The position numbers and the translations under genes are program-made. A stretch of DNA of 64,000 nt from Thermococcaceae archaeon (GTDB lineage: Archaea > Methanobacteriota_B > Thermococci > Thermococcales > Thermococcaceae). Where the stretch lies: contig JASGLT010000008.1 of assembly GCA_030156945.1 (NCBI GenBank), forward strand, positions 1-64,000, in the 5' to 3' direction. Shown piece by piece: positions 1 to 64,000 of this stretch (position 1 is the first letter of the stretch; each line of letters starts with the position of its first letter). Below the pieces are notes generated by a model. It ran no database searches. It was not told where the DNA came from and worked only from the letters and a program-made list of their open reading frames with translations.

Positions 1-1
1 G

Positions 2-409
2 CCGGACATCATTGACCCGGCACTCCTCAGGCCAGGAAGGTTTGACAGGCTGATACTCGTTCCAGCGCCGGACGAGAAGGCAAGACTGGAGATATTCAAA
101 GTGCACACCAGGAGGGTACCGCTGGCGGAGGATGTGAGCCTCGAAGAGCTGGCGAAGAAGACCGAGGGCTACACCGGTGCAGACATAGCGGCGGTGGTCA
201 GGGAGGCAGCGATGCTCGCCATGCGCAGAGCTCTGCAGGAGGGCATCATAAGGCCCGGCATGAAGGCAGACGAGATAAGGGGGAAGGTCAAGGTAACGAT
301 GAAGGACTTCGAAGAGGCCCTCAAGAAGATCGGGCCGTCGGTGAGCAAGGAGACCATGGAGTACTACAGGAAGATCCAGGAGCAGTTCAAGCAATCACGT
401 GGAGGGTGA
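2..409 (+). CDS. CDC48/VCP-type AAA+ ATPase, C-terminal part (gene starts before the window)
   Basis: Open frame from base 2: [41 protein letters not shown]...[24 protein letters not shown], the conserved AAA+ second region of homology and CDC48 D2 end. Confidence 0.93.
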
Positions 410-460
410 TCGGACGAACTCATTCCCTTCAACTTTTTGTTTTGAAAAGTGAAAAAGCCG

Positions 461-1474
461 TCAAAGGGAAACCTTCACGGCCTTTCTTTTTCTCGATGAC
501 TCATATGCAGCCAGCACCACAGCCAGGTTCTTTTTTGCTACCTCCCCTGGTATTGGGACTTTCTCATCCTTGAGTATGGCCCTGGCGAAGGACTCAACGA
601 TGCCTCTCACGTCTGGCCTGTCCCAGTATATCTTCTCCGCCCTCTCCTGATAGACGGTGAAGTCAGGATAGGCCGTTCTGATGTCGAGGAAGCCCTCTCT
701 GCCAACAAGGTAGTACTTCATCTCTATCCCGTAGGAATAGCCCTTCGGGTTGCCCCAGCCGGCCGTGAGCACTGCCAGAACGCCTTTTCTGAACTCAAGA
801 ACTGCTGTGCCGATGTCGTCCACGGGGAAGCCGTATATCTTTGCCCCAATATCCGCGTAGACCTTTTTTGGGACATCCTCCGTCAGCCAGAACAGCGAGT
901 CTATTCCGTGGGGGGCCGTGTCCATGAAGCCTCCCCCTCCTGACTTCCTCGCGTCAAGGAACCAGCTCATGTCAAGCCCCTGGAGGAATATGGGGGGCTT
1001 TACGTTCTCCGAAATCGTGTATATGTACTCGAGGGGACCTACCTCACCGGCGTCGAGCATCTCCTTGGCCTTCTGAAGCGGCTCGGTAAATCGGGGGTTG
1101 TAGGGTACCATGAGTTTTACCCCTGCCTTCTTCGCGGCCTTTATTATCTCGTCGGCGTCTTCTAACGTCAGGGCTATCGGCTTTTCAAGCAGTATGTGCT
1201 TGCCCTCCTCTGCAGCCCTCACCGCCACCTCCTTGTGCCTGTATGTCTCGATGGCTATGTAAACCGCCTCGACGTTGTCATCCCTCAGAAGTTCTTCGTA
1301 AGTTTTGTAGAAGTGGGCACCGAACCTCCTCGCTTCCACCCTTGCCACGTCCGAGTTGGGGCCATCCCCGGAAATCGCCACGAGCTTTGTGTGCCTCCCT
1401 GAAGCTATCTGGCCGGCAAAGCGAAGCGCGTGAGGGTGAGCGTAGCTTATCACTCCCATCCTAAGCTTCCTCAT
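461..1474 (-). CDS. Gfo/Idh/MocA family oxidoreductase
   Basis: Rossmann N-terminus followed by the EKPIALTLEDADEII motif; 337 aa. Confidence 0.9.
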   Translation of the reverse strand: MRKLRMGVISYAHPHALRFAGQIASGRHTKLVAISGDGPNSDVARVEARRFGAHFYKTYEELLRDDNVEAVYIAIETYRHKEVAVRAAEEGKHILLEKPIALTLEDADEIIKAAKKAGVKLMVPYNPRFTEPLQKAKEMLDAGEVGPLEYIYTISENVKPPIFLQGLDMSWFLDARKSGGGGFMDTAPHGIDSLFWLTEDVPKKVYADIGAKIYGFPVDDIGTAVLEFRKGVLAVLTAGWGNPKGYSYGIEMKYYLVGREGFLDIRTAYPDFTVYQERAEKIYWDRPDVRGIVESFARAILKDEKVPIPGEVAKKNLAVVLAAYESSRKRKAVKVSL

Positions 1475-2478
1475 ACCTCCACCACCTCCCCTTTCATGGC
1501 ACTCTCCTTCGCTCTTTCGGCAATCTTCAGGGCTATCAGGGCATCCTGAGCCGTAACCCTCGGCTCGTCTTTGCCTTTGATCACGTTGAAGAAGTGCCTA
1601 AGCTCCATCTCGAAGGCCTCAGGGAACGTTGAGAGGAGCGGGGAAAAGCGGGGCATCTCAAAGTTGGCCTTCGCAACCCCGACCACCGGCGTGTCAAGGG
1701 GCGTGTAGCGTATCCTTCCGTTCCTGCCGATTATGTCAACGTGATGGTAGAAGACGCCGTAGCGGGCTGGATACGGGTACGCCCAGCTCACCTCCGCTAT
1801 TCCCGTCTTCCCGCCCTCAAACGCTATCATCATGATGAAGTGATCCCAGGTACCGTTTGCCCTGGCCTCCTCCTTTATGGACTTTCCAACCGCGTACACC
1901 GAGACCGGCTCCCCCTCAAAGAACCAGCGGAGGAAATCCGTCACATGAACCCCCAGATCTACGGCAACGCCACCGCTCCTCTTCTCATCCCAGTACCAGT
2001 AGTCCCTCGGGAAGGGGAGGTTCTGGACCTCGGTTTTCCTGATGTGCATGGGTAGGATGTTCCTCTTCTCTATGATCTCCTTCATCTGAAGCCACCTTTT
2101 GTCAAAACGCCTCACGTGGCCGACCAGGAGGTGAAGCCCCTCCCTCTCGGCGGTTCTGATCATTTTTTCACCCTCCTCAACGGTTAGGGCTATCGGCTTC
2201 TCGACTATGACGTGCTTCCCAGCTTTTAGCGCCCTAATTGCAAGCTCCGAGTGCGTGTAGGTTGGGGTGAGAACCAGAACGGCGTCGAGGTCTAAGTCCA
2301 AGAACTCGTCCAGGTTCGTAAAAGCTCTCGCCCCCAGCTCCTCGGCGCCCTTCCTTGCCCTCTCACCGTCTATGTCCATGCATGCAACGACCTTAACGCC
2401 CTCGATTCTTTTAAGGGCCGACTTATGGGCCAGGTTGAAGATGTTTCCGCAACCGATGATACCGACTTTCAGCTCCAT
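1471..2478 (-). CDS. Gfo/Idh/MocA family oxidoreductase (second paralogue)
   Basis: VGIIGCGNIFNLAHKSAL nucleotide-binding start and the VEKPIALTVEEGEKMI motif; overlaps the downstream paralogue by 4 nt. Confidence 0.9.
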   Translation of the reverse strand: MELKVGIIGCGNIFNLAHKSALKRIEGVKVVACMDIDGERARKGAEELGARAFTNLDEFLDLDLDAVLVLTPTYTHSELAIRALKAGKHVIVEKPIALTVEEGEKMIRTAEREGLHLLVGHVRRFDKRWLQMKEIIEKRNILPMHIRKTEVQNLPFPRDYWYWDEKRSGGVAVDLGVHVTDFLRWFFEGEPVSVYAVGKSIKEEARANGTWDHFIMMIAFEGGKTGIAEVSWAYPYPARYGVFYHHVDIIGRNGRIRYTPLDTPVVGVAKANFEMPRFSPLLSTFPEAFEMELRHFFNVIKGKDEPRVTAQDALIALKIAERAKESAMKGEVVEV

Positions 2479-2633
2479 TTCACACCACCCCTCATTTTAT
2501 TGGAGGGCCAGGATATATAACCCTTTATTCCCGAAGAAGGCCACAGAGCCCGTTTTCGAAGGAATTTGGGATTTACGGAATGCGTTGTTCACAAATCTGC
2601 AGTTAAAAACGAAACAGGAGAATACTAAAAGTA

Positions 2634-3605
2634 TCAGGGGGACCGTTCCGTGCCAACGGCTCTGCTAAGTTCTCTGAACTCCTTCGTGAGTGCTATCTCT
2701 TCCAGCCTTGGCACGCTCCAAGCTCCCCTGCGCATTGTGGAAAGGGCCGCGACGAAGTTCGCGAAACGGCCTATCTTAACGAGCCCCTCCTCGCCCACTT
2801 CTCCATTCCTCAGGAGGCCCGTGGATTTAAGGGCCGCAAGAAGCGCCGCCATGAAGGCATCACCGGCGCCGGTGGTGTCAACGGGTTCAACGGGATAAGC
2901 TGGAACCTTTACCCTCAAACCCCCCGAGGTGAGTTCGCTACCCTCAGAGCCGAGGGTAACCGCCGCAACCCTGAAACCGAAGTCCTCGAGCGATATCCCG
3001 TTCTCCTCAAGGTAGGCAAGCTCGCCATCGCCGAGCTTCACGATGTCAGCAAGCTCAAGGGCCCTTTCGATATCCCTCAGCATCTCCTCTTCCTTCTCCC
3101 TCCAAAGGTCGAGCCTGATGTTGACGTCGTAGCTCAGGGGTACCTTGCCCTTCAGCTCCTTCAGAACTTTGAACTGGGTCGTCCTCGAGGGCTCCCTGGC
3201 AAAGAGCACTGTTCCGAAGTGGAGAGCCTCCACCTCCTTCAGGAGCTCAAAGTCAACGTCCTCGGGCTTCAGGTTGAAGTAAGCGACCCCATCGTAGAGG
3301 ATGAACTCGGGCTTTGCCCCGGTGAGCTGGACAAAGACAACACCCGTGTGCTTTTCTTCGTCCTCAGCAATAATAGGCCTCACCCCTTCCTCCCCAAGGC
3401 TCTTGAGGAGGAACTCACCGAACGGGTCTCTCCCAACCTTGCTTAAAAGGGCGCTCTCGACCCCAAGCCTCGAAAGGCCGACAGCAACGTTGGCAGGGGC
3501 TCCTCCAGGATGCTTTTCGAATGTTTTAACCCCAAAGAGCGGCCCTTCCTCCCTGGCTATAAAATCGATCAGCACTTCTCCCAGAGATACTATCACCCGA
3601 ACCAC
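2634..3605 (-). CDS. PfkB-family carbohydrate kinase
   Basis: HPGGAPANVAVGLSRLG and VDTTGAGDAFMAALLAAL PfkB signatures. The start may be the in-frame GTG at 3596. Confidence 0.9.
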   Translation of the reverse strand: MVRVIVSLGEVLIDFIAREEGPLFGVKTFEKHPGGAPANVAVGLSRLGVESALLSKVGRDPFGEFLLKSLGEEGVRPIIAEDEEKHTGVVFVQLTGAKPEFILYDGVAYFNLKPEDVDFELLKEVEALHFGTVLFAREPSRTTQFKVLKELKGKVPLSYDVNIRLDLWREKEEEMLRDIERALELADIVKLGDGELAYLEENGISLEDFGFRVAAVTLGSEGSELTSGGLRVKVPAYPVEPVDTTGAGDAFMAALLAALKSTGLLRNGEVGEEGLVKIGRFANFVAALSTMRRGAWSVPRLEEIALTKEFRELSRAVGTERSP

Positions 3606-3667
3606 CGTTTATAAAGAGAAGGCAAAGGCTTATAATTTTTTGGAGCGCGCTATAAAAGGGGATCGTC

Positions 3668-5146
3668 ATGATAGCCGTGATAACTTTTACAGACCCGCGG
3701 CCAACCGCTCTATCAAGGGAGAGGGAAGAGGCCCTTTTCAGGAAGCACTCCGCTCTCGTCGAAGGGCTGAAGAAAGCTGGAATAGAGGTTCTTGACGTGA
3801 ACAAGGAGCTTGGAAAGGAGAAAGAACTCAGGAACGGTGGGAACTTCGGCATAGCCTCCATGGATGAGAGCCTGGAGGCATCAAAGCTGATATCGGGAAA
3901 TGGGGTATCGGGCGTTATAGCGGGCCTCTGGCACTGGACTGAGAGCAACCTGGTTACGGCCCTCGTGAGGGCGGTTAAAAAGCCCCTGCTCCTCTACGCC
4001 GATGACGACCCCGCGTGGGCCGGTACGACCTGCCTGACATCTGTGGGCGCCTCACTCTGGGAAAGCGCAGTTAACGAGTACGCCCTCAACCACTTTCGGC
4101 TCAAGGGAGACATGAGGGGAGTTGTCGCCTGGGCCAGGGCCGTTGAGGCCGCCTCAAAGCTTCTGGAGAAGTCCATACTGCTCTGGGGAGCACCATACAC
4201 ACTCGGGATGGAGCACCTAATGGACGACCTTCCGCGGCTCAAGCGGTTTGTTGGAGACTTCATAATGCTCGACCAGTACGTCCTCGTGAAGAAAGCCCAA
4301 GAGATGCTCTCCGATGCCCACAAGAGGAGCCGCGTTGAGGAGTTCTACAGGTGGCTCACTGAAAAAACCACCGTGGAGTTCGACGGCTCCATGCTGACAC
4401 CCGAAGTTCTCAGGAGGCAGATAGCTCTGTATCTCGCCGCCAAGGAGAGCTTGGACAATGCAGGAGAAGTCTCCGGGGTGTCGGTAAAGTGCCAGCCCGA
4501 GCTCAGCGAGGTCTACGGTGTAACAGCCTGCCTGATCCCCGCCCTCATGCCGTTCAACCTCGACGCGGAGGGGGAGAAAAAAGTCATCCCTGCGACTTGT
4601 GAGGGAGACGTTAAGGGTACGATAAGCTCGGCGCTCCTCTTCTACCTCAGTGGGAAGCCGCCCCTGTTCGGCGACATAAAGTACGTCGACGACGACCTCG
4701 TCATGATAGCAAACTGCGGTGCATCATCCCTCTACTACGCGGCCCTAAGCGAAGACCCCGAGGAAAACCTGGGGCGCACGAGGATCCAGGGGCAGTGCCA
4801 GGGGGCTAGCGGGGGGGCCCTGACATACAGGACGCCGCCATCGACTTTCACGGTGGCCAGGCTCATCAGGAGGGGAGGGAAGTACTACCTCACATACTTC
4901 CTCGCGGAGGGGGTGGAGATAAACGAGGAGCTCGAGAAAAAGCTCAAGTGGGGCAAACAGTGGCCGCACACGGCAATAAGGAACCCCCTCGACAAGGAGA
5001 CCTTCATATCTGCCATGGGGGCGAACCACCTGTCCCTCGTCCCGGGTGACTACACCGAAGAGCTGAAGTTCCTGGCAAGGGTGTGGAACATCGAGGGAGT
5101 GAACCTGAACAACGAGGAGGATGTGGAAAGGTTCCTAAGGGGATAA
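3668..5146 (+). CDS. L-fucose/arabinose isomerase-like protein
   Basis: 492 aa; fold and length resemble the L-fucose isomerase-like family (NGNFGIASMDE, GDIKYVDDDLVMIANCG). Family-level call only. Confidence 0.75.
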   Translation: MIAVITFTDPRPTALSREREEALFRKHSALVEGLKKAGIEVLDVNKELGKEKELRNGGNFGIASMDESLEASKLISGNGVSGVIAGLWHWTESNLVTALVRAVKKPLLLYADDDPAWAGTTCLTSVGASLWESAVNEYALNHFRLKGDMRGVVAWARAVEAASKLLEKSILLWGAPYTLGMEHLMDDLPRLKRFVGDFIMLDQYVLVKKAQEMLSDAHKRSRVEEFYRWLTEKTTVEFDGSMLTPEVLRRQIALYLAAKESLDNAGEVSGVSVKCQPELSEVYGVTACLIPALMPFNLDAEGEKKVIPATCEGDVKGTISSALLFYLSGKPPLFGDIKYVDDDLVMIANCGASSLYYAALSEDPEENLGRTRIQGQCQGASGGALTYRTPPSTFTVARLIRRGGKYYLTYFLAEGVEINEELEKKLKWGKQWPHTAIRNPLDKETFISAMGANHLSLVPGDYTEELKFLARVWNIEGVNLNNEEDVERFLRG

Positions 5147-5162
5147 AAGAGCCCATAAAAAT

Positions 5163-5312
5163 TCATTCGAGCTTTGAAAGCTCAAAAACTGCGGCTTTTT
5201 TGTTTTTCAGTTCTTCGGCCGCCTTCATTCTTGCTTCCTCTGCGTTTTCGCTTTCAAACACTATCCTCTTTTTCTCGCCCTTTGGAGTGTAGAGCGTAAG
5301 TTCCCACTTCAT
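5163..5312 (-). CDS. small conserved-looking protein, 49 aa
   Basis: Below the length cut-off of the ORF track. Minus strand reads MKWELTLYTPKGEKKRIVFESENAEEARMKAAEELKNKKAAVFELSKLE*, with a regular beta/alpha pattern. Confidence 0.6.
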   Translation of the reverse strand: MKWELTLYTPKGEKKRIVFESENAEEARMKAAEELKNKKAAVFELSKLE

Positions 5313-5371
5313 TGGGCATCGCTTACCCGAATCCCCCAGACCTTATAAGTGTAACGGTGTTAGTGTAAAAC

Positions 5372-5791
5372 ATGGAGTTGGTAGCGAGGAAAGAGCTCCT
5401 TGAACTGCTAATCAAAGAGGCGAGGAGAGAGAAAACAGAGATATGCGGATTTCTCCTCGGAAAAACGGTTGGTGAAAAGTTGATAGTTGAGGATTTGCGC
5501 TTTGTAAGCAACCGCCTCCAATCCCCGCATGAGTTCGAAATGGAGCCCCTCGAAATGGTCGAAGCTCTCGAGGAAGCCGAGGGGAGGGGACTCGAGATTG
5601 TTGGAATCTTCCACTCCCACCTTAAGTGCCCTCCAAAGCCCAGCCCCAGGGACTTGGAAGGAATGAGGCTGTGGCCTATCGTTTGGGTAATAGTAACGCC
5701 CGAGGGGGAGGCCAGGGCTTGGATTTTGAAAGAAAACTGTGCTGAACAGGTGAAAATTACCCTACTCAAAACACGTGAAGAGGAAGGATGA
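5372..5791 (+). CDS. JAMM/MPN+ (Mov34/JAB1) metalloprotease-like protein
   Basis: EICGFLLG ... FHSHLKCPPKPSPRDLEGM matches E..HxH-x(7)-S-x2-D of the JAMM motif. Confidence 0.88.
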   Translation: MELVARKELLELLIKEARREKTEICGFLLGKTVGEKLIVEDLRFVSNRLQSPHEFEMEPLEMVEALEEAEGRGLEIVGIFHSHLKCPPKPSPRDLEGMRLWPIVWVIVTPEGEARAWILKENCAEQVKITLLKTREEEG

Positions 5792-5851
5792 TTAAAAGCC
5801 CTCCCAATCGACCAAAAAGCCCTGAATACATTTTAGGCGTGCTCAAAAGAT

Positions 5852-6586
5852 CTACTCGTCCCGTATCACTACCTCTATCCTCCTCCCCTCGCGGTAGCCC
5901 TTCATCGCCGACAGCATGCCCTTTATTGTCTTCTCGACGAGCTCCTGAACCCAGTCCTTCATGGGAAGAACCTGGCCGTCTATCTTTACAACAACTTTTG
6001 GCTTCTGGCTGATGACAACACAGTCTTTTACAGTCTTCTCACCTTTCACTATCATCTTTGCCATCTCCGAACAGCGGAAGCCGCAGAGGCCGCAGTCTAT
6101 GTTAGGGAGCATGAAGGCCTTCTTTTTGACTATATCTGCGAGTTTTTCTGGCTCTTTTGTTGCATCAACCACTGGAAGGCCAGCGATTTCCCTAAGACCA
6201 CTGGAAGCAAGTACCCCGCTCACAGCTATAGCAAGCCCGTTCCCAAGTTCTTCCACTTCCTCGGGCTTCCTCGCACAGACAACCCTCGGCACGTGCTCTA
6301 CTGACTTAAATCCCTCAAGGAGCAGAAAATCAGCGCTGACCATAGAAAAAAGCGCGTTTACGTCCTTAGCCCTGAAAATGAGCGCATCGGTTTCGCTGGC
6401 CCTCACGAGAACCGCATCAGCAACCCTCGAAAACCTCCAGGTGTCGCTCCCCGGTCTGTCGAACTCGGCGTGCATGCTCTTCGCTATGGCCACCCTGTAG
6501 CCCCTCTCTTTGAGAACTCTCGCAACTGCCTCAACCGTCGTTGTTTTTCCGCTCTTCTTGTAGCCCACGAAGGCAACGGCCCTCAT
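5852..6586 (-). CDS. MobB-like P-loop protein with C-terminal Fe-S-type Cys motif
   Basis: VGYKKSGKTTTVEAVARVL P-loop, KSMHAEFDRPGSDTWRF MobB motif, then DCGLCGFRCSEMAKMIVKGEKTVKDC. Confidence 0.85.
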   Translation of the reverse strand: MRAVAFVGYKKSGKTTTVEAVARVLKERGYRVAIAKSMHAEFDRPGSDTWRFSRVADAVLVRASETDALIFRAKDVNALFSMVSADFLLLEGFKSVEHVPRVVCARKPEEVEELGNGLAIAVSGVLASSGLREIAGLPVVDATKEPEKLADIVKKKAFMLPNIDCGLCGFRCSEMAKMIVKGEKTVKDCVVISQKPKVVVKIDGQVLPMKDWVQELVEKTIKGMLSAMKGYREGRRIEVVIRDE

Positions 6587-6595
6587 GCAAACACC

Positions 6596-6811
6596 TCAGA
6601 GAAGGGTTATCCAGTTGACGTCCTCTATCTTGACTATAAGCTCCCGGGCCTTGTTTCCAGCGTAGTCCGTAACGTCCTTCAGAAGTATTACCTCCTCGTC
6701 AAAGTCCACTAAAGTCCCCGAAAAGCTCGTCTCACTCCCGATGCCAACGGCAATCCTCTTGTCTTTCCACCTCTCGAGCGTCCTGTCGAGGAGGTATTGC
6801 TTCTCACTCAT
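6596..6811 (-). CDS. LSm-like RNA-binding protein
   Basis: MSEKQYLLDRTLERWKDKRIAVGIGSETSFSGTLVDFDEEVILLKDVTDY...; short Sm fold. The ORF track extends to 6826, but MSEK at 6811 is the likely start. Confidence 0.7.
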   Translation of the reverse strand: MSEKQYLLDRTLERWKDKRIAVGIGSETSFSGTLVDFDEEVILLKDVTDYAGNKARELIVKIEDVNWITLL

Positions 6812-6923
6812 TTTCTCCCCCCGCACCCCTTCCCACCAGGGGCTTTTAACGTTTTCCCGTGATGTCTGTGGAGACGGGTGAAAGAATAGCCAACGAAACC
6901 TTTTTAAACGGCCATAAATTTTA

Positions 6924-6940
6924 TATCACTGAAAGTGATA
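6924..6940. promoter_or_regulatory. Thermococcales Glycolytic Motif (TGM)-like palindrome
   Basis: TATCAC-TGAAA-GTGATA, a perfect match to the TATCAC-N5-GTGATA consensus; the symmetry extends to TATATCAC...GTGATATA. Confidence 0.7.
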
Positions 6941-7063
6941 TAGAATTCTCCAAGGGCCACCACCCACCACTCTGAGGCACCGCCGCACTCCTTTATTTCT
7001 TCTAAGGCTCTTAAACAAAAGCCATTTAAACCGCGCTGAACCTACATGAAGGGGTGGTTCTTG

Positions 7064-7891
7064 ATGAGGATTGTAGTAAAAGAGGGCCCTCTCGCAGAGG
7101 GACTGCTCAAGGAGCTCAGAAACAGCGGAATAAAGTTCGAAATGAGGACAAAAACAGGCCATGAAGGCTTCATAGGTTACGCCATTGAAGGTACACTGGA
7201 GGAGATCGAGAAAACCATAGAGAATCTGGAGGGAGTTGACGTTTCCCTGCTCAAGGAGGGCTTTTTATCGTTCAAAGAGAGCGTACTCCACATAATCGAG
7301 CACCTCAAAGCTGGGGAAGACGTGGAGAGGCTCCTCACGGAGGGCAGCTGGGTTGGAGACGTTCTCGATCAGCTCCACAGGGCAGGGGCGCTGGAGTACG
7401 ACGGGAAAACCGTGAGGTTAAGGGAAGGCGTTGATGTGGAGGGGATTAAATTCGAGTTCAAGTTCCCCTTTAACCTCGTGCACGATCCCGAGGCGGTTGA
7501 AAAGGGGGCAAAACAATTCGTCTTCGTCGACCTCGTGAGAGAATACGAGATAGAGATAATGGAGTGGGAGGTTGAGAGAATAAACCTCTTCGGAAACATT
7601 GCGAGCAGATACCTCCCCGAGGAAACCGCCCTGAGAGTTTATTTTGCCCTCATCGGTAGGTCCATAATTGCCAAGGAAATCCTAAAGGCCCTCGAGGGAG
7701 AAAAGCTGAGTGAAGATGAACTCATCCGGGGCTTTACCCGGGCACTCCCCCTCGCCATACCGACTCCCAGGGGGACCCTCGTTATCAACATGTCCCAGAA
7801 GGCGTTAGAGGATACTTTAAAGGCCCTCAAAAAAGCCGGTTACATCGATATAAAAGGTGGAAAGGTGAGAAAGCTTAGAGACCTGCCCTGA
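7064..7891 (+). CDS. conserved hypothetical protein
   Basis: Long ORF with Thermococcales codon usage. ATG at 7064 follows a TATA-like TTTAAACC near 7025; the ORF track starts at 7046. Confidence 0.75.
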   Translation: MRIVVKEGPLAEGLLKELRNSGIKFEMRTKTGHEGFIGYAIEGTLEEIEKTIENLEGVDVSLLKEGFLSFKESVLHIIEHLKAGEDVERLLTEGSWVGDVLDQLHRAGALEYDGKTVRLREGVDVEGIKFEFKFPFNLVHDPEAVEKGAKQFVFVDLVREYEIEIMEWEVERINLFGNIASRYLPEETALRVYFALIGRSIIAKEILKALEGEKLSEDELIRGFTRALPLAIPTPRGTLVINMSQKALEDTLKALKKAGYIDIKGGKVRKLRDLP

Positions 7892-8582
7892 GGTAGCTTA
7901 TCCTCGCCCTCCCATTTTTCTCAAGCCATACCAAAATCTCCCTCGCGAAATCGAACTTTTTCCGCTTGCTCTCCCAGACCGGTGAGTGTTCCCTGAGGTT
8001 GGGCTTGCTCCACATGCCAACGGTCTCGCCAAAATCAAATCCGACCAGTACAATTTCCCCCGCCCCAAGCTCTTCTGCGAGAAAAGCGGCCCTGTCGCCG
8101 TCGGTGAAGCCACCGAAGTTGTAGATGACGTCCAGGGGCTCCGTCTGACACGTGCCCAGGATTCTGGAGAACAGGGGCACGTATGATACCAGCTTTTCAA
8201 CGTTGTCCCCGTGGGCATGAACCACCATAAAAGCGCCCCTGTCGTTGGCTATCTTGAGGTCGGGAACCCTGCCATCAAGATCTGTGACGATGACGTCCGG
8301 CAGGAGGCCTTTTTCAAGAAGGGCGGATGTAGCACCGTCGGCTGCTATGAGAGTTCCGTCCGAGAACTCGAACTCCTCCAAAGCAGCTTCCAGACTCGGC
8401 CCTGCACCAAAAACGTAGGCCCTTTTCCCGACGACAACCTCAAGCTCCTCACGGAGGATGTACTCATCACCTTCAAGGAGCAGAGCCCGGAGTATCTGAG
8501 CAGCCTTCCTGTCCTCTTCTATTGAGTAACCCATCTCGCGAACTATGCGAAGGTAAAAGGGTTTCCAGTCTTCCCACTTCAT
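7875..8582 (-). CDS. mptE: 6-hydroxymethyl-7,8-dihydropterin pyrophosphokinase, MptE type
   Basis: GAGPSLE...IAADGATSALLEKGLLPDVIVTDLDG, characteristic of the DUF115/MptE family. Confidence 0.85.
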   Translation of the reverse strand: MKWEDWKPFYLRIVREMGYSIEEDRKAAQILRALLLEGDEYILREELEVVVGKRAYVFGAGPSLEAALEEFEFSDGTLIAADGATSALLEKGLLPDVIVTDLDGRVPDLKIANDRGAFMVVHAHGDNVEKLVSYVPLFSRILGTCQTEPLDVIYNFGGFTDGDRAAFLAEELGAGEIVLVGFDFGETVGMWSKPNLREHSPVWESKRKKFDFAREILVWLEKNGRARISYLRAGL

Positions 8583-8728
8583 AGGTTCTTAGTCACAGCA
8601 AAATCTATTAAATCCTTCCCGTGATCACGTGTACTCTAATGAATTCAAATTCACATTAACCGGATTTTAAGGGCAAGATAGAAAGGTTTAAATGCATGCA
8701 TGGACTTAAGTATGCATCGGTGAATCCC

Positions 8729-10282
8729 ATGAAAAGACGGTATCTGCCAGCCCTTTTGATATTTTTGATGGTTTTTTCGGTAGTCGCAAGCGGCTGCATA
8801 GGCGGCGGTGGCGGTGAAGAGAAGACCAGCACAATAGTGATAGGCGTCACCGACAAGGTGACCGACCTTGACCCAGCGAATGCCTACGATTTCTACACCT
8901 GGGAAGTCCTCAACAACGTCATGGAGGGCTTAGTGAAGTACAAGCCTGGAACTCTGGAAATAGAGCCCGGGCTCGCTGAAAAGTGGGAAGTCAACGAGGA
9001 CTCCACCGTGTGGACCTTTTACCTGAGAAAGGACTTGAAGTTCGCCGATGGAACCCCCCTAAAGGCCCAGGACGTTGTGAGAAGCATCGAGAGGGTCATG
9101 AAGATACAGGGCGACCCTGCATGGCTTGTAACTGATTTCGTTGACAGGGTTGAGGCCAAGGACGACTACACCGTGGTTTTCTACCTCAAGCAGCCGACGA
9201 GCTACTTCCTGTCCCTGCTCACCACCCCACCCTACTTCCCGGTCCACCCGAACTACGCTCCCGACCAGATTGACAGTGACCAGACCGCCGGTGGAGCCGG
9301 GCCTTACATGATAACCAAGTGGGTGCGCGATGAGGAGCTCGTCCTCGAGGCGAACCCGAACTACTACGGCGAGAAGCCGAAGACCGAGAAGATAATCATA
9401 AAGTTCTACCGCGACGCTTCAACGATGAGACTTGCCCTCCAGAACGGCGAGATTGACATTGCCTGGAGAACACTGAGACCGAGCGACATAAACAGCCTCA
9501 AGGAGGAGGGCAAACTCAAAGTCATCGAGGTCCCCGGCGGATTCATCCGCTACGTCTGCCTCAACACAAAGACAGAGCCAACCAGCAACGTGAAGGTAAG
9601 GCAGGCCCTCGCGGCGGCGATTGACAGGAAGGAGATAGCCGAGAAGGTCTTTATGGGTACAGTTGAGCCCCTCTACAGCCTAATCCCGAACGGAATGTGG
9701 AGCCACAAAGACGTCTTCAAGGACAAGTACGGAGACGGAAACCTTGAACTGGCCAAGAAGCTCCTCCAGGAAGCTGGTTACAGCGAGAGCAACCCACTCG
9801 AGATACAGCTCTGGTATACACCAACCCACTACGGAGACACGGAGGCAGACCTCGCCCAGATGCTCAAGGAGCAGTGGGAGAAGACGGGGATGATAAAGGT
9901 CACAATAAAGAGCGCGGAATGGGGAACCTACGTGGATTACGCCAGGAAGGGACAGATGCAGGTCTACCTGCTCGGCTGGTACCCCGACTACCTCGACCCG
10001 GACGACTACACCACACCGTTCCTGAAGAGCACCGCCAACAGCTGGGCCGGAACGGGCTACGCCAACCCGACCGTCGATGAACTGCTGACGAAGGCGCAAA
10101 CGCTGACCAGCCAGGACGAGAGAGCCAAGCTCTACGAGCAGGTTCAGGAGATACTGGCTGAGGAAGTTCCATACATACCGCTAATACAGGGCAAGCTCTT
10201 CGTGGTGACACAGGAGAACGTTAAGGGCGTAATAATTGGCCCTGACATGATTTTCCACTACGCCCACCTTTACAAGGAGTGA
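8729..10282 (+). CDS. ABC transporter substrate-binding lipoprotein, dipeptide/oligopeptide family
   Basis: MKRRYLPALLIFLMVFSVVASGCIGGGGGEE lipobox, then an SBP family 5 body. Confidence 0.93.
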   Translation: MKRRYLPALLIFLMVFSVVASGCIGGGGGEEKTSTIVIGVTDKVTDLDPANAYDFYTWEVLNNVMEGLVKYKPGTLEIEPGLAEKWEVNEDSTVWTFYLRKDLKFADGTPLKAQDVVRSIERVMKIQGDPAWLVTDFVDRVEAKDDYTVVFYLKQPTSYFLSLLTTPPYFPVHPNYAPDQIDSDQTAGGAGPYMITKWVRDEELVLEANPNYYGEKPKTEKIIIKFYRDASTMRLALQNGEIDIAWRTLRPSDINSLKEEGKLKVIEVPGGFIRYVCLNTKTEPTSNVKVRQALAAAIDRKEIAEKVFMGTVEPLYSLIPNGMWSHKDVFKDKYGDGNLELAKKLLQEAGYSESNPLEIQLWYTPTHYGDTEADLAQMLKEQWEKTGMIKVTIKSAEWGTYVDYARKGQMQVYLLGWYPDYLDPDDYTTPFLKSTANSWAGTGYANPTVDELLTKAQTLTSQDERAKLYEQVQEILAEEVPYIPLIQGKLFVVTQENVKGVIIGPDMIFHYAHLYKE

Positions 10283-10326
10283 TTTGCTTTTTTGCTCCTT
10301 TCTACAATTTTTAGCGGGGTGATGGT

Positions 10327-11346
10327 ATGGCCAGAGGATTGGGACAGTACATATTAATCAGGGCCCTTATGATAATCCCGACGATACTCATCCTTTACAC
10401 GCTCGTGTTTTTCTTCCTGAGAATTCTCCCCGGGAACCCGGTCATGGCGGTTGTTGGCACTAAAAACATCCCGCCGGAACAGCTGGAGCACCTTATGGAG
10501 ATGGCAGGCCTGAACAAGCCCCTCTACGTCCAGTATTTTGACTACCTCAAGGGAATCCTCCACGGTGATTTTGGGGTAACCCTCGCCTTCCCGATGGGGA
10601 AACCGGTGTGGGATTACATCTCCCAGCGCTTCCCTGCAACTCTCGAACTGGCCATCTGGGCCTTCACCGTCAGCGTCCTCCTCGGCCTAATAACGGGGGT
10701 TCTCGGGGCCACCAAAAAAGGAACAAAAGTCGACACCTCAATGAGGCTCTACAGCATAATTGCTTACACCCTCTTCATACCCTGGTTCGGAATGATGCTT
10801 CAGTACGTTTTCGGAATTCACCTCCACTGGCTTCCCACTTCCGGGAGGCTCGATCCAGGGGTTGACCTGCACACGATAACGGGTCTCTACGTCCTCGACA
10901 GCATTCTAACCGGCAACTGGGAGGCTCTAGTAAGTTCCATAAGACACCTCATCCTGCCGGCCTTGACTCTGGGAATAGTGCTGAGCGGGGCATACACAAG
11001 GCTGGTGAGGAACAACATGGTGGACGTTCTAAGTCAGGACTTCATAAGGTCATATCAGGCAAGGGGCGTCCCTGACAGAAAGGTTCTCTGGTACGCGCTT
11101 AAAAACGCATTTATACCCGTTGTAACCCTCATGGGACTTCAGTTCGCCATACTCCTCGGTGGGGCCGTTCTTACTGAGACGACCTTCAGCTGGCCGGGAA
11201 TGGGGACTTTCCTCGTTGACAGGATAGACTACCGCGACTACAACGCCATCCAGGGTGCAGTCATCTTCTTCGCCTTCTTCGTCGGCGTCATCAGCCTCAT
11301 CGTGGACATAGTCTACGCAATCCTCGACCCGAGGGTGAAATACTGA
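10327..11346 (+). CDS. ABC transporter permease, DppB type
   Basis: RALMIIPTILILYTLVFFFLRILPGNP... and the EAA-like loop FIRSYQARGVPDRKVLWYALKNAFIPVVT. Confidence 0.93.
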   Translation: MARGLGQYILIRALMIIPTILILYTLVFFFLRILPGNPVMAVVGTKNIPPEQLEHLMEMAGLNKPLYVQYFDYLKGILHGDFGVTLAFPMGKPVWDYISQRFPATLELAIWAFTVSVLLGLITGVLGATKKGTKVDTSMRLYSIIAYTLFIPWFGMMLQYVFGIHLHWLPTSGRLDPGVDLHTITGLYVLDSILTGNWEALVSSIRHLILPALTLGIVLSGAYTRLVRNNMVDVLSQDFIRSYQARGVPDRKVLWYALKNAFIPVVTLMGLQFAILLGGAVLTETTFSWPGMGTFLVDRIDYRDYNAIQGAVIFFAFFVGVISLIVDIVYAILDPRVKY

Positions 11347-11347
11347 G

Positions 11348-12205
11348 GTGGTCAAAATGGAGATAGCAGGGAAAATTGCCGAGTTCCTGTTTGGAAAGAA
11401 ACCCGGCAGGGGCATGATGCTCTTCGGACTGACCATAGTCCTCATCGTTCTCATAATGGCGATTTTCGCACCCTGGATAGCCCCCTACGACCCCACCCAA
11501 AGCAGCGACGACGTCTTTGCGCCCCCAAGTGGAGAACACCTCATGGGGACAAACAGGCTCGGCCAGGATATGTTCTCAAGAATAGTCTGGGGCTCAAGGA
11601 TAGTCCTCTACGTCGTCTTCATAGCCACCCTAATTTCAATGGCAATTGGCATACCCCTGGGCCTGGTTTCGGGCTACTACGGTGGAAAGACCGACAGGGC
11701 ACTCAGTGTGGTGATGGACAGCATCTACGCTTTTCCCGCTCTCATTCTGGCGATAGTGATAGCCGTTGTCCTGGGCCCCAGTCCTCTGAACACCGCTATA
11801 GCCATAAGCTTCGTTTACGTCCCAACGTACTTCAGAATGGTCCGCGGTCAGACACTAAGCCTGAAGGGCCAGCTGTTCGTGGAAGCGGCTCATGCGATAG
11901 GGGCAAAGAACAGGGAGATTATGTTCAAGTACATCCTTCCAAACCTGGCCCCAACCATCCTCGTTGTCTTCACGCTCAGCGTTGCTGATGCCATATTGAC
12001 TGAGGCTGGACTAAGCTTCCTTGGGCTTTCGGTAACCCCGCCAACCCCAGACTGGGGATACGACCTGCGCGTTGGCCAGCCCTTCCTCCTGGACGGATAC
12101 TGGTGGCTGGTATTCTTCCCAGGAGTGATGATCATGCTGCTGGCCATGGCCTTCGCCCTCATAGGAGAAGCCCTCAACGAGAGGGTGTCCCTTGGAACGA
12201 GGTGA
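11348..12205 (+). CDS. ABC transporter permease, DppC type
   Basis: HLMGTNRLGQDMFSRIVWGSR and FVEAAHAIGAKNREIMFKYILPN. Confidence 0.93.
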   Translation: MVKMEIAGKIAEFLFGKKPGRGMMLFGLTIVLIVLIMAIFAPWIAPYDPTQSSDDVFAPPSGEHLMGTNRLGQDMFSRIVWGSRIVLYVVFIATLISMAIGIPLGLVSGYYGGKTDRALSVVMDSIYAFPALILAIVIAVVLGPSPLNTAIAISFVYVPTYFRMVRGQTLSLKGQLFVEAAHAIGAKNREIMFKYILPNLAPTILVVFTLSVADAILTEAGLSFLGLSVTPPTPDWGYDLRVGQPFLLDGYWWLVFFPGVMIMLLAMAFALIGEALNERVSLGTR

Positions 12206-12210
12206 TGTGA

Positions 12211-13167
12211 ATGCTGCTGGAAGTCAAAAACCTCAGCATTTATTATTACACGCTCACAGGAGTCGTCAAAGGCGCTGAAGGAGTAAGCTTCTCCATAGAT
12301 CGCGGGGAGTGGGTGACCTTCGTGGGAGAAAGCGGGAGCGGGAAGTCGACAGTCGCCCACGCAATCATGAACATAGTCCCCTCCCCTGGCAGAATAGTAT
12401 CGGGAGAGGTAGTATTCCAGGATAGGGATCTCCTAAAACTGAGTAAAGAAGAGCTCAGGGAAATAAGGGGGAAGGAAATCAGCATGATATTCCAGGATCC
12501 AATGACAAGCCTCGACCCCCTGAGAAAGGTTGGGGACCAGGTGATTGAGGTTATGACGGTCCACGGCATTCCAGAAGAGGAGGCAAGGGAGAGGGCAAAG
12601 GAACTCCTTGAAAAGGTCAACCTTCCACCCGACAGACTCGACTACTACCCCCACCAGCTGAGCGGAGGGCAGAGGCAGAGGATAAGCATAGCCATGGCAA
12701 TGGCCTTCAACCCCAAGCTCCTCATAGCGGATGAACCAACGACAGCCCTCGACGTCATAGTTCAGGACTCAATAATGGACCTGATAGAGGCCCTCAAGGC
12801 CGAGGGGACGAGCATATACTTCGTCACGCACGACATATCCCTTGCAGCTGAGAGAAGCGACAAAATAGCCGTTATGTACGCCGGCAAACTCGTTGAATTT
12901 GGGACCGTGGAGCAGATACTCGAAAACCCGCTGCACCCATACACAAAGGCGCTTATAGAAGCTGTTCCCGACCTCTGGAAGGAGGGCAAAGTGAGGGCCA
13001 TTCCAGGATATCCTCCCGACCTGAGGAACCCGCCTAGTGGTTGTCGCTTCCATCCGAGGTGCCCTCTTGCCAAAGCCGGTCTCTGCGATGCGGAAGAACC
13101 GGAGTTCGAGGAGGTCGAGAAGGGCCACTACGTTGCGTGCCACTTTCCAGGGGGGTGGAGAGGGTGA
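12211..13167 (+). CDS. oligopeptide ABC transporter ATP-binding protein, DppD type
   Basis: Walker A GESGSGKS, LSGGQRQR, Walker B LLIADEPTTALD, and a C-terminal oligopeptide-type Cys region (GCRFHPRCPLA). Confidence 0.94.
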   Translation: MLLEVKNLSIYYYTLTGVVKGAEGVSFSIDRGEWVTFVGESGSGKSTVAHAIMNIVPSPGRIVSGEVVFQDRDLLKLSKEELREIRGKEISMIFQDPMTSLDPLRKVGDQVIEVMTVHGIPEEEARERAKELLEKVNLPPDRLDYYPHQLSGGQRQRISIAMAMAFNPKLLIADEPTTALDVIVQDSIMDLIEALKAEGTSIYFVTHDISLAAERSDKIAVMYAGKLVEFGTVEQILENPLHPYTKALIEAVPDLWKEGKVRAIPGYPPDLRNPPSGCRFHPRCPLAKAGLCDAEEPEFEEVEKGHYVACHFPGGWRG

Positions 13168-14153
13168 GCGAGCCGCTCCTCAAGGTCGAGAACCTCAAAA
13201 AGTACTTCCCTGTGAGGAGGAGCATTCTGGAAACCCTGAGGAAGGAGCCCCCAAGATACGTAAAGGCCGTCGATGGAGTAAGCTTCGAAATAGCGCGCGG
13301 TGAGGTGCTGGCCCTCATAGGGGAAAGTGGATGCGGAAAAACAACCGCCGGAAGGACTATTCTGCGCCTAATTGAGCCGACCGAAGGCAAAATAATCTTC
13401 GACGGGACGGAAATTACCAAATTGAGTCATGAAGCCCTGAGACCTTTCAGGAGAAGAATGCAGATAATCTTCCAAGACCCCTACGCGAGCCTTAGCCCCA
13501 GGATGAAAATAGGCGACGCGATAGCTCACCCGCTCCTCGTACACAGCCTGGCCGAGAAAGAGGAAGCCAGAGAAATGGCCCTCAAGATGCTAAAGCGCGT
13601 TGGTCTGACTCCCGAGGACGAGTTTTACGACCGCTATCCGCATCACCTAAGCGGCGGCCAGAGGCAACGCGTAGTGATAGCGAGGGCGATGATACTGAAG
13701 CCGGAGTTCGTTGTTGCGGATGAGGCTGTCTCAATGATAGACGTCTCGATGAGGGCATCTATCCTCGAGCTCTTAGAGTCCTTCAGGAAGGAGTACAACC
13801 TCAGCCAGCTCTTCATAACCCACGACATAGCCGTCGGAAAGCTCATAGCCGACAGGATAGCCGTAATGTACCTCGGCAAGATAGTGGAAATAGGTCCGAC
13901 TGAAGAAGTCCTGAAGCACCCTGCCCATCCATACACGGCTGCCTTAATCGAGGCCGTCCCCTCAATAGCCAGGAGAAAGAAGGAGAAGAAGATAAGGATA
14001 ACTGGAGAAGTCCCAAACGCCGCCAACGTGCCCCCTGGATGCAGGTTCCACCCCAGGTGTCCCTTCGCGGACGAGAAATGTAGGAGCGAGGAGCCGAAGC
14101 TAATAGAAGTAAGCCACAACCACTTCGTGGCCTGCCACCACCCACTTATCTGA
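13164..14153 (+). CDS. oligopeptide ABC transporter ATP-binding protein, DppF type
   Basis: GESGCGKT, LSGGQRQR. The likely GTG start at 13164 overlaps the dppD stop (GTGA); the ORF track start at 13041 is too early. Confidence 0.92.
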   Translation: MSEPLLKVENLKKYFPVRRSILETLRKEPPRYVKAVDGVSFEIARGEVLALIGESGCGKTTAGRTILRLIEPTEGKIIFDGTEITKLSHEALRPFRRRMQIIFQDPYASLSPRMKIGDAIAHPLLVHSLAEKEEAREMALKMLKRVGLTPEDEFYDRYPHHLSGGQRQRVVIARAMILKPEFVVADEAVSMIDVSMRASILELLESFRKEYNLSQLFITHDIAVGKLIADRIAVMYLGKIVEIGPTEEVLKHPAHPYTAALIEAVPSIARRKKEKKIRITGEVPNAANVPPGCRFHPRCPFADEKCRSEEPKLIEVSHNHFVACHHPLI

Positions 14154-14616
14154 CCTTTTCTTTTCTCAGCTTCCTATCAATTTTAAGCATCTCCCTCCAC
14201 TGCCTCCCGGGCCAGTAAATCTGCCCGCAGTTCTTGCAGACGTAGAATTCATCATAACGGCCGTAAACGCTCTCCGGAACTTTACCCTTTACCTCTTCCT
14301 TGGGAACCCTCACTATCAGGCCGTTGCACTTGGGGCATCGAGCATTGGCTGGAAAGAGCTCTTTAAACTCAACTCCAAGCTTTTTCAGCTCCTCAACCTG
14401 ACCCTCAAGAGAGTTACAGGAGAGGAGGAAAACTTTTGCTCCCATCCCTCTGGCACTCTCGGCAAGGCCAGAGTCGCGGGTGAGTATTATCCTGTCCTCC
14501 TCAAGCGCCCTCCTGATGATTTCCTCATCCTCAACTATCCCGTAGAGGGTGTCGTAGCCGTAGAGCCTCAACCACCGCGCCAATCTTCCGAGCATCATGT
14601 CGGCAATGAACTTCAT
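14146..14616 (-). CDS. Mut7-C RNase-domain protein (PIN-like with zinc ribbon)
   Basis: MKFIADMMLGRLARWLRLYGYDT ... ILTRDSGLA ... CPKCNG ... CKNCGQIYWPG. Confidence 0.85.
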   Translation of the reverse strand: MKFIADMMLGRLARWLRLYGYDTLYGIVEDEEIIRRALEEDRIILTRDSGLAESARGMGAKVFLLSCNSLEGQVEELKKLGVEFKELFPANARCPKCNGLIVRVPKEEVKGKVPESVYGRYDEFYVCKNCGQIYWPGRQWREMLKIDRKLRKEKVR

Positions 14617-14681
14617 TCACATTCCCCTGAAATGTTAGAAAGGAAAAATAAGGAGTTTTCGATCGAGACCCCCTTTAAAAA

Positions 14682-15233
14682 TCACTTCTGAAGAGTACGC
14701 TTTTTGAATTTCTCCTCAACATCCTCCAGTGAGGAGTAGCCCAGCCTTGAGAAGGTGTAAAGATAGCTCTCAAGAGCGAGGTTTTTTCCAGCTTCTTTCG
14801 CCCTCTCCACATCCTCAAGGTATCGCTCCAGGGTTTGAACTGAAAACGTGGAGAGCTCGCAGGCGAGATACCTCTGAAACTCCGGCTTGTTTTCTATAGC
14901 ATGAGGATACTTCCCATGCAGCTCTTCAATCCAGGACTTTTCTATCTGGACTATTCTCTCTATCAACCCCCTCTTATCCTCGGGGATTTCCAACCTGCCC
15001 TCCATGCACGCGTATTTCTCGTATAGTGGATTCCTCCCCTCTTTTTCCGCCTCTATTAGATCGTTCAGATAGGAAAGCATGGTCTCCAAGGAATACGGGT
15101 AAAAGCGGGATATGCGCATGAACTTGAACGTCTTCTCCCTCTTGCACTCGGAGTTCGTGGGCTGCAGCCTTTCAAAAAACCGGTACTCCCTCTCCGCTAT
15201 CTCCTTGAGAACTTCCATTTTATCATCCACCAC
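14682..15233 (-). CDS. DUF4125-like protein
   Basis: TFKFMRISRF...MLSYLNDLIEAEKEGRNPLYEKYACME resembles what I recall of the DUF4125 pattern. Overlaps the end of the activase gene. Confidence 0.55.
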   Translation of the reverse strand: MVDDKMEVLKEIAEREYRFFERLQPTNSECKREKTFKFMRISRFYPYSLETMLSYLNDLIEAEKEGRNPLYEKYACMEGRLEIPEDKRGLIERIVQIEKSWIEELHGKYPHAIENKPEFQRYLACELSTFSVQTLERYLEDVERAKEAGKNLALESYLYTFSRLGYSSLEDVEEKFKKRTLQK

Positions 15234-16143
15234 TCACTACCTCAAGACCTACTTCCTCAAACTCTTCGGCGATGCGTTTCATGGTCTCCTCCGAAGGCTT
15301 CTCACGGGTGGGCATCCTGTATTCCATCCCCAGTCGTCTGTATTTCTCACTCACATCATGGAATGGGAGAAGGTGAATCCGCTCGAATCCGCCAAGGGAG
15401 GAGACGAAACGGGTCCAGCCGCTGACGTTCCTCTCCGTGTCAGTGATTCCAGGAATCACGGGGAAGCGCAGAAACACGTCTTTGGCTCGCCCGATTTTAA
15501 CGAGAAATTCGAGGTTCCTCTTGATGATTTTGTTGCTTACGCCAGTATACTTTATGTGCTCTTCCTCATCAAAGAGCTTGAGGTCGTAGAGAAACACATC
15601 CACAAGTGGCTCAACTTTCTTTAAAACGTCCAAAGGTGCATATCCCGAAGTATCCAGCGCGGTATTGATTTGACGCTCCTTAGATGCCTTTAAGGCCTCT
15701 ACTAAGAACTTTGGCTGGAAAATCGGCTCTCCTCCCGAGAACGTAACCCCCCCACCAGAACTGTCGTAGAGGTTGACATCCCTCTCAACTTCCTTCATGA
15801 GTTCATCGACAGTGATTGTCATTCCTACGAGCTTCAAAGCACTCGTTGGACAGAACTCCGCACAAACACCGCATACATCACATTTTTCCCGGTCTATGTG
15901 CTGAACCTCGTTCTCGTCAAAGGTGATGGCTCTGAGGGGGCAGACGTTAACGCAAGTGTGGCAGTGGATGCATTTGTACTCAAGATACATCAGCTGGGGC
16001 CTCGGCGATATCCCCTCGGGGTTATGGCACCACCAGCACCTCAATGGACAGCCCTTCATGAAAACCGTCGTCCTGATTCCAGGGCCGTCGTGGATTGCAT
16101 AACGCTTTATGTCGAATATAGTCCCCTTTACCAATTTGAACAC
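15223..16143 (-). CDS. glycyl-radical enzyme activating protein (radical SAM with two 4Fe-4S ferredoxin motifs)
   Basis: GPGIRTTVFMKGCPLRCWWCHNPEG; CIHCHTCVNVCP; CDVCGVCAEFCP. Confidence 0.93.
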   Translation of the reverse strand: MFKLVKGTIFDIKRYAIHDGPGIRTTVFMKGCPLRCWWCHNPEGISPRPQLMYLEYKCIHCHTCVNVCPLRAITFDENEVQHIDREKCDVCGVCAEFCPTSALKLVGMTITVDELMKEVERDVNLYDSSGGGVTFSGGEPIFQPKFLVEALKASKERQINTALDTSGYAPLDVLKKVEPLVDVFLYDLKLFDEEEHIKYTGVSNKIIKRNLEFLVKIGRAKDVFLRFPVIPGITDTERNVSGWTRFVSSLGGFERIHLLPFHDVSEKYRRLGMEYRMPTREKPSEETMKRIAEEFEEVGLEVVSGG

Positions 16144-16178
16144 CCCTAATGAGCTGTTAAACTCAAAAAGTTAAAGGA

Positions 16179-18638
16179 TCAAAGGAGCTCCTGCTCGGTT
16201 CTCTGAACTATCTCCTCCTGTAGTCCTTTGGGCAGGTTTACGAAGTAATCACTGTAGCCCGCCACCCTCACCATCAAATCTTGGAAGTCCTGAGGTCTTC
16301 TTTGAGCCTCCCTGAGGAGCTCAGCACTCACAACGTTGAACTGCACATGGTGGCCACCAAGCCTAAAGAACGTCCTTATCAGCTGTGCCAGCTTCTTGAT
16401 GTTCTCCTCACTGTCAAAGATGTCGGGCGTCAGCTTCTGGTTGAGCAACGCTCCCCCTGTCTTGTCCCAGTCGCACTTGGCAACGCTCCTGAACACTGCA
16501 GCTATACCCTTCCTGTCCATCCCCTGTACCGGTGAGACTCCCTCTGAAACCGGAAAGCCTGCTTCCCTGCCATCGGGCGTTGCTCCCGTGACCTTCCCAA
16601 AGTAAACGTGAACAGTCGTCGGGAGGAAGTAAGCCCTCTTTGATGCTTTCCTAACCGGAGAAGGTGGATAGCTCTCGATGAGGTCAACAACCTCATCCAC
16701 GACTCTCTTGGCTATCTCGTCGACGTAGTCATCATCGTTTCCAAACTTGGGAGTTTTATCGGGGTTGCGGAGTATTTCCCTCATAATCTCATGGCCCTTC
16801 CAGTTGTTCTTCAGCGCCTTGAGAAGTGCGTCCATTGTGAAAGTCTTCTTGTCAAATACGTGGTACTTTATTGCAGCGAGGCTGTCGGCGATAGTTCCCA
16901 GACCAACCACCTGGATGTACTGGGTGTTGTACCTCGCTCCCCCACAGTTGTAGTCCTTAGCCTTCTCAACGCAGTCCTCTATCCACAGAGATAGGAACGG
17001 AACCGGAAGGTACTTGGCATAGAGGGCCTCTATTATGTCGTTGCCCTTCATCTTTATGTCGAGGAAGTGCTTGACCTGCTTCATGAAGGCCTCCCAGAGC
17101 TCCTCAAAGCTCTTGAAGTCCCTCGGGTCGCCGGTCTCAAGGCCAATCTTCTTGCCAGTTCTTGGATCAACGCCGTTGTTGAGGGTTATCTCGAGGATTT
17201 TTGGCAGGTTGAAGTAGCCGGTGAGTATGTAGGCTTCCTTCCCGAATGCTCCGCTCTCCACGCAGCCGCTCACTCCCGAAGTTCTCGCATCCTCAAGGCT
17301 CTTACCCTGCCTGAGCATCTTCACTATGACGCCGTCGAAGTTGAAGAACGGCGGCTCGCCGAATCCCGGTCCAACAACCTTCAGGGCTTCAATGAGGAGG
17401 CGATCCGGGTTCTTCTCGCTCACCAGCACGGCAGTGTTTGGCTGCAAAGTCCTCATCTCGCCGAGGACTTCAAGAATCAGATAGGAGAGCTCATTAACTC
17501 CATCGGAGCCGTCCTCCTTCAGTCCGCCAACGTTGAGCTTTGAGAAGTCGTTGTATGTGAAGCTCTCCTCTGCAGTCACCCCAACCTTCGGAACGGCAGG
17601 CTGGTTGTTGAACTTGAGCCAGAAGCACTGGAGGAGCTCCTTCGCTTTCTCCCTCGTAAGCCTTCCCTCCTCTATGTCCTTCTTGTAGAAGGGGTAGAGG
17701 TGCTGGTCTATCCTGCCAGGGTTGAATGAGTCCCACGGGTTGGTCTCATAGGTGACTCCCACGTGTATGAACCAGTAGTGCTGTAAGGCCTCCCAGAAGG
17801 TTCTGGGGGGATGAGCGGGCACCCACCTGCATATCTCGGCCATCTGCTTCAGCTCTTCTTTTCTCTTGGGGTCGGTCTCCTCCTCCGCCATTTTCTCCAG
17901 CTTTTCAGCGTACCTCCGGGCGTAGATTAAAATCGCATCTGCAACGATGTCCATTGCCTTAAGCTCTTCCATCTTCTCGTAATACTCAGGGTCGCTAGGG
18001 TCGAGTTCCTCCATCTTCCTCCTGATCTCCTCTTTGATGTCGAGAACGCCCATCTTGAAAATTCTCTCGCCACCCGCAGTGTGGCCCGGAGCCCTCTGCT
18101 CCATGAACTCCGTCCAGACGCCGGCTTCGTAAGCGTCGATCCACTCCTGGGGCAGGTTCTCGAAAATTATGTCCCTCATCGCCCTTCCTTTCCAGAAGGG
18201 AATTATCTCCCTCTCGTAGAGTTCTTTAGTCTCCTCATCAACCCTGTATGGCATGTTCTGCCTTGAGTTCAAAATTTCAAGGTCCTCTATGCTGTGAACG
18301 GTGATTTCGGGATAAGTTGGAACCTCTTTAACGCCAGTGCCCCTAATCCCGACGATGAGCTGCCCGTCTTCAACAGGTAGGCTACAGTGCTCGAGGAGGT
18401 ACTTGAAGGCAAGCGCCCTCTGAACTGGGATCGATTTTCCCTTCGCCAGGTCGCTCTTGTAGAACTCGGTTATCAGCCTCGCCCTCTCAGAAGAGATTCT
18501 CACCTCAGTGTTCACACTCTCTTCTCTGAGTTTAGCGACCCTCTCGTTTATGGGCCTTATGGAGGAGCGCCTCCTCTCAAGCTCCTTCTCTATTTTGCCA
18601 TGAACGTTTGTACAACATGCCTCAATAGCCTCACTCAT
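16179..18638 (-). CDS. glycyl-radical enzyme (PFL2/dehydratase-like subfamily, substrate unknown)
   Basis: Active-site loop GVSGCVESGAFG and C-terminal glycyl-radical motif VRVAGYSDYFVNL. Start taken at MSEAIE (18638). Confidence 0.92.
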   Translation of the reverse strand: MSEAIEACCTNVHGKIEKELERRRSSIRPINERVAKLREESVNTEVRISSERARLITEFYKSDLAKGKSIPVQRALAFKYLLEHCSLPVEDGQLIVGIRGTGVKEVPTYPEITVHSIEDLEILNSRQNMPYRVDEETKELYEREIIPFWKGRAMRDIIFENLPQEWIDAYEAGVWTEFMEQRAPGHTAGGERIFKMGVLDIKEEIRRKMEELDPSDPEYYEKMEELKAMDIVADAILIYARRYAEKLEKMAEEETDPKRKEELKQMAEICRWVPAHPPRTFWEALQHYWFIHVGVTYETNPWDSFNPGRIDQHLYPFYKKDIEEGRLTREKAKELLQCFWLKFNNQPAVPKVGVTAEESFTYNDFSKLNVGGLKEDGSDGVNELSYLILEVLGEMRTLQPNTAVLVSEKNPDRLLIEALKVVGPGFGEPPFFNFDGVIVKMLRQGKSLEDARTSGVSGCVESGAFGKEAYILTGYFNLPKILEITLNNGVDPRTGKKIGLETGDPRDFKSFEELWEAFMKQVKHFLDIKMKGNDIIEALYAKYLPVPFLSLWIEDCVEKAKDYNCGGARYNTQYIQVVGLGTIADSLAAIKYHVFDKKTFTMDALLKALKNNWKGHEIMREILRNPDKTPKFGNDDDYVDEIAKRVVDEVVDLIESYPPSPVRKASKRAYFLPTTVHVYFGKVTGATPDGREAGFPVSEGVSPVQGMDRKGIAAVFRSVAKCDWDKTGGALLNQKLTPDIFDSEENIKKLAQLIRTFFRLGGHHVQFNVVSAELLREAQRRPQDFQDLMVRVAGYSDYFVNLPKGLQEEIVQRTEQELL

Positions 18639-18682
18639 TAACAGCACCTCGAACAAAACTGATGCTCGATGTTAATAAAAGT

Positions 18683-18700
18683 AGTGATTCACTTTAAGTG
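18683..18700. promoter_or_regulatory. overlapping inverted repeats, operator-like, upstream of the glycyl-radical enzyme promoter
   Basis: AGTGA-T-TCACT (18683-18693) overlaps CACTT-T-AAGTG (18690-18700), followed by a degenerate GTACTTTAGTG. Confidence 0.5.
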
Positions 18701-18779
18701 GTACTTTAGTGCACAAAGATGTAAGCAATGTTTATAAGGGGGGCGAAGTTTTATAGCCATAAAATATGGGGGATGGGAT

Positions 18780-19529
18780 ATGCTAGTCTACTTCATCGGC
18801 ACCGGCGGTAGCGAGGGCATTCCAGCACACCTCTGCACCTGCTCATCCTGTAACCAAGCCAGAAAGTTCGGCTTCGCCCAGAGGAGGCCCTCAACCCTCG
18901 CCGTAGTCACTGAAAATCGAAAAACAGTTCTCTTCGACGTTGGGACGGACATAAGGGACTTCCTCAACGTCCCCCTTGAGGCCATCTTCCTGACTCACTG
19001 GCACCACGACCACATCTACGGTCTCTACAAACTCCGCTGGATGGCGATGGAGACCGAACTCTACGCGCCTGAGGGGCAGGCCGACGCGCTGATTCTCAAC
19101 GAGCCAAAGAACCTGAAACCAAAGACTCTGAAGCCCATGGACAGGATAAAAATCGACACTCTAAAAATCACCGCCTTGAAGCTCAATCACCAGGTCGAGA
19201 CCCTCGGTTACTTAATAGAAGAGGACGGAAAGAGTTTTGCCCTGCTCTATGATACTAAAGGCCTTCCAGAGGAGACTTTGCAGGTTTTGAGGAAGAAAGC
19301 CCCCTTGAGGGGAGCAGTTGTTGACGCCACCTATCCGCCGGGCTTTAATGACCCCTACCATAATAACGTGGATGAAGCAGCAGAAATAGGCCTTCAGCTG
19401 GCGGAGAGAACAGTTCTGAGCCACATATCCCATAAGAACCTGCCTTATCTCGAGCTCGTAGAGTACGTGAGAAAAAGGTGGGGGAACAAGGTTCTGGTAG
19501 CTTACGATGGGATGGTCTTCTACGTCTAA
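18780..19529 (+). CDS. MBL-fold metallohydrolase (PhnP-like)
   Basis: GTGGSEGIPAHLCTCSSC and THWHHDHIYGL metallo-beta-lactamase motifs. Confidence 0.88.
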   Translation: MLVYFIGTGGSEGIPAHLCTCSSCNQARKFGFAQRRPSTLAVVTENRKTVLFDVGTDIRDFLNVPLEAIFLTHWHHDHIYGLYKLRWMAMETELYAPEGQADALILNEPKNLKPKTLKPMDRIKIDTLKITALKLNHQVETLGYLIEEDGKSFALLYDTKGLPEETLQVLRKKAPLRGAVVDATYPPGFNDPYHNNVDEAAEIGLQLAERTVLSHISHKNLPYLELVEYVRKRWGNKVLVAYDGMVFYV

Positions 19530-19571
19530 ACATTTTTAGCGTTTTGAATCAAAAATTAACCCGGTGATCGG

Positions 19572-20135
19572 ATGCGCGTCCTTGAACTGGCTAAGAGGAG
19601 AAAGACCGTGAGAAAGTTCTTGCCCGATAAACCGCCGAAAGAAGACATCCTAAAGGCCATAGAAACTGCCAAGGAAGCCCCTTCTGGGATGAACGCCCAG
19701 CCCTGGAAGTTCGTAATTATAGAGGACGGCTGGTTGAAGGCTAAAATCCGTGAAGTCTGCGAGAGGGAAGAGGAGAAGTTCTACGAGAAAGTCTCCGGTG
19801 AGCTGGGAGAGTGGTTAAAAGAGAAAGGGTTTACTCCCGAAAAACCTTTCCTGAGCGAGGCTCCGTATCTGATACTCGTCTTTGGCCATACAAAGGCCCC
19901 TTACTGGCTTCAGTCAACGTGGATAGCCGTGGGCTATCTCCTGCTGGCGCTTGAGGAGCTCGGCCTCGGGACGGTGACCTATACGCCGCCCAACCCGAAG
20001 CCCGTTGAGGAGCTCCTGAATGCTCCCAAGGAGTACAAGCTCCAGACTATACTCCCAGTTGGTTATCCCGCCGATCCAAAGCCAAAGTACGAGAGGAAAA
20101 AGCTTGAGGATGTGGTGAACTTCAACGGCTTCTGA
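19572..20135 (+). CDS. nitroreductase family protein
   Basis: RRKTVRKFLPDKPPKEDILKAIETAKEAPSGMNAQPWKFVII. Confidence 0.9.
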   Translation: MRVLELAKRRKTVRKFLPDKPPKEDILKAIETAKEAPSGMNAQPWKFVIIEDGWLKAKIREVCEREEEKFYEKVSGELGEWLKEKGFTPEKPFLSEAPYLILVFGHTKAPYWLQSTWIAVGYLLLALEELGLGTVTYTPPNPKPVEELLNAPKEYKLQTILPVGYPADPKPKYERKKLEDVVNFNGF

Positions 20136-20305
20136 GCACTTTCCCTCTTCTCCTTGATATTTGTAAAGTTAACAATTTGCACAATGCCAACATTTCTGAA
20201 CTTTGCCGAAATTTAATCGGCCAAAAAGTGATTTTTAAGAAAAATTTTTCTATTTTTTCAATTTTTGGAAAATTTGTTCGACAAAACTTCAAAATTGCCG
20301 AAAGA

Positions 20306-20313
20306 TTTATATA
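20306..20313 (+). promoter_or_regulatory. TATA box of the lys/arg operon
   Basis: TTTATATA in an AT-rich intergenic region, 56 nt before lysS. Confidence 0.7.
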
Positions 20314-20339
20314 CCCTCAATCTCACGGCTGAGTGGGTG

Positions 20340-20435
20340 ATGCATATTAAGCGGTGGAATAATGGTGCTGGACTCAACGCTCAGGGAAGGGGAGCAGACA
20401 CCCGGAGTGAACTTCAGCCCGGAGGACAGGCTTAG
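20340..20435 (+). other. possible leader u[34 protein letters not shown], overlapping lysS out of frame
   Basis: First ATG after the predicted TSS; GGTGATG context; contains adjacent Lys-Arg codons. Confidence 0.3.
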
Positions 20436-21447
20436 AATAGGAATCGCCCTCGATGAGGTCGGCGTTGACTTTATAGAGGCTGGCCATCCAGCGGTAAGCG
20501 GGGAGATCCTTGAGGGGATACGCCTTCTCGCTTCCCAGGGCCTCAACGCGAACATTCTGGCGCACTCAAGGGCCCTGAGGAGCGACATCGAACTCGTTCT
20601 GAAGGCCGAAGCAGAGTGGATAGGCATCTTCATGTGCCTCTCTACGAGGTGCCTGGAAAGGAGGTTCAGGACCGATCTCAGCGGGGCCCTCGCCAGAATC
20701 GAGGATGCCATTCTATACGCCAAGGACCACGGCCTTAGGGTTCGCTTCACTCCAGAGGACACCACGAGGACGGAGTGGGAGAACCTCACAGCAGCTCTGA
20801 ACCTCGCCAGGGAGCTCAAAGTTGACAGGGTGAGCATAGCAGACACAACCGGAGCCGCTCATCCCCTCGAGTTCTACGACCTCGTCAAGCGCGTCGTCGA
20901 GTTCGGAATTCCGGTGAATGTCCACTGCCACAACGACCTGGGATTGGCCCTGGCAAACGCGATAATGGGGATAGAAGCTGGAGCGACACTTGTAGATGCA
21001 ACGGTCAACGGAATTGGGGAAAGGGCAGGGATAGTCGACCTGTCCCATCTTCTGGCGGCGCTCTACTACCACTACGGGGTCAAAAAGTACAGGCTGGAGA
21101 AGCTCTACTCACTGAGCATGCTCGTGAGCGAGATAACGGGCCTCCACGTTCAGCAGAACTACCCCATAGTCGGCCAGAACGCCTTCACCCACAAGGCAGG
21201 CCTGCACGTTTCGGCGGTCGTCAGGGATCCGTCTTTCTACGAGTTCCTTCCGGCTGAAACCTTCGGGAGGGAGAGAACCATCTACGTCGACCGCTTCGCA
21301 GGCAGGGAGACGATACGCTTCCATCTCTCCAGATTCGGAATCCACGATGAGGGGATAATCGAAGAGCTCCTCAGGAGGGTAAAGGCCTCAAGGAGGCAAT
21401 TCACCCCAGAGATGCTGGCCGAAGAGGCGAGGAGGATGATGACATGA
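20362..21447 (+). CDS. lysS: homocitrate synthase / 2-isopropylmalate synthase family
   Basis: [20 protein letters not shown] ... [22 protein letters not shown]; first gene of a LysW-type operon. SD-like GGTGG 4 nt before the ATG. Confidence 0.88.
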
Positions 21448-22586
21448 CGCTCGTTGAGGAACTTCTCGGGGCAAAAACCGGTGAGGTCGTCGTTAGGGAA
21501 GTTGACCTCGTTTACGCGCACGACGGCACGATGCCCCTCATAATAGAGGCCTTCAGAAGGAACTTCACCAGAGTGGTGCCGAGAACGTACGTCTTCTTCG
21601 ACCACGTCTTTCCAGCCCCAACGGTCAAGATAGCCAACCTCCAGAAGGAAATCCTTGAGTTCGCGAGGGAGCAGGAAATTCCAGTGATCCAGGGTCAGGG
21701 AATATCGCACCAGCTGGCCGTTGAGATGGGCCTGGCCGATAACGCCAGGATAGTTGTGGGCGCCGACAGCCACACGCCCACCTTGGGGGCTCTCGGAGTT
21801 TTCGCCGTTGGCATGGGTGCAACGGATACCGCCGTGGTTATGGGGCTCGGAAAAACGTGGTTCCGCGTTCCCGAGAGCGTTTCGGTGGTCTTCGAGGGAA
21901 AGCCTGGAAAGAACGTCATGGCGGCCGATGCGATGATACACATCATCACCGCATTGAGGGACTTCGAGATGAACTACAAAGCCATCGAGTTCTTCAACGT
22001 CCCCTTCAGCTTCGACGAGAGGCTGACCCTCACCAACTTCAGCGTCGAGGCCAACGCGAAGACTGGAATCATCGGGGAGGAGTACAGCGGGGACAGCTAC
22101 GTCCTGGAGCTTGGGATCGACCTCTCATCCCTCCCGCCTATGGTTGCCAAGCCGCACCATCCATCGAACGGCGTTACCGTTGAGGAGGTCGAGGGGACGA
22201 AGATAGACCAGGTCTTCATCGGCTCGTGCACTAACGGCCGCTTCGAGCAGATTGAGAGGGCAGCAGAGATACTCGCTGGAGAGGAAGTCGCGGTCAGGAC
22301 GATAATAGGGCCCGCCTCTGCCAACGTTTACCGCAGGATGGTTGAGACGGGCATTGCAAAGGTTCTGATCGATGCAGGGGCGGTCATACTCCCGCCGGGC
22401 TGCGGACCGTGCCTCGGAAGACACATGGGCGTTGCTGGCGATGGCGACGTCATCCTGAGCACTACGAACAGGAACTTCAGGGGCAGAATGGGCTCGCCGA
22501 ACTCCGAGATCTACCTGGCGAGCCCGGTAACCGCTGCCCTCAGCGCCCTCTATGGAGAGATAACGAACCCGGAGGGAGGGGCATGA
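21444..22586 (+). CDS. lysT: homoaconitase / 3-isopropylmalate dehydratase large subunit
   Basis: [45 protein letters not shown] Fe-S ligands. Confidence 0.9.
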
Positions 22587-23074
22587 TAACGAGGGGGAGA
22601 GTCTGGCGCTTCGGGGACAACGTTTCCACCGACACGATAACCCCAGGGAGGTACAACCTCACGAAGGATCCCGAGGAGCTGGCAAGGATAGCCTTCATAG
22701 AGGCCCGCCCCGAGTTTTCGAGGGAAGTGAAGCCCGGGGACGTTGTTGTGGGCGGGAAGAACTTCGGGATAGGCTCATCCAGGGAATCTGCTGCCCTCTC
22801 GCTAAAAGCGGCGGGAGTTGCCGGGGTTATAGCGGAGTCATTCGGAAGGATATTCTACCGCAACGCCGTGAACCTCGGCCTCCCCCTGCTCGTAGGCGAC
22901 ACGAGCGGGCTTAGGGACGGGGAGGTTATCGAGGTGAACTGGCGGACCGGTGAGGTGAGAACCGAGAACGGAGTTTTTCACTTCAAACCGCTCGACAGCT
23001 TCCTGCTCAGGATCGTCGAGGAGGGAGGAATACTGAACTTCATAGCGAGGAGGGGTGACCTGTGTATAGAGTAG
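22583..23074 (+). CDS. lysU: homoaconitase / 3-isopropylmalate dehydratase small subunit
   Basis: [24 protein letters not shown]...[13 protein letters not shown]. The true start overlaps the lysT stop (ATGA at 22583); the ORF track start is too early. Confidence 0.9.
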
Positions 23075-24105
23075 CCGTCATTCCGGGCGATGGGATAGGG
23101 CCGGAGGTCATAGATGGTGCAGTGAGGGTCCTGAAAGCTGTGACGGGCAGGATAAGGTTCGAGTACTACGAGGGCGGCGTGGATGTTTTCAAAGAGTGCG
23201 GGAGCCCGATCAGGGAGGAGGACCTTGAGGAGATAAGGAGGAGCGACGCGGTTCTATTTGGAGCGACCACAACCCCCTTCGACTTTCCTGGATACAGGAG
23301 CCTGATACTCACCCTCAGGAAGGAGCTCGACCTTTACGCCAACCTGAGAATAATCCCGGACCTCAGAGGCGGGAGGGAGATAGTCATAGTCAGGGAGAAC
23401 AGCGAGGGCCTCTACTCCGGAATAGGCGCGGTTGTGAACGGGAGAGCCGTGGACGTCAGGCTCATAACGAGGGAAGGTGCCGAGAGGATAGCCCGCTTTG
23501 CCGTGGAGCAGGCCAAGGCCAGGGGGAGCTTCATAACCTTCGTCCACAAGGCCAACGTCCTCATAGGCGACAAGTTCTTCAGGAGGATAGTCCTGGAGGT
23601 GGCGGAAGAGGAGGGCGTCGAGGTCAGGGATGCCATAATCGACTCCTTCACGATAAAGCTCGTCAGAACCCCCTGGGAGCACGGGGTAATTCTCAGTGAA
23701 AACCTCTTTGGCGACATACTGAGCGACCTCGCCACCGTCCACGCTGGGAGCATAGGCATCGTTCCCAGCGGGAACTACGGGGACGGAATAGCGCTCTTCG
23801 AGCCAGTCCACGGTTCTGCCCCCGACATAGCCGGAAAGGGGATAGCCAACCCGATAGGGGCCATACTGAGCGGTGCAATGCTCCTCGACTACCTCGGGCT
23901 CGATGGCTCGCTCATCAGGGCAGCCGTGAGGGGCTACGTTAGGGATGGGGAGCTGACACCGGACATGGGCGGAAGAGCGAGGACAGACGACGTCGTCAGG
24001 GGAGTAATCGGCGAGATAGAGAACATCCTCTCCATGGACGAGGTCTGGCGGGATGAGATTCGGGTGAGCAGACTGGAGAGCGACATAAGCCGAATGGCGG
24101 GGTGA
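23062..24105 (+). CDS. lysI: homoisocitrate / 3-isopropylmalate dehydrogenase
   Basis: [38 protein letters not shown] start. Confidence 0.9.
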
Positions 24106-24199
24106 GTGTTGCATCCGTAACTGAAGCTCTAAAGCGGATTTCATTTGTTACGAAGCCTTTAAGTTCCAGATATGAAGCGAAGAATGGAGGTGGGGAAGA

Positions 24200-24361
24200 A
24201 TGGTGGAATGCCCTGTATGTGGAAGTGAAATAGAGGTCGGAGAGGTCGAACTGCATCAGATAGTCGAATGCCCGGTTTGCGGAGCGGAGCTTGAGGTTGT
24301 GAGCCTCGAGCCCCTAACCCTTGAGGAGCTCCCCGAGGTCGAGGAGGACTGGGGGGAGTAA
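24200..24361 (+). CDS. lysW: LysW amino-group carrier protein
   Basis: Not in the ORF track (53 aa). Reads MVECPVCGSEIEVGEVELHQIVECPVCGAELEVVSLEPLTLEELPEVEEDWGE*: two CPxCG zinc knuckles and the C-terminal EDWGE tail. Confidence 0.96.
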   Translation: MVECPVCGSEIEVGEVELHQIVECPVCGAELEVVSLEPLTLEELPEVEEDWGE

Positions 24362-24387
24362 CCCCTTAAATTTTTTCGGTGGTGGTG

Positions 24388-25209
24388 ATGAGGATAGGGA
24401 TCACATACACGGTTCTCAGAAGGGAGGAGATGGCCATAAAGGAGAGGGCCGGCGAGTTTGGGGAAGTTGTTATGCTCCACGAGGACGACCTGCTCTTTCC
24501 CGAGAACCACGACCTCGATGTCGTCATAATAAGGAACGTGAGCCACTTCAAGGCCCTCTACACTGCCAGGCTCTTTGAGAGCGAGGGGATTCCGACAGTT
24601 AACTCCTCCAGGCTCATCTTCGAGGCCGGCGATAAACTGTTCGCCACCCTGAGGCTGGCCGGGAAGGTTCCCGTTCCCGAGTGGAAGGCCGCTTTGAGCG
24701 AGGGAGGAGCCCTGAGAGTTCCGGATTTCCTCGGCTATCCGCTCGTTTCAAAGCCGGTTTTTGGAAGCTGGGGCAGGCTCCTCGCGAAGGTGAACGACAG
24801 GGACTCGCTGGAGGCCGTCCTGGAGCACAGGAAGTGGATGAAGAACCCGCTCTACGGAATCCACTACTTCCAGGAGTTCATAGAGAAGCCCGGAAGGGAC
24901 ATCAGGAGCTACGTCATAGGAGGGGAGTTCGTTGGGGCGATATACCGCCATTCCAGCCACTGGATAACGAACACAGCGAGGGGCGGCAAAGCGGAGCCCT
25001 GCAGCGATCCCGAGGTCGAGGAGCTCTCAGTTAAGGCCTGGGAGGCCTTCGGCGAGGGGGCTTTAGCTATAGACATCTTCGAGAGCGAAAAAGGTCTCCT
25101 TGTGAACGAGGTCAACCCTAACATGGAGTTCAAGAACGCCGCCAGGGTCACCGGCGTTGACATAGCCGGAAAGCTGGTAGAATACGCGGTGGAGGTGGCC
25201 AAGGCATGA
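24388..25209 (+). CDS. lysX: LysX/ArgX ATP-grasp ligase (LysW-aminoadipate/glutamate ligase)
   Basis: RIGITYTVLRREE ... VNEVNPNMEFKNAARVTGVDIAGKLVEYA; directly follows lysW. Confidence 0.92.
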   Translation: MRIGITYTVLRREEMAIKERAGEFGEVVMLHEDDLLFPENHDLDVVIIRNVSHFKALYTARLFESEGIPTVNSSRLIFEAGDKLFATLRLAGKVPVPEWKAALSEGGALRVPDFLGYPLVSKPVFGSWGRLLAKVNDRDSLEAVLEHRKWMKNPLYGIHYFQEFIEKPGRDIRSYVIGGEFVGAIYRHSSHWITNTARGGKAEPCSDPEVEELSVKAWEAFGEGALAIDIFESEKGLLVNEVNPNMEFKNAARVTGVDIAGKLVEYAVEVAKA

Positions 25210-26198
25210 TAAAGGCCGCGGTTGTCGGTGCCAGCGGTTACATCGGTGGGGAGCTGGTTAGGCTTTTGGCCATGCACCCCGAGGTGGAGATAACTGCCAT
25301 AACATCGAGGCGCTTCGCAGGTCAAAAGGTACACAGGGTTCACCCCAACCTCAGGGGGCTCGAATTACGCTTCACCAACACCAAGGAGTTCGACGCCGAC
25401 GTTATCTTCTTAGCGGTCCCCCACGGGACCTCGATGGAGATAATAGACGACTACCTTGGGAGCGCGAAGATCATAGACATGAGCGCGGACTTCAGGCTGA
25501 GGGAGGATCTATACAGGGAGTACTACGGCGAGCACAAGAGGCCGGAACTTATAGACGAGTTCGTCTACGGTCTCCCCGAGCTCCACAGGAAGGAGATAAG
25601 GAAGGCCGAACTGATCGCGAACCCCGGCTGCAACGCGACCGCCACGATCCTCGCGCTCTACCCCTTCAGGGAGCTCACGGATGAAGCGATAGTCGATCTC
25701 AAGGTTAGCTCGTCTGCGGGGGGAAGGAGGGAGAACGTGGCGAGCATACATCCGGAGAGGAGCCACGTCGTTAGGGTCTACAAGCCCTACCACCACAGGC
25801 ACGAGGGCGAGGTGATCCAGGAGACCGGGGTCAAAGCGGCCTTCACCGTCCACTCCGTTGACATCGTCAGGGGGATCCTTGCCACCATCTACTTCCCCTT
25901 TGAGGGGAGTGCGAGGGAGCTCTTGAGGAAGCTTTTAATCTACAAAGATGAGCCCTTCGTGAGGCTCGTTACTGACAAAGGCGGCCTCCAGCGCTTCCCA
26001 GATCCGAAGTACGTAATAGGGAGCAACTTCGCGGACATAGGCTTTGCCTACGACGAGGAGAACTCCAGGGCGATAATATTCTCGGCCATAGACAACCTCA
26101 TCAAAGGCGGTTCCGGGCAGGCGGTTCAGAACATGAACCTGATGTTCGGGCTCGACGAGAGGACCGGTCTGAACTACTGCCCTGTCTACCCCGTGTGA
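25206..26198 (+). CDS. lysY: LysW-aminoadipate/glutamate semialdehyde dehydrogenase (ArgC-like)
   Basis: VGASGYIGGELVRLLAMHPEV; NPGCNATATILALYPF. Confidence 0.93.
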   Translation: MIKAAVVGASGYIGGELVRLLAMHPEVEITAITSRRFAGQKVHRVHPNLRGLELRFTNTKEFDADVIFLAVPHGTSMEIIDDYLGSAKIIDMSADFRLREDLYREYYGEHKRPELIDEFVYGLPELHRKEIRKAELIANPGCNATATILALYPFRELTDEAIVDLKVSSSAGGRRENVASIHPERSHVVRVYKPYHHRHEGEVIQETGVKAAFTVHSVDIVRGILATIYFPFEGSARELLRKLLIYKDEPFVRLVTDKGGLQRFPDPKYVIGSNFADIGFAYDEENSRAIIFSAIDNLIKGGSGQAVQNMNLMFGLDERTGLNYCPVYPV

Positions 26199-26207
26199 GG
26201 TGGTACC

Positions 26208-26963
26208 ATGAGGGTCGTTAAGATAGGTGGGGCCGCACTGGTGAGGTTTGAGGAGGTCTGGGCAAGCGACGGCCTCTCAAGCTCGCTGAGGAGTCCTGAT
26301 ACGGTCGTTGTGCACGGTGGCTCAAGGCACGTCGATGAGCTCTCAAGGAAGCTCGGGGTTAAGGTTGAGAGGTTAACCAGCCCCTCAGGAGTGACCTTCA
26401 GGAGGACAACGAGGGAAGTCCTCGACGTTTACCTGGCAGCGATGATGAGGGCTAACAGGGAGCTGGTGGGGTTCCTCCAGGCGAGGGGGATAAACGCGGT
26501 GGGCGTTATGGGAATCGAGCACGAGCTGGTGATCGGCAGGAGGAAGAAGCTTGTCAAGGCCGTTATCGATGGAAAAATCGTTGCAATAAGGGACGACTAC
26601 TCGGGAACCGTGGAGAAGATAAACGTTGGGGCTTTGATGGAGCTCAGGAAGCTTGGACTGCCAGTTATAGCTTCCGTTGCCTACGATCCCGTTGAAAACG
26701 TCCCCCTCAACGTCGACGGGGATAAAGTGGCCTATCACATGGCTCTCGCTACCAACGCCAGGGAGCTCGTCTTCGTCTCGGATTCGGCCTTTATGGCAGA
26801 TGGGAGCGTCGTAGAGCGCTTGAACCTGAACGAGCTCCCAGAGCTCCTCGGATACGCTAAGGGGGGAATGAGGAAGAAGCTCATGATGGCCGCAAAGGCT
26901 GTTGAGAGCGGCGTTGAAAGGGTTGTCATCCAGGGGCTCAACGGCAGGACGGTGATAACTTGA
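26208..26963 (+). CDS. lysZ: LysW-aminoadipate/glutamate kinase (ArgB-like)
   Basis: VKIGGAAL...[42 protein letters not shown]. Confidence 0.93.
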
Positions 26964-28057
26964 GGGAGATGCTCCTCTACAGGAAGAGGCTCAGGCTCGT
27001 AAGGGGCGAAGGTGTCTACGTCTGGGACGAAAGGGGAAGGCGCTACCTCGATCTCATAGCAGGGATAGGCGTGAACGTCCTTGGCCATGCCCACCCGGAG
27101 TGGGTACTGGAGATGAGCCGCCAGCTGGAGAAGATAGTCGTTGCTGGTCCAATGTTCGAGCACGACGAGAGGGACGAGATGCTCGAAGAGCTCTCCCACT
27201 GGGTCGACTACGAGTACGTCTACATGGGCAACTCCGGGACAGAGGCTGTAGAAGCCGCCATAAAGTTCGCCCGCCTGGCAACGGGGCGCTCCGAGATAAT
27301 AGCCATGACTAACGCCTTCCACGGAAGAACTCTGGGTTCACTCAGCGCCACCTGGAAGAAGAAGTACCGCGAGGGCTTTGGGCCCCTAGTTCCGGGATTC
27401 AAGCATATCCCCTTCAACAACGTCGAAGCGGCTAAGGAGGCCATAACGAGGGAAACTGCGGCAGTCATTTTCGAGCCGATCCAGGGTGAGGGGGGAATAG
27501 TGCCTGCAGAGGAAGAGTTCGTCAAAACCCTCAGGGACCTCACTGAGGATGTTGGGGCCCTTTTGATAGCGGATGAGGTCCAGAGTGGCCTCAGAACGGG
27601 AAAGTTCCTTGCAACAGAGCACTACGGGGTGAGGCCCGACATAGTGGCGATGGGGAAGGGCATAGGCAACGGCTTCCCCGTGAGCCTCACCCTGACTGAC
27701 CTGGAGATACCGAGGGGGAAGCACGGCTCCACCTTCGGCGGAAACCCTCTCGCCTGCAGGGCAGTGGCGACAACTCTGAGGATACTCAGGAGAGACAGGC
27801 TCGTGGAGAAGGCCGGTGAAAAGTTCGTGGAGTTCAAGGGAGAGAGAGTAGTCAAGACCAGGGGAAGGGGCCTCATGATCGGGATAGTCCTCAGAAGGCC
27901 CGCAGGGAACTACGTTAAGGCCCTCCAGGAGAGGGGGTTCCTGGTCAACACTGCAGGGAACAGGGTGATAAGACTCCTCCCGCCGCTGATAATCGAGGGA
28001 GGCACGCTGGAGGAAGCAAGGAAAGAGATAGAGGGTGTTCTGAATGATATCATCTGA
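26960..28057 (+). CDS. lysJ: LysW-lysine/ornithine aminotransferase (ArgD-like)
   Basis: TTG start; [47 protein letters not shown]. Confidence 0.93.
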
Positions 28058-29078
28058 GGAGAAGGTCGAGTTCCTGAGGAAGCTCGTTGAGATTTACTCC
28101 CCCACAGGGAGGGAGGAAGAGGCGGTTAAGTTCATCGTCGAGTCCTTTGAAAGCTTTGGGGTTGATGCTTACGTCGATGAAGTGGGAAACGCGATAGCGG
28201 TAAGGGAAGGCAAGGGGCCGAGGATACTACTCGCCGGCCACGTTGACACAGTTCCGGGGGTAATTCCCGTCAGGATAGAGGACGGGGTCCTCTGGGGCAG
28301 GGGGAGCGTCGATGCCAAGGGCCCTCTTGCGACTTTCTTCTTCGCCACGCTGGAGAGCAACGCGAACATAATCTTCGCTGGTCTGGTAGACGAGGAGGGC
28401 TTTTCCAAGGGCGCCAAGAACCTCGACGTTCCCAGACCTGACTACATCATCATAGGCGAGCCGAGCGGCGTCGACGGCGTAACGATAGGCTACAAGGGCA
28501 GTTTAACTGCAAAATTCGTGGAGAGCGTGGAGAAAGTTCACGGGAGTTTAGGGGTCGACGCGGCTGAGAGGTTGATAAACAGGTGGCTCGAGATAAAGTC
28601 CTTCTTTGGAGAGGGCTTCAACGCTTTAAGCGGCAGGATAGTCGAGTTCCACGCCTACGAGAGGGACTTCGACTTCTACGGCGAGATGGTGATAAACCTC
28701 CGCACTCCCCCAGGCTACAATCCGCCCAAGGGTTGGAACATACTCGACTTCGTTCCCGCCTACCAGGTCGACAGGATGAGTCCACTCGTGAGGGCCTTCG
28801 TCAGGGGCATAAGGAGGAACGGCATGAGGCCGAGGCTGAAGAAGAAGACAGGAACGGCCGACATGAACATCCTGGGCCCGAGGTTCGGCGTTGACGCAGT
28901 AGCTTACGGTCCGGGCGATTCCAGGCTGGACCACGCGCCCCACGAGCGCATCAGCCTCAGTGAATACCTACTTGCAATAGAAGTTCTGGTGGACGTCATC
29001 GAGGAACTCAAAGGAGCCGGGGAAAGGGCCGCTGAAGAAAGTGGAGAGATGGAAGCGGGAAAGGCCCTCTCAGGGTAA
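28044..29078 (+). CDS. lysK: LysW-lysine/ornithine hydrolase (ArgE/DapE-like)
   Basis: [35 protein letters not shown] metal-binding region. Confidence 0.92.
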
Positions 29079-29858
29079 AGTTCTCGTTGAGAGGATCCTG
29101 GACTTCTTCGTTGCGGCATCTATGGCCTTCATTATCGCCGTTCTTATCTTGCCCTCTTCGAGCTCGAAGATGCCGTCTATCGTAGTCCCTCCCGGGGTCG
29201 TCACCATGTCCCTTATCTCAGCTGGATGGCCCTCGTAGTTCATCAGGAGCTTTGCTGTACCGAGGAGCGTCTGAAGGGCGGCTATTTTTGCCACTTCCCT
29301 CGGAAGGCCGACCCTTAAACCCCCGTATATCATAGACTCAACGAACACCGAAACGTAGGCCGGCCCAGAACCGCTGAGCCCGGTTATCGCGTCCATGTGC
29401 TCCTCATCGACAAGAAGACACTCGCCGAATGTCCTCAGGAGGGATTCGACCTTCTCCCTCTCTCCTGGCTCGAGATCGGTCGTGGAGTAGCCTGTGAAAG
29501 CCTCGCCAACGAGAATGGCTATGTTGGGCATCGCCCTAACGACCTTTGCCCCCGGGGCGAGCTCCTTTAGGGTCTTTATCGGAACTCCAGCAGCCAAAGA
29601 TACAAGTATCTTGCCGTTAAGTGCCTCTCTTATCTCTCCCAGGACCTTAGCTACCTTGTTGGGCTTCACTGCAAGAAAAACGACCTCAGCCCACTCGGCT
29701 GCCTCCAGGTTGTTCCTGATGACCTTAACCCCGTATTCCCCAAGCCATTTTGCCTTCTCAACGTTCCTCCTCGTGGCTATAACCTCGTGGCCCTTCCCGG
29801 CGAGGGCCTTCGCGACTGCCCCGCCGATCATTCCCGCCCCAATGACCGCTATCCTCAT
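29070..29858 (-). CDS. proC: pyrroline-5-carboxylate reductase
   Basis: MRIAVIGAGMIGGAVAKAL; VVRAMPNIAILVGEAFTGYS; TGLSGSGPAYVSVFVES; 3' end overlaps lysK by 9 nt. Confidence 0.95.
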   Translation of the reverse strand: MRIAVIGAGMIGGAVAKALAGKGHEVIATRRNVEKAKWLGEYGVKVIRNNLEAAEWAEVVFLAVKPNKVAKVLGEIREALNGKILVSLAAGVPIKTLKELAPGAKVVRAMPNIAILVGEAFTGYSTTDLEPGEREKVESLLRTFGECLLVDEEHMDAITGLSGSGPAYVSVFVESMIYGGLRVGLPREVAKIAALQTLLGTAKLLMNYEGHPAEIRDMVTTPGGTTIDGIFELEEGKIRTAIMKAIDAATKKSRILSTRTLP

Positions 29859-29991
29859 TTAACCACCGCCTGCCAATTTTTGAACCGCATGATAACGTTT
29901 TTGGACGCCTGTTTGTCAAATCGACAAAAATACACCAGTTTCCACTCTGATTTTTAACAGATTGATGAGATGGGAGTCCTTTTTTGAGAAT

Positions 29992-30011
29992 TGGACAGGC
30001 AAACCTGGCGA
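29992..30011 (+). promoter_or_regulatory. Tar-like box of the aro operon
   Basis: TGGACA-GGCAAACC-TGGCGA; 4 nt (ATAG) before the TATA box. Confidence 0.7.
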
Positions 30012-30015
30012 ATAG

Positions 30016-30023
30016 TTTAAATA
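30016..30023 (+). promoter_or_regulatory. TATA box of the aro operon
   Basis: TTTAAATA; the TTG used by the ORF track (30027) would lie upstream of the predicted TSS. Confidence 0.75.
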
Positions 30024-30047
30024 GGGTTGCTGATTCATCCGTCTCCG

Positions 30048-30419
30048 GTGATCGGTGATGTCCCGCCAATTTACACGGCCTTCAAACCAGGTGATGTCCC
30101 GCCAATGGGTGATGCCCCGCCAATATTAGCAACCCCCGGCGGGGAAGAGATAATCAGGAAGCTCGTTCTGAGGGCTTTGAACGAGAACCAGAGGCTGATA
30201 CTGAGGAGCATAAACGGCAGGCACCGCTCCCTGAATTCCCTCCTTAGGGAGCTCAGCAGAAAGGAAAGAAAAGCCATCTCGACCCTTAAGCTGAACGCCA
30301 GGATTCTGAAGGAGCTCGGCCTTATTGACTACGGTACAAAGGGCGATCCCAGGCCCGTTACTCTTACTGAACACGGTAAGATGATCCTCAGCCTTCTGGA
30401 GGTGGACGGCCATGAGTGA
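30048..30419 (+). CDS. tar: small wHTH regulator, likely Tar (aromatic amino-acid biosynthesis regulator); alternative start ATG 30105
   Basis: First gene of the aro operon; ALNENQRLILRSINGRHRSLNSLLRELSRKERKAISTLKLNARILKELGLIDYG is wHTH-like. Tar in T. kodakarensis is encoded at the head of the aro operon (recalled literature). Confidence 0.75.
   Translation: MIGDVPPIYTAFKPGDVPPMGDAPPILATPGGEEIIRKLVLRALNENQRLILRSINGRHRSLNSLLRELSRKERKAISTLKLNARILKELGLIDYGTKGDPRPVTLTEHGKMILSLLEVDGHE
30054..30124 (+). repeat. three copies of GGTGATG(T/C)CCCGCCAAT on an 18-nt grid
   Basis: Copies at 30054-30070, 30090-30106 and 30108-30124; offsets 36 and 18 nt. A fourth copy lies at 38431-38447. Confidence 0.95.
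30058..30129 (+). other. candidate aro leader peptide MSRQFTRPSNQVMSRQWVMPRQY*
   Basis: First ATG about 12 nt after the predicted TSS, with SD-like GGTG. The repeat units are followed by TTT (Phe), TGG (Trp), and TAT (Tyr) then TAG. Confidence 0.6.
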
Positions 30420-31071
30420 GGCCCTAGATCCTAGGATAAAGCTCCAGAGCATGCTCCAGCCCGTCAACAACTTCCACCTAGAGTCCTCAGAGACCTGCCT
30501 CGAAATTCTCTCTGCAGTGCTCGAGGAGAAGGGAGAGAAAGACGTCGTAATACTCAGCAAAGGCCACTCGGCTCCAGCATTCTACGTGATGCTCCACGAG
30601 ATGGGTCTTCTCAGCGACGAGGAGCTCTACAGCTTCGCTGACATAGACGGCCTTCCGAGCCACGTAATCAGGGGGCTGCCCTTCATAGAGGTCTCCAGCG
30701 GCTCCCTCGGCCAGGGACTCTCGGTGGGCAACGGAATAGCGATGGCCAAGCGCATCGACGGGGAAGATGGATACGTCTACGTCATCCTAGGCGACGGTGA
30801 GCTGGACGAAGGCCAGGTCTGGGAAGCGGCTATGACAGCCTCGCACCACAGGCTCGATAGGGTGATAGCCATAGTCGACAGGAACTACTTCCAGCTCACT
30901 GGTGACACCGAGGAGATACTGAGCAAGGAGCCCCTGGCGGACAAGTGGAGGGCCTTCGGCTGGGAGGTTATGGAGGTTCCCAACAGGAAGGAGGAGCTCA
31001 AGAAGGCCCTTGAAACGGCCAAAAAACTCGAAGGAAGGCCGAAGGTCATCATAGCGAGGTGGGAAGTGTGA
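30412..31071 (+). CDS. transketolase, N-terminal subunit
   Basis: VILSKGHSAPAFYVMLHEMG; VILGDGELDEGQVWEAAM TPP-binding motif. Confidence 0.92.
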   Translation: MSEALDPRIKLQSMLQPVNNFHLESSETCLEILSAVLEEKGEKDVVILSKGHSAPAFYVMLHEMGLLSDEELYSFADIDGLPSHVIRGLPFIEVSSGSLGQGLSVGNGIAMAKRIDGEDGYVYVILGDGELDEGQVWEAAMTASHHRLDRVIAIVDRNYFQLTGDTEEILSKEPLADKWRAFGWEVMEVPNRKEELKKALETAKKLEGRPKVIIARWEV

Positions 31072-31988
31072 TAGAAAGCTTCAGGGAAGCCTTCGGGAGG
31101 GCTTTAGTTGAGCTAGGGGGGGAGAACCCGAACATCGTCGTCCTAGATGCGGACGTCAAGAGCTCGACGAAAACGGCCTACTTCGAGAGGGCCTTTCCCG
31201 AGAGGTTCATCCAGGTTGGCATAAGCGAGCAGGACATGGTCTCGATGGCAGGGGGTCTGGCCATAGGGGGCAAAATCCCGGTTGTCTCTGCCTTTGCAGC
31301 CTTCCTGATGCGGGCCTGGGAGCAGATAAGGAACACGATAGCCAGGGACAACCTCAACGTCAAGCTCGTTCCAACGCACTCGGGCTTTTCGGACCACATG
31401 GACGGCTCATCGCACCAGTGCCTTGAGGACATAGCCCTCATGCGCGTCCTCCCGAACATGACGGTCGTTGTTCCAGCGGACGCTCCTTCGGTGCCCGTCC
31501 TCCTCAGGCAGGTAGTCGAGCTTGAGGGGCCCGTCTACATGCGCCTCGGCAGGGATCACGCACCGAGGGTCTACGATAGTCCGAAGCTGGAGCTGGGAAA
31601 GGCCAGCGTCCTCAGGAAGGGAAGCGACGTTCTCCTTGTGGCAGCTGGCGTTATGGTGTCGGTGGCCCTAGAAACGGCGAGGAAGCTTGAAGAGCGCGGA
31701 ATAAGCGCGGGAGTGATTGACATGCACACGATAAAGCCCCTCGACGAGGAAACACTGCTGAAGCTCGCATCTAAGGCGGAGCTCGTAGTCACGCTTGAGG
31801 AGCACAGCATCCACGGAGGCCTTGGCGGGGCGGTGGCTGAGGTTCTCTCGGAGAAGATGCCGAAGAGGCTCATCAGGATCGGAACAACCGAGTTCGGCAG
31901 GTCGAGCAGGGACTACTTTGCACTCCTGGAGCGCTATGGCCTGACGGCTGAAAGCGTCGTGAAGAAGGTTGAGGTGATGCTGACATGA
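31059..31988 (+). CDS. transketolase, C-terminal subunit
   Basis: [42 protein letters not shown]. Confidence 0.92.
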
Positions 31989-32899
31989 GGTTCAAATTCG
32001 AGAAGGGCCACAAGCCGAAAACGGTCGTTAATGTCGGGGGGGTTAAAATCGGCGACGGATTCACGGTGATGGCAGGCCCCTGCGCCGTGGAGAGCCAGGA
32101 GCAAATAATGAAGGTTGCAGAGTTTCTAGCTGAAAAAGGCGTTAAGGTTCTCCGCGGGGGGGCCTTCAAGCCCAGAACCAGCCCATACTCCTTCCAGGGG
32201 CATGGGGAGGAGGCCCTGAAGTGGATGAGAAGAGCAGCCGATGAATACGGCCTCGTAACCGTCACGGAGGTCATGGACGTTTCGCAGGTTGAGCTGGTCG
32301 CGAAGTACTCGGATATGCTCCAGATAGGCGCCAGGAACTCCCAGAACTTCGAGCTCCTCAAGGCCGTCGGAAAGGTCGACAACCCCGTGGTTCTGAAGAG
32401 GGGAATGGCCAACACGGTCCAGGAGCTCCTCTACTCGGCCGAGTACATCCTCAGCGGGGGCAACGAGAACGTTATCCTCTGCGAGAGGGGCATAAGGACC
32501 TTTGAGCCCTCCACGAGGTTCACCCTGGACATCTCAGCCGTCCCAGTCGTCAAGGAGCTCTCCCACCTGCCGATAATAGTTGACCCCTCGCATCCAGCTG
32601 GCAGGAGGGAGCTCGTTATACCCCTGGCAAAAGCGGCTTATGCAGTCGGGGCCGACGGAATAATGGTCGAGGTTCACCCCGAGCCGGACAAAGCTCTCTC
32701 AGACTCGGCCCAGCAGCTGACCTTCGAGGACTTCGAGAGGCTTTTGAAGGAGCTCGAAGGGCTCGGATGGAAGGGAACCGCATCGAGAGAGGCCGCCGAA
32801 GGCGTTCCAAGGTACGTGCTCTCAGAGAGGGTCGAGGAGAACGACTGGTACACAGAGGTCTTCCTCACGGAGCTGGGGGGGCTCGGATGGAGGGTCTGA
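31985..32899 (+). CDS. aroF: 3-deoxy-7-phosphoheptulonate synthase
   Basis: [45 protein letters not shown]. Confidence 0.95.
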
Positions 32900-33912
32900 C
32901 TTTCGGCCCCCTCCCCACCCTTCCCTCTCTCGTGGAGGGGCTGAACCCCCACAAGATCGCCTTTCTGACGAACACGACGGTGGAGAGGCTCTGGCTTGAA
33001 AAGGCCGCCGAGGGGATAGAGGAGCCGATAAGGATAGTCATCCCGGACGGCGAGGAGTACAAGAGCCTTGAGACCGCCGTGGCCATCTGGAAGCAACTCC
33101 AGAAGGAGGGCTTCACGAGGAGGTCCCTCCTTATAGGCCTCGGCGGGGGAGTAATAACTGACATAGCGGGCTTCGTGGCCTCGACATACATGAGGGGGAC
33201 CCTCCTCGGCCTCGTTCCAACGACGCTTTTGGCCCAGGTGGACGCGGCCATAGGGGGCAAGACAGGGGTGAACTTCAACGGTAAGAACATGATAGGGACG
33301 TTTTACCTTCCAAACTTCGTTCTGATAGCTCAAGAAACCCTCTCCACGCTCCCGGAGGAGGAAATAAGGAACGGCCTTGGGGAAGTTGCAAAGTACGCCC
33401 TGCTCGACAGAAAGGTCTACGCTCTCACCAGGAACTTTGAAGGGATAAACGAGACCCTCATCAAGGAGTGTGCCCTCTTCAAGACAAAGGTAGTTGAGAA
33501 GGACCTGAGGGAGAGCGGGCTGAGGAGGATACTCAACCTTGGGCATACAGCCGGACACGCAATCGAGAAGCTGTCGGGTTATAGAATAAAGCACGGGCTT
33601 GCGGTTTCGATGGGACTCATGGTGGCCTCGAAGGTCGGGGAAGAGCTCTACGGCTTCGATTCTGGAAAGACCGAGGAGCTCCTGAAGAAGCTCGGGCTCC
33701 CCACGGGGCACCCCTTTAGGGCGAAGGAGATACTGGAGGGGATGAGGCTCGACAAGAAGGCCTGGTACGGGAGAATAACCTTCGTCATCCCGGTTGAAAT
33801 AGGCGATGTCGTCGTTGAGGAAGTCGATGAGGCTGTTTTGAAAAGGGCCCTGGAGGCAACGAGGGATGATAGCGGGAGTTGTGACTGCCAAAAACCCAGA
33901 GGAAGCGCTTGA
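32887..33912 (+). CDS. aroB: 3-dehydroquinate synthase
   Basis: [45 protein letters not shown]. The likely start at 32887 overlaps aroF. Confidence 0.95.
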
Positions 33913-34507
33913 GAAGATAAAAACCTCGAAGTTCGACCTCTACGAGGTCAGGCTCGACTCCTTTGAGAGCTTTGAAGGACTGGAAGTGCTGGGGGAATAT
34001 TCTAAAAAGCTTATCTTCACGCCGAGGAGGAGGGAAGAAGGGGGAATCAGACCTCTAGATGACGAGACGAGACTTGGCCTCTACAGAAGGGTTATCTCCC
34101 TAAGCCCCGCCTACGTTGACGTTGAGTTTGGTTCAAAGATAGCCCAGGAAGTCATTGAGCTCGCCAGGAAGAACGGGGTTGGTGTTATTCTCTCCTACCA
34201 CGACTTTAATGGAACGCCGGGCTTTGGGAAGCTCCTTGCTCTCCTCGAGGACATGGAGGAGCTGGAACCTGAGATAATAAAGATAGTGACCACAGCAAAC
34301 TCCCCCCTCGACAACCTGAGGGTTCTGAGGCTTTATGAGCACGCGGAGAATCTCATCGCCTTCTGCATGGGGCCCCTCGGGAGAATCTCCAGGGTCTTTT
34401 CGGCCCAGCTGGCACCGTTCACGTACGCCCCCCTAGACGGGGAAGTGGCTCCAGGACAGCTCCGGGCGGAGGAACTGGACAGACTGAGGGTGATGCTCTT
34501 TGGCTGA
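33866..34507 (+). CDS. aroD: 3-dehydroquinate dehydratase type I
   Basis: [51 protein letters not shown]. Confidence 0.95.
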
Positions 34508-35318
34508 CGCGGAAACGAGGCTCTACGGGGTGATCGGCTTTCCTGTGAGACACTCACTTAGCCCGGTCATGCACAACGCGGCCTTCAAGGCCCTGGGGAT
34601 TAATGCTATCTACCTTGCCTTTGAGGTCCCTCCAGAGAGGCTCGGAGATGCCATGGAAGGCGTCAGGGCCCTCGGAATCTCGGGTCTGAACGTAACAATG
34701 CCTCACAAGGGGGCGGTGATTCATTTCCTCGACTCACTCTCCGAGGACTCGGGAGAAATCGGGAGCGTCAACACGGTCGTTAACAGAAAAGGAAAGCTGG
34801 AAGGCCACACAACCGACGGCTTGGGCGCGAGGAGGGCCCTCGAAAGGGCCATCGAGCTGGGGGGAAGGAAGATACTCATCATCGGAGCGGGCGGTGCTGG
34901 GAAGGCAATAGCCTACGAACTTTCCAAGGACAACGAAGTGGTCGTCCTCAACAGAACCCTCGAAAAGGCGAAGGCCCTGGAGCGCTTTGGAATAATGGGG
35001 GACGCTCTGAACAGGGAGAACCTTGGGAAGTACCTTGAATGGGCCGAGGTTTTGATAAACGCCACCTCCGTCGGAATGAACTCCTGGGAAACTCCTGTTC
35101 CCACCGAGCTGCTGAGGAAAGACCTCGTCGTCATGGACATAATTTACAAGCCCCTGAAGACGCGCCTCCTCACCGAGGCCGAGCTGAGGGGCTGTAAAAC
35201 AGTTGACGGCCTCTGGATGCTCGTCTATCAGGGCATCGAGAGCTTCAGGCTTTGGACGGGATTTAAGCCAGACGAAGGGCTTATGAGGGGGGCTGCGCTT
35301 GAGGGCATCAGCGAGTAG
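34500..35318 (+). CDS. aroE: shikimate dehydrogenase
   Basis: [45 protein letters not shown]. Confidence 0.95.
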
Positions 35319-36114
35319 CGCCGTTACCGTTGTCAACGCCTTCGCAACGGGGGTGGGTTCAGCGATCGGGATAAAGCTGTGGACGAGGGCGGAGGTCAAG
35401 CTAAAGGGTGATGGAATAAAGGGCGAGATCAGGGTTAGGGAGGAGCAGGTTAGGGATCTCAGGCTCGTTAAAGCGGTCGCTGATGTTTTCAGGGAAAAAA
35501 CAGGCGAGGACTTCGGGATCAAGTTCAGTATAGAGTCGGAGATACCAATTGCGATGGGCCTCAAGAGCAGCTCCGCAGCAGCCAACGCCCTCTCAAAGGC
35601 CCTGGCCGATGCACTCGGGCTTGATATGAGCGAAATGGAAGTGGTTAAAGCAGGGGTCGAGGCCGCTAAGAGGGCTGGCGTTACCCTAACAGGGGCATTT
35701 GACGACGCCTGCGCCTCCTACTTCGGCTCCCTCTGGGTCACCGACAACCTCGGGATGAGGGTTCTCCACAGTTCCAAAGTCGAGCTCCTTCCCGTTGTGC
35801 TCTTACTCCCCGGAAAGACCCTCCTAACGGAAAGCTTAAGCGGAAGGGACTTCTCCCCAATCAGGCCTTACGTGGAGGAGGCAATAAGACTGGCCCTTGA
35901 GGGCGAGTGGAGGAAAGCGGCCTTCATAAACGGTCTGGTTTACTCGACGTATCTCGGCCACCCCATCGAGCCCTTCAGGATTGCCCTGGAGAGGGGGGCC
36001 GTAGTTGGGCTGAGCGGGAAGGGGCCGGCGGTTTTTGCCGTTACGGATGAGCCAGAGGAGCTCGCCGAGGAGTGGGGGCAGTTTGGGGAAGTCCTGATAA
36101 CAGAGCTGAGGTGA
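35299..36114 (+). CDS. aroK: archaeal shikimate kinase (GHMP family)
   Basis: [29 protein letters not shown] motif; position within the aro operon. Confidence 0.93.
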
Positions 36115-36119
36115 TCGCG

Positions 36120-37319
36120 TTGATAATCAGGCCCGTTGATGAAGTCAGGGGAGAGCTCGACGCCCCTCCCTCGAAGAGCTACACCCACAGGGCCTACTTC
36201 CTTGCCCTGCTGGCCGAAGGGAGGAGCACCATAGAGAACCCCCTGGTCTGCGACGACACTCTCGCAACTTTGAACGCCCTAAGGGCCTTCGGTGCAGATG
36301 TGGATGGAAAAACCGTTGTGCCTCCAGAGGAGCCCTGTCCTGCCTTTGTCTACGCCAGGGAATCCGGGACAACGGCGAGGTTTTCGACTGCTCTCGCTGG
36401 GGGTATTGGGGGGAGAACCCTCATAGACGGGGCGAGAAGGCTGAGGGAGAGGCCGATGGAGGGGCTCGTGAAAGCCCTGAAGGACCTTGGGGCGGAGGTT
36501 GATGGTTTTAGCCTCCCGCTTACCGTGAAGGGCCCCGTAAAGCCTGGAAGGGTCTCGGTTGATGCATCCAAATCCTCCCAGTTTGTCAGCGGCCTGCTCC
36601 TTCTGGGGGCGAAGGTTGGGCTGAGGGTTGAGGCCAGGAACCCCGTCTCAAGGCCCTACATCGAGATGACGCTCAGGACGATGGAGGCATTCGGAGTGGA
36701 ATTTGAGAGGGACGGCTTCTCCTTCGAGGTCTATCCTGGAGTTAAGGGGACAAGGTACAAGGTTCCGGGCGATTACTCAACTGCCTCCTTCTTCCTGGCA
36801 GCGGGGGCCCTGTACGGTAAAGTTAGGGTGAACAACCTCCTGAGGGAAGACGTGCAGGCGGATATGGCCTTCCTGGATGCGCTTGAGGAGTTCGGGGCGA
36901 GGGTGAAGAGGGGAAGGGATTACGTGGAGGTCGAGGGGGGCGAGCTTAAAGCTGTTGCACTCGACTGCTCCGATTTCCCGGATTCGTTCCCCATACTGGC
37001 CGTTGTTGCGGCTTACGCAAGGGGGAAGAGCGTGATAAGGGCGAGACAGCTCAGGTTCAAGGAGAGCGACAGGGTGAGGGCGATGGCGGTCAACCTGTCG
37101 AGGATGGGGGTTAAGGTGAGGGAGCTTGAGGACGGGCTTGAGATAGAGGGCGGACGGCCGAGGGGAGCCAAGGTAGAGACCTTCAACGACCACAGGATAG
37201 CCATGGCGATGAGCATAGCCGCGCTGGGTGCTGAGGGCCCCTCGGTAATCGAGGACACTGAGAGCGTCTCAAAGTCGCACCCGGGGTTTTTCGACGACCT
37301 GAGGAGGCTCCTGGGATGA
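36120..37319 (+). CDS. aroA: 3-phosphoshikimate 1-carboxyvinyltransferase
   Basis: APPSKSYTHRAYFLALLAEG; ESGTTARF; RLRERPMEGLV; FNDHRIAMAMS. Start probably TTG 36120 after GGTGATC. Confidence 0.93.
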   Translation: MIIRPVDEVRGELDAPPSKSYTHRAYFLALLAEGRSTIENPLVCDDTLATLNALRAFGADVDGKTVVPPEEPCPAFVYARESGTTARFSTALAGGIGGRTLIDGARRLRERPMEGLVKALKDLGAEVDGFSLPLTVKGPVKPGRVSVDASKSSQFVSGLLLLGAKVGLRVEARNPVSRPYIEMTLRTMEAFGVEFERDGFSFEVYPGVKGTRYKVPGDYSTASFFLAAGALYGKVRVNNLLREDVQADMAFLDALEEFGARVKRGRDYVEVEGGELKAVALDCSDFPDSFPILAVVAAYARGKSVIRARQLRFKESDRVRAMAVNLSRMGVKVRELEDGLEIEGGRPRGAKVETFNDHRIAMAMSIAALGAEGPSVIEDTESVSKSHPGFFDDLRRLLG

Positions 37320-38383
37320 GGGGGAAACTGCTGGGCTTTTCAATATTCGGCGAGAGCCACGGAAAAGCTGTTGGAGTCCTTATAGAGGGACTCCCCCCTG
37401 GAATAGAGGTCAGCGTTGAGGAGCTCAAAGGGGAGCTTGAGAGGAGGAAGGGCATAGAGAGGTTCGCAACCAAGAGGAAAGAAACTGACGAGCCAAAGAT
37501 CCTCTCGGGGGTCTTCAGGGGGAGAACAACGGGGACGCCAGTTGTCGTCATCGTGGAAAATAGAGATGTGGATTCCTCGTACTACGAGGAGATAAGGAAC
37601 ACGCCGAGACCGGGGCATGCGGACTATCCAGCGGGGATAAAGTACTTCGGGTATAACGATTATCGCGGGGGCGGTCACTTCTCGGGGAGGCTGACGGTTG
37701 GGGTCGTTATAGCGGGCTACTTCGCCAAGAAGCTCCTGGAGAGGGAAGGAATCAAGGTGAGGGCTTACCTCAAGCGGATAGGGCGCGTGGAGGCCCACGT
37801 TTCTCCCGAGGAGCTGTTGAGCTCTGAAAACCCCTACTGCCCAGACGAGAGGGCCTTTGATGCCATGGTTGAGGAGATGGAAAGGGCCAGAAAGGCCGGC
37901 GATAGTGTTGGAGGTGTTGTTGAGACCGTTGCCTTCAATGTCCCCCCGGGCCTTGGAGGACCCTGGGAGGAGGACATCGAGGCGGATATAGCCTCGGCCC
38001 TCTTCAGGATCCCGGCCGTCAAAGGCGTTGAGTTCGGCCTGGGCTTCGGGTTAGCGGAGCTCAGGGGGAGCCAGGCAAACGACCCCTTCGCCCTGAAGGA
38101 CGGAAAGGTTGTGACCGAGACCAACAATCACGGCGGTGTCCTCGGGGGCATAACCACCGGGATGCCTCTCGTGGTGAGGGCTGCCTTCAAGCCGACCCCA
38201 TCCATATACCTCCCACAGAGAACGGTTGACCTTGAGAGGATGGAGGAAGTCACGCTCAGGCTGAGGGGGCGCTTCGATTCCTGCATAGTCCCAAAGGCCC
38301 TCCCCGTCGTGGAAAGCGCTGTTGCCTTCGTAATAGCAGACCACCTCCTGAGGAGACGGGCCTGGGAGGGGATGGCTAGGTGA
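37316..38383 (+). CDS. aroC: chorismate synthase
   Basis: FSIFGESHGKAVGVLIEGLPPGIE; RPGHADYPAGIKY; GGHFSGRLT. Confidence 0.95.
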   Translation: MRGKLLGFSIFGESHGKAVGVLIEGLPPGIEVSVEELKGELERRKGIERFATKRKETDEPKILSGVFRGRTTGTPVVVIVENRDVDSSYYEEIRNTPRPGHADYPAGIKYFGYNDYRGGGHFSGRLTVGVVIAGYFAKKLLEREGIKVRAYLKRIGRVEAHVSPEELLSSENPYCPDERAFDAMVEEMERARKAGDSVGGVVETVAFNVPPGLGGPWEEDIEADIASALFRIPAVKGVEFGLGFGLAELRGSQANDPFALKDGKVVTETNNHGGVLGGITTGMPLVVRAAFKPTPSIYLPQRTVDLERMEEVTLRLRGRFDSCIVPKALPVVESAVAFVIADHLLRRRAWEGMAR

Positions 38384-38392
38384 ACCTGTCCA
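38373..38392 (+). promoter_or_regulatory. Tar-like box of the tyr-phe operon, overlapping the aroC stop codon
   Basis: TGGCTA-GGTGAACC-TGTCCA; 4 nt (AAAG) before the TATA-like GTTAAATC (38397-38404). Confidence 0.65.
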
Positions 38393-38712
38393 AAAGGTTA
38401 AATCCCGAGGTTCAAGCCCAAAACGGTGACGGTGATGTCCCGCCAATATCGAGTCCTGATCTTGTAGAACTTGCCATTCTGAGGAGAAGGATAGACGAGA
38501 TTGACTGGGAAATTCTCCAGCTTCTCCAGAGGAGGATGGAAGTAGCAAGGGCCATAGGGGAAGCCAAGCTAAAGCTCGGACTGCCAGTTTACGACCCGGA
38601 CAGGGAGAGAGAAGTTCTATCCAGGGCAGGCGAATTTAGGAGGGTTTTCGAAGCCATCCTTGAGGTGAGCAGGGATGTTCAACGTGTACGAGTTCTTCAA
38701 CAGGATAAATGA
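38380..38712 (+). CDS. chorismate mutase (AroQ class)
   Basis: LRRRIDEIDWEILQLLQRRMEVARAIGEAKLKLGLPVYDPDREREVL. The N-terminal 30 residues are leader-encoded; true start uncertain. Confidence 0.85.
   Translation: MNLSKRLNPEVQAQNGDGDVPPISSPDLVELAILRRRIDEIDWEILQLLQRRMEVARAIGEAKLKLGLPVYDPDREREVLSRAGEFRRVFEAILEVSRDVQRVRVLQQDK
38435..38467 (+). other. candidate tyr-phe leader peptide MSRQYRVLIL*
   Basis: Fourth copy of the GGTGATGTCCCGCCAAT cassette (38431-38447), again starting just after the predicted TSS, followed by a Tyr codon. Confidence 0.5.
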
Positions 38713-39769
38713 GGTTAGGCCTGAATCGAGGCTCGACGCCGGCCAGCCTGATATCCCTGTGAGAAGGGAGATAATCGAGGAGGCTGTAGAGTCGCTCAGG
38801 AGGGGGGAAACCGGTTACACGAGTACCGGCGGAATAAGGGAGCTGAGGGAGAGGATAGCCGAGTTCGAGGGAGTTTCGACCGATGAAGTCATCGTCGCCC
38901 CGGGTGCTAAGATCCTCATAGCGGCGGAGATAGCGTCTGCTAAAAAGGTGGCCGTTGTCTCACCCCACTGGAACGCCTATTCGCTGATAGCTCAGCAGTT
39001 CGGGAGGGAGTTAGAGGTTATAAAAACGACCTTGGAGGAGAGGTGGACCCCGAGGGTTGAGGAGATAAAAGCTGACCTCCTCATCATCAACTATCCAAAC
39101 AACCCGACGGGGAGGGTTCTGTCTGGTAAGGAGCTCAGGGGACTGTTAGAGGTAGCCGAGGAGAACGGCGTTAAGGTGCTCTCGGACGAGGTTTACGCTG
39201 AGCTCACATTCACCCGCTTTACACCAGCGAGAGAGCTCTACGAAAACGTCGTTACAGTTAAGGGCTTTTCAAAGCTCTACTCCATGACCGGCTTCAGGCT
39301 GGGCTACGCAATAGGAGAGAGGAACGAGATCAGGAGAATACGGAGGTTCATAGAGAGCACGGTGACATGTGTCCCTCCCTTCGTCCAGAGGGCTGGAGTA
39401 AAGGCACTCGAACTCAGGGAGGAGCTGATCAAAGAGGTCAGGAGGGTATACCTTGAGAGGGCCAGGATGGCCTCGAAGATGCTCAGGGGTTTCGACTTCG
39501 TTGAGCCCGAGGGGGCTTTCTACATCTTCCTCAGAACGCCCCAGAACGGGATGGCCTTTGCCGAGAGGCTGCTCTCGAGGGGAGTTGCCGTTTTTCCAGG
39601 GGTGGCCTTTGGCGACTACCCCAACTTCATAAGGATATCCCTCTCAGGGAGGGGGCTTAAGAGGGGATTAAGGGTCATCAGGGAGGAGTTGGAATGCGCA
39701 TTGGAATCGCGGGCTACGGAAGGATGGGAAGGCTCTTCGAGAGGTGTCTCGGCGGAAGGTTCGAGGTGA
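38675..39769 (+). CDS. class I/II pyridoxal-phosphate aminotransferase (aromatic/aspartate type)
   Basis: INYPNNPTGRVLSGKEL; VKGFSKLYSMTGFRLGYAIG. Confidence 0.92.
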   Translation: MFNVYEFFNRINEVRPESRLDAGQPDIPVRREIIEEAVESLRRGETGYTSTGGIRELRERIAEFEGVSTDEVIVAPGAKILIAAEIASAKKVAVVSPHWNAYSLIAQQFGRELEVIKTTLEERWTPRVEEIKADLLIINYPNNPTGRVLSGKELRGLLEVAEENGVKVLSDEVYAELTFTRFTPARELYENVVTVKGFSKLYSMTGFRLGYAIGERNEIRRIRRFIESTVTCVPPFVQRAGVKALELREELIKEVRRVYLERARMASKMLRGFDFVEPEGAFYIFLRTPQNGMAFAERLLSRGVAVFPGVAFGDYPNFIRISLSGRGLKRGLRVIREELECALESRATEGWEGSSRGVSAEGSR

Positions 39770-40464
39770 TCTTCTACTCCGAGCACGGGCGTAGCGACGT
39801 TGGATCGCTGGAGGAGCTCTACCTGGAGTCGGACGTGATAATTGTGGCTTCATCCATCGGATCAACTCCAGAGAGGCTGAAAAAGCTCGCGGAGATATCA
39901 AGGGAGCACGGCGGGAAAAAGATCGTCTTCGACATAGCCACTTTCAAGTCCCTGGTTATTGAAGCCTACGCGGGCTTTGACGAGGAAACAAGAGCTGCGA
40001 GCGTTCACCCCATGTTCGGGCCCGGAGCGAAGACCATCGAGGGGAAGAGGTTCATAGTGGTCCCCATCCCTGGGAGGGAAGAGGATGCGGAGGAGGTCGC
40101 TGACTTTATACGCTCCATCGGGGGGAACGTGTCCTTTCTCGACTGGAAGACCCACGACAGGCTCATGGGCTTCGTCATAGGCGTCCCCTACTTCATCGGA
40201 TTAAGCTACCTCTCGCTCTCCAGGGAGCTCGGACTGGGGGAGTTCGGCGGGACTTCCTGGGCCTTCCTGGAGACCTACGGAAAGGCTGTGCTCCACGATT
40301 CTCCCGATTTCATAAGGGAAGTCCTCAACCTATCTAGGGAGCAGATAGAGGAGTTCCTCGATTTCCTCAGGAAGAACCCACCGGACCCGGAGAGGCTCAG
40401 GGAAAAACTGGAATGGGAAGAAATAGAAGCGGCCTATGAAAGGTTCTACAAAGCTTTAGAGTAG
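39694..40464 (+). CDS. tyrA: prephenate dehydrogenase
   Basis: MRIGIAGYGRMGRLFERCL; VHPMFGPGAKTIEGKRFIV; overlaps the aminotransferase gene by 76 nt. Confidence 0.9.
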   Translation: MRIGIAGYGRMGRLFERCLGGRFEVIFYSEHGRSDVGSLEELYLESDVIIVASSIGSTPERLKKLAEISREHGGKKIVFDIATFKSLVIEAYAGFDEETRAASVHPMFGPGAKTIEGKRFIVVPIPGREEDAEEVADFIRSIGGNVSFLDWKTHDRLMGFVIGVPYFIGLSYLSLSRELGLGEFGGTSWAFLETYGKAVLHDSPDFIREVLNLSREQIEEFLDFLRKNPPDPERLREKLEWEEIEAAYERFYKALE

Positions 40465-41201
40465 CCCGAGAGCTCCGCTACCTTTTTCCTCAGCTCCTCC
40501 ACTGGGTTCTCACTGCGGGATATGAGCTCTATCAGCGCGCTTCCAACCACAACCCCGTCCGCCCCAGCCCTGAGGAGCTCCTCCACCTGCTCCCTCCTCG
40601 AAACACCGAAGCCGACCGCCAGCTTGTTGTTGCATATCTTTCTGGCGCGCCTCACGAACTCAAAAGCCGTCTCTGGAAGTCTGTCGCGTGCTCCAGTGGT
40701 TCCATATAGGGAGATAAGGTAGACGAAGCCGGTAGAGGCTTTATCTATCTCCCTGAGCCTTTCATCGGGGGTGTTTGGAGCCGCTAAAAAGACTGTCTTT
40801 ATTCCCTCCTCACTCGCGATGTCGAGGAATTCCCCCGCGTGGCTCACGGGGAGGTCCACCACGAGTATCCCGTCGGCCCCGCTGGCCTTAGCCTCTCCGA
40901 GGAACCTTCTAACGCCCGTCCTGAAAACAGGGTTGTAGTAGGTCATCAGGATCACGGGAGTTGAGGAGTGCCTCCTGAACTCGCGGAGGATCCTGAATGT
41001 GTCTTCGAGTTTGAAGCCGTTTCTCAGGGCGCGGTAGTGGGACTCCTGGATCGTCTTCCCGTCCGCCATCGGGTCGCTGAAGGGGATTCCGAGCTCTATT
41101 AATCCAGCAAACTCCTCGACCGCGAGCAGAAACTCAAGGGTCTTTTCGACGCTCGGGTCTCCTGCGGTGAGGTAGGGGATCAGCGAGCCCCTCTCAAACA
41201 T
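40446..41201 (-). CDS. trpA: tryptophan synthase alpha subunit
   Basis: [37 protein letters not shown]. Confidence 0.96.
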
Positions 41202-42363
41202 TCCCGACCCTCCTGACTATATCCAGGTCCTTGTCGCCCCTCCCCGAGAGGTTGACTATGATTATCTCGTCTTTATCCATCTCGGGGGCTATTTTCATCG
41301 CGTAGGCTACCGCGTGGGCCGATTCGAGCGCAGGCAGTATTCCCTCCGTCCTGGAAAGCTCGTGGAATGCCCTGAGTGCCTCCTCATCGGTCACCGTGAC
41401 GTACTCGGCCCTTCCGCTATCCTTGAGGTAGGCGTGCTCGGGGCCAACTCCAGGATAGTCGAGCCCCGCCGAAACGCTGTGGGTTGGAGTTATCTGGCCC
41501 TCCTCGTTCTGGAGGAAGTAGCTGAGCATGCCGTGGAAAACGCCGAGCTCACCGGCGTTCAGCGAGGCCGCGTGGAGGCCCGTTTCAAGTCCCTTCCCTC
41601 CAGCTTCGACTCCTATGAGCCTGACCTTATCGTTCACGAAGGGGTAGAAGATGCCCATTGCGTTGCTCCCTCCCCCCACGCAGGCCACTACTGCATCCGG
41701 TAGCGTCCCCTCGGCTTCGAGTATCTGCTCCCTGGCTTCCCTACCTATTACCGACTGGAAGTCCCTCACGATGACCGGGTAGGGGTAGGGCCCGACGACC
41801 GAGCCTATTAGGTAGTGGGAGTACTCGAAGGTGGCAACCCAGTCGCGGAGGGCCTCGTTTATGGCATCCTTCAGCGTTCTTGAGCCGCTTTCGACGGGAA
41901 TAACCCTCGCGCCGAGCAGCCCCATGCGGAAGACGTTCATCTTCTGCCTCTCGACGTCCTCGGCGCCCATGTAAACGTCTACCTTCATCCCGAGGAGCGC
42001 CCCCGCCATGGCCGTGGCGACGCCGTGCTGACCCGCTCCCGTTTCGGCTATGAGCCTCTCCTTGCCCATGAACTTGGCGAGGAGGGCCTGGCCTATGCCG
42101 TTGTTCGTCTTGTGGGCCCCGCCGTGAAGGAGGTCCTCCCTCTTGAGGTATATCTTCGCCCCTCCCAGCTTTTTGCTCAGCCTCTCCGCGTAGTAGAGGG
42201 GCGTCGGCCTTCCCGCCCAGTTCCGCAGGTAGTACTCAAGTGCTTCGTTGAACTCAGGATCGTCCTTAAACTTTTTGTAAGCTTTTTCAAGCTCCCTCAA
42301 AGGTTCTACAAGAGTCTCGGGGACGAACTGGCCCCCAAACCTTCCAAAGAACATATCATCCAT
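41194..42363 (-). CDS. trpB: tryptophan synthase beta subunit
   Basis: [50 protein letters not shown]. Confidence 0.97.
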
Positions 42364-42982
42364 TCCTCACCACCGCCATGAAGGCCTCTATCAAAACCCT
42401 GTCTTTGACGCCGTTCCTCTCAACGCCGCTCGAAACGTCAACTCCGGCTGGTTTAACCCACCTTATCGCTTCCCCAACGTTCTCCGGGGTCAGACCACCT
42501 GCCAAAACTATCGGGTACTCCTTGGCTATTATCGCGCTCACCCTGTAGTCGTGCCTCCTCCCGCTCCCCGCTCCTGTGTCGAGGAGTATCTTGTCAACCT
42601 CGTACTGCCCTATGAGCTCGAGGAGCCTTTCCGCGTCCTCTCCTGGATCGTCGCTCTCCCTGGGGACCATGAAGGCCTTCATAATGCTCACGCCGTACTC
42701 ATCCTTCAGCCTGTTGACGGCCTTGGGGTGCATGTCCGAGTGAACCTGGATGTACTCGGCCCCGGTCTTCTCTACCGCGTTGACCCACTCGGGGAAGGTC
42801 TTCATGGTCGAGACCAGGTATATTGGGATCTCTGCCATCTCAATCAGCTCCGCGGCCGTCTTCAGCGGCACCTTTCTCTTCGACCTTGAGTTCACCACCA
42901 CTCCCGTTGCATCTGCGTACCTCTCGACAAGCCTGAGCTCATCCGTTGTTTTTACGCCGCATATCTTAACGAACTCAACCAT
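42356..42982 (-). CDS. trpF: phosphoribosylanthranilate isomerase
   Basis: [39 protein letters not shown]. Confidence 0.95.
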
Positions 42983-43553
42983 TTCTGCTCATCTCCACGA
43001 AGTTTTTGATTATCCTCAAGCCTTCTTTCCTCTCCCATTCGGTCAGAACGCTTTCGGGGTGGAACTGAAGGCCCTCTATCGGGAGCTTCCTGTGCCTTAT
43101 CCCCATGACCACGTTGTCGTCGAGGGAAACCGCGCTCACCTCGAACTCCCTCGGGACTTCCAGGACGGCGAGGGAGTGGTACCTTCCAGCGGTCAGCGGG
43201 TTCTTGATCCCCCTAAGGACGCCCTTCCCGTCGTGCTTTACGGGACTGGCCTTCCCGTGCCTCGGCTTTACTCTCCCCACCTTCCCGCCGAAGGCCGTCG
43301 CTATTATCTGGTGGCCGAGGCAGACCCCGAGGATAGGCACCCCCGCCTCGAGGACTATCTCCGGCGAGTTTCCTACTTCCCTACTCTCGAGCGGGTGCCC
43401 CGGGCCTGGGGAGATTATCACTCCATCGGGGTCGAGCCTTTTGAGCTCCCCAAGCGTTATAGTGTTCGGAACGACCTTTACCCTGTCGAAGAGGGAGGCA
43501 TACTCGGCCAAGTTCCAGACGAAGGAGTCCCTGTTGTTGACGAGGACTATCAT
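42975..43553 (-). CDS. trpG: anthranilate synthase component II (glutamine amidotransferase)
   Basis: IVLVNNRDSFVWNLAEY; ISPGPGHP; GVCLGHQ; QFHPES. Confidence 0.95.
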   Translation of the reverse strand: MIVLVNNRDSFVWNLAEYASLFDRVKVVPNTITLGELKRLDPDGVIISPGPGHPLESREVGNSPEIVLEAGVPILGVCLGHQIIATAFGGKVGRVKPRHGKASPVKHDGKGVLRGIKNPLTAGRYHSLAVLEVPREFEVSAVSLDDNVVMGIRHRKLPIEGLQFHPESVLTEWERKEGLRIIKNFVEMSRNG

Positions 43554-44851
43554 TCCCTCACCCCCAGCGCCTTCAGAACCGCTCTCATCTTGTTCTCGGT
43601 CTCGAAGAACTCCTTCTCCGGAACTGAATCCGCGACTATGCCCGCCCCGGCCCTAACGCTCGCTTTCCTGCCCTCGATCTCGGCCATCCTTATCGCTATC
43701 GCCATGTCGGCATCCCCAGTGAGGGAGAAGTAACCCACCGCTCCCCCGTAGACCATTCTCCTGCTCCTCTCCAGCTCGTCTATGATCTCCATCGCCCTTA
43801 TCTTCGGCGCCCCCGTGAGCGTTCCAGCGGGGAAAGCCGCCTCCATGGCGTCGAACGCGTTTTTCCCCTCATCGAGCTCACCCACTACCTCGCTCTCTAT
43901 GTGCTGGACGTGGCTGTACTTCAGGACGTCGAAGAAGCGGGTTAGCTTAACGCTCCCTGGCTTTGAAACCCTCCTGACGTCGTTTCTGGCAAGGTCAACG
44001 AGCATGACGTGCTCAGCTCGCTCTTTCTCGTCGGAGAGAAGGGCCTTTTCCAGCTCCCGGTCTTCCTCCTCAGTCCTTCCCCTCGGTGCCGTTCCTGCTA
44101 TGGGGTTTATCTTGAAGGTTCTCCCCTCGACGGAGCCCATGGTTTCGGGTGATGCTCCGACGACGGTCTTCTCGAACTCCAGAATGAAGGTGTACGGGGA
44201 GGGGTTGAGCTCCACGAGCCGCTTGTAGATTTCGAGGGCATCGAGCTCCGTCCTGACCCTGTATTCGCGCGACAGAACCACCTGGAAGACGTCTCCTGAG
44301 TATATGTACTCCTTCCCAGCCCTGACGATTTCAACGAACTCTTCCATGCCCGCGTCTGTAGATATAACCTCCGAACCGCCGTCTTCAAGCCGTGGCTCTT
44401 CCCTCCTGGCCCTTTCAACTAAGGCCTCGGGATCAAAGGGAGCCTCTCCGAGGTAAAAGAAGGAAAGAGCGCCCGTTGAGTGGTCGTAGATGAACGTCCA
44501 TGGGTAGTAGCCAAAGACCGAGGGCTCCTCGATCTTCCCCCCGATGATGGAGTGTACCGAATCGTAGGAGACGTAGCCAACGAAGCCGCCCATGAACCTC
44601 CTGCCCTCGACCCTCTCCCCCATGAGCCCCTTAAGTGCTCTGAAGGGGTTCCTCTCGTCGGAAACTCGCTCCCCGTCGATCTCAGTCCCCTCGCTGATCT
44701 TCACGACGAACTCCGGCTCGGCCGATACGTAGGTGAACCTTGCCTTCCTGGAGTCCTTCTCGGCAGAGCGGAGCATGAATGGCATCCTAAAGTCTCTGAG
44801 GGCGCTGTAGAGCTTCAAAGGGTCAGCGGGTTTCAGCTTTTTGAGAGGCAT
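43550..44851 (-). CDS. trpE: anthranilate synthase component I
   Basis: INPIAGTAPRGRTEEED; VDLARNDVRRVSKPGSV; FPAGTLTGAPKIRAMEII. Confidence 0.96.
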   Translation of the reverse strand: MPLKKLKPADPLKLYSALRDFRMPFMLRSAEKDSRKARFTYVSAEPEFVVKISEGTEIDGERVSDERNPFRALKGLMGERVEGRRFMGGFVGYVSYDSVHSIIGGKIEEPSVFGYYPWTFIYDHSTGALSFFYLGEAPFDPEALVERARREEPRLEDGGSEVISTDAGMEEFVEIVRAGKEYIYSGDVFQVVLSREYRVRTELDALEIYKRLVELNPSPYTFILEFEKTVVGASPETMGSVEGRTFKINPIAGTAPRGRTEEEDRELEKALLSDEKERAEHVMLVDLARNDVRRVSKPGSVKLTRFFDVLKYSHVQHIESEVVGELDEGKNAFDAMEAAFPAGTLTGAPKIRAMEIIDELERSRRMVYGGAVGYFSLTGDADMAIAIRMAEIEGRKASVRAGAGIVADSVPEKEFFETENKMRAVLKALGVRE

Positions 44852-45810
44852 GCTATCTCCTCCAGTTTTTCAAGCATCCCTTGGCCCAGGGCTTCCCTGG
44901 CCATCTCAAGGCCCTCCCTGAAGTCGCCCGCAACCCCTGACGCGTAGAGGGCTGCTGAAGCATTGACGAGGATGAAGTCCCTGTCCTCCCTCCTTCCCGA
45001 ACCCCCGAGAACCGCCTTTATCCTCGCAGCGCTCTCCTCCGGGGAGGAGCACGGCAGGGGCTTCACTGGACTGATCCCGAAGTCCTCAGGCGAGAGCGTG
45101 TACCTCTCGACTCCATTGCCAACCTCCAGGACGAGGGTCTTTCCGTGGGGAGAAACTTCATCCATGCCCGAACCGTGGACAACCAGGGCCCTCTCAACCC
45201 CGAGGAACTGGAGGGCCTCCGCCACTGGTTCCAGAAGCTCTGGGGAGTTGACGCCGACTACCTGGTATGCTGGATCAGCTGGATTTGCAAGCGGTCCGAT
45301 GACGTTGAAGACTGTCTTTATCCCGAGGGCCTTTCTCACGGGCATTATTGGTTTGAGTGCCGGGTGATAGGCGGGGGCGAAGATGAACGTGAAGTTCGTC
45401 CTTTCGACCATCTCCCTGGCCTTCTCCGGGGGAACCCGTATGTTTAAGCCAAGCGCCTCAAGTACGTTGGCTGAGCCGCTCTTCGACGTTATGGAAACGT
45501 TTCCGTGTTTAGCGACCCTTGTGAAGGCCGAGAGTATCAAAGCCGAGGCCGTGCTGACGTTTATAGTCGAGCTCCCGTCTCCGCCCGTTCCGGCTGTGTC
45601 GGCCACCTTCCCAAGGTCGAGCTTGACTGCGCTGTCCCTCATCGCCCTCGCCAGGCCCGCGAGCTCTTCGCCGGTGTAGCCCTTGGTCTGGAGTGCAGCC
45701 AGGTAGGCCCCTATCAGGACCTCTCCGCTCCCCTTCAGCTCGTTGAAGAGCTCGTAGGCCTCCTCAAAGCTTAGGTTCTTTCCCTCGACGATCTTTGCAA
45801 GAAGGCTCAT
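44833..45810 (-). CDS. trpD: anthranilate phosphoribosyltransferase
   Basis: DTAGTGGDGSSTINVSTASALILSAFTRVAKHGN. Confidence 0.96.
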   Translation of the reverse strand: MSLLAKIVEGKNLSFEEAYELFNELKGSGEVLIGAYLAALQTKGYTGEELAGLARAMRDSAVKLDLGKVADTAGTGGDGSSTINVSTASALILSAFTRVAKHGNVSITSKSGSANVLEALGLNIRVPPEKAREMVERTNFTFIFAPAYHPALKPIMPVRKALGIKTVFNVIGPLANPADPAYQVVGVNSPELLEPVAEALQFLGVERALVVHGSGMDEVSPHGKTLVLEVGNGVERYTLSPEDFGISPVKPLPCSSPEESAARIKAVLGGSGRREDRDFILVNASAALYASGVAGDFREGLEMAREALGQGMLEKLEEIACLSKS

Positions 45811-46493
45811 ACTTCCACCTCCACGAGCTTTCTGAGAAACTCCTCTGGGTTTGGTGCCTTCATGAGCGCGGTGCCTATCAGAGCGGCATCCGCATGTCTT
45901 AAAGCCCTCCTAAGATCCTCCGTATTGGCTATGCCGCTCTCGCTGACCTTCAAGTATCTCCTTGGTATGAGCGGCGCCAGCTCTTCCGTTAGGCTCACGT
46001 TGCCGTCGTCGAGCTCGAGCTTCCCTATGTCGCGGTTGTTTATCCCTATCATTGTTGAATCCGTCTGGAGTGCTATCGCCAGCTCCTCCTCGCTGTGCAC
46101 CTCCACGAGGGTGTCCAAGCCGTGCTCCTTCGCGAAGTCCACGAACTCGGGCAGTTCCTCTTTCAGAAGGCGCGTTATCAGGAGAACCGCCGAGGCTTCA
46201 GCTTCAGCAGTCTTTTCGACTTCCCCCTTGCTGGCTATGAAGTCCTTCCTCAAAACTGGCAATTCCGTTTCCCTGCAGAGGGCTTTAAGGAACTCAAAGC
46301 TCCCCCTGAAGTACTTCGGGTCGGTTATGTAAGAGATTCCAACCGCTCCTGCCCTTTCATAAGCCCTTAGAATCTCAAAGGGGTCCCTGCCATTCAGAAG
46401 ATCCCCGTACTTCGGAGAATAGACCTTTAGCTCGGCTATTATGGCGTTCTTCTCGGCTTTTCTAATAGCCCTGCTCAATCCAAAAACCATCAC
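45807..46493 (-). CDS. trpC: indole-3-glycerol phosphate synthase
   Basis: AIIAELKVYSPKYGDL; VLRKDFI; GINNRDIGKLELD. Start GTG 46493 or ATG 46490. Confidence 0.95.
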   Translation of the reverse strand: MMVFGLSRAIRKAEKNAIIAELKVYSPKYGDLLNGRDPFEILRAYERAGAVGISYITDPKYFRGSFEFLKALCRETELPVLRKDFIASKGEVEKTAEAEASAVLLITRLLKEELPEFVDFAKEHGLDTLVEVHSEEELAIALQTDSTMIGINNRDIGKLELDDGNVSLTEELAPLIPRRYLKVSESGIANTEDLRRALRHADAALIGTALMKAPNPEEFLRKLVEVEV

Positions 46494-46497
46494 CCAT
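46462..46497 (-). other. candidate trp leader peptide MGDGFWIEQGY*, overlapping trpC
   Basis: ATG 46497 is the first ATG after the predicted TSS, with SD GGTGAG five nt upstream; codons include Phe-Trp and a Tyr just before the stop. Confidence 0.45.
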
Positions 46498-46541
46498 TTG
46501 AGCTCACCGGTGTCAAAATGGGGGGTTAGGATATAAGGCTT

Positions 46542-46561
46542 TGGACATGTTTAGGTATCCA
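46542..46561 (-). promoter_or_regulatory. Tar-like box of the trp operon
   Basis: Minus strand TGGATA-CCTAAACA-TGTCCA, then 4 nt (AAGC), then the TATA-like CTTATATC (46537-46530). Confidence 0.75.
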
Positions 46562-46613
46562 CCGCCGAAAAGCTTATCATCTAAAGTGACATATTGTTGC
46601 CGGTGAAACTGGA

Positions 46614-47294
46614 GTGGAGGGGAAGCCGAGCACATCGAAGCTCGTGAGGGAACTAATAGAGACCATGCCAGCCGTCAAAGAGTGCCTCTCACTCGGAATA
46701 ATCAACCACAGCGCCCTCGCAAGGCTCATCACCGAGGAACTGGCCAAAGGAGGACATTTCGCGAACACCACTGCAGTCAAAATGGCCCTCATAAGGCTGG
46801 GTGAGGAGCTCAAAGGCAGGAAAGTTGAATTTGAAAACGGCATAAGGAGCGTCATAGCTGGGACAGTCATATCCCTCCAGTCGGACCTGACGGTGATAAC
46901 GGCAAGTAAGGGAGCGGTTCTCCCAAGGCTCAGGGAAATACTCGGGGTTATGGAGCGGGCTCGCTTTTTCCAGCTCACTCAGGGTGTTGACACTTTCGTG
47001 ATAACGATATCCCGGGAGGACAAGGATCCACTGCTCAACCTGCTCGGGTCGGGAATCCTCGATATCAGGGATGAACAGGCCGCCATAGTGCTCATAAGTC
47101 CTGAGAACATCCTCGAAAAACCCGGAATAGTGGCCTTCATAACCTCAGTGCTCTCCTTCAGGGGCATAAACATCACCCAGGTCATCTCCTGCCACAGGGA
47201 CACCATACTCGTCGTCAGCAGGAAGTACGCGCCCACAGCTTATCGCATCCTCGAGGACGCGATACTGAAGATGAGGGGTACAGATAACAAATGA
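46614..47294 (+). CDS. ACT-domain-containing predicted regulator, divergent from trp
   Basis: C-terminal IVLISPENILEKPGIVAFITSVLSFRGINITQVISCHRDTILVVSRK resembles an ACT domain. Confidence 0.75.
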   Translation: MEGKPSTSKLVRELIETMPAVKECLSLGIINHSALARLITEELAKGGHFANTTAVKMALIRLGEELKGRKVEFENGIRSVIAGTVISLQSDLTVITASKGAVLPRLREILGVMERARFFQLTQGVDTFVITISREDKDPLLNLLGSGILDIRDEQAAIVLISPENILEKPGIVAFITSVLSFRGINITQVISCHRDTILVVSRKYAPTAYRILEDAILKMRGTDNK

Positions 47295-47372
47295 AACAGG
47301 GCGGAAAAATTTTGATTCACCTGTTACGCAACTCCTAAAAACAAACCTCCCGATGAAGCCGAGGGCGATTGC

Positions 47373-47519
47373 ATGGCGACCAAAGGAGAGCTAACGCAGT
47401 TTGCAGTGGTGTTGAGTCCCTCACACTCACCACCACCCACCTCTTTTTTCTTTTTGGTGTTTGGCGCTCCTGAAGCTCTTCTAACCCCTTTGAAAACCCC
47501 TTGGAGGTGTTTCTCTTGA
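47373..47519 (+). other. possible carA leader uORF whose TGA overlaps the carA TTG start (TTGA)
   Basis: Reads MATKGELTQFAVVLSPSHSPPPTSFFFLVFGAPEALLTPLKTPWRCFS*; contains a hairpin plus T tract (47406-47455). Confidence 0.25.
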
Positions 47520-48619
47520 CGGCCTTTCTCGTTCTTGAGGACGGAACCGTGCTGAGGGGAATAGGATTCGGAGCAGAAAAAGAGGCCTACGGAGAGGTAG
47601 TCTTCACGACGGCGATGGTCGGCTACCCAGAATCGCTGACCGATCCCTCATACCGCGGCCAGATACTCGTCGAGACGAATCCCCTCATAGGAAACTACGG
47701 AGTTCCCAGCAAGGAACTTTCGGAGAACGGTTTGCCTCTCCACTACGAGTCCGACGAAATTCAGGTCGAGGGCTTCGTGATATCGCGCCTCATGAGGCCC
47801 AGCCACTGGAGCAGCGTTAATAACCTCGACGAGTGGCTAAGGGATGAGGGAGTTCCAGGAATCTGGGGGATCGACACGCGGGCGCTCGTGAAGAAGCTGA
47901 GGGAAAAGGGAGTAATGATCGGCGCCATAGTCCCTGAAGACCCAGAGGGTGCTCTGGAGAGGCTCAAGAGGTTTGACTACGAGAGGGAGAACTTCGTCGA
48001 GAGGGTTTCTCCGTCGAGGCCCGTAATCCACGAGCCCCCGAAATGGGATGAGACTATAGTTGTGGTCGACATGGGGATAAAATACGGCATCCTGAGGGAG
48101 CTGTTGAGGAGGAACTTCAGGCTCATCAGAATCCCCTACGACTGGAATGTTATCAAAGCGGTTGAGGCCTTCGAGGCCAGCGGGGTTTTCTTCAGCAATG
48201 GGCCGGGCAATCCTGCACTGCTGAAGGAGGTGGCAAAGAACGCGAGGAAGGCAATAGACTCCGGAATCCCGACGATGGGGGTCTGCCTCGGGGAGCAGGT
48301 TCTAGCGATAGCTGACGGCGCGGAGGTATTCAAGATGAAGTACGGACACAGGGGAATAAACAAGCCTGTGAAGGATCTGAGGAGCGGAAAGGGCTTTGTA
48401 ACGACCCAGAACCACGGCTACGCAATAGTTCCGGAAAGCTTGAACGAGTTTGAGGTGATCATGGTGAACCTCGACGACGGTACTGTTGAGGGGATAGCCC
48501 ACAGGGAGCAGCCGGTAATAGCGACTCAGTACCATCCGGAGGCCTCTCCTGGCCCCTACGACTCGACCTGGGTTTTTGACGAGTTCGCCAAAATGGTGAG
48601 GGGGTCGGCCGATGTATAA
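47516..48619 (+). CDS. carA: carbamoyl-phosphate synthase small subunit
   Basis: LTDPSYRGQILVETNPLIGNYG; GVCLGEQV; TQYHPEASPGP. Likely TTG start after GGAGGTG. Confidence 0.95.
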   Translation: MTAFLVLEDGTVLRGIGFGAEKEAYGEVVFTTAMVGYPESLTDPSYRGQILVETNPLIGNYGVPSKELSENGLPLHYESDEIQVEGFVISRLMRPSHWSSVNNLDEWLRDEGVPGIWGIDTRALVKKLREKGVMIGAIVPEDPEGALERLKRFDYERENFVERVSPSRPVIHEPPKWDETIVVVDMGIKYGILRELLRRNFRLIRIPYDWNVIKAVEAFEASGVFFSNGPGNPALLKEVAKNARKAIDSGIPTMGVCLGEQVLAIADGAEVFKMKYGHRGINKPVKDLRSGKGFVTTQNHGYAIVPESLNEFEVIMVNLDDGTVEGIAHREQPVIATQYHPEASPGPYDSTWVFDEFAKMVRGSADV

Positions 48620-51600
48620 GCCGAAGAAGGTCCTCGTCCTCGGTTCAGGTGCGATAAAGATAGCTGAAGCTGCTGAGTTTGACTACAGCGGCAGCCAGGC
48701 CCTGAAGGCCCTACGCGAGGAAGGAATAGAGACTGTCCTCATAAACCCAAACGTGGCAACGATACAGACGAGCCACGACATGGCGGATAAAGTCTACCTC
48801 ATCCCGCTTAAAGAAGAGTTCGTGGAGGAGGTCATAAAGAGGGAGAGGCCCGACGCAATCCTGCTCGGCTTCGGGGGCCAGACGGCCCTCTCCCTCGGTG
48901 TAAACCTGCACAAGAGGGGTGTCTTTGAGAAGTACGGAGTTAGGGTTCTTGGCACGCCGGTTGAGGGGATAGAAAAGGCACTCAGCAGGGAGAAGTTCAG
49001 GGAGACTATGGTGAAGGCCGGGCTCCCGGTTCCGCCTAGCGGCGCTGCCAACAGCCCCGAAGAGGCGCTGGAGATAGCTGAGGAGATAGGCTACCCGGTG
49101 ATGGTGAGGGTGAGCTTCAACCTCGGTGGAAGGGGCTCCTTCGTCGCCTTCTCGCGGAAGGAACTTGAGGAGTACATAGAGAGGGCCTTCGCCCAGAGCG
49201 AGATAAGGCAGGTTCTCGTTGAGAAGTACCTCAAGGGATGGAAGGAGATAGAGTTCGAGGTCGTCAGGGACAGGAACGGCAACGCGGTGGCGGTTGCATG
49301 TCTAGAGAACGTCGAGCCCATGGGAGTCCACACGGGGGAATCAACGGTCGTTGGTCCCTCTCAGACGCTCACTAACAGGGAGTACCAGCTCATGAGGAGG
49401 GCAGCTATAAAGGTGGCCGAGGCCATCAACCTGATAGGCGAGGGGAACGTTCAGCTCGCCCTCAGTCCGGATTCGGAGGAGTTCTACATCATCGAGACCA
49501 ATCCAAGGATGAGCCGCTCCTCTGCCCTGGCGAGCAAGGTAACCGGCTACCCGCTCGCCTACATAGCCGCGAAGCTGGCCCTCGGGTACACCCTTGACGA
49601 GCTGAAGAACAGCGTCACAGGGGTTACAACAGCCCTCTTCGAGCCCAGCCTCGACTACGTCGCTGTGAAGGTGCCCCGCTGGGACCTCTCGAAGTTCCCG
49701 TGCGTTAGGAAGGGCATAGGCTCTGAGATGAAGAGCATAGGCGAGGTGATGGCCATAGGGAGGAACCTCGGCGAGGCCTTCCAGAAGGCAATCAGGATGC
49801 TCGACATAGGAGACGAGCTGATAGGGAAGTACTACCTCGAAGACGAGCCGCTTGAAAACGTCCTCAAAAGGCTCGAAAACAGGGAGCCGTATCTACTCAT
49901 GCACCTCGCAAAGGCCCTCCGCCTCGGTGCGGGCGTTGAGAAGCTGAACGAGATCACAGGCGTCGACAGGTTCTTCATCTACGTTATAGAGGAGCTCGTC
50001 GATGTAGCCGAGAAGCTGAGGAGGGAACCGAGCGAAGATCTCGTTGAGGAAGCGAAGAGGCTCGGCTTCAGCGACGCCCAGATAGAGCTCCTCACAGGAA
50101 GGAAATGGGAGCGGAAGAGGCCCTACGTCAAGAACATAGACACCTTAGCTGGAGAGGTTCCTGCTAAGACGAAGTACCTCTACATGACCCACGATGGAAT
50201 GGAGAATGACATAGCGAGGCCAAAGGGAGGCGTCCTGATACTCGGCGCCGGCGTCTTCAGGATAGGGGTCAGCGTTGAGTTCGACTGGGCCGTGGTCAAC
50301 TTCACCAACGCCGTCAGGAGGAGGGGCCTGGAAGCTGCTGTGATAAACTACAACCCGGAGACAGTCTCAACAGACTGGGACATGAGCGACAGGCTCTACT
50401 TCGAGGAGATAACCCTTGAAAGGGTTCTTGATATATACGACTTCGAGAGGCCTAAGGGCTTGGTTGCCTTCGCGGGCGGCCAGCTCGCGAACTCCATAGC
50501 TAGGAAGCTTGAGAAGGCCGGTGTCAGGCTTTTAGGGACATCTGGAAAGAGCATTGACAGGGCAGAAAACCGTGCCAAGTTCTCGGAACTCCTGGAGAGC
50601 CTTGGAATAAGGCAACCCCCCTGGATAAAGGCTGAATCACTCGACGAGGTCCTCCAGTTCGCCTCAAGGGTCGGCTATCCCGTAATAGTCCGCCCGAGCT
50701 ACGTCCTCAGCGGAAGCGCCATGAACGTTGCCTGGAACGAGGGAGAGCTTTTAGAATACCTAACCCAGGCGACGCAGGTTTCCCCGGAGCATCCCGTCGT
50801 GGTTTCCAAGTTCATGCCCGCAACTGAGGCCGAGATCGATGCGGTCTCCGACGGTAGCAAGGTCGTCGGTGTAACGCTCGAGCACATCGAGGGTGCAGGA
50901 GTTCACAGCGGGGACTCAACGATGGTGACCCCCTGGAGGACTATCGGCGAGAAAACGGCCGAGAGGATGGGGGGGATAGCCTACAGCCTCGCGAGCGAGC
51001 TGGACATAAAGGGGCCCTTCAACATCCAGTTCATAGTCGATGGAAAGCCCTACGTTCTCGAGCTCAACTTGAGGACGAGCCGCTCGATGCCCTTCTCGAG
51101 CAAGTCGAGGGGAGTCAACCTCATGGAGCTGGCGGCCCAGGCCGTTCTGGACGGCTCGCTTGAGATCGGCGTCGCTGGCGAGTACTACGAGCTACCGCCA
51201 GTTGCCTACGGCGTCAAAAGCCCCCAGTTCTCCTGGGCACAGCTCCAGGGGGCCTATCCTTTCCTGGGCCCGGAAATGCGCTCCACCGGCGAGGTCGCTG
51301 CCCTGGCCAGCGTTTACGAGGATGCGCTCCTGAAGAGCTGGCTCTCGGCAAGGCCCAACAGGCTACCTGAGAAGGCTGTTCTCGTCTACGACAGGGGGAA
51401 CAACGAGAGGCTTCTGGAGAGTGCAAAACTGCTCTCCTCGCTGGGGCTGAGGGTCTTCACCCTTGAAGGCGGCATAGACTGGCCCCACTCGCTGAGCCAA
51501 GAAGAGGCCGTAAAACTCCTGAAATCAAACGGGGTAGACCTCGTTATGACATCAGGCAACCACAGCGACTGGGATTACAAGGTTAGGAGGCTTTCAGCGG

Positions 51601-51758
51601 ACATGAACGTTCCTCTGGTGCTGGATTCAAACCTTGCACTCGAGCTCTCAAGGGCCTTCCTGTGGCTGTCCGAGAACGATTTCGAGATCAAGGAGATGGG
51701 AGAGTACTACATAAGGGGTGAGGAAAAGGCCGAGGAGGGCGTTAAGGCCCTCGTTTAA
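48612..51758 (+). CDS. carB: carbamoyl-phosphate synthase large subunit
   Basis: KKVLVLGSGAIKIAEAAEFDYSGSQALKAL; 1048 aa with two ATP-grasp halves. Confidence 0.97.
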   Translation: MYKPKKVLVLGSGAIKIAEAAEFDYSGSQALKALREEGIETVLINPNVATIQTSHDMADKVYLIPLKEEFVEEVIKRERPDAILLGFGGQTALSLGVNLHKRGVFEKYGVRVLGTPVEGIEKALSREKFRETMVKAGLPVPPSGAANSPEEALEIAEEIGYPVMVRVSFNLGGRGSFVAFSRKELEEYIERAFAQSEIRQVLVEKYLKGWKEIEFEVVRDRNGNAVAVACLENVEPMGVHTGESTVVGPSQTLTNREYQLMRRAAIKVAEAINLIGEGNVQLALSPDSEEFYIIETNPRMSRSSALASKVTGYPLAYIAAKLALGYTLDELKNSVTGVTTALFEPSLDYVAVKVPRWDLSKFPCVRKGIGSEMKSIGEVMAIGRNLGEAFQKAIRMLDIGDELIGKYYLEDEPLENVLKRLENREPYLLMHLAKALRLGAGVEKLNEITGVDRFFIYVIEELVDVAEKLRREPSEDLVEEAKRLGFSDAQIELLTGRKWERKRPYVKNIDTLAGEVPAKTKYLYMTHDGMENDIARPKGGVLILGAGVFRIGVSVEFDWAVVNFTNAVRRRGLEAAVINYNPETVSTDWDMSDRLYFEEITLERVLDIYDFERPKGLVAFAGGQLANSIARKLEKAGVRLLGTSGKSIDRAENRAKFSELLESLGIRQPPWIKAESLDEVLQFASRVGYPVIVRPSYVLSGSAMNVAWNEGELLEYLTQATQVSPEHPVVVSKFMPATEAEIDAVSDGSKVVGVTLEHIEGAGVHSGDSTMVTPWRTIGEKTAERMGGIAYSLASELDIKGPFNIQFIVDGKPYVLELNLRTSRSMPFSSKSRGVNLMELAAQAVLDGSLEIGVAGEYYELPPVAYGVKSPQFSWAQLQGAYPFLGPEMRSTGEVAALASVYEDALLKSWLSARPNRLPEKAVLVYDRGNNERLLESAKLLSSLGLRVFTLEGGIDWPHSLSQEEAVKLLKSNGVDLVMTSGNHSDWDYKVRRLSADMNVPLVLDSNLALELSRAFLWLSENDFEIKEMGEYYIRGEEKAEEGVKALV

Positions 51759-52470
51759 CCCCCTCCAAAAACATTTTTATCGCTTCGTTCGCATTTTCCA
51801 CGTCCCTGCCGACCATCAGAAAACCGAAGTCTCCGTATTTTGTCCTGTAGTTCTCGATGAAAAGCTCGTCCCCGGCTGTGTCCCCTATGTAAACCCCTTT
51901 CTCATTCCCCACGAGGCATCGGAGGAGCTCGGGGTCGGGCTTCAAACCGCTTTCCCTCGTAACGGCCTTGGGGAACCTGAAGCCGATGATCCTCTCTGCA
52001 AGCTCCATCTCCAGCCTGTTCCTTCCCGTCACAACACCAAGCCTGAACCTCTCCGCCGCCTCCCGGAGGAGTTCCACATCCACGAGCGGCTTTTCAAGCC
52101 TCCAGAGGCCCTCGAAGTCAAAGAACCTGTCCTCGTAGAGCCCTCCCAGGTAGAAGGTGTTGAAGACCCTCTCCACATACACAGGATCGATACGGAGCGG
52201 GAAGTTTCTCCTGAAGTACTCAACCCCAACTCCCTCTGGAATTTTCTTCCAGTCATTCAGACCAAAGAAAAGGCTCCTTGTTATGGCCTCGCTGAGCTTG
52301 AAGTCGTCTCCAAAGACTCCCTTCTTCCTCAGCTCCCTTACCAGTTCGATTTCAACCTCCGCGGGCTTCCCAAGCTCCTCCAGGAGGTACTCAGAGGTAA
52401 GCTTTACGGCCATGTCGTAACTCTCACCCACGTCTATGAGGGTTCCGTCAACGTCAAATACCAGCCACAT
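51742..52470 (-). CDS. HAD-family phosphatase, candidate histidinol-phosphate phosphatase
   Basis: LVFDVDGTLIDV (DxDGT); VVTGRNR; YIGDTAGDELF; last gene of the his operon, overlapping hisC. Confidence 0.8.
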   Translation of the reverse strand: MWLVFDVDGTLIDVGESYDMAVKLTSEYLLEELGKPAEVEIELVRELRKKGVFGDDFKLSEAITRSLFFGLNDWKKIPEGVGVEYFRRNFPLRIDPVYVERVFNTFYLGGLYEDRFFDFEGLWRLEKPLVDVELLREAAERFRLGVVTGRNRLEMELAERIIGFRFPKAVTRESGLKPDPELLRCLVGNEKGVYIGDTAGDELFIENYRTKYGDFGFLMVGRDVENANEAIKMFLEGVKRGP

Positions 52471-53467
52471 CCTTCCACTCCTCCATAGCCGCTATGAAGG
52501 CGTCGTTCTCCTCCCTCCTCCCTATCGTGACCCTTATGTGACCCTTAAGCCTCCCTGAGAGCTTCCTCACAACTATTCCCCTCTCCAGGAGGAAGGAGTG
52601 CGCGTCCGCCTTAACTAGGAGGAAGTTGGCGTCGCTCGGGTAGGCCAGCTCTCCGAGCGACCTCCTCACCCTCTCGCGCTCCTTCACTATTTCCCTCACC
52701 CTCTCCCTGAAGAGCCCTGGGTGCCTCAGCACGACTTTAACGACAGCCTGGGCGAAGATGTCCACGCTGAAGGGTGACTTTATCCTGTAGAGTGCGTCAA
52801 TTATCTCCTCGCTAGCGAGGGCGTAGCCTATCCTCGCTCCAGCTAAGCCGAAGGCCTTTGAAAAGGTTCTCAGCAGGACGAGGTTGGGATACTCATCCAG
52901 GAGGCCGAGGAGGTCTTTTCCCGCGAACTCAACGTAGGCCTCGTCAACCACAACGGCCCTTCCCGTCTCCAGGACTTTGAGGACCTCCTCAAGCGGCTGG
53001 AGGTTTCCCGTGGGGTTGTTGGGCGATGCTATGAAGACAGCCGACGCTTTTTTCGCCTTCTCGGCAATAAGGTCGCCGTCTATCGTGAAGTCCTCTCCCA
53101 GAGGCACCTCAACCACAGGAATCCCGTTCAGCCTGGCGTAGAAAGAGTACATCCCGAATGTGGGAGGTGTGGTTACGATGTAGTCCCCCTCGAAGAGGCG
53201 GACGAGGTAGTTGATAAGCTCGTCGCCTCCCTTCCCAACGGCCACGTTTTCAGCCGGAAGTCCGTAGAAATCTCCAATCTCCTCCCTGACTGGCATGGAG
53301 GTTATGTGGGGGTAGCGGTTGAAGGGAGTTCTCTTCAGTTCTTCAAATATCTCTTCCTTCAGCTCCTCGGGAAGGTCGTAGGGACTCTCGTTCTTGTCCA
53401 GCCATATCCTATAGTTCCCCTCAATGACGCGGTAGGGCTTGAAGGCCTTTACCTCATCCCTTATCAT
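52454..53467 (-). CDS. hisC: histidinol-phosphate aminotransferase
   Basis: WLDKNESPYDLPEELKEEI; SPNNPTGNLQPLEEVL; FSKAFGLAGARIGYALA. Confidence 0.95.
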   Translation of the reverse strand: MIRDEVKAFKPYRVIEGNYRIWLDKNESPYDLPEELKEEIFEELKRTPFNRYPHITSMPVREEIGDFYGLPAENVAVGKGGDELINYLVRLFEGDYIVTTPPTFGMYSFYARLNGIPVVEVPLGEDFTIDGDLIAEKAKKASAVFIASPNNPTGNLQPLEEVLKVLETGRAVVVDEAYVEFAGKDLLGLLDEYPNLVLLRTFSKAFGLAGARIGYALASEEIIDALYRIKSPFSVDIFAQAVVKVVLRHPGLFRERVREIVKERERVRRSLGELAYPSDANFLLVKADAHSFLLERGIVVRKLSGRLKGHIRVTIGRREENDAFIAAMEEWKDVAGI

Positions 53468-54093
53468 TTCCGCCGCCTCCTGAGCTCGGCCATGACCTCC
53501 CCGAGGGAAACATCGTTGTAGGCCAGGAGAACGAGGAGGTGGTAGAGCATGTCGGCAGTTTCGTAGATCAGAGCCTCCCTGTTTTCCGCCACGAGAACCT
53601 CAACTGCCTCCTCCCCAAACTTCTTGTATATCCTCTCCTTACCTTCTCTGAAGAGCCTTGAGGTGTAAGAACCCTCGACGGGGCTTTCCTTCCTCTTCCT
53701 GATCAGCTCCTCGAGCTCCCTGAGGATTGTGAGCGAGTAATCCATCGGGAGAACCCTCTCGGGCTCCCCGAGCTTTCTGTAGAAGCAGGAGTAGTTCCCT
53801 GTGTGGCAGGCCGGGCCTTTGGGCTCGACCTTCATGAGAAGGGCGTCGCTGTCGCAGTCTACCCTTATCTCCCTGACGACCTGGAGGTTTCCGCTTATTT
53901 CCCCCTTCATCCTCACCCTTCCCTGGGAGCGGGAGTAGTAGTGTGCATAGCCCGTCTCAAGGGTTCTCCTCAGCGCTTCTCTGTCCATGTAGGCGAGGGT
54001 GAGCACCTCCCCCTCCGTGTCCTGGACAACAACGGGAACGACCCCTCCGTTCTTCTCCCAGTCAACCTTCTCTACAAGCTCCTCGATGTTCAT
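53464..54093 (-). CDS. hisI: phosphoribosyl-AMP cyclohydrolase / phosphoribosyl-ATP pyrophosphatase
   Basis: LAYMDREALRRTLETGYAHYYSRSQ (HisI) fused to KFGEEAVEVLVA...ETADMLYHLLVLL (HisE). Confidence 0.95.
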   Translation of the reverse strand: MNIEELVEKVDWEKNGGVVPVVVQDTEGEVLTLAYMDREALRRTLETGYAHYYSRSQGRVRMKGEISGNLQVVREIRVDCDSDALLMKVEPKGPACHTGNYSCFYRKLGEPERVLPMDYSLTILRELEELIRKRKESPVEGSYTSRLFREGKERIYKKFGEEAVEVLVAENREALIYETADMLYHLLVLLAYNDVSLGEVMAELRRRRK

Positions 54094-54102
54094 GCTCCCA
54101 CC

Positions 54103-54861
54103 TCAGTAGTCCAGTCTAACTGGAATCCCCCTCTCAGCCAGGAACTCCTTAAGCTGACCGACCGTGTACTCCCCGTAGTGGAATATAGAAGCGGCTAAGG
54201 CAGCCTCCGCTCCAGCCTTGAAGGCCTCGTAGAAGTGCTCCGGCCTTCCGGCCCCTCCCGAGGCTATGACGGGTATGTCAACGGCATTCGCCACCGCCCG
54301 CGTCAGTGGAATGTCGAAGCCCTCCTTCGTCCCGTCGGTGTCCATGCTCGTCAGGAGTATCTCTCCAGCTCCCAGCCCCTCCACCTTCCTGGCCCACTCA
54401 ACCGCGTCGATCCCCCTCGGCTTTCTCCCTCCGTGGGTGTAGACCTCCCAGAAGGAGCCGTTCCACTTGGCGTCTATGGCAACGACGAGGTTCGCGCTCC
54501 CTACGAGCTCGGCTATTTCCCTGACCAGCTCGGGCCTCTCGACAGCGGCAGTGTTCACAAAGACCTTATCAGCTCCTCGCTTGATTATCTCTCCCGCTTC
54601 CTCTGCACTCTTGATTCCGCCGCCAACGGTGAAGGGGACGTATATCTCCTCTGCAACCTTCTCAACGAGGTCTAAGAGGATCCCCCTCTCCTCATGCGAT
54701 GCAGTTATGTCGAGGAAGACTATCTCGTCTATCCCCTCGCTCTCGTACCTCCCCGCCAGCTCGACGGGATCGCCCGCATCCCGGATGTTCCTGAACCTTA
54801 TCCCCTTGACCACCCTCCCCGCCCTTATGTCAAGGGCCGCTATTATCCTCTTCGCAAGCAT
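54103..54861 (-). CDS. hisF: imidazole glycerol phosphate synthase, cyclase subunit
   Basis: [43 protein letters not shown]. Confidence 0.96.
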
Positions 54862-55544
54862 TTGGCCACCTCCAGGAGGTCTTCCAGCTTAACAACTCCC
54901 TCGTAAAGGGCCTTCCCCACAATAACTCCAGAGAAGCCCCTCTCGGCAAGCCTAACGACGTCCTCAGCGCTGGAAACCCCACCAGCGTATATGAACTCCT
55001 CGTCCCCCCAGAAGCGCCCTATCTCGTCAACTCCAGTCAGAGTGCCGTCCCTTTCGATGGAAGTGTACACGAAGCGGTTCACGTAGTTCCTGAGAACCTC
55101 GAAGGCATCTCTCACTTTTATCGAACCCTCCTCGACCCAGCCCTTCACCGCTATCTTTCCGTCTTTAGCGTCCAGACTTACGGTTATCCCGCCGAACTCA
55201 TCGGTGAGCCTTTCAAGGAAAGCCGTATCGAGGGCTTTCGTGCCGAGTATGACGTTCTCCACGCCGATCTCGTAAGCCTTCATCACTGCTTCGTAGGTTC
55301 TGAAGCCTCCCCCGACCTGAACCCTCAGGCCGGTCTCCTCGATTATCCTCTCCACCACTTCGAGGTTCCTGGGCTGTCCCTCGAACGCCCCGTCGAGGTC
55401 AACGACGTGGATCTTGTCCACGAGCTCCGCAAAGCCCTGGGCGATCTTCACTGGATCTCCATAGACCTTAACGCTCTCCCTCTTTCCCCTGTAGAGCCTC
55501 ACGGCCCTTCCTTTCATCAGGTCTATAGCCGGATAAACCTCCAT
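54843..55544 (-). CDS. hisA: ProFAR isomerase
   Basis: [33 protein letters not shown]. Confidence 0.95.
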
Positions 55545-55545
55545 C

Positions 55546-56133
55546 TCACAGCCTCCTGAAGTTCCCCAAAAGCCTCAACCCGTTCCTTCCGCTCTTCTCG
55601 GGGTGGAACTGGACTGCGTAAACGTTTTCCCTGCAGACGGCCGAGGTAAACACCACCTTGGCTCCCTTCGACTCGTAGTCGGTCACTCCCGCCGTTACGT
55701 CCTCCTCGGGGAGAGCATAGTAAGAGTGGACGAAGTAGAAGTAGGCACCGTCCTTTATACCCTCGAAGAGCGGGCACTCCTTTCTCTGCCACACCTGGTT
55801 CCAGCCTATGTGGGGCACCCTTACGCCCTGGAAGCGCACGACCTTTCCCCTGAAGACCCCGAGGCCAGGCTTTCCGGGGCTCTCCTCGCTCCCCTCGAAG
55901 AGGAGCTGGAGGCCGAGGCAGATACCCAGCAGGGGCTTTCCGTCGTTTATCGCATCGATTATAACTCCCCTGAGCGGTTCCAGCTTTTCCATCACCGCCC
56001 CAAAGTTCCCGACCCCAGGGAGGACTATCTTCTCGGCCCTCTCTATCGAGTAGGGGTCGCTCGTGATCACCCCTCCGAGGGCCTTCCTCACGTTGGCGAG
56101 GTTCCCTATCCCGAGGTCAACTACGGCTATCAT
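55546..56133 (-). CDS. hisH: imidazole glycerol phosphate synthase, glutaminase subunit
   Basis: AVVDLGIGNLANVRKAL; LLGICLGLQLLFEGSEE; QFHPEKS. Confidence 0.95.
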   Translation of the reverse strand: MIAVVDLGIGNLANVRKALGGVITSDPYSIERAEKIVLPGVGNFGAVMEKLEPLRGVIIDAINDGKPLLGICLGLQLLFEGSEESPGKPGLGVFRGKVVRFQGVRVPHIGWNQVWQRKECPLFEGIKDGAYFYFVHSYYALPEEDVTAGVTDYESKGAKVVFTSAVCRENVYAVQFHPEKSGRNGLRLLGNFRRL

Positions 56134-56663
56134 TCTAAGACCCCCTTGGTGCTCTCCAGCCTTTCGCTCTCCGCTATAGCCTGGCCGAGGGCTATTCCGA
56201 GCCCTTTGAAGGCCGCCTCTACTATGTGGTGGGCGTTGACCCCCCCAAGCTGTTTGACGTGTATTGTTGCCCTGAGCGAGCGCGCCAGCCCCCAGAGGAA
56301 CTCCCTGACTAGGGCTACCGAAAAGCCCTCCTCTTCCTCCAGTGGGGAGAGTTCGAGGTTCAGGTAGGGCCTCCCCGAGATGTCAAGGGCTATTAGGAGG
56401 AGCGCGTCGTCCATCGGCATTACAGCGCTCCCGAAACGGGCGAACTTCCCTGGGAGCTTCTCCCTCAGTTCCAGCCCCAGGGTTATCCCCACGTCCTCCC
56501 ATAGATGGTGCCTGAGGTCGTAGTTCGCTTTAACCTTAGCCTTTCTCCCCATGTAGTGGAAGAGCACCGTTAGGAGGTGATTCAGGACTGGATCACCCGT
56601 CTCTATGGTCCCCTCGAGGTCGAGCTCGACCTCTATGTCTGTCTCCTTCGTAGTCCGCCTCAT
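56130..56663 (-). CDS. hisB: imidazoleglycerol-phosphate dehydratase
   Basis: [26 protein letters not shown]. Confidence 0.95.
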
Positions 56664-57790
56664 CTCCTCACCTCCAGGCTCCTCCTGTGGGCTTCCATCC
56701 CCTCTATCTCAGCCATCCTCATCCCCAGCCTTCTGTAGGTCAAAAACTCCTCCCTGCTCACCCTCGCAAGGGTTATCGGCTTCATGAAGTCCATTACCGT
56801 CAGAACTCCGCTGAACCTGGCCGCTCCTCCTGTTGGGAGGACGTGGTTGACGCCGAGGAAGTAATCGGCAGCTGGGACGGGGGTGTAGGGGCCGAGGTAG
56901 ATGGCTCCAGCGTTCTCTATGAGGTCGATGAGCTCCTCGGGGTTTTCGGTTATTATCTCCAGGTGCTCGGGGGCTATCTCGTTGGCCTTCTCGGCGCATT
57001 CCTCCAGGCTCCTGCATAGGAGAACCTCTATCCCATCCCTTGAGCAGTACTCTGCGAGTTCCCTTGAGGTGGTCAGGAGCCAGGCCCTGCTGTCCTTCCC
57101 GTGCTCGAGCTGGCTTAGAAGATCGGCGAGCACGTAATCCTTATCTGCGCTCCCATCGGCTATCACGGCTATCTCAGAAGGCCCTGCGAGGCTGTCTATC
57201 CCCACCAGACCGAACACCTGCCTCTTGGCCTCGTTGACGAACCTGTTCCCGGGGCCAAATATCTTGTCGACCCTCCTCATGCCAACCCCGTAGGCCATAG
57301 CCCCTACCGCCTGCACCCCGCCGAGCTTGTATACCTCCTCGATCCCGAGCAGTTTCGCCACGTAGAGGACGTAGGGGTTCACCTTCCCTTCTTTGGGCGG
57401 CGTGGTAACGGCTATCTCTCTGACTCCAGCTATTCTGGCCGGAACTCCCACCATCATGAGCGTCGAGGGGAGCGGCTTCCCCCCTGGGACGTATATCCCT
57501 ATCCTCCCTATCGGGCGGCATATAATGCCGTAGAGGGATCCCCTCTTGATGTAGAGCTCTGCATCCCTGAACTGCCTCGCGTGGTACTCCCAGAGGCGCC
57601 CCATCGTCTCCTCGATTACCCTCCTGCCCTCCTCTGGCACGAGTTCCTCTGCCTCCTCGAACTCCTCCTCCGAAACCCTAAACGGGCCTGAATAGCCGTC
57701 GAACCTTTCCGAGTACTCCCGCAGGGCCTCAAGGCCCCTCCTCCTGATGTCCTCCAGGATTTCCCTAACGTATTCTTCAAGCTCCTCCAT
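56660..57790 (-). CDS. hisD: histidinol dehydrogenase
   Basis: [41 protein letters not shown]. Confidence 0.96.
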
Positions 57791-58388
57791 CCAAAACCCC
57801 CCTAAGCTTCATCACAAGCTCGTTTATCTCATCGAACAGAACCTTCTGCGCTATCCTGTTGACGAGAAGGAGCGCGGAAACGTCCATAACCTTGGCAACC
57901 TCGACGAGGCCGTTCTCCCTCAGCGTCTGCCCAGTTTCGACGATGTCAACTATGGCATCGGCTATCCCCGTCCTGACGGAGAGCTCAACGCTCCCGTGGA
58001 GCTTCATAACCTCAACGTCAACGCCAATCGAGTCGAAGTAAGACCTGGCTATCCTTGGGTACTTCGTGGCTATCCTGAAGCCGTCCATGTCCTCAGGATA
58101 CCTTTTCCTCTCCCCTGGAACGGCCACGCTTATCCTGCACTTTCCGAAGGGCAGCTCCAGGGGGATGAAAACGTCGCTCCCCCTCTCCAAAACCACGTCG
58201 CTGCCAGCTATCCCCACCTCGACCCCGTGTTCGACGTAAACGGGAACGTCGAAGGCCCTCGCAAGGAGAACCCTACCATCGGCCGAAACAAGCTCCCTCC
58301 CGTTCGGGAGGTCCAGCTCAACTCCAGCTTTCCCCAGGAACTCGATGCTGGGCTTTAGGAGTCTTCCTTTCGGGAGAACGAACCTCAT
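57777..58388 (-). CDS. hisG: ATP phosphoribosyltransferase catalytic subunit
   Basis: [41 protein letters not shown]. Confidence 0.95.
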
Positions 58389-59275
58389 GGCCTCACCTCC
58401 ACTGGAATCCCCATTTTCACGAGCTCCCTGGCCCTCCTGTAGACTTCCCCTGGCTCCCCCATGAGCACATGCCTCTTCCTTTCCCGCCCCTTGTAGAGCT
58501 TCAAAAGGGCTCCTAAGTCGAGGGCAAAGCCTATGGCCTTTTTATTCCCCACCAGGTACTCCCCGCCGCCGCCAAGGGGCTTCCCGAGCCTCGGAGAATA
58601 GACCTCAAAGATGACGTCTGTGTAGTAGGGGAGCGGCCTCACAGTCCCGAAATCTAAGAAAACCCTCTCATCGCCTAGGAGCTCCACTATCGCGTCGAGC
58701 TTTTCGACGCCCGACCTCTTCCCCCTGAAGTTGAAGAGTCTCCACAAAGCCCTTTTCCTGCCCGCGGATATCGGCAGGGATTCTATGATCCCGAAGTTTC
58801 TGGTTAAAAGGGCCCTCCTGACCTCTTCCCTGAAGGGCTCAATGCCTCTCGTGGCCTCCTCCCAGACCTTAACGCTACCAACGTCTATGTAGAAGTCCTC
58901 GATTCCGAGGGATTCAAGGGCAGTTATCAGAACGCTCAGGACCTCAACGTACATATCCGGCTCTCTGCCGCCGATCAGCTCCACTCCAGCCTCCCAGACC
59001 CCGCGGATTTCTCCATCAAGAACCTCGCTTATGTAGTAGAGCCTCGCTTCCCCGTTGTTGAAATCCTTTATTATCCTGGACGTAGCGTCTGGGCATATCA
59101 CGTAAAACTCGTTGTTGTGGGCGAACTTCGTTCCCTTCCTTATTGACTCCGAGTACTCCTCTATTGCGGGAAACACTATTTCGCGGTAGTTCCAGAGCTC
59201 AAACGTTCCCCTCAGCCGGTTCCCAATCTCGGCTAGCCTCAAATAGTCCCGGAGTGTGTACCTCAAGAAGAACAC
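58385..59275 (-). CDS. hisZ: ATP phosphoribosyltransferase regulatory subunit (HisRS-like)
   Basis: Class II HisRS-like: [23 protein letters not shown]; first gene of the his operon. Confidence 0.88.
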
Positions 59276-59293
59276 CCCCTGAAAAAGTCTGCA

Positions 59294-59309
59294 CTAGCCT
59301 TTAGGCCAG
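59294..59309 (-). terminator. hairpin followed by T5 between the candidate his leader and hisZ (attenuator-like)
   Basis: Minus strand CTGGCC-TAAA-GGCTAG stem-loop (one G-U pair), then GTGCAGACTTTTTC; T5 at 59286-59282. Confidence 0.35.
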
Positions 59310-59317
59310 AGACATCT

Positions 59318-59404
59318 TCAGAAGAGATGATGGCAGTAAGTCACCTTGAAAAGCAGTGATGCGCCCATAGATAAAACCCCGGATTTAGTGCTTCTCTCCA
59401 CCAT
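59318..59404 (-). other. candidate his leader peptide MVERSTKSGVLSMGASLLFKVTYCHHLF*
   Basis: ATG 59404 with SD GGTGAG, about 39 nt after the first base of TATA TTTATATA; tandem His codons four codons before the stop. Confidence 0.5.
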
Positions 59405-59447
59405 GGTACTCACCGGGGCCGAGCGGCAGTCAAAGTATATAAACCTG

Positions 59448-59467
59448 TCGCCAGGAAAGACTGTCCA
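59448..59467 (-). promoter_or_regulatory. Tar-like box of the his operon
   Basis: Minus strand TGGACA-GTCTTTCC-TGGCGA, then 4 nt (CAGG), then TATA TTTATATA (59443-59436); half-sites identical to those of the aro operon. Confidence 0.7.
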
Positions 59468-59488
59468 CAAAAGCAAAAAATCCAGGCG

Positions 59489-59932
59489 TTAGAGTCTCTC
59501 CCCAAGCTCTTTTAAAGCCTCCATCTGCTCCTGTGTTTCAACCGCCCCTGGCCTCTTTTTCCTGACCTCCATTAGGGCCTCGCGGAGGGAAAAGCCCTTC
59601 GAGTACATTAGCCAGGCCGTTGCTACCGTCCCGCTCCTTCCCAGACCGCCCATGCAGTGGATTAGGACTTTCTTGCCTTCTCTAACTCGCTCTTCGATCC
59701 ACCGGAAGATTTCGAGGAGCTGCTCAACGCTTGGAGCCGTGAAGTCTGGAATGGGGCTGTGGAGGACTTCTAAACCTCTCTTTTCCCACTCCTCAAGGGG
59801 ATAGGGAAGCTCGTGCTCCTCCACAAGTACAACTACCGCGTCGAAGTCCTTAGCCACCCCCTCAAGCTCCCTTTCCGTCGGCATCCGAGAGAAGGCAACT
59901 TTCTCGTCAATGAACTTCGCGGAAGGCCACAT
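59489..59932 (-). CDS. dual-specificity protein phosphatase
   Basis: VLIHCMGGLGRSGTVATAWLMY (HCx5R). Confidence 0.92.
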   Translation of the reverse strand: MWPSAKFIDEKVAFSRMPTERELEGVAKDFDAVVVLVEEHELPYPLEEWEKRGLEVLHSPIPDFTAPSVEQLLEIFRWIEERVREGKKVLIHCMGGLGRSGTVATAWLMYSKGFSLREALMEVRKKRPGAVETQEQMEALKELGERL

Positions 59933-59936
59933 CCTC

Positions 59937-60758
59937 TCACCTCCCGAGGACTTCTCTGATTATCTTAGCAGCTGCGAAGGCCGTTACGTTGCTCACGTCA
60001 TAGTGCGGGTTGAGCTCGACCACGTCGAAGGCCACAACCTCGGCGTCAATGCTTTTTATTATTTCCACGAGCTCCCTAGTGCTGAGCCCTCCAGGCTCCG
60101 GATTTCCAACGCCGGGGGCAAACGCCGGGTCGAGGACGTCGAGGTCGAAGGAGAGGTAGGCCCTCTCGAAGGGAACCTCCACCTCAGCCCCCTTCCACAC
60201 ATCAGAGGCGGAGTAAATCCTTATGCCTTCCCTCTCGGCAAAGTCAAGCTGTTCGGGAGTTGGGGCCCTTATTCCCACCTGAACAACGTTTTCGCCCCTA
60301 ACCCAGCCCTCCTCCACGAGGCGCCTCACGGGGCAGGCGTGGGAGTAGGGGTCACCTTCGTACTCAGGATAGAGGTCCGGGTGAGCATCGAAGTATATCA
60401 GCCCAAACTCTTTCCCGCTCGCCTCCCTGAGGGCCCTGAAGGTGGCGTAGGTTATGGAGTGGTCGCCGCCGAGGAAGAGAAACCTCTCACCACTGTAGTT
60501 CTCCCTCACGAGCTTCCTCACCCTCTCAAGAACCTCCGCGAAGGATTCCCCCTCCACGTCGCCAAGGTCTTTGTACCGCCATCTCTCCGCAAGATTGACG
60601 AGATTCTCTGTGTAGCTGTTGTATAGCTCGCTTGATGTTGCCTCCCTTATGGTCTTTGGGCCGTCCATCGCGCCCCTCCTGTAGGAGGAAGAGCCGTCCC
60701 AGCGGATTCCAAGGAGCAGGAGGTTCGGGTTTTTGGATTCCGGGATTCCGAAGAGCAT
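59937..60758 (-). CDS. speB: agmatinase / arginase family protein
   Basis: FLGGDHSITYATFRAL; YFDAHPDLYPEYEGDPYSHACPVRRL; SFDLDVLDPAFAPGVGNPEPGGLS. Confidence 0.93.
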   Translation of the reverse strand: MLFGIPESKNPNLLLLGIRWDGSSSYRRGAMDGPKTIREATSSELYNSYTENLVNLAERWRYKDLGDVEGESFAEVLERVRKLVRENYSGERFLFLGGDHSITYATFRALREASGKEFGLIYFDAHPDLYPEYEGDPYSHACPVRRLVEEGWVRGENVVQVGIRAPTPEQLDFAEREGIRIYSASDVWKGAEVEVPFERAYLSFDLDVLDPAFAPGVGNPEPGGLSTRELVEIIKSIDAEVVAFDVVELNPHYDVSNVTAFAAAKIIREVLGR

Positions 60759-61088
60759 TCACCACACCCTCGTTCCGACGGGTACCTCTTCCGGAACCGG
60801 GAGTAGGTAGACCTTACCGTCCTCGGTTTCCGCAACTATGAGCATCCCCCGGCTCTCAACGCCACTGAGCTTTTTGGGCTTGAGGTTGAGGACGAAGATG
60901 AACTTTTTACCCTCGAGCTCCTCCGGCGAATACTGGTCGGCTATGCCCGTTATTATCGTTCTCTCCTCGCTCCCGAAGTCCACATCGAGCTTAATGAGCT
61001 TCCTCGTCCTCTTCAGCCTCTCGGCCCTCTTAACCAAACCGACGCGGAGGTCAAACTTCCAGAACTCATCAACGTCGTAGAGCTCCAT
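60759..61088 (-). CDS. methionyl-tRNA synthetase beta subunit-like tRNA-binding protein
   Basis: FDLRVGLVKRAERLKRTRKLIKLDVDFGSEERTIITGIADQY...NLKPKKLSGVESRGMLI (OB-fold). Confidence 0.92.
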   Translation of the reverse strand: MELYDVDEFWKFDLRVGLVKRAERLKRTRKLIKLDVDFGSEERTIITGIADQYSPEELEGKKFIFVLNLKPKKLSGVESRGMLIVAETEDGKVYLLPVPEEVPVGTRVW

Positions 61089-61123
61089 TAAGACCACCGG
61101 AAAAAGTTGTGGGAGGAGATATT

Positions 61124-61795
61124 TTAGGGTTGCCCCTCCCAGAGGAGGAGCTCATCTCCCCTGCTCTCAGCGATTAGCGTCCCGTCCCCCTCAAAGACCC
61201 ACGCGCCGCCGGGAGGGAAGCTGTTCGCGATGAAAGTCTTAACCCCAAGGAGCCTGACGCGCTCCGACATGGCCCCGATGTCCTCCTCGTTGGGCTTCCC
61301 GTAGTCAGGCGAATACTCCATGGGCACGAAGAGGAGGTCCGGCCCCTTTCTCCTCACCCACTTGGCTATGCGCTTGTTGTAGAGGTCGCCGCAGATAATA
61401 ATGGAAACTTTGCCAAACTCGGTTTTGGCAGTCCTCACCGTGTTGCCCGTGCAGAACTTGTAGGGTTCCTGGAACTTGCGGTGCTTGAGGAGGACTTCGC
61501 CGTTCCGGCCGATGAGAAGGGCCGAGTTGTAAACACAGTTCTTGTAGGGCTCAAGCAGGCCGAAGACGACGTAGACGTTGTTTTTCCTCGCCAGCTCGCT
61601 CACCCTCGCGGTTATCTCGTCGTAGAGCTCCGCCCCGCTGAAGTCCCACTCCCTAAAACCAGTCAGGCAGTACTCGGGAAAAACAAGAAAGTCGGGTCTG
61701 TGCTTTAAGGCTTCATCAAAGCGCCTTTTGAACTCCTTCCAGTTGGCCTCGAAGTTTCCGTCCTCAACCCGCATTGGGATTAGCGCCACTCTCAT
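61124..61795 (-). CDS. carbon-nitrogen hydrolase (nitrilase superfamily)
   Basis: FLVFPEYCLTGF; KHRKFQEPYKF; ICGDLYNKRIAKWVRRKGPDLLFVP: Glu-Lys-Cys triad. Confidence 0.88.
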   Translation of the reverse strand: MRVALIPMRVEDGNFEANWKEFKRRFDEALKHRPDFLVFPEYCLTGFREWDFSGAELYDEITARVSELARKNNVYVVFGLLEPYKNCVYNSALLIGRNGEVLLKHRKFQEPYKFCTGNTVRTAKTEFGKVSIIICGDLYNKRIAKWVRRKGPDLLFVPMEYSPDYGKPNEEDIGAMSERVRLLGVKTFIANSFPPGGAWVFEGDGTLIAESRGDELLLWEGQP

Positions 61796-61925
61796 CCTAG
61801 TCCCCTCGAAGCCTTCATTTTAAGGACGTCCTTCTTCTTCATCAAAATCATCTGCTTACTACTGCTGACAAAAACCTTAAAACTTTTACCTTCAAAAACA
61901 CTCAGCTAAAACAGGAGGGCTTCAA

Positions 61926-62879
61926 ATGAGGAGGCATTCCTTCGGAATCGAGACAGTCCCCGTCGCTTTGGCCGGCGATTTGCTAATCGGGAGCATTCAC
62001 GACGGAAGGAACTATAAAATCATGCTGGCCAGAGTTAAGGGCGAAGAAATCCTCGAAACTCACTTCTTGAGCGGGAAAAACGACTGGGAGGGGCATTCAA
62101 TAGCGAGGATAGAAAGCGGCTACATGATAGGGGGCGCCGCCGAGGGAAAAGCGACACCCGACGGCGGGGAGGGCTGGAAGGCCTACGTCGCGAGGCTCGA
62201 TGAGGATTTAAACGTCCTCTGGGAGCGCAAGATTGAGATACGGGGCAACGAGGCTACCTACTCCATCCTTCTCGCGGGGGATTCAGTGTTCATAGCCGGC
62301 GACACAGGACGGCCCGGAAACATGGGCTTTTTCGCTGGAAAGCTCTCGATGGAGGGGATGGAGTGGCTGAAGGACTTTGGAAGCTGGGAGGAGGTTGTTA
62401 CGGCATCCCTTCTCCCCGGAGAAATGCCGAGGCTCATCGGGAGCGTTAAGGAGGGGCGCTGGAAAGTCGTCGCCTTTGACTTCGATTCCGATGGGAACTT
62501 TTTGGGCCGGGAAGTTATTGTTAAGGGAGGAATAGCGCTCACCGCCGCCCTCTGGAACGGCAGGCTCATTTTAGCCGGCTACAAAGGGGACAACCTCTGG
62601 GTCTGGAGCAAGGAGTGGGAGGTGACCCTTCCAAACGGCGCCGCCACCTCACTCCTCCCGCTTGGAGATGGCCTCCTAGTCGGGGGAGAGGTCGAGGGGA
62701 GGGCCTTCATTATGAAGCTCAGCCTCAGCGGGAAGATTCTCTGGAAAAAGTCCCCCTGGGAGCGCGGCTGGGTGGAGGTTTTGACTCGGGAGATTGTGGC
62801 GGGTGTGAAAGAGGAGGACGAGAAGAGAGTGATGGCCATCGAGGTAATTGGGGACATAGAACTCCCGCGAGATTACTAG
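61926..62879 (+). CDS. beta-propeller-like hypothetical protein
   Basis: Repeating YMIGGAAEG..., SVFIAGDTGRPG, RLILAGYKGDN, LLVGGEVEGRAFIMKLSLSGKILWKK blades. Confidence 0.6.
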   Translation: MRRHSFGIETVPVALAGDLLIGSIHDGRNYKIMLARVKGEEILETHFLSGKNDWEGHSIARIESGYMIGGAAEGKATPDGGEGWKAYVARLDEDLNVLWERKIEIRGNEATYSILLAGDSVFIAGDTGRPGNMGFFAGKLSMEGMEWLKDFGSWEEVVTASLLPGEMPRLIGSVKEGRWKVVAFDFDSDGNFLGREVIVKGGIALTAALWNGRLILAGYKGDNLWVWSKEWEVTLPNGAATSLLPLGDGLLVGGEVEGRAFIMKLSLSGKILWKKSPWERGWVEVLTREIVAGVKEEDEKRVMAIEVIGDIELPRDY

Positions 62880-63352
62880 GTGCACCCCTCTTTTTCCAAA
62901 AACCTCCTCAGCATCCCCGCCTTATCCACCCTTCCGAGCTTGAGATAGGCCTGATACTCATACTCCAAGTCGAGAACGGGGATTTTCATGCCCTCGACTT
63001 CCACGAAGCGCCTGTACCTCTTTACGTCCACCGGCTCCTCCCACTTATCATTGACTTTCTTTTGAATATCTCCCATTATCTCAACCCTAACTCCATCAAT
63101 CATCAGCGCTCCGAAGTGAGACTTGATTCTCTCGCTCTCCTTGAATCGGACGGGCTCGACCACGAATTCAGAGAAGAGCCTCTCAATCTCGTATGCCCCT
63201 TCCCTGTCCGTCTGGATGTCAATGTCATGAACCTCAACGGGAACTCCCTGGAGGGCAAAGCCGAGGCTCCCCGTAACCGCCCAGGTGACGTCGCTTTGGC
63301 TTAACCGTTCATATAATCTGCGGAGGACTTCGAGGTGTGTCTCAGGGATCAT
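62876..63352 (-). CDS. nucleotidyltransferase-like protein
   Basis: WAVTGSLGFALQGVPVEVHDIDIQTDREGAYEIERLF, GS...D.D nucleotidyltransferase pattern. Confidence 0.75.
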   Translation of the reverse strand: MIPETHLEVLRRLYERLSQSDVTWAVTGSLGFALQGVPVEVHDIDIQTDREGAYEIERLFSEFVVEPVRFKESERIKSHFGALMIDGVRVEIMGDIQKKVNDKWEEPVDVKRYRRFVEVEGMKIPVLDLEYEYQAYLKLGRVDKAGMLRRFLEKEGCT

Positions 63353-63438
63353 CTCCGCACCTCAAAAGTTCTATGGCTTAACCACATAAAAAACTTTATC
63401 TTTTCCTAACCCCAGCCCCCTTATTGGAGTGGTGAAAA

Positions 63439-63981
63439 GTGAGGCCCACGATCCTGAAAGGAGAGAAGGTGTCGCTCTCCCTGATTATGAGCGAAGATAA
63501 GGAGAAGTGGCTATTGTGGTTCAACGACAGGGACATCCAGAACTTCGTGAACAACCCGATGAACGTCTACTTCGAGAAGGACTTCGACGAAATCGTTGAG
63601 GAGGTTAGAAAGAACAAGAACACCTCCATAAGCTTCGCCATAGTGGAGAACTCCGGAGGAGAGCTCGTTGGCTTTTCTGGGTTGGAAGCAATACATTGGC
63701 AGGCGAGGAATGCCCTTGTGTGGTACTTCATCGGAAAGGAGCACTGGGGGAAGGGCTACGCAACGGAGGCATTAGCTCTAATGTGCAGGTTCGCCTTTGA
63801 GAACATGAACCTCATCAAGCTCCACACCATCGTCTACGAGCCGAACAAGGCTTCCATCAGGGTTCTCGAGAAGAATGGCTTCAAGCTGGTGGGGAGGTTC
63901 AGGAAGCATTTCTACATCCCGGGGTATGGGTACGTTGACGGCCTTGCCTACGAGCTCCTCAGAGAGGAGTGGCAGGAGTAG
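63439..63981 (+). CDS. GNAT family N-acetyltransferase (RimJ/RimL-like)
   Basis: VWYFIGKEHWGKGYATEALALMCRFAFENMNLIKLHTIVYEPNKASIRVLEKNGFKLVG. Confidence 0.92.
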   Translation: MRPTILKGEKVSLSLIMSEDKEKWLLWFNDRDIQNFVNNPMNVYFEKDFDEIVEEVRKNKNTSISFAIVENSGGELVGFSGLEAIHWQARNALVWYFIGKEHWGKGYATEALALMCRFAFENMNLIKLHTIVYEPNKASIRVLEKNGFKLVGRFRKHFYIPGYGYVDGLAYELLREEWQE

Positions 63982-64000
63982 TAGTCCATCTTAAGGTCAT

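Follow-up and report, generated by a model that had tools for sequence, protein, structure and literature searches.

In the autoregulatory frameshift of prfB, the gene for release factor 2 (RF2), a slow A-site codon and an upstream Shine-Dalgarno (SD)-like element shift the ribosome into the gene frame, and the start of the gene is thereby the sensor. The leader of the archaeal aro/tar operon resembles prfB in this arrangement, and in its cassettes, too, the sensor codon directly follows the slip codon, CAA; however, prfB shifts by +1 at CUU-UGA with an SD 3 nt upstream and senses RF2, whereas the leader would shift by -1 at C-CAA followed by a sense codon, has a longer SD spacing and would sense aminoacyl-tRNA. 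As in trpL, pheL and hisL, the codons of the leader ORF match the end product of the operon, but no terminator or alternative hairpins were found here, and the leader, out of frame with the gene that it overlaps, would be where translation of that gene begins. T-box riboswitches likewise sense uncharged tRNA ahead of aminoacyl-tRNA synthetase (aaRS) and biosynthesis genes, yet the leader has no known structured RNA (no Rfam match) and would sense by decoding. With dnaX-type sites it shares the -1 direction and an SD-like stimulator about 11 nt upstream of the P-site codon, within the 10-14 nt range, but dnaX is not known as starvation-regulated, and the X-XXY-YYZ heptamer, searched for in the cassettes, was absent from them, the cassette being NNC-CAA-NNN. 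A shift at a codon that lacks its aminoacyl-tRNA is known from the laboratory as hungry-codon frameshifting (Gallant), of which a 2016 review knew no natural trans-frame product made for starvation (PMC5009743). Archaeal -1 recoding has been described in fucA1 of S. solfataricus, the only reported archaeal case according to a 2021 review (PMC8211752), although no sensor role is known for fucA1. As in programmed frameshifting in general, the second ORF overlaps the first in a fixed other frame and lacks a start of its own, save that members with a Trp sensor do have an overlapping ATG.

The regulator Tar of Thermococcus kodakarensis activates the aro, trp and tyr-phe operons, all three of which are induced by omitting any one of Trp, Tyr and Phe; the binding of Tar is unaffected by Trp, Tyr or Phe, and how the absence of any one amino acid is recognized was left as a question by Yamamoto et al. 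2019 (PMC6737238). Erythrose 4-phosphate released Tar in the assay of these authors (PMC6737238) and may be a second input.

The aro, chorismate mutase and trp leaders in the window

The window, that is, the whole stretch of 64,000 nt analysed, carries leaders at the starts of three operons (Table 1). The TATA box, leader ORF, three cassettes and out-of-frame overlap with tar claimed in the first-pass annotation are all borne out and can be read directly in the sequence. Judging from the usual archaeal spacing, the transcription start site (TSS) of the aro operon would lie at about 30045, and a GTG at 30055 is an alternative start of the leader ORF, whose peptide reads MSRQF-TRPSNQV-MSRQW-V-MPRQY-stop. 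The cassettes, GGTGATG(T/C)CCCGCCAAT, are three copies of one repeated unit that begin at 30054, 30090 and 30108, such that the 18-nt grid described earlier holds with one slot empty (spacings of 36 and 18). The tar frame is -1 relative to the leader ORF and open upstream through all three cassettes, and its ATG at 30105-30107 overlaps the TGG sensor codon of cassette 2. A proC-like gene (29070-29858; pyrroline-5-carboxylate reductase, by eye) is divergent from tar and shares the intergenic region with it.

Table 1. Positions of leader, promoter and gene features in the window
Feature	Position	Strand	Remark
Tar-box-like palindrome TGGACA-N8-TGGCGA	29992..30011	+	read against consensus TGGACA-N8-TGTCCA (PMC6737238)
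TATA box TTTAAATA of aro operon	30016..30023	+	read from sequence
Shine-Dalgarno GGTGATC of aro/tar leader ORF	30047..30053	+	cf. T. kodakarensis RBS consensus GGDGRD (PMC4247193)
aro/tar leader ORF MSRQFTRPSNQVMSRQWVMPRQY-stop	30058..30129	+	ATG 30058, TAG 30127-30129
Cassette 1	30054..30072	+	SD-like GGTGAT, slip codon C-CAA 30067-30069, sensor TTT (Phe) 30070-30072
Cassette 2	30090..30108	+	CAA 30103-30105, sensor TGG (Trp) 30106-30108
Cassette 3	30108..30129	+	CAA 30121-30123, sensor TAT (Tyr) 30124-30126, stop TAG
tar (TK0271-type winged-helix activator), annotated-type start	30105..30419	+	length (315 bp) as given for TK0271
Tar-box-like TGGCTA-N8-TGTCCA and TATA-like TTAAAT of tyr-phe operon, at aroC end	38373..38404	+	consensus from PMC6737238
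Leader ORF MSRQYRVLIL-stop before chorismate mutase	38435..38467	+	slip codon CAA 38444-38446, sensor TAT 38447-38449
Chorismate mutase frame, reached by the proposed -1 shift	38434..38712	+	
trp operon leader ORF MGDGFWIEQGY-stop	46462..46497	-	SD-led, with UUU-UGG
trpC (indole-3-glycerol-phosphate synthase)	45807..46493	-	

The 2.08-Mb genome has four matches to the cassette pattern, all on this contig, and the fourth copy stands at the start of chorismate mutase (38431), 8.3 kb downstream of the aro/tar leader. Here the chorismate mutase frame, which likewise differs by one from that of the leader ORF, has no ATG, GTG or TTG from the predicted TSS to the conserved core. In a control scan of the window for an SD with a short ORF overlapping the start of a long ORF out of frame, three of the six places found were the operon starts of aro/tar, tyr-phe and trp. 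At trp, the trpC frame is +1 relative to the leader ORF, and TTT and the T-ending codon preceding it are kept across the trpC starts read. The shift proposed there would be +1 at UUU-UGG, a reading of lower confidence than those for tar and chorismate mutase since trpC has GTG/ATG starts. A prfB-like +1 stimulator at trp (GGTGAT plus 3 nt) was considered and dropped, as the spacing histogram identifies this distance as the normal initiation optimum (SD spacing for long ORFs in the window peaks at 3-5 nt); thus only the leader ORF and the possible +1 shift at UUU-UGG are left for trp.

With codons free, three different aromatic residues at the TNN positions have a probability of about 0.006 (24/4096). 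When synonymous codons for the overlapping Tar-frame peptide were drawn with the usage of this genome, 47% of draws gave all three aromatic codons, and the window alone is therefore weak evidence that these codons were selected; it does not exclude chance or a by-product of overlapping coding and SD repeats, in which N-terminal repeats were amplified and the aromatic codons simply follow the Tar-frame residues. The relatives do exclude it: the arrangement is conserved in four archaeal groups while regulator-frame residues change, His, Thr, Pro, Gly and Ser sensors match neighbouring genes, and CAA is the slip codon throughout although it makes up 9% of the Gln codons in this genome. As such, we regard a by-product as exceedingly improbable, and the decisive evidence is comparative and very strong.

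Frame relation, missing starts and the proposed frameshift

The cassette NNC-CAA-[sensor codon] precedes Tar-family genes in Thermococci, Thermoplasmata, Bathyarchaeota and Micrarchaeota. At 74 of 77 loci, C-CAA lies within a started ORF in the frame to which the regulator is -1, the corresponding counts for the other two frames being 5 and 9. Start codons of the regulator frame were counted between the sixth codon ahead of the slip and the core at the 69 loci whose leader is clean; ATG was absent at 37 of them, and ATG, GTG and TTG were all absent at 25. From this census L186, L250 and L258, where the picking rule chose the wrong ORF, were excluded and their leaders read by eye, and L273, L280 and L282, with degenerate slip codons, failed the rule. 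In six Thermococcaceae genomes (G110, G114, G118, G121, G124 and G125), none of ATG, GTG and TTG precedes the conserved core in the Tar frame, and differences among seven relatives in this start-less stretch number 76, 70 and 116 at codon positions 1, 2 and 3, a third-position excess as expected if the stretch is translated. Several Micrarchaeota have a stop codon directly before the slip codon. Given that the regulator frame is start-less at so many loci, translation must enter from the leader, which thus looks like the regulator's own 5' end. In addition, most cassettes, the internal ones among them, have an SD-like GTGAT at a fixed distance before the slip codon. Between GGTGA and CAA lie 8 nt, which by our own conversion corresponds to about 11 nt in the AGGAGG register. 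Such an element, together with a hungry codon immediately behind the slip codon, is what a slip gated by starvation would require.

Based on these comparisons, the leader is very probably the true 5' end of tar, joined to it by a programmed -1 frameshift that is gated by starvation; we infer that the ribosome slips, that it does so in the -1 direction and that starvation is the trigger. Ribosomes would load at the strong SD and begin the leader ORF (M-x-x-Q). As long as every aminoacyl-tRNA is available, Phe, Trp and Tyr would be read, translation would stop at TAG and little Tar would be made. With one tRNA uncharged, the ribosome would pause, its P site occupied by tRNA-Gln on CAA and its A site empty, be held by the SD-like GGTGAT, slip one base back (C-CAA to CCA-A) and continue in the Tar frame, where no stop intervenes from the first cassette onwards. 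The Tyr cassette would gate chorismate mutase directly, with a predicted trans-frame peptide of MSRQ joined to ISSPDLVELAIL. The direction of this logic would fit, as starvation would yield more activator. Several points count against the frameshift: the re-pairing from C-CAA to CCA is poor, with a mismatch in the middle, the X-XXY-YYZ heptamer is absent, and recombinant Tar made, apparently, from the ATG overlapping TGG is active.

The activity of this recombinant Tar bears on the possibility that no frameshift takes place and that the codon following CCA (AUG with a Trp sensor, AUA or AUU with Tyr and Phe sensors) is the start of the regulator, the leader only competing or stalling. At Trp sensors the regulator-frame ATG overlaps TGG, so that direct initiation is possible there (the annotated TK0271 start), and the 315-bp length of TK0271 fits that ATG. 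However, initiation after CCA cannot be general, since in Micrarchaeota the codon there is ACA, AAC, ACC, AGG or ATC; moreover, the SD spacing would be 10 nt after GGTGA against the peak of 3-5 nt for the long ORFs of the window, and a ribosome stalled on the sensor would cover the start, an effect of the wrong sign if the product is to activate biosynthesis. We therefore hold this explanation to be improbable.

The first-pass annotation had suggested transcription attenuation or plain stalling. In classical attenuation or anti-polarity, the stalled leader ribosome would alter RNA folding or termination in the aro operon, which is in keeping with a leader ORF bearing regulatory codons, as in trpL and pheL, and with the induction of the transcripts by starvation. 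No terminator-like site, Rfam family or unusual fold was detected at the leader (its fold scored no better than those of shuffles, z 0.14), leader and gene overlap instead of following one another, and the 25 loci without start codons would be left unexplained. This part of the claim was thus not upheld, and attenuation seems very improbable.

Sensor codons and gene content in Thermococcaceae and other archaea

Among 94 Thermococcaceae genomes searched for cassettes, the exact and most near-exact copies precede tar or chorismate mutase, and the leader reads M-(S/P/Q)-(R/H/Y/C)-Q-aromatic. The sensor codons of the tar leaders follow the pathways that each genome possesses: a Trp codon is present in 13/13 genomes with tar and the trp pathway versus 3/14 without the pathway (G086, G087 and G091 retain it, a point against the model), a Tyr codon in 19/19 genomes with chorismate mutase versus 3/8 without, and a Phe codon in 3/3 genomes with prephenate dehydratase (PDT) versus 3/24 without, the p values being optimistic and merely indicative because genomes and loci are phylogenetically related. 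The Pyrococcus-like genus g20 alone still splits, with F, W and Y where all pathways are present and Trp only where chorismate mutase is lacking. Chorismate mutase leaders are present where the gene has its own promoter, and their sensor is always Tyr apart from a decayed copy in G015; the other decayed cassettes are the third of G030 (MIPRHY) and the second of G087 and G091. Where the leader starts farther upstream (G042, G045, G015, G084 and G088), the cassette frame is kept.

At the sensor position it is the amino acid that is conserved: Phe is encoded by TTT in some leaders and TTC in others, and Tyr by TAT or by TAC, while the other frame changes. Selection confined to the overlapping GDVPPI frame had been named in the first-pass annotation as an argument against the leader, which proved half right, as the Tar frame is also constrained; this is because it would be translated after the proposed shift. 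The spacer between the F and W cassettes is likewise better preserved in the Tar frame, where 10 substitutions are synonymous and 11 are not, than in the leader frame, where the numbers are 5 and 18.

Two side observations concern individual tar copies. In-frame stops interrupt tar in G094 (L057, L106) and in G121:C1 (L068), yet the leader cassette remains readable (MPHQYW, MPCQW..MPCQY). L046, which we take to be P. abyssi, has a second tar paralogue with its own Trp leader (MMVMSRQWKS-stop).

Scanning GTDB contigs with the Tar core identified relatives in a DHVE2 genome, Thermoplasmata, Bathyarchaeota and Micrarchaeota. The DHVE2 leader reads ...SSQF..SRQW..PNQY-stop, the Thermoplasmata leaders have F and Y as sensors, and the Bathyarchaeota leader has F, encoded as TTC; in a Thermoplasmata genome pheA has its own cassette with a Phe sensor. 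A wider search of Thermoplasmatota returned no genomes beyond those already found. The DHVE2 genome also holds a second tar paralogue (L211) with a Tyr-Tyr...Trp leader.

In Micrarchaeota, 49 Tar-like loci from 37 genomes were recovered with a profile search; 40 regions were fetched and their leaders and downstream genes read, the genes being named by NCBIfam. The sensor after CAA is often non-aromatic here (His, Thr, Pro, Gly or Ser) and in other leaders Trp, and it matches the downstream gene at 18/18 loci that have an amino-acid-specific gene: His with HisS at six loci (including L182) and with HisG at one, Thr with ThrS at two, Pro with ProS at three (one of them also with a proB-like kinase), Gly with GlyS at one, Ser with SerS at one and Trp with a TrpB-type gene at four. 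None of 1,000,000 shuffles reached this agreement, and with LeuS as third gene (L257) and a stand-alone ThrRS editing domain (L258) entered as mismatches it was still reached by 0 of 200,000; taken as six unrelated groups, the match has a chance of 1 in 720. In these archaea, His, Thr, Pro, Gly, Ser or Trp cassettes would gate Tar-like regulators that stand before the matching aaRS or biosynthesis gene.

A constitutive programmed frameshift, in which tar is always made through a -1 shift of constant rate whichever codon follows CAA, would suffice for the fixed -1 relation and the missing starts, which require only a shift; however, it does not predict that codon identity tracks the pathways and the downstream aaRS or biosynthesis gene, and we rate it marginally lower still than attenuation. 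The same tracking supports the claim that the aro operon has a modular leader ORF by which charged tRNA-Phe, -Trp and -Tyr are sensed. We thus consider it highly probable that the leaders form a widespread archaeal sensor class, in which a leader cassette (start, NNC-CAA and sensor codon) responds to a missing charged tRNA with a -1 frameshift and so yields a transcription activator or the enzyme itself, with cassettes swapped or stacked for Phe, Tyr, Trp, His, Thr, Pro, Gly and Ser.

Several further leaders are of interest. In Micrarchaeota, two findings count against the model: genes for a GNAT acetyltransferase and an M20 peptidase follow Tar-like regulators with His cassettes (L251, L257, L268, L275, L277, L281 and L282; Phe in L260), and one Trp leader precedes a nucleoside hydrolase. 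In the same group, the stacked cassettes of L258 (MKSQY-QK-VMNRQH-VMPRQW) form one leader that would sense Tyr, His and Trp together. Relatives in Thermoproteota with Tyr or Phe leaders precede transketolase (aro-type operons), and two Tyr leaders precede an enzyme of the tryptophanase/tyrosine phenol-lyase family. Remote Tar relatives of Thermoproteota (L294-L301), most of them before a sodium/solute-symporter-like gene, have in common a leader-like stretch, AAAGGTGTCTxCCTTTTCAAG(TA), which could represent the same logic with another codon.

Implications for Thermococcus and other archaea

The leader of G011, which we take to be T. kodakarensis strain KOD1, is MSRQFMKSSNQVMSRQWVMPRQY; its Phe cassette is present, and a search of G011 for prephenate dehydratase gave no PF00800 match, which also counts against the model. 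Growth of T. kodakarensis without Phe has been reported despite this, and a non-orthologous enzyme may be involved.

To our knowledge, no leader-ORF sensor of charged tRNA has been reported from archaea, as the first-pass annotation also stated, and our literature searches, with most subscription papers outside reach, likewise found no earlier description of this one. If the proposed mechanism is true, hungry-codon frameshifting would for the first time be seen to serve as a switch in nature, and for many of these regulators and enzymes the annotated start is probably wrong or lacking. Since a single codon would predict what is sensed, specificity could be told from genome sequences and put to the test in T. 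kodakarensis, a tractable organism, and the cassette could find use as a modular synthetic sensor. For Thermococcus, the leader would explain why all aromatic operons are induced by the lack of any one of Trp, Tyr and Phe, and, if true, would answer how the organism senses the lack of any one of these three amino acids.
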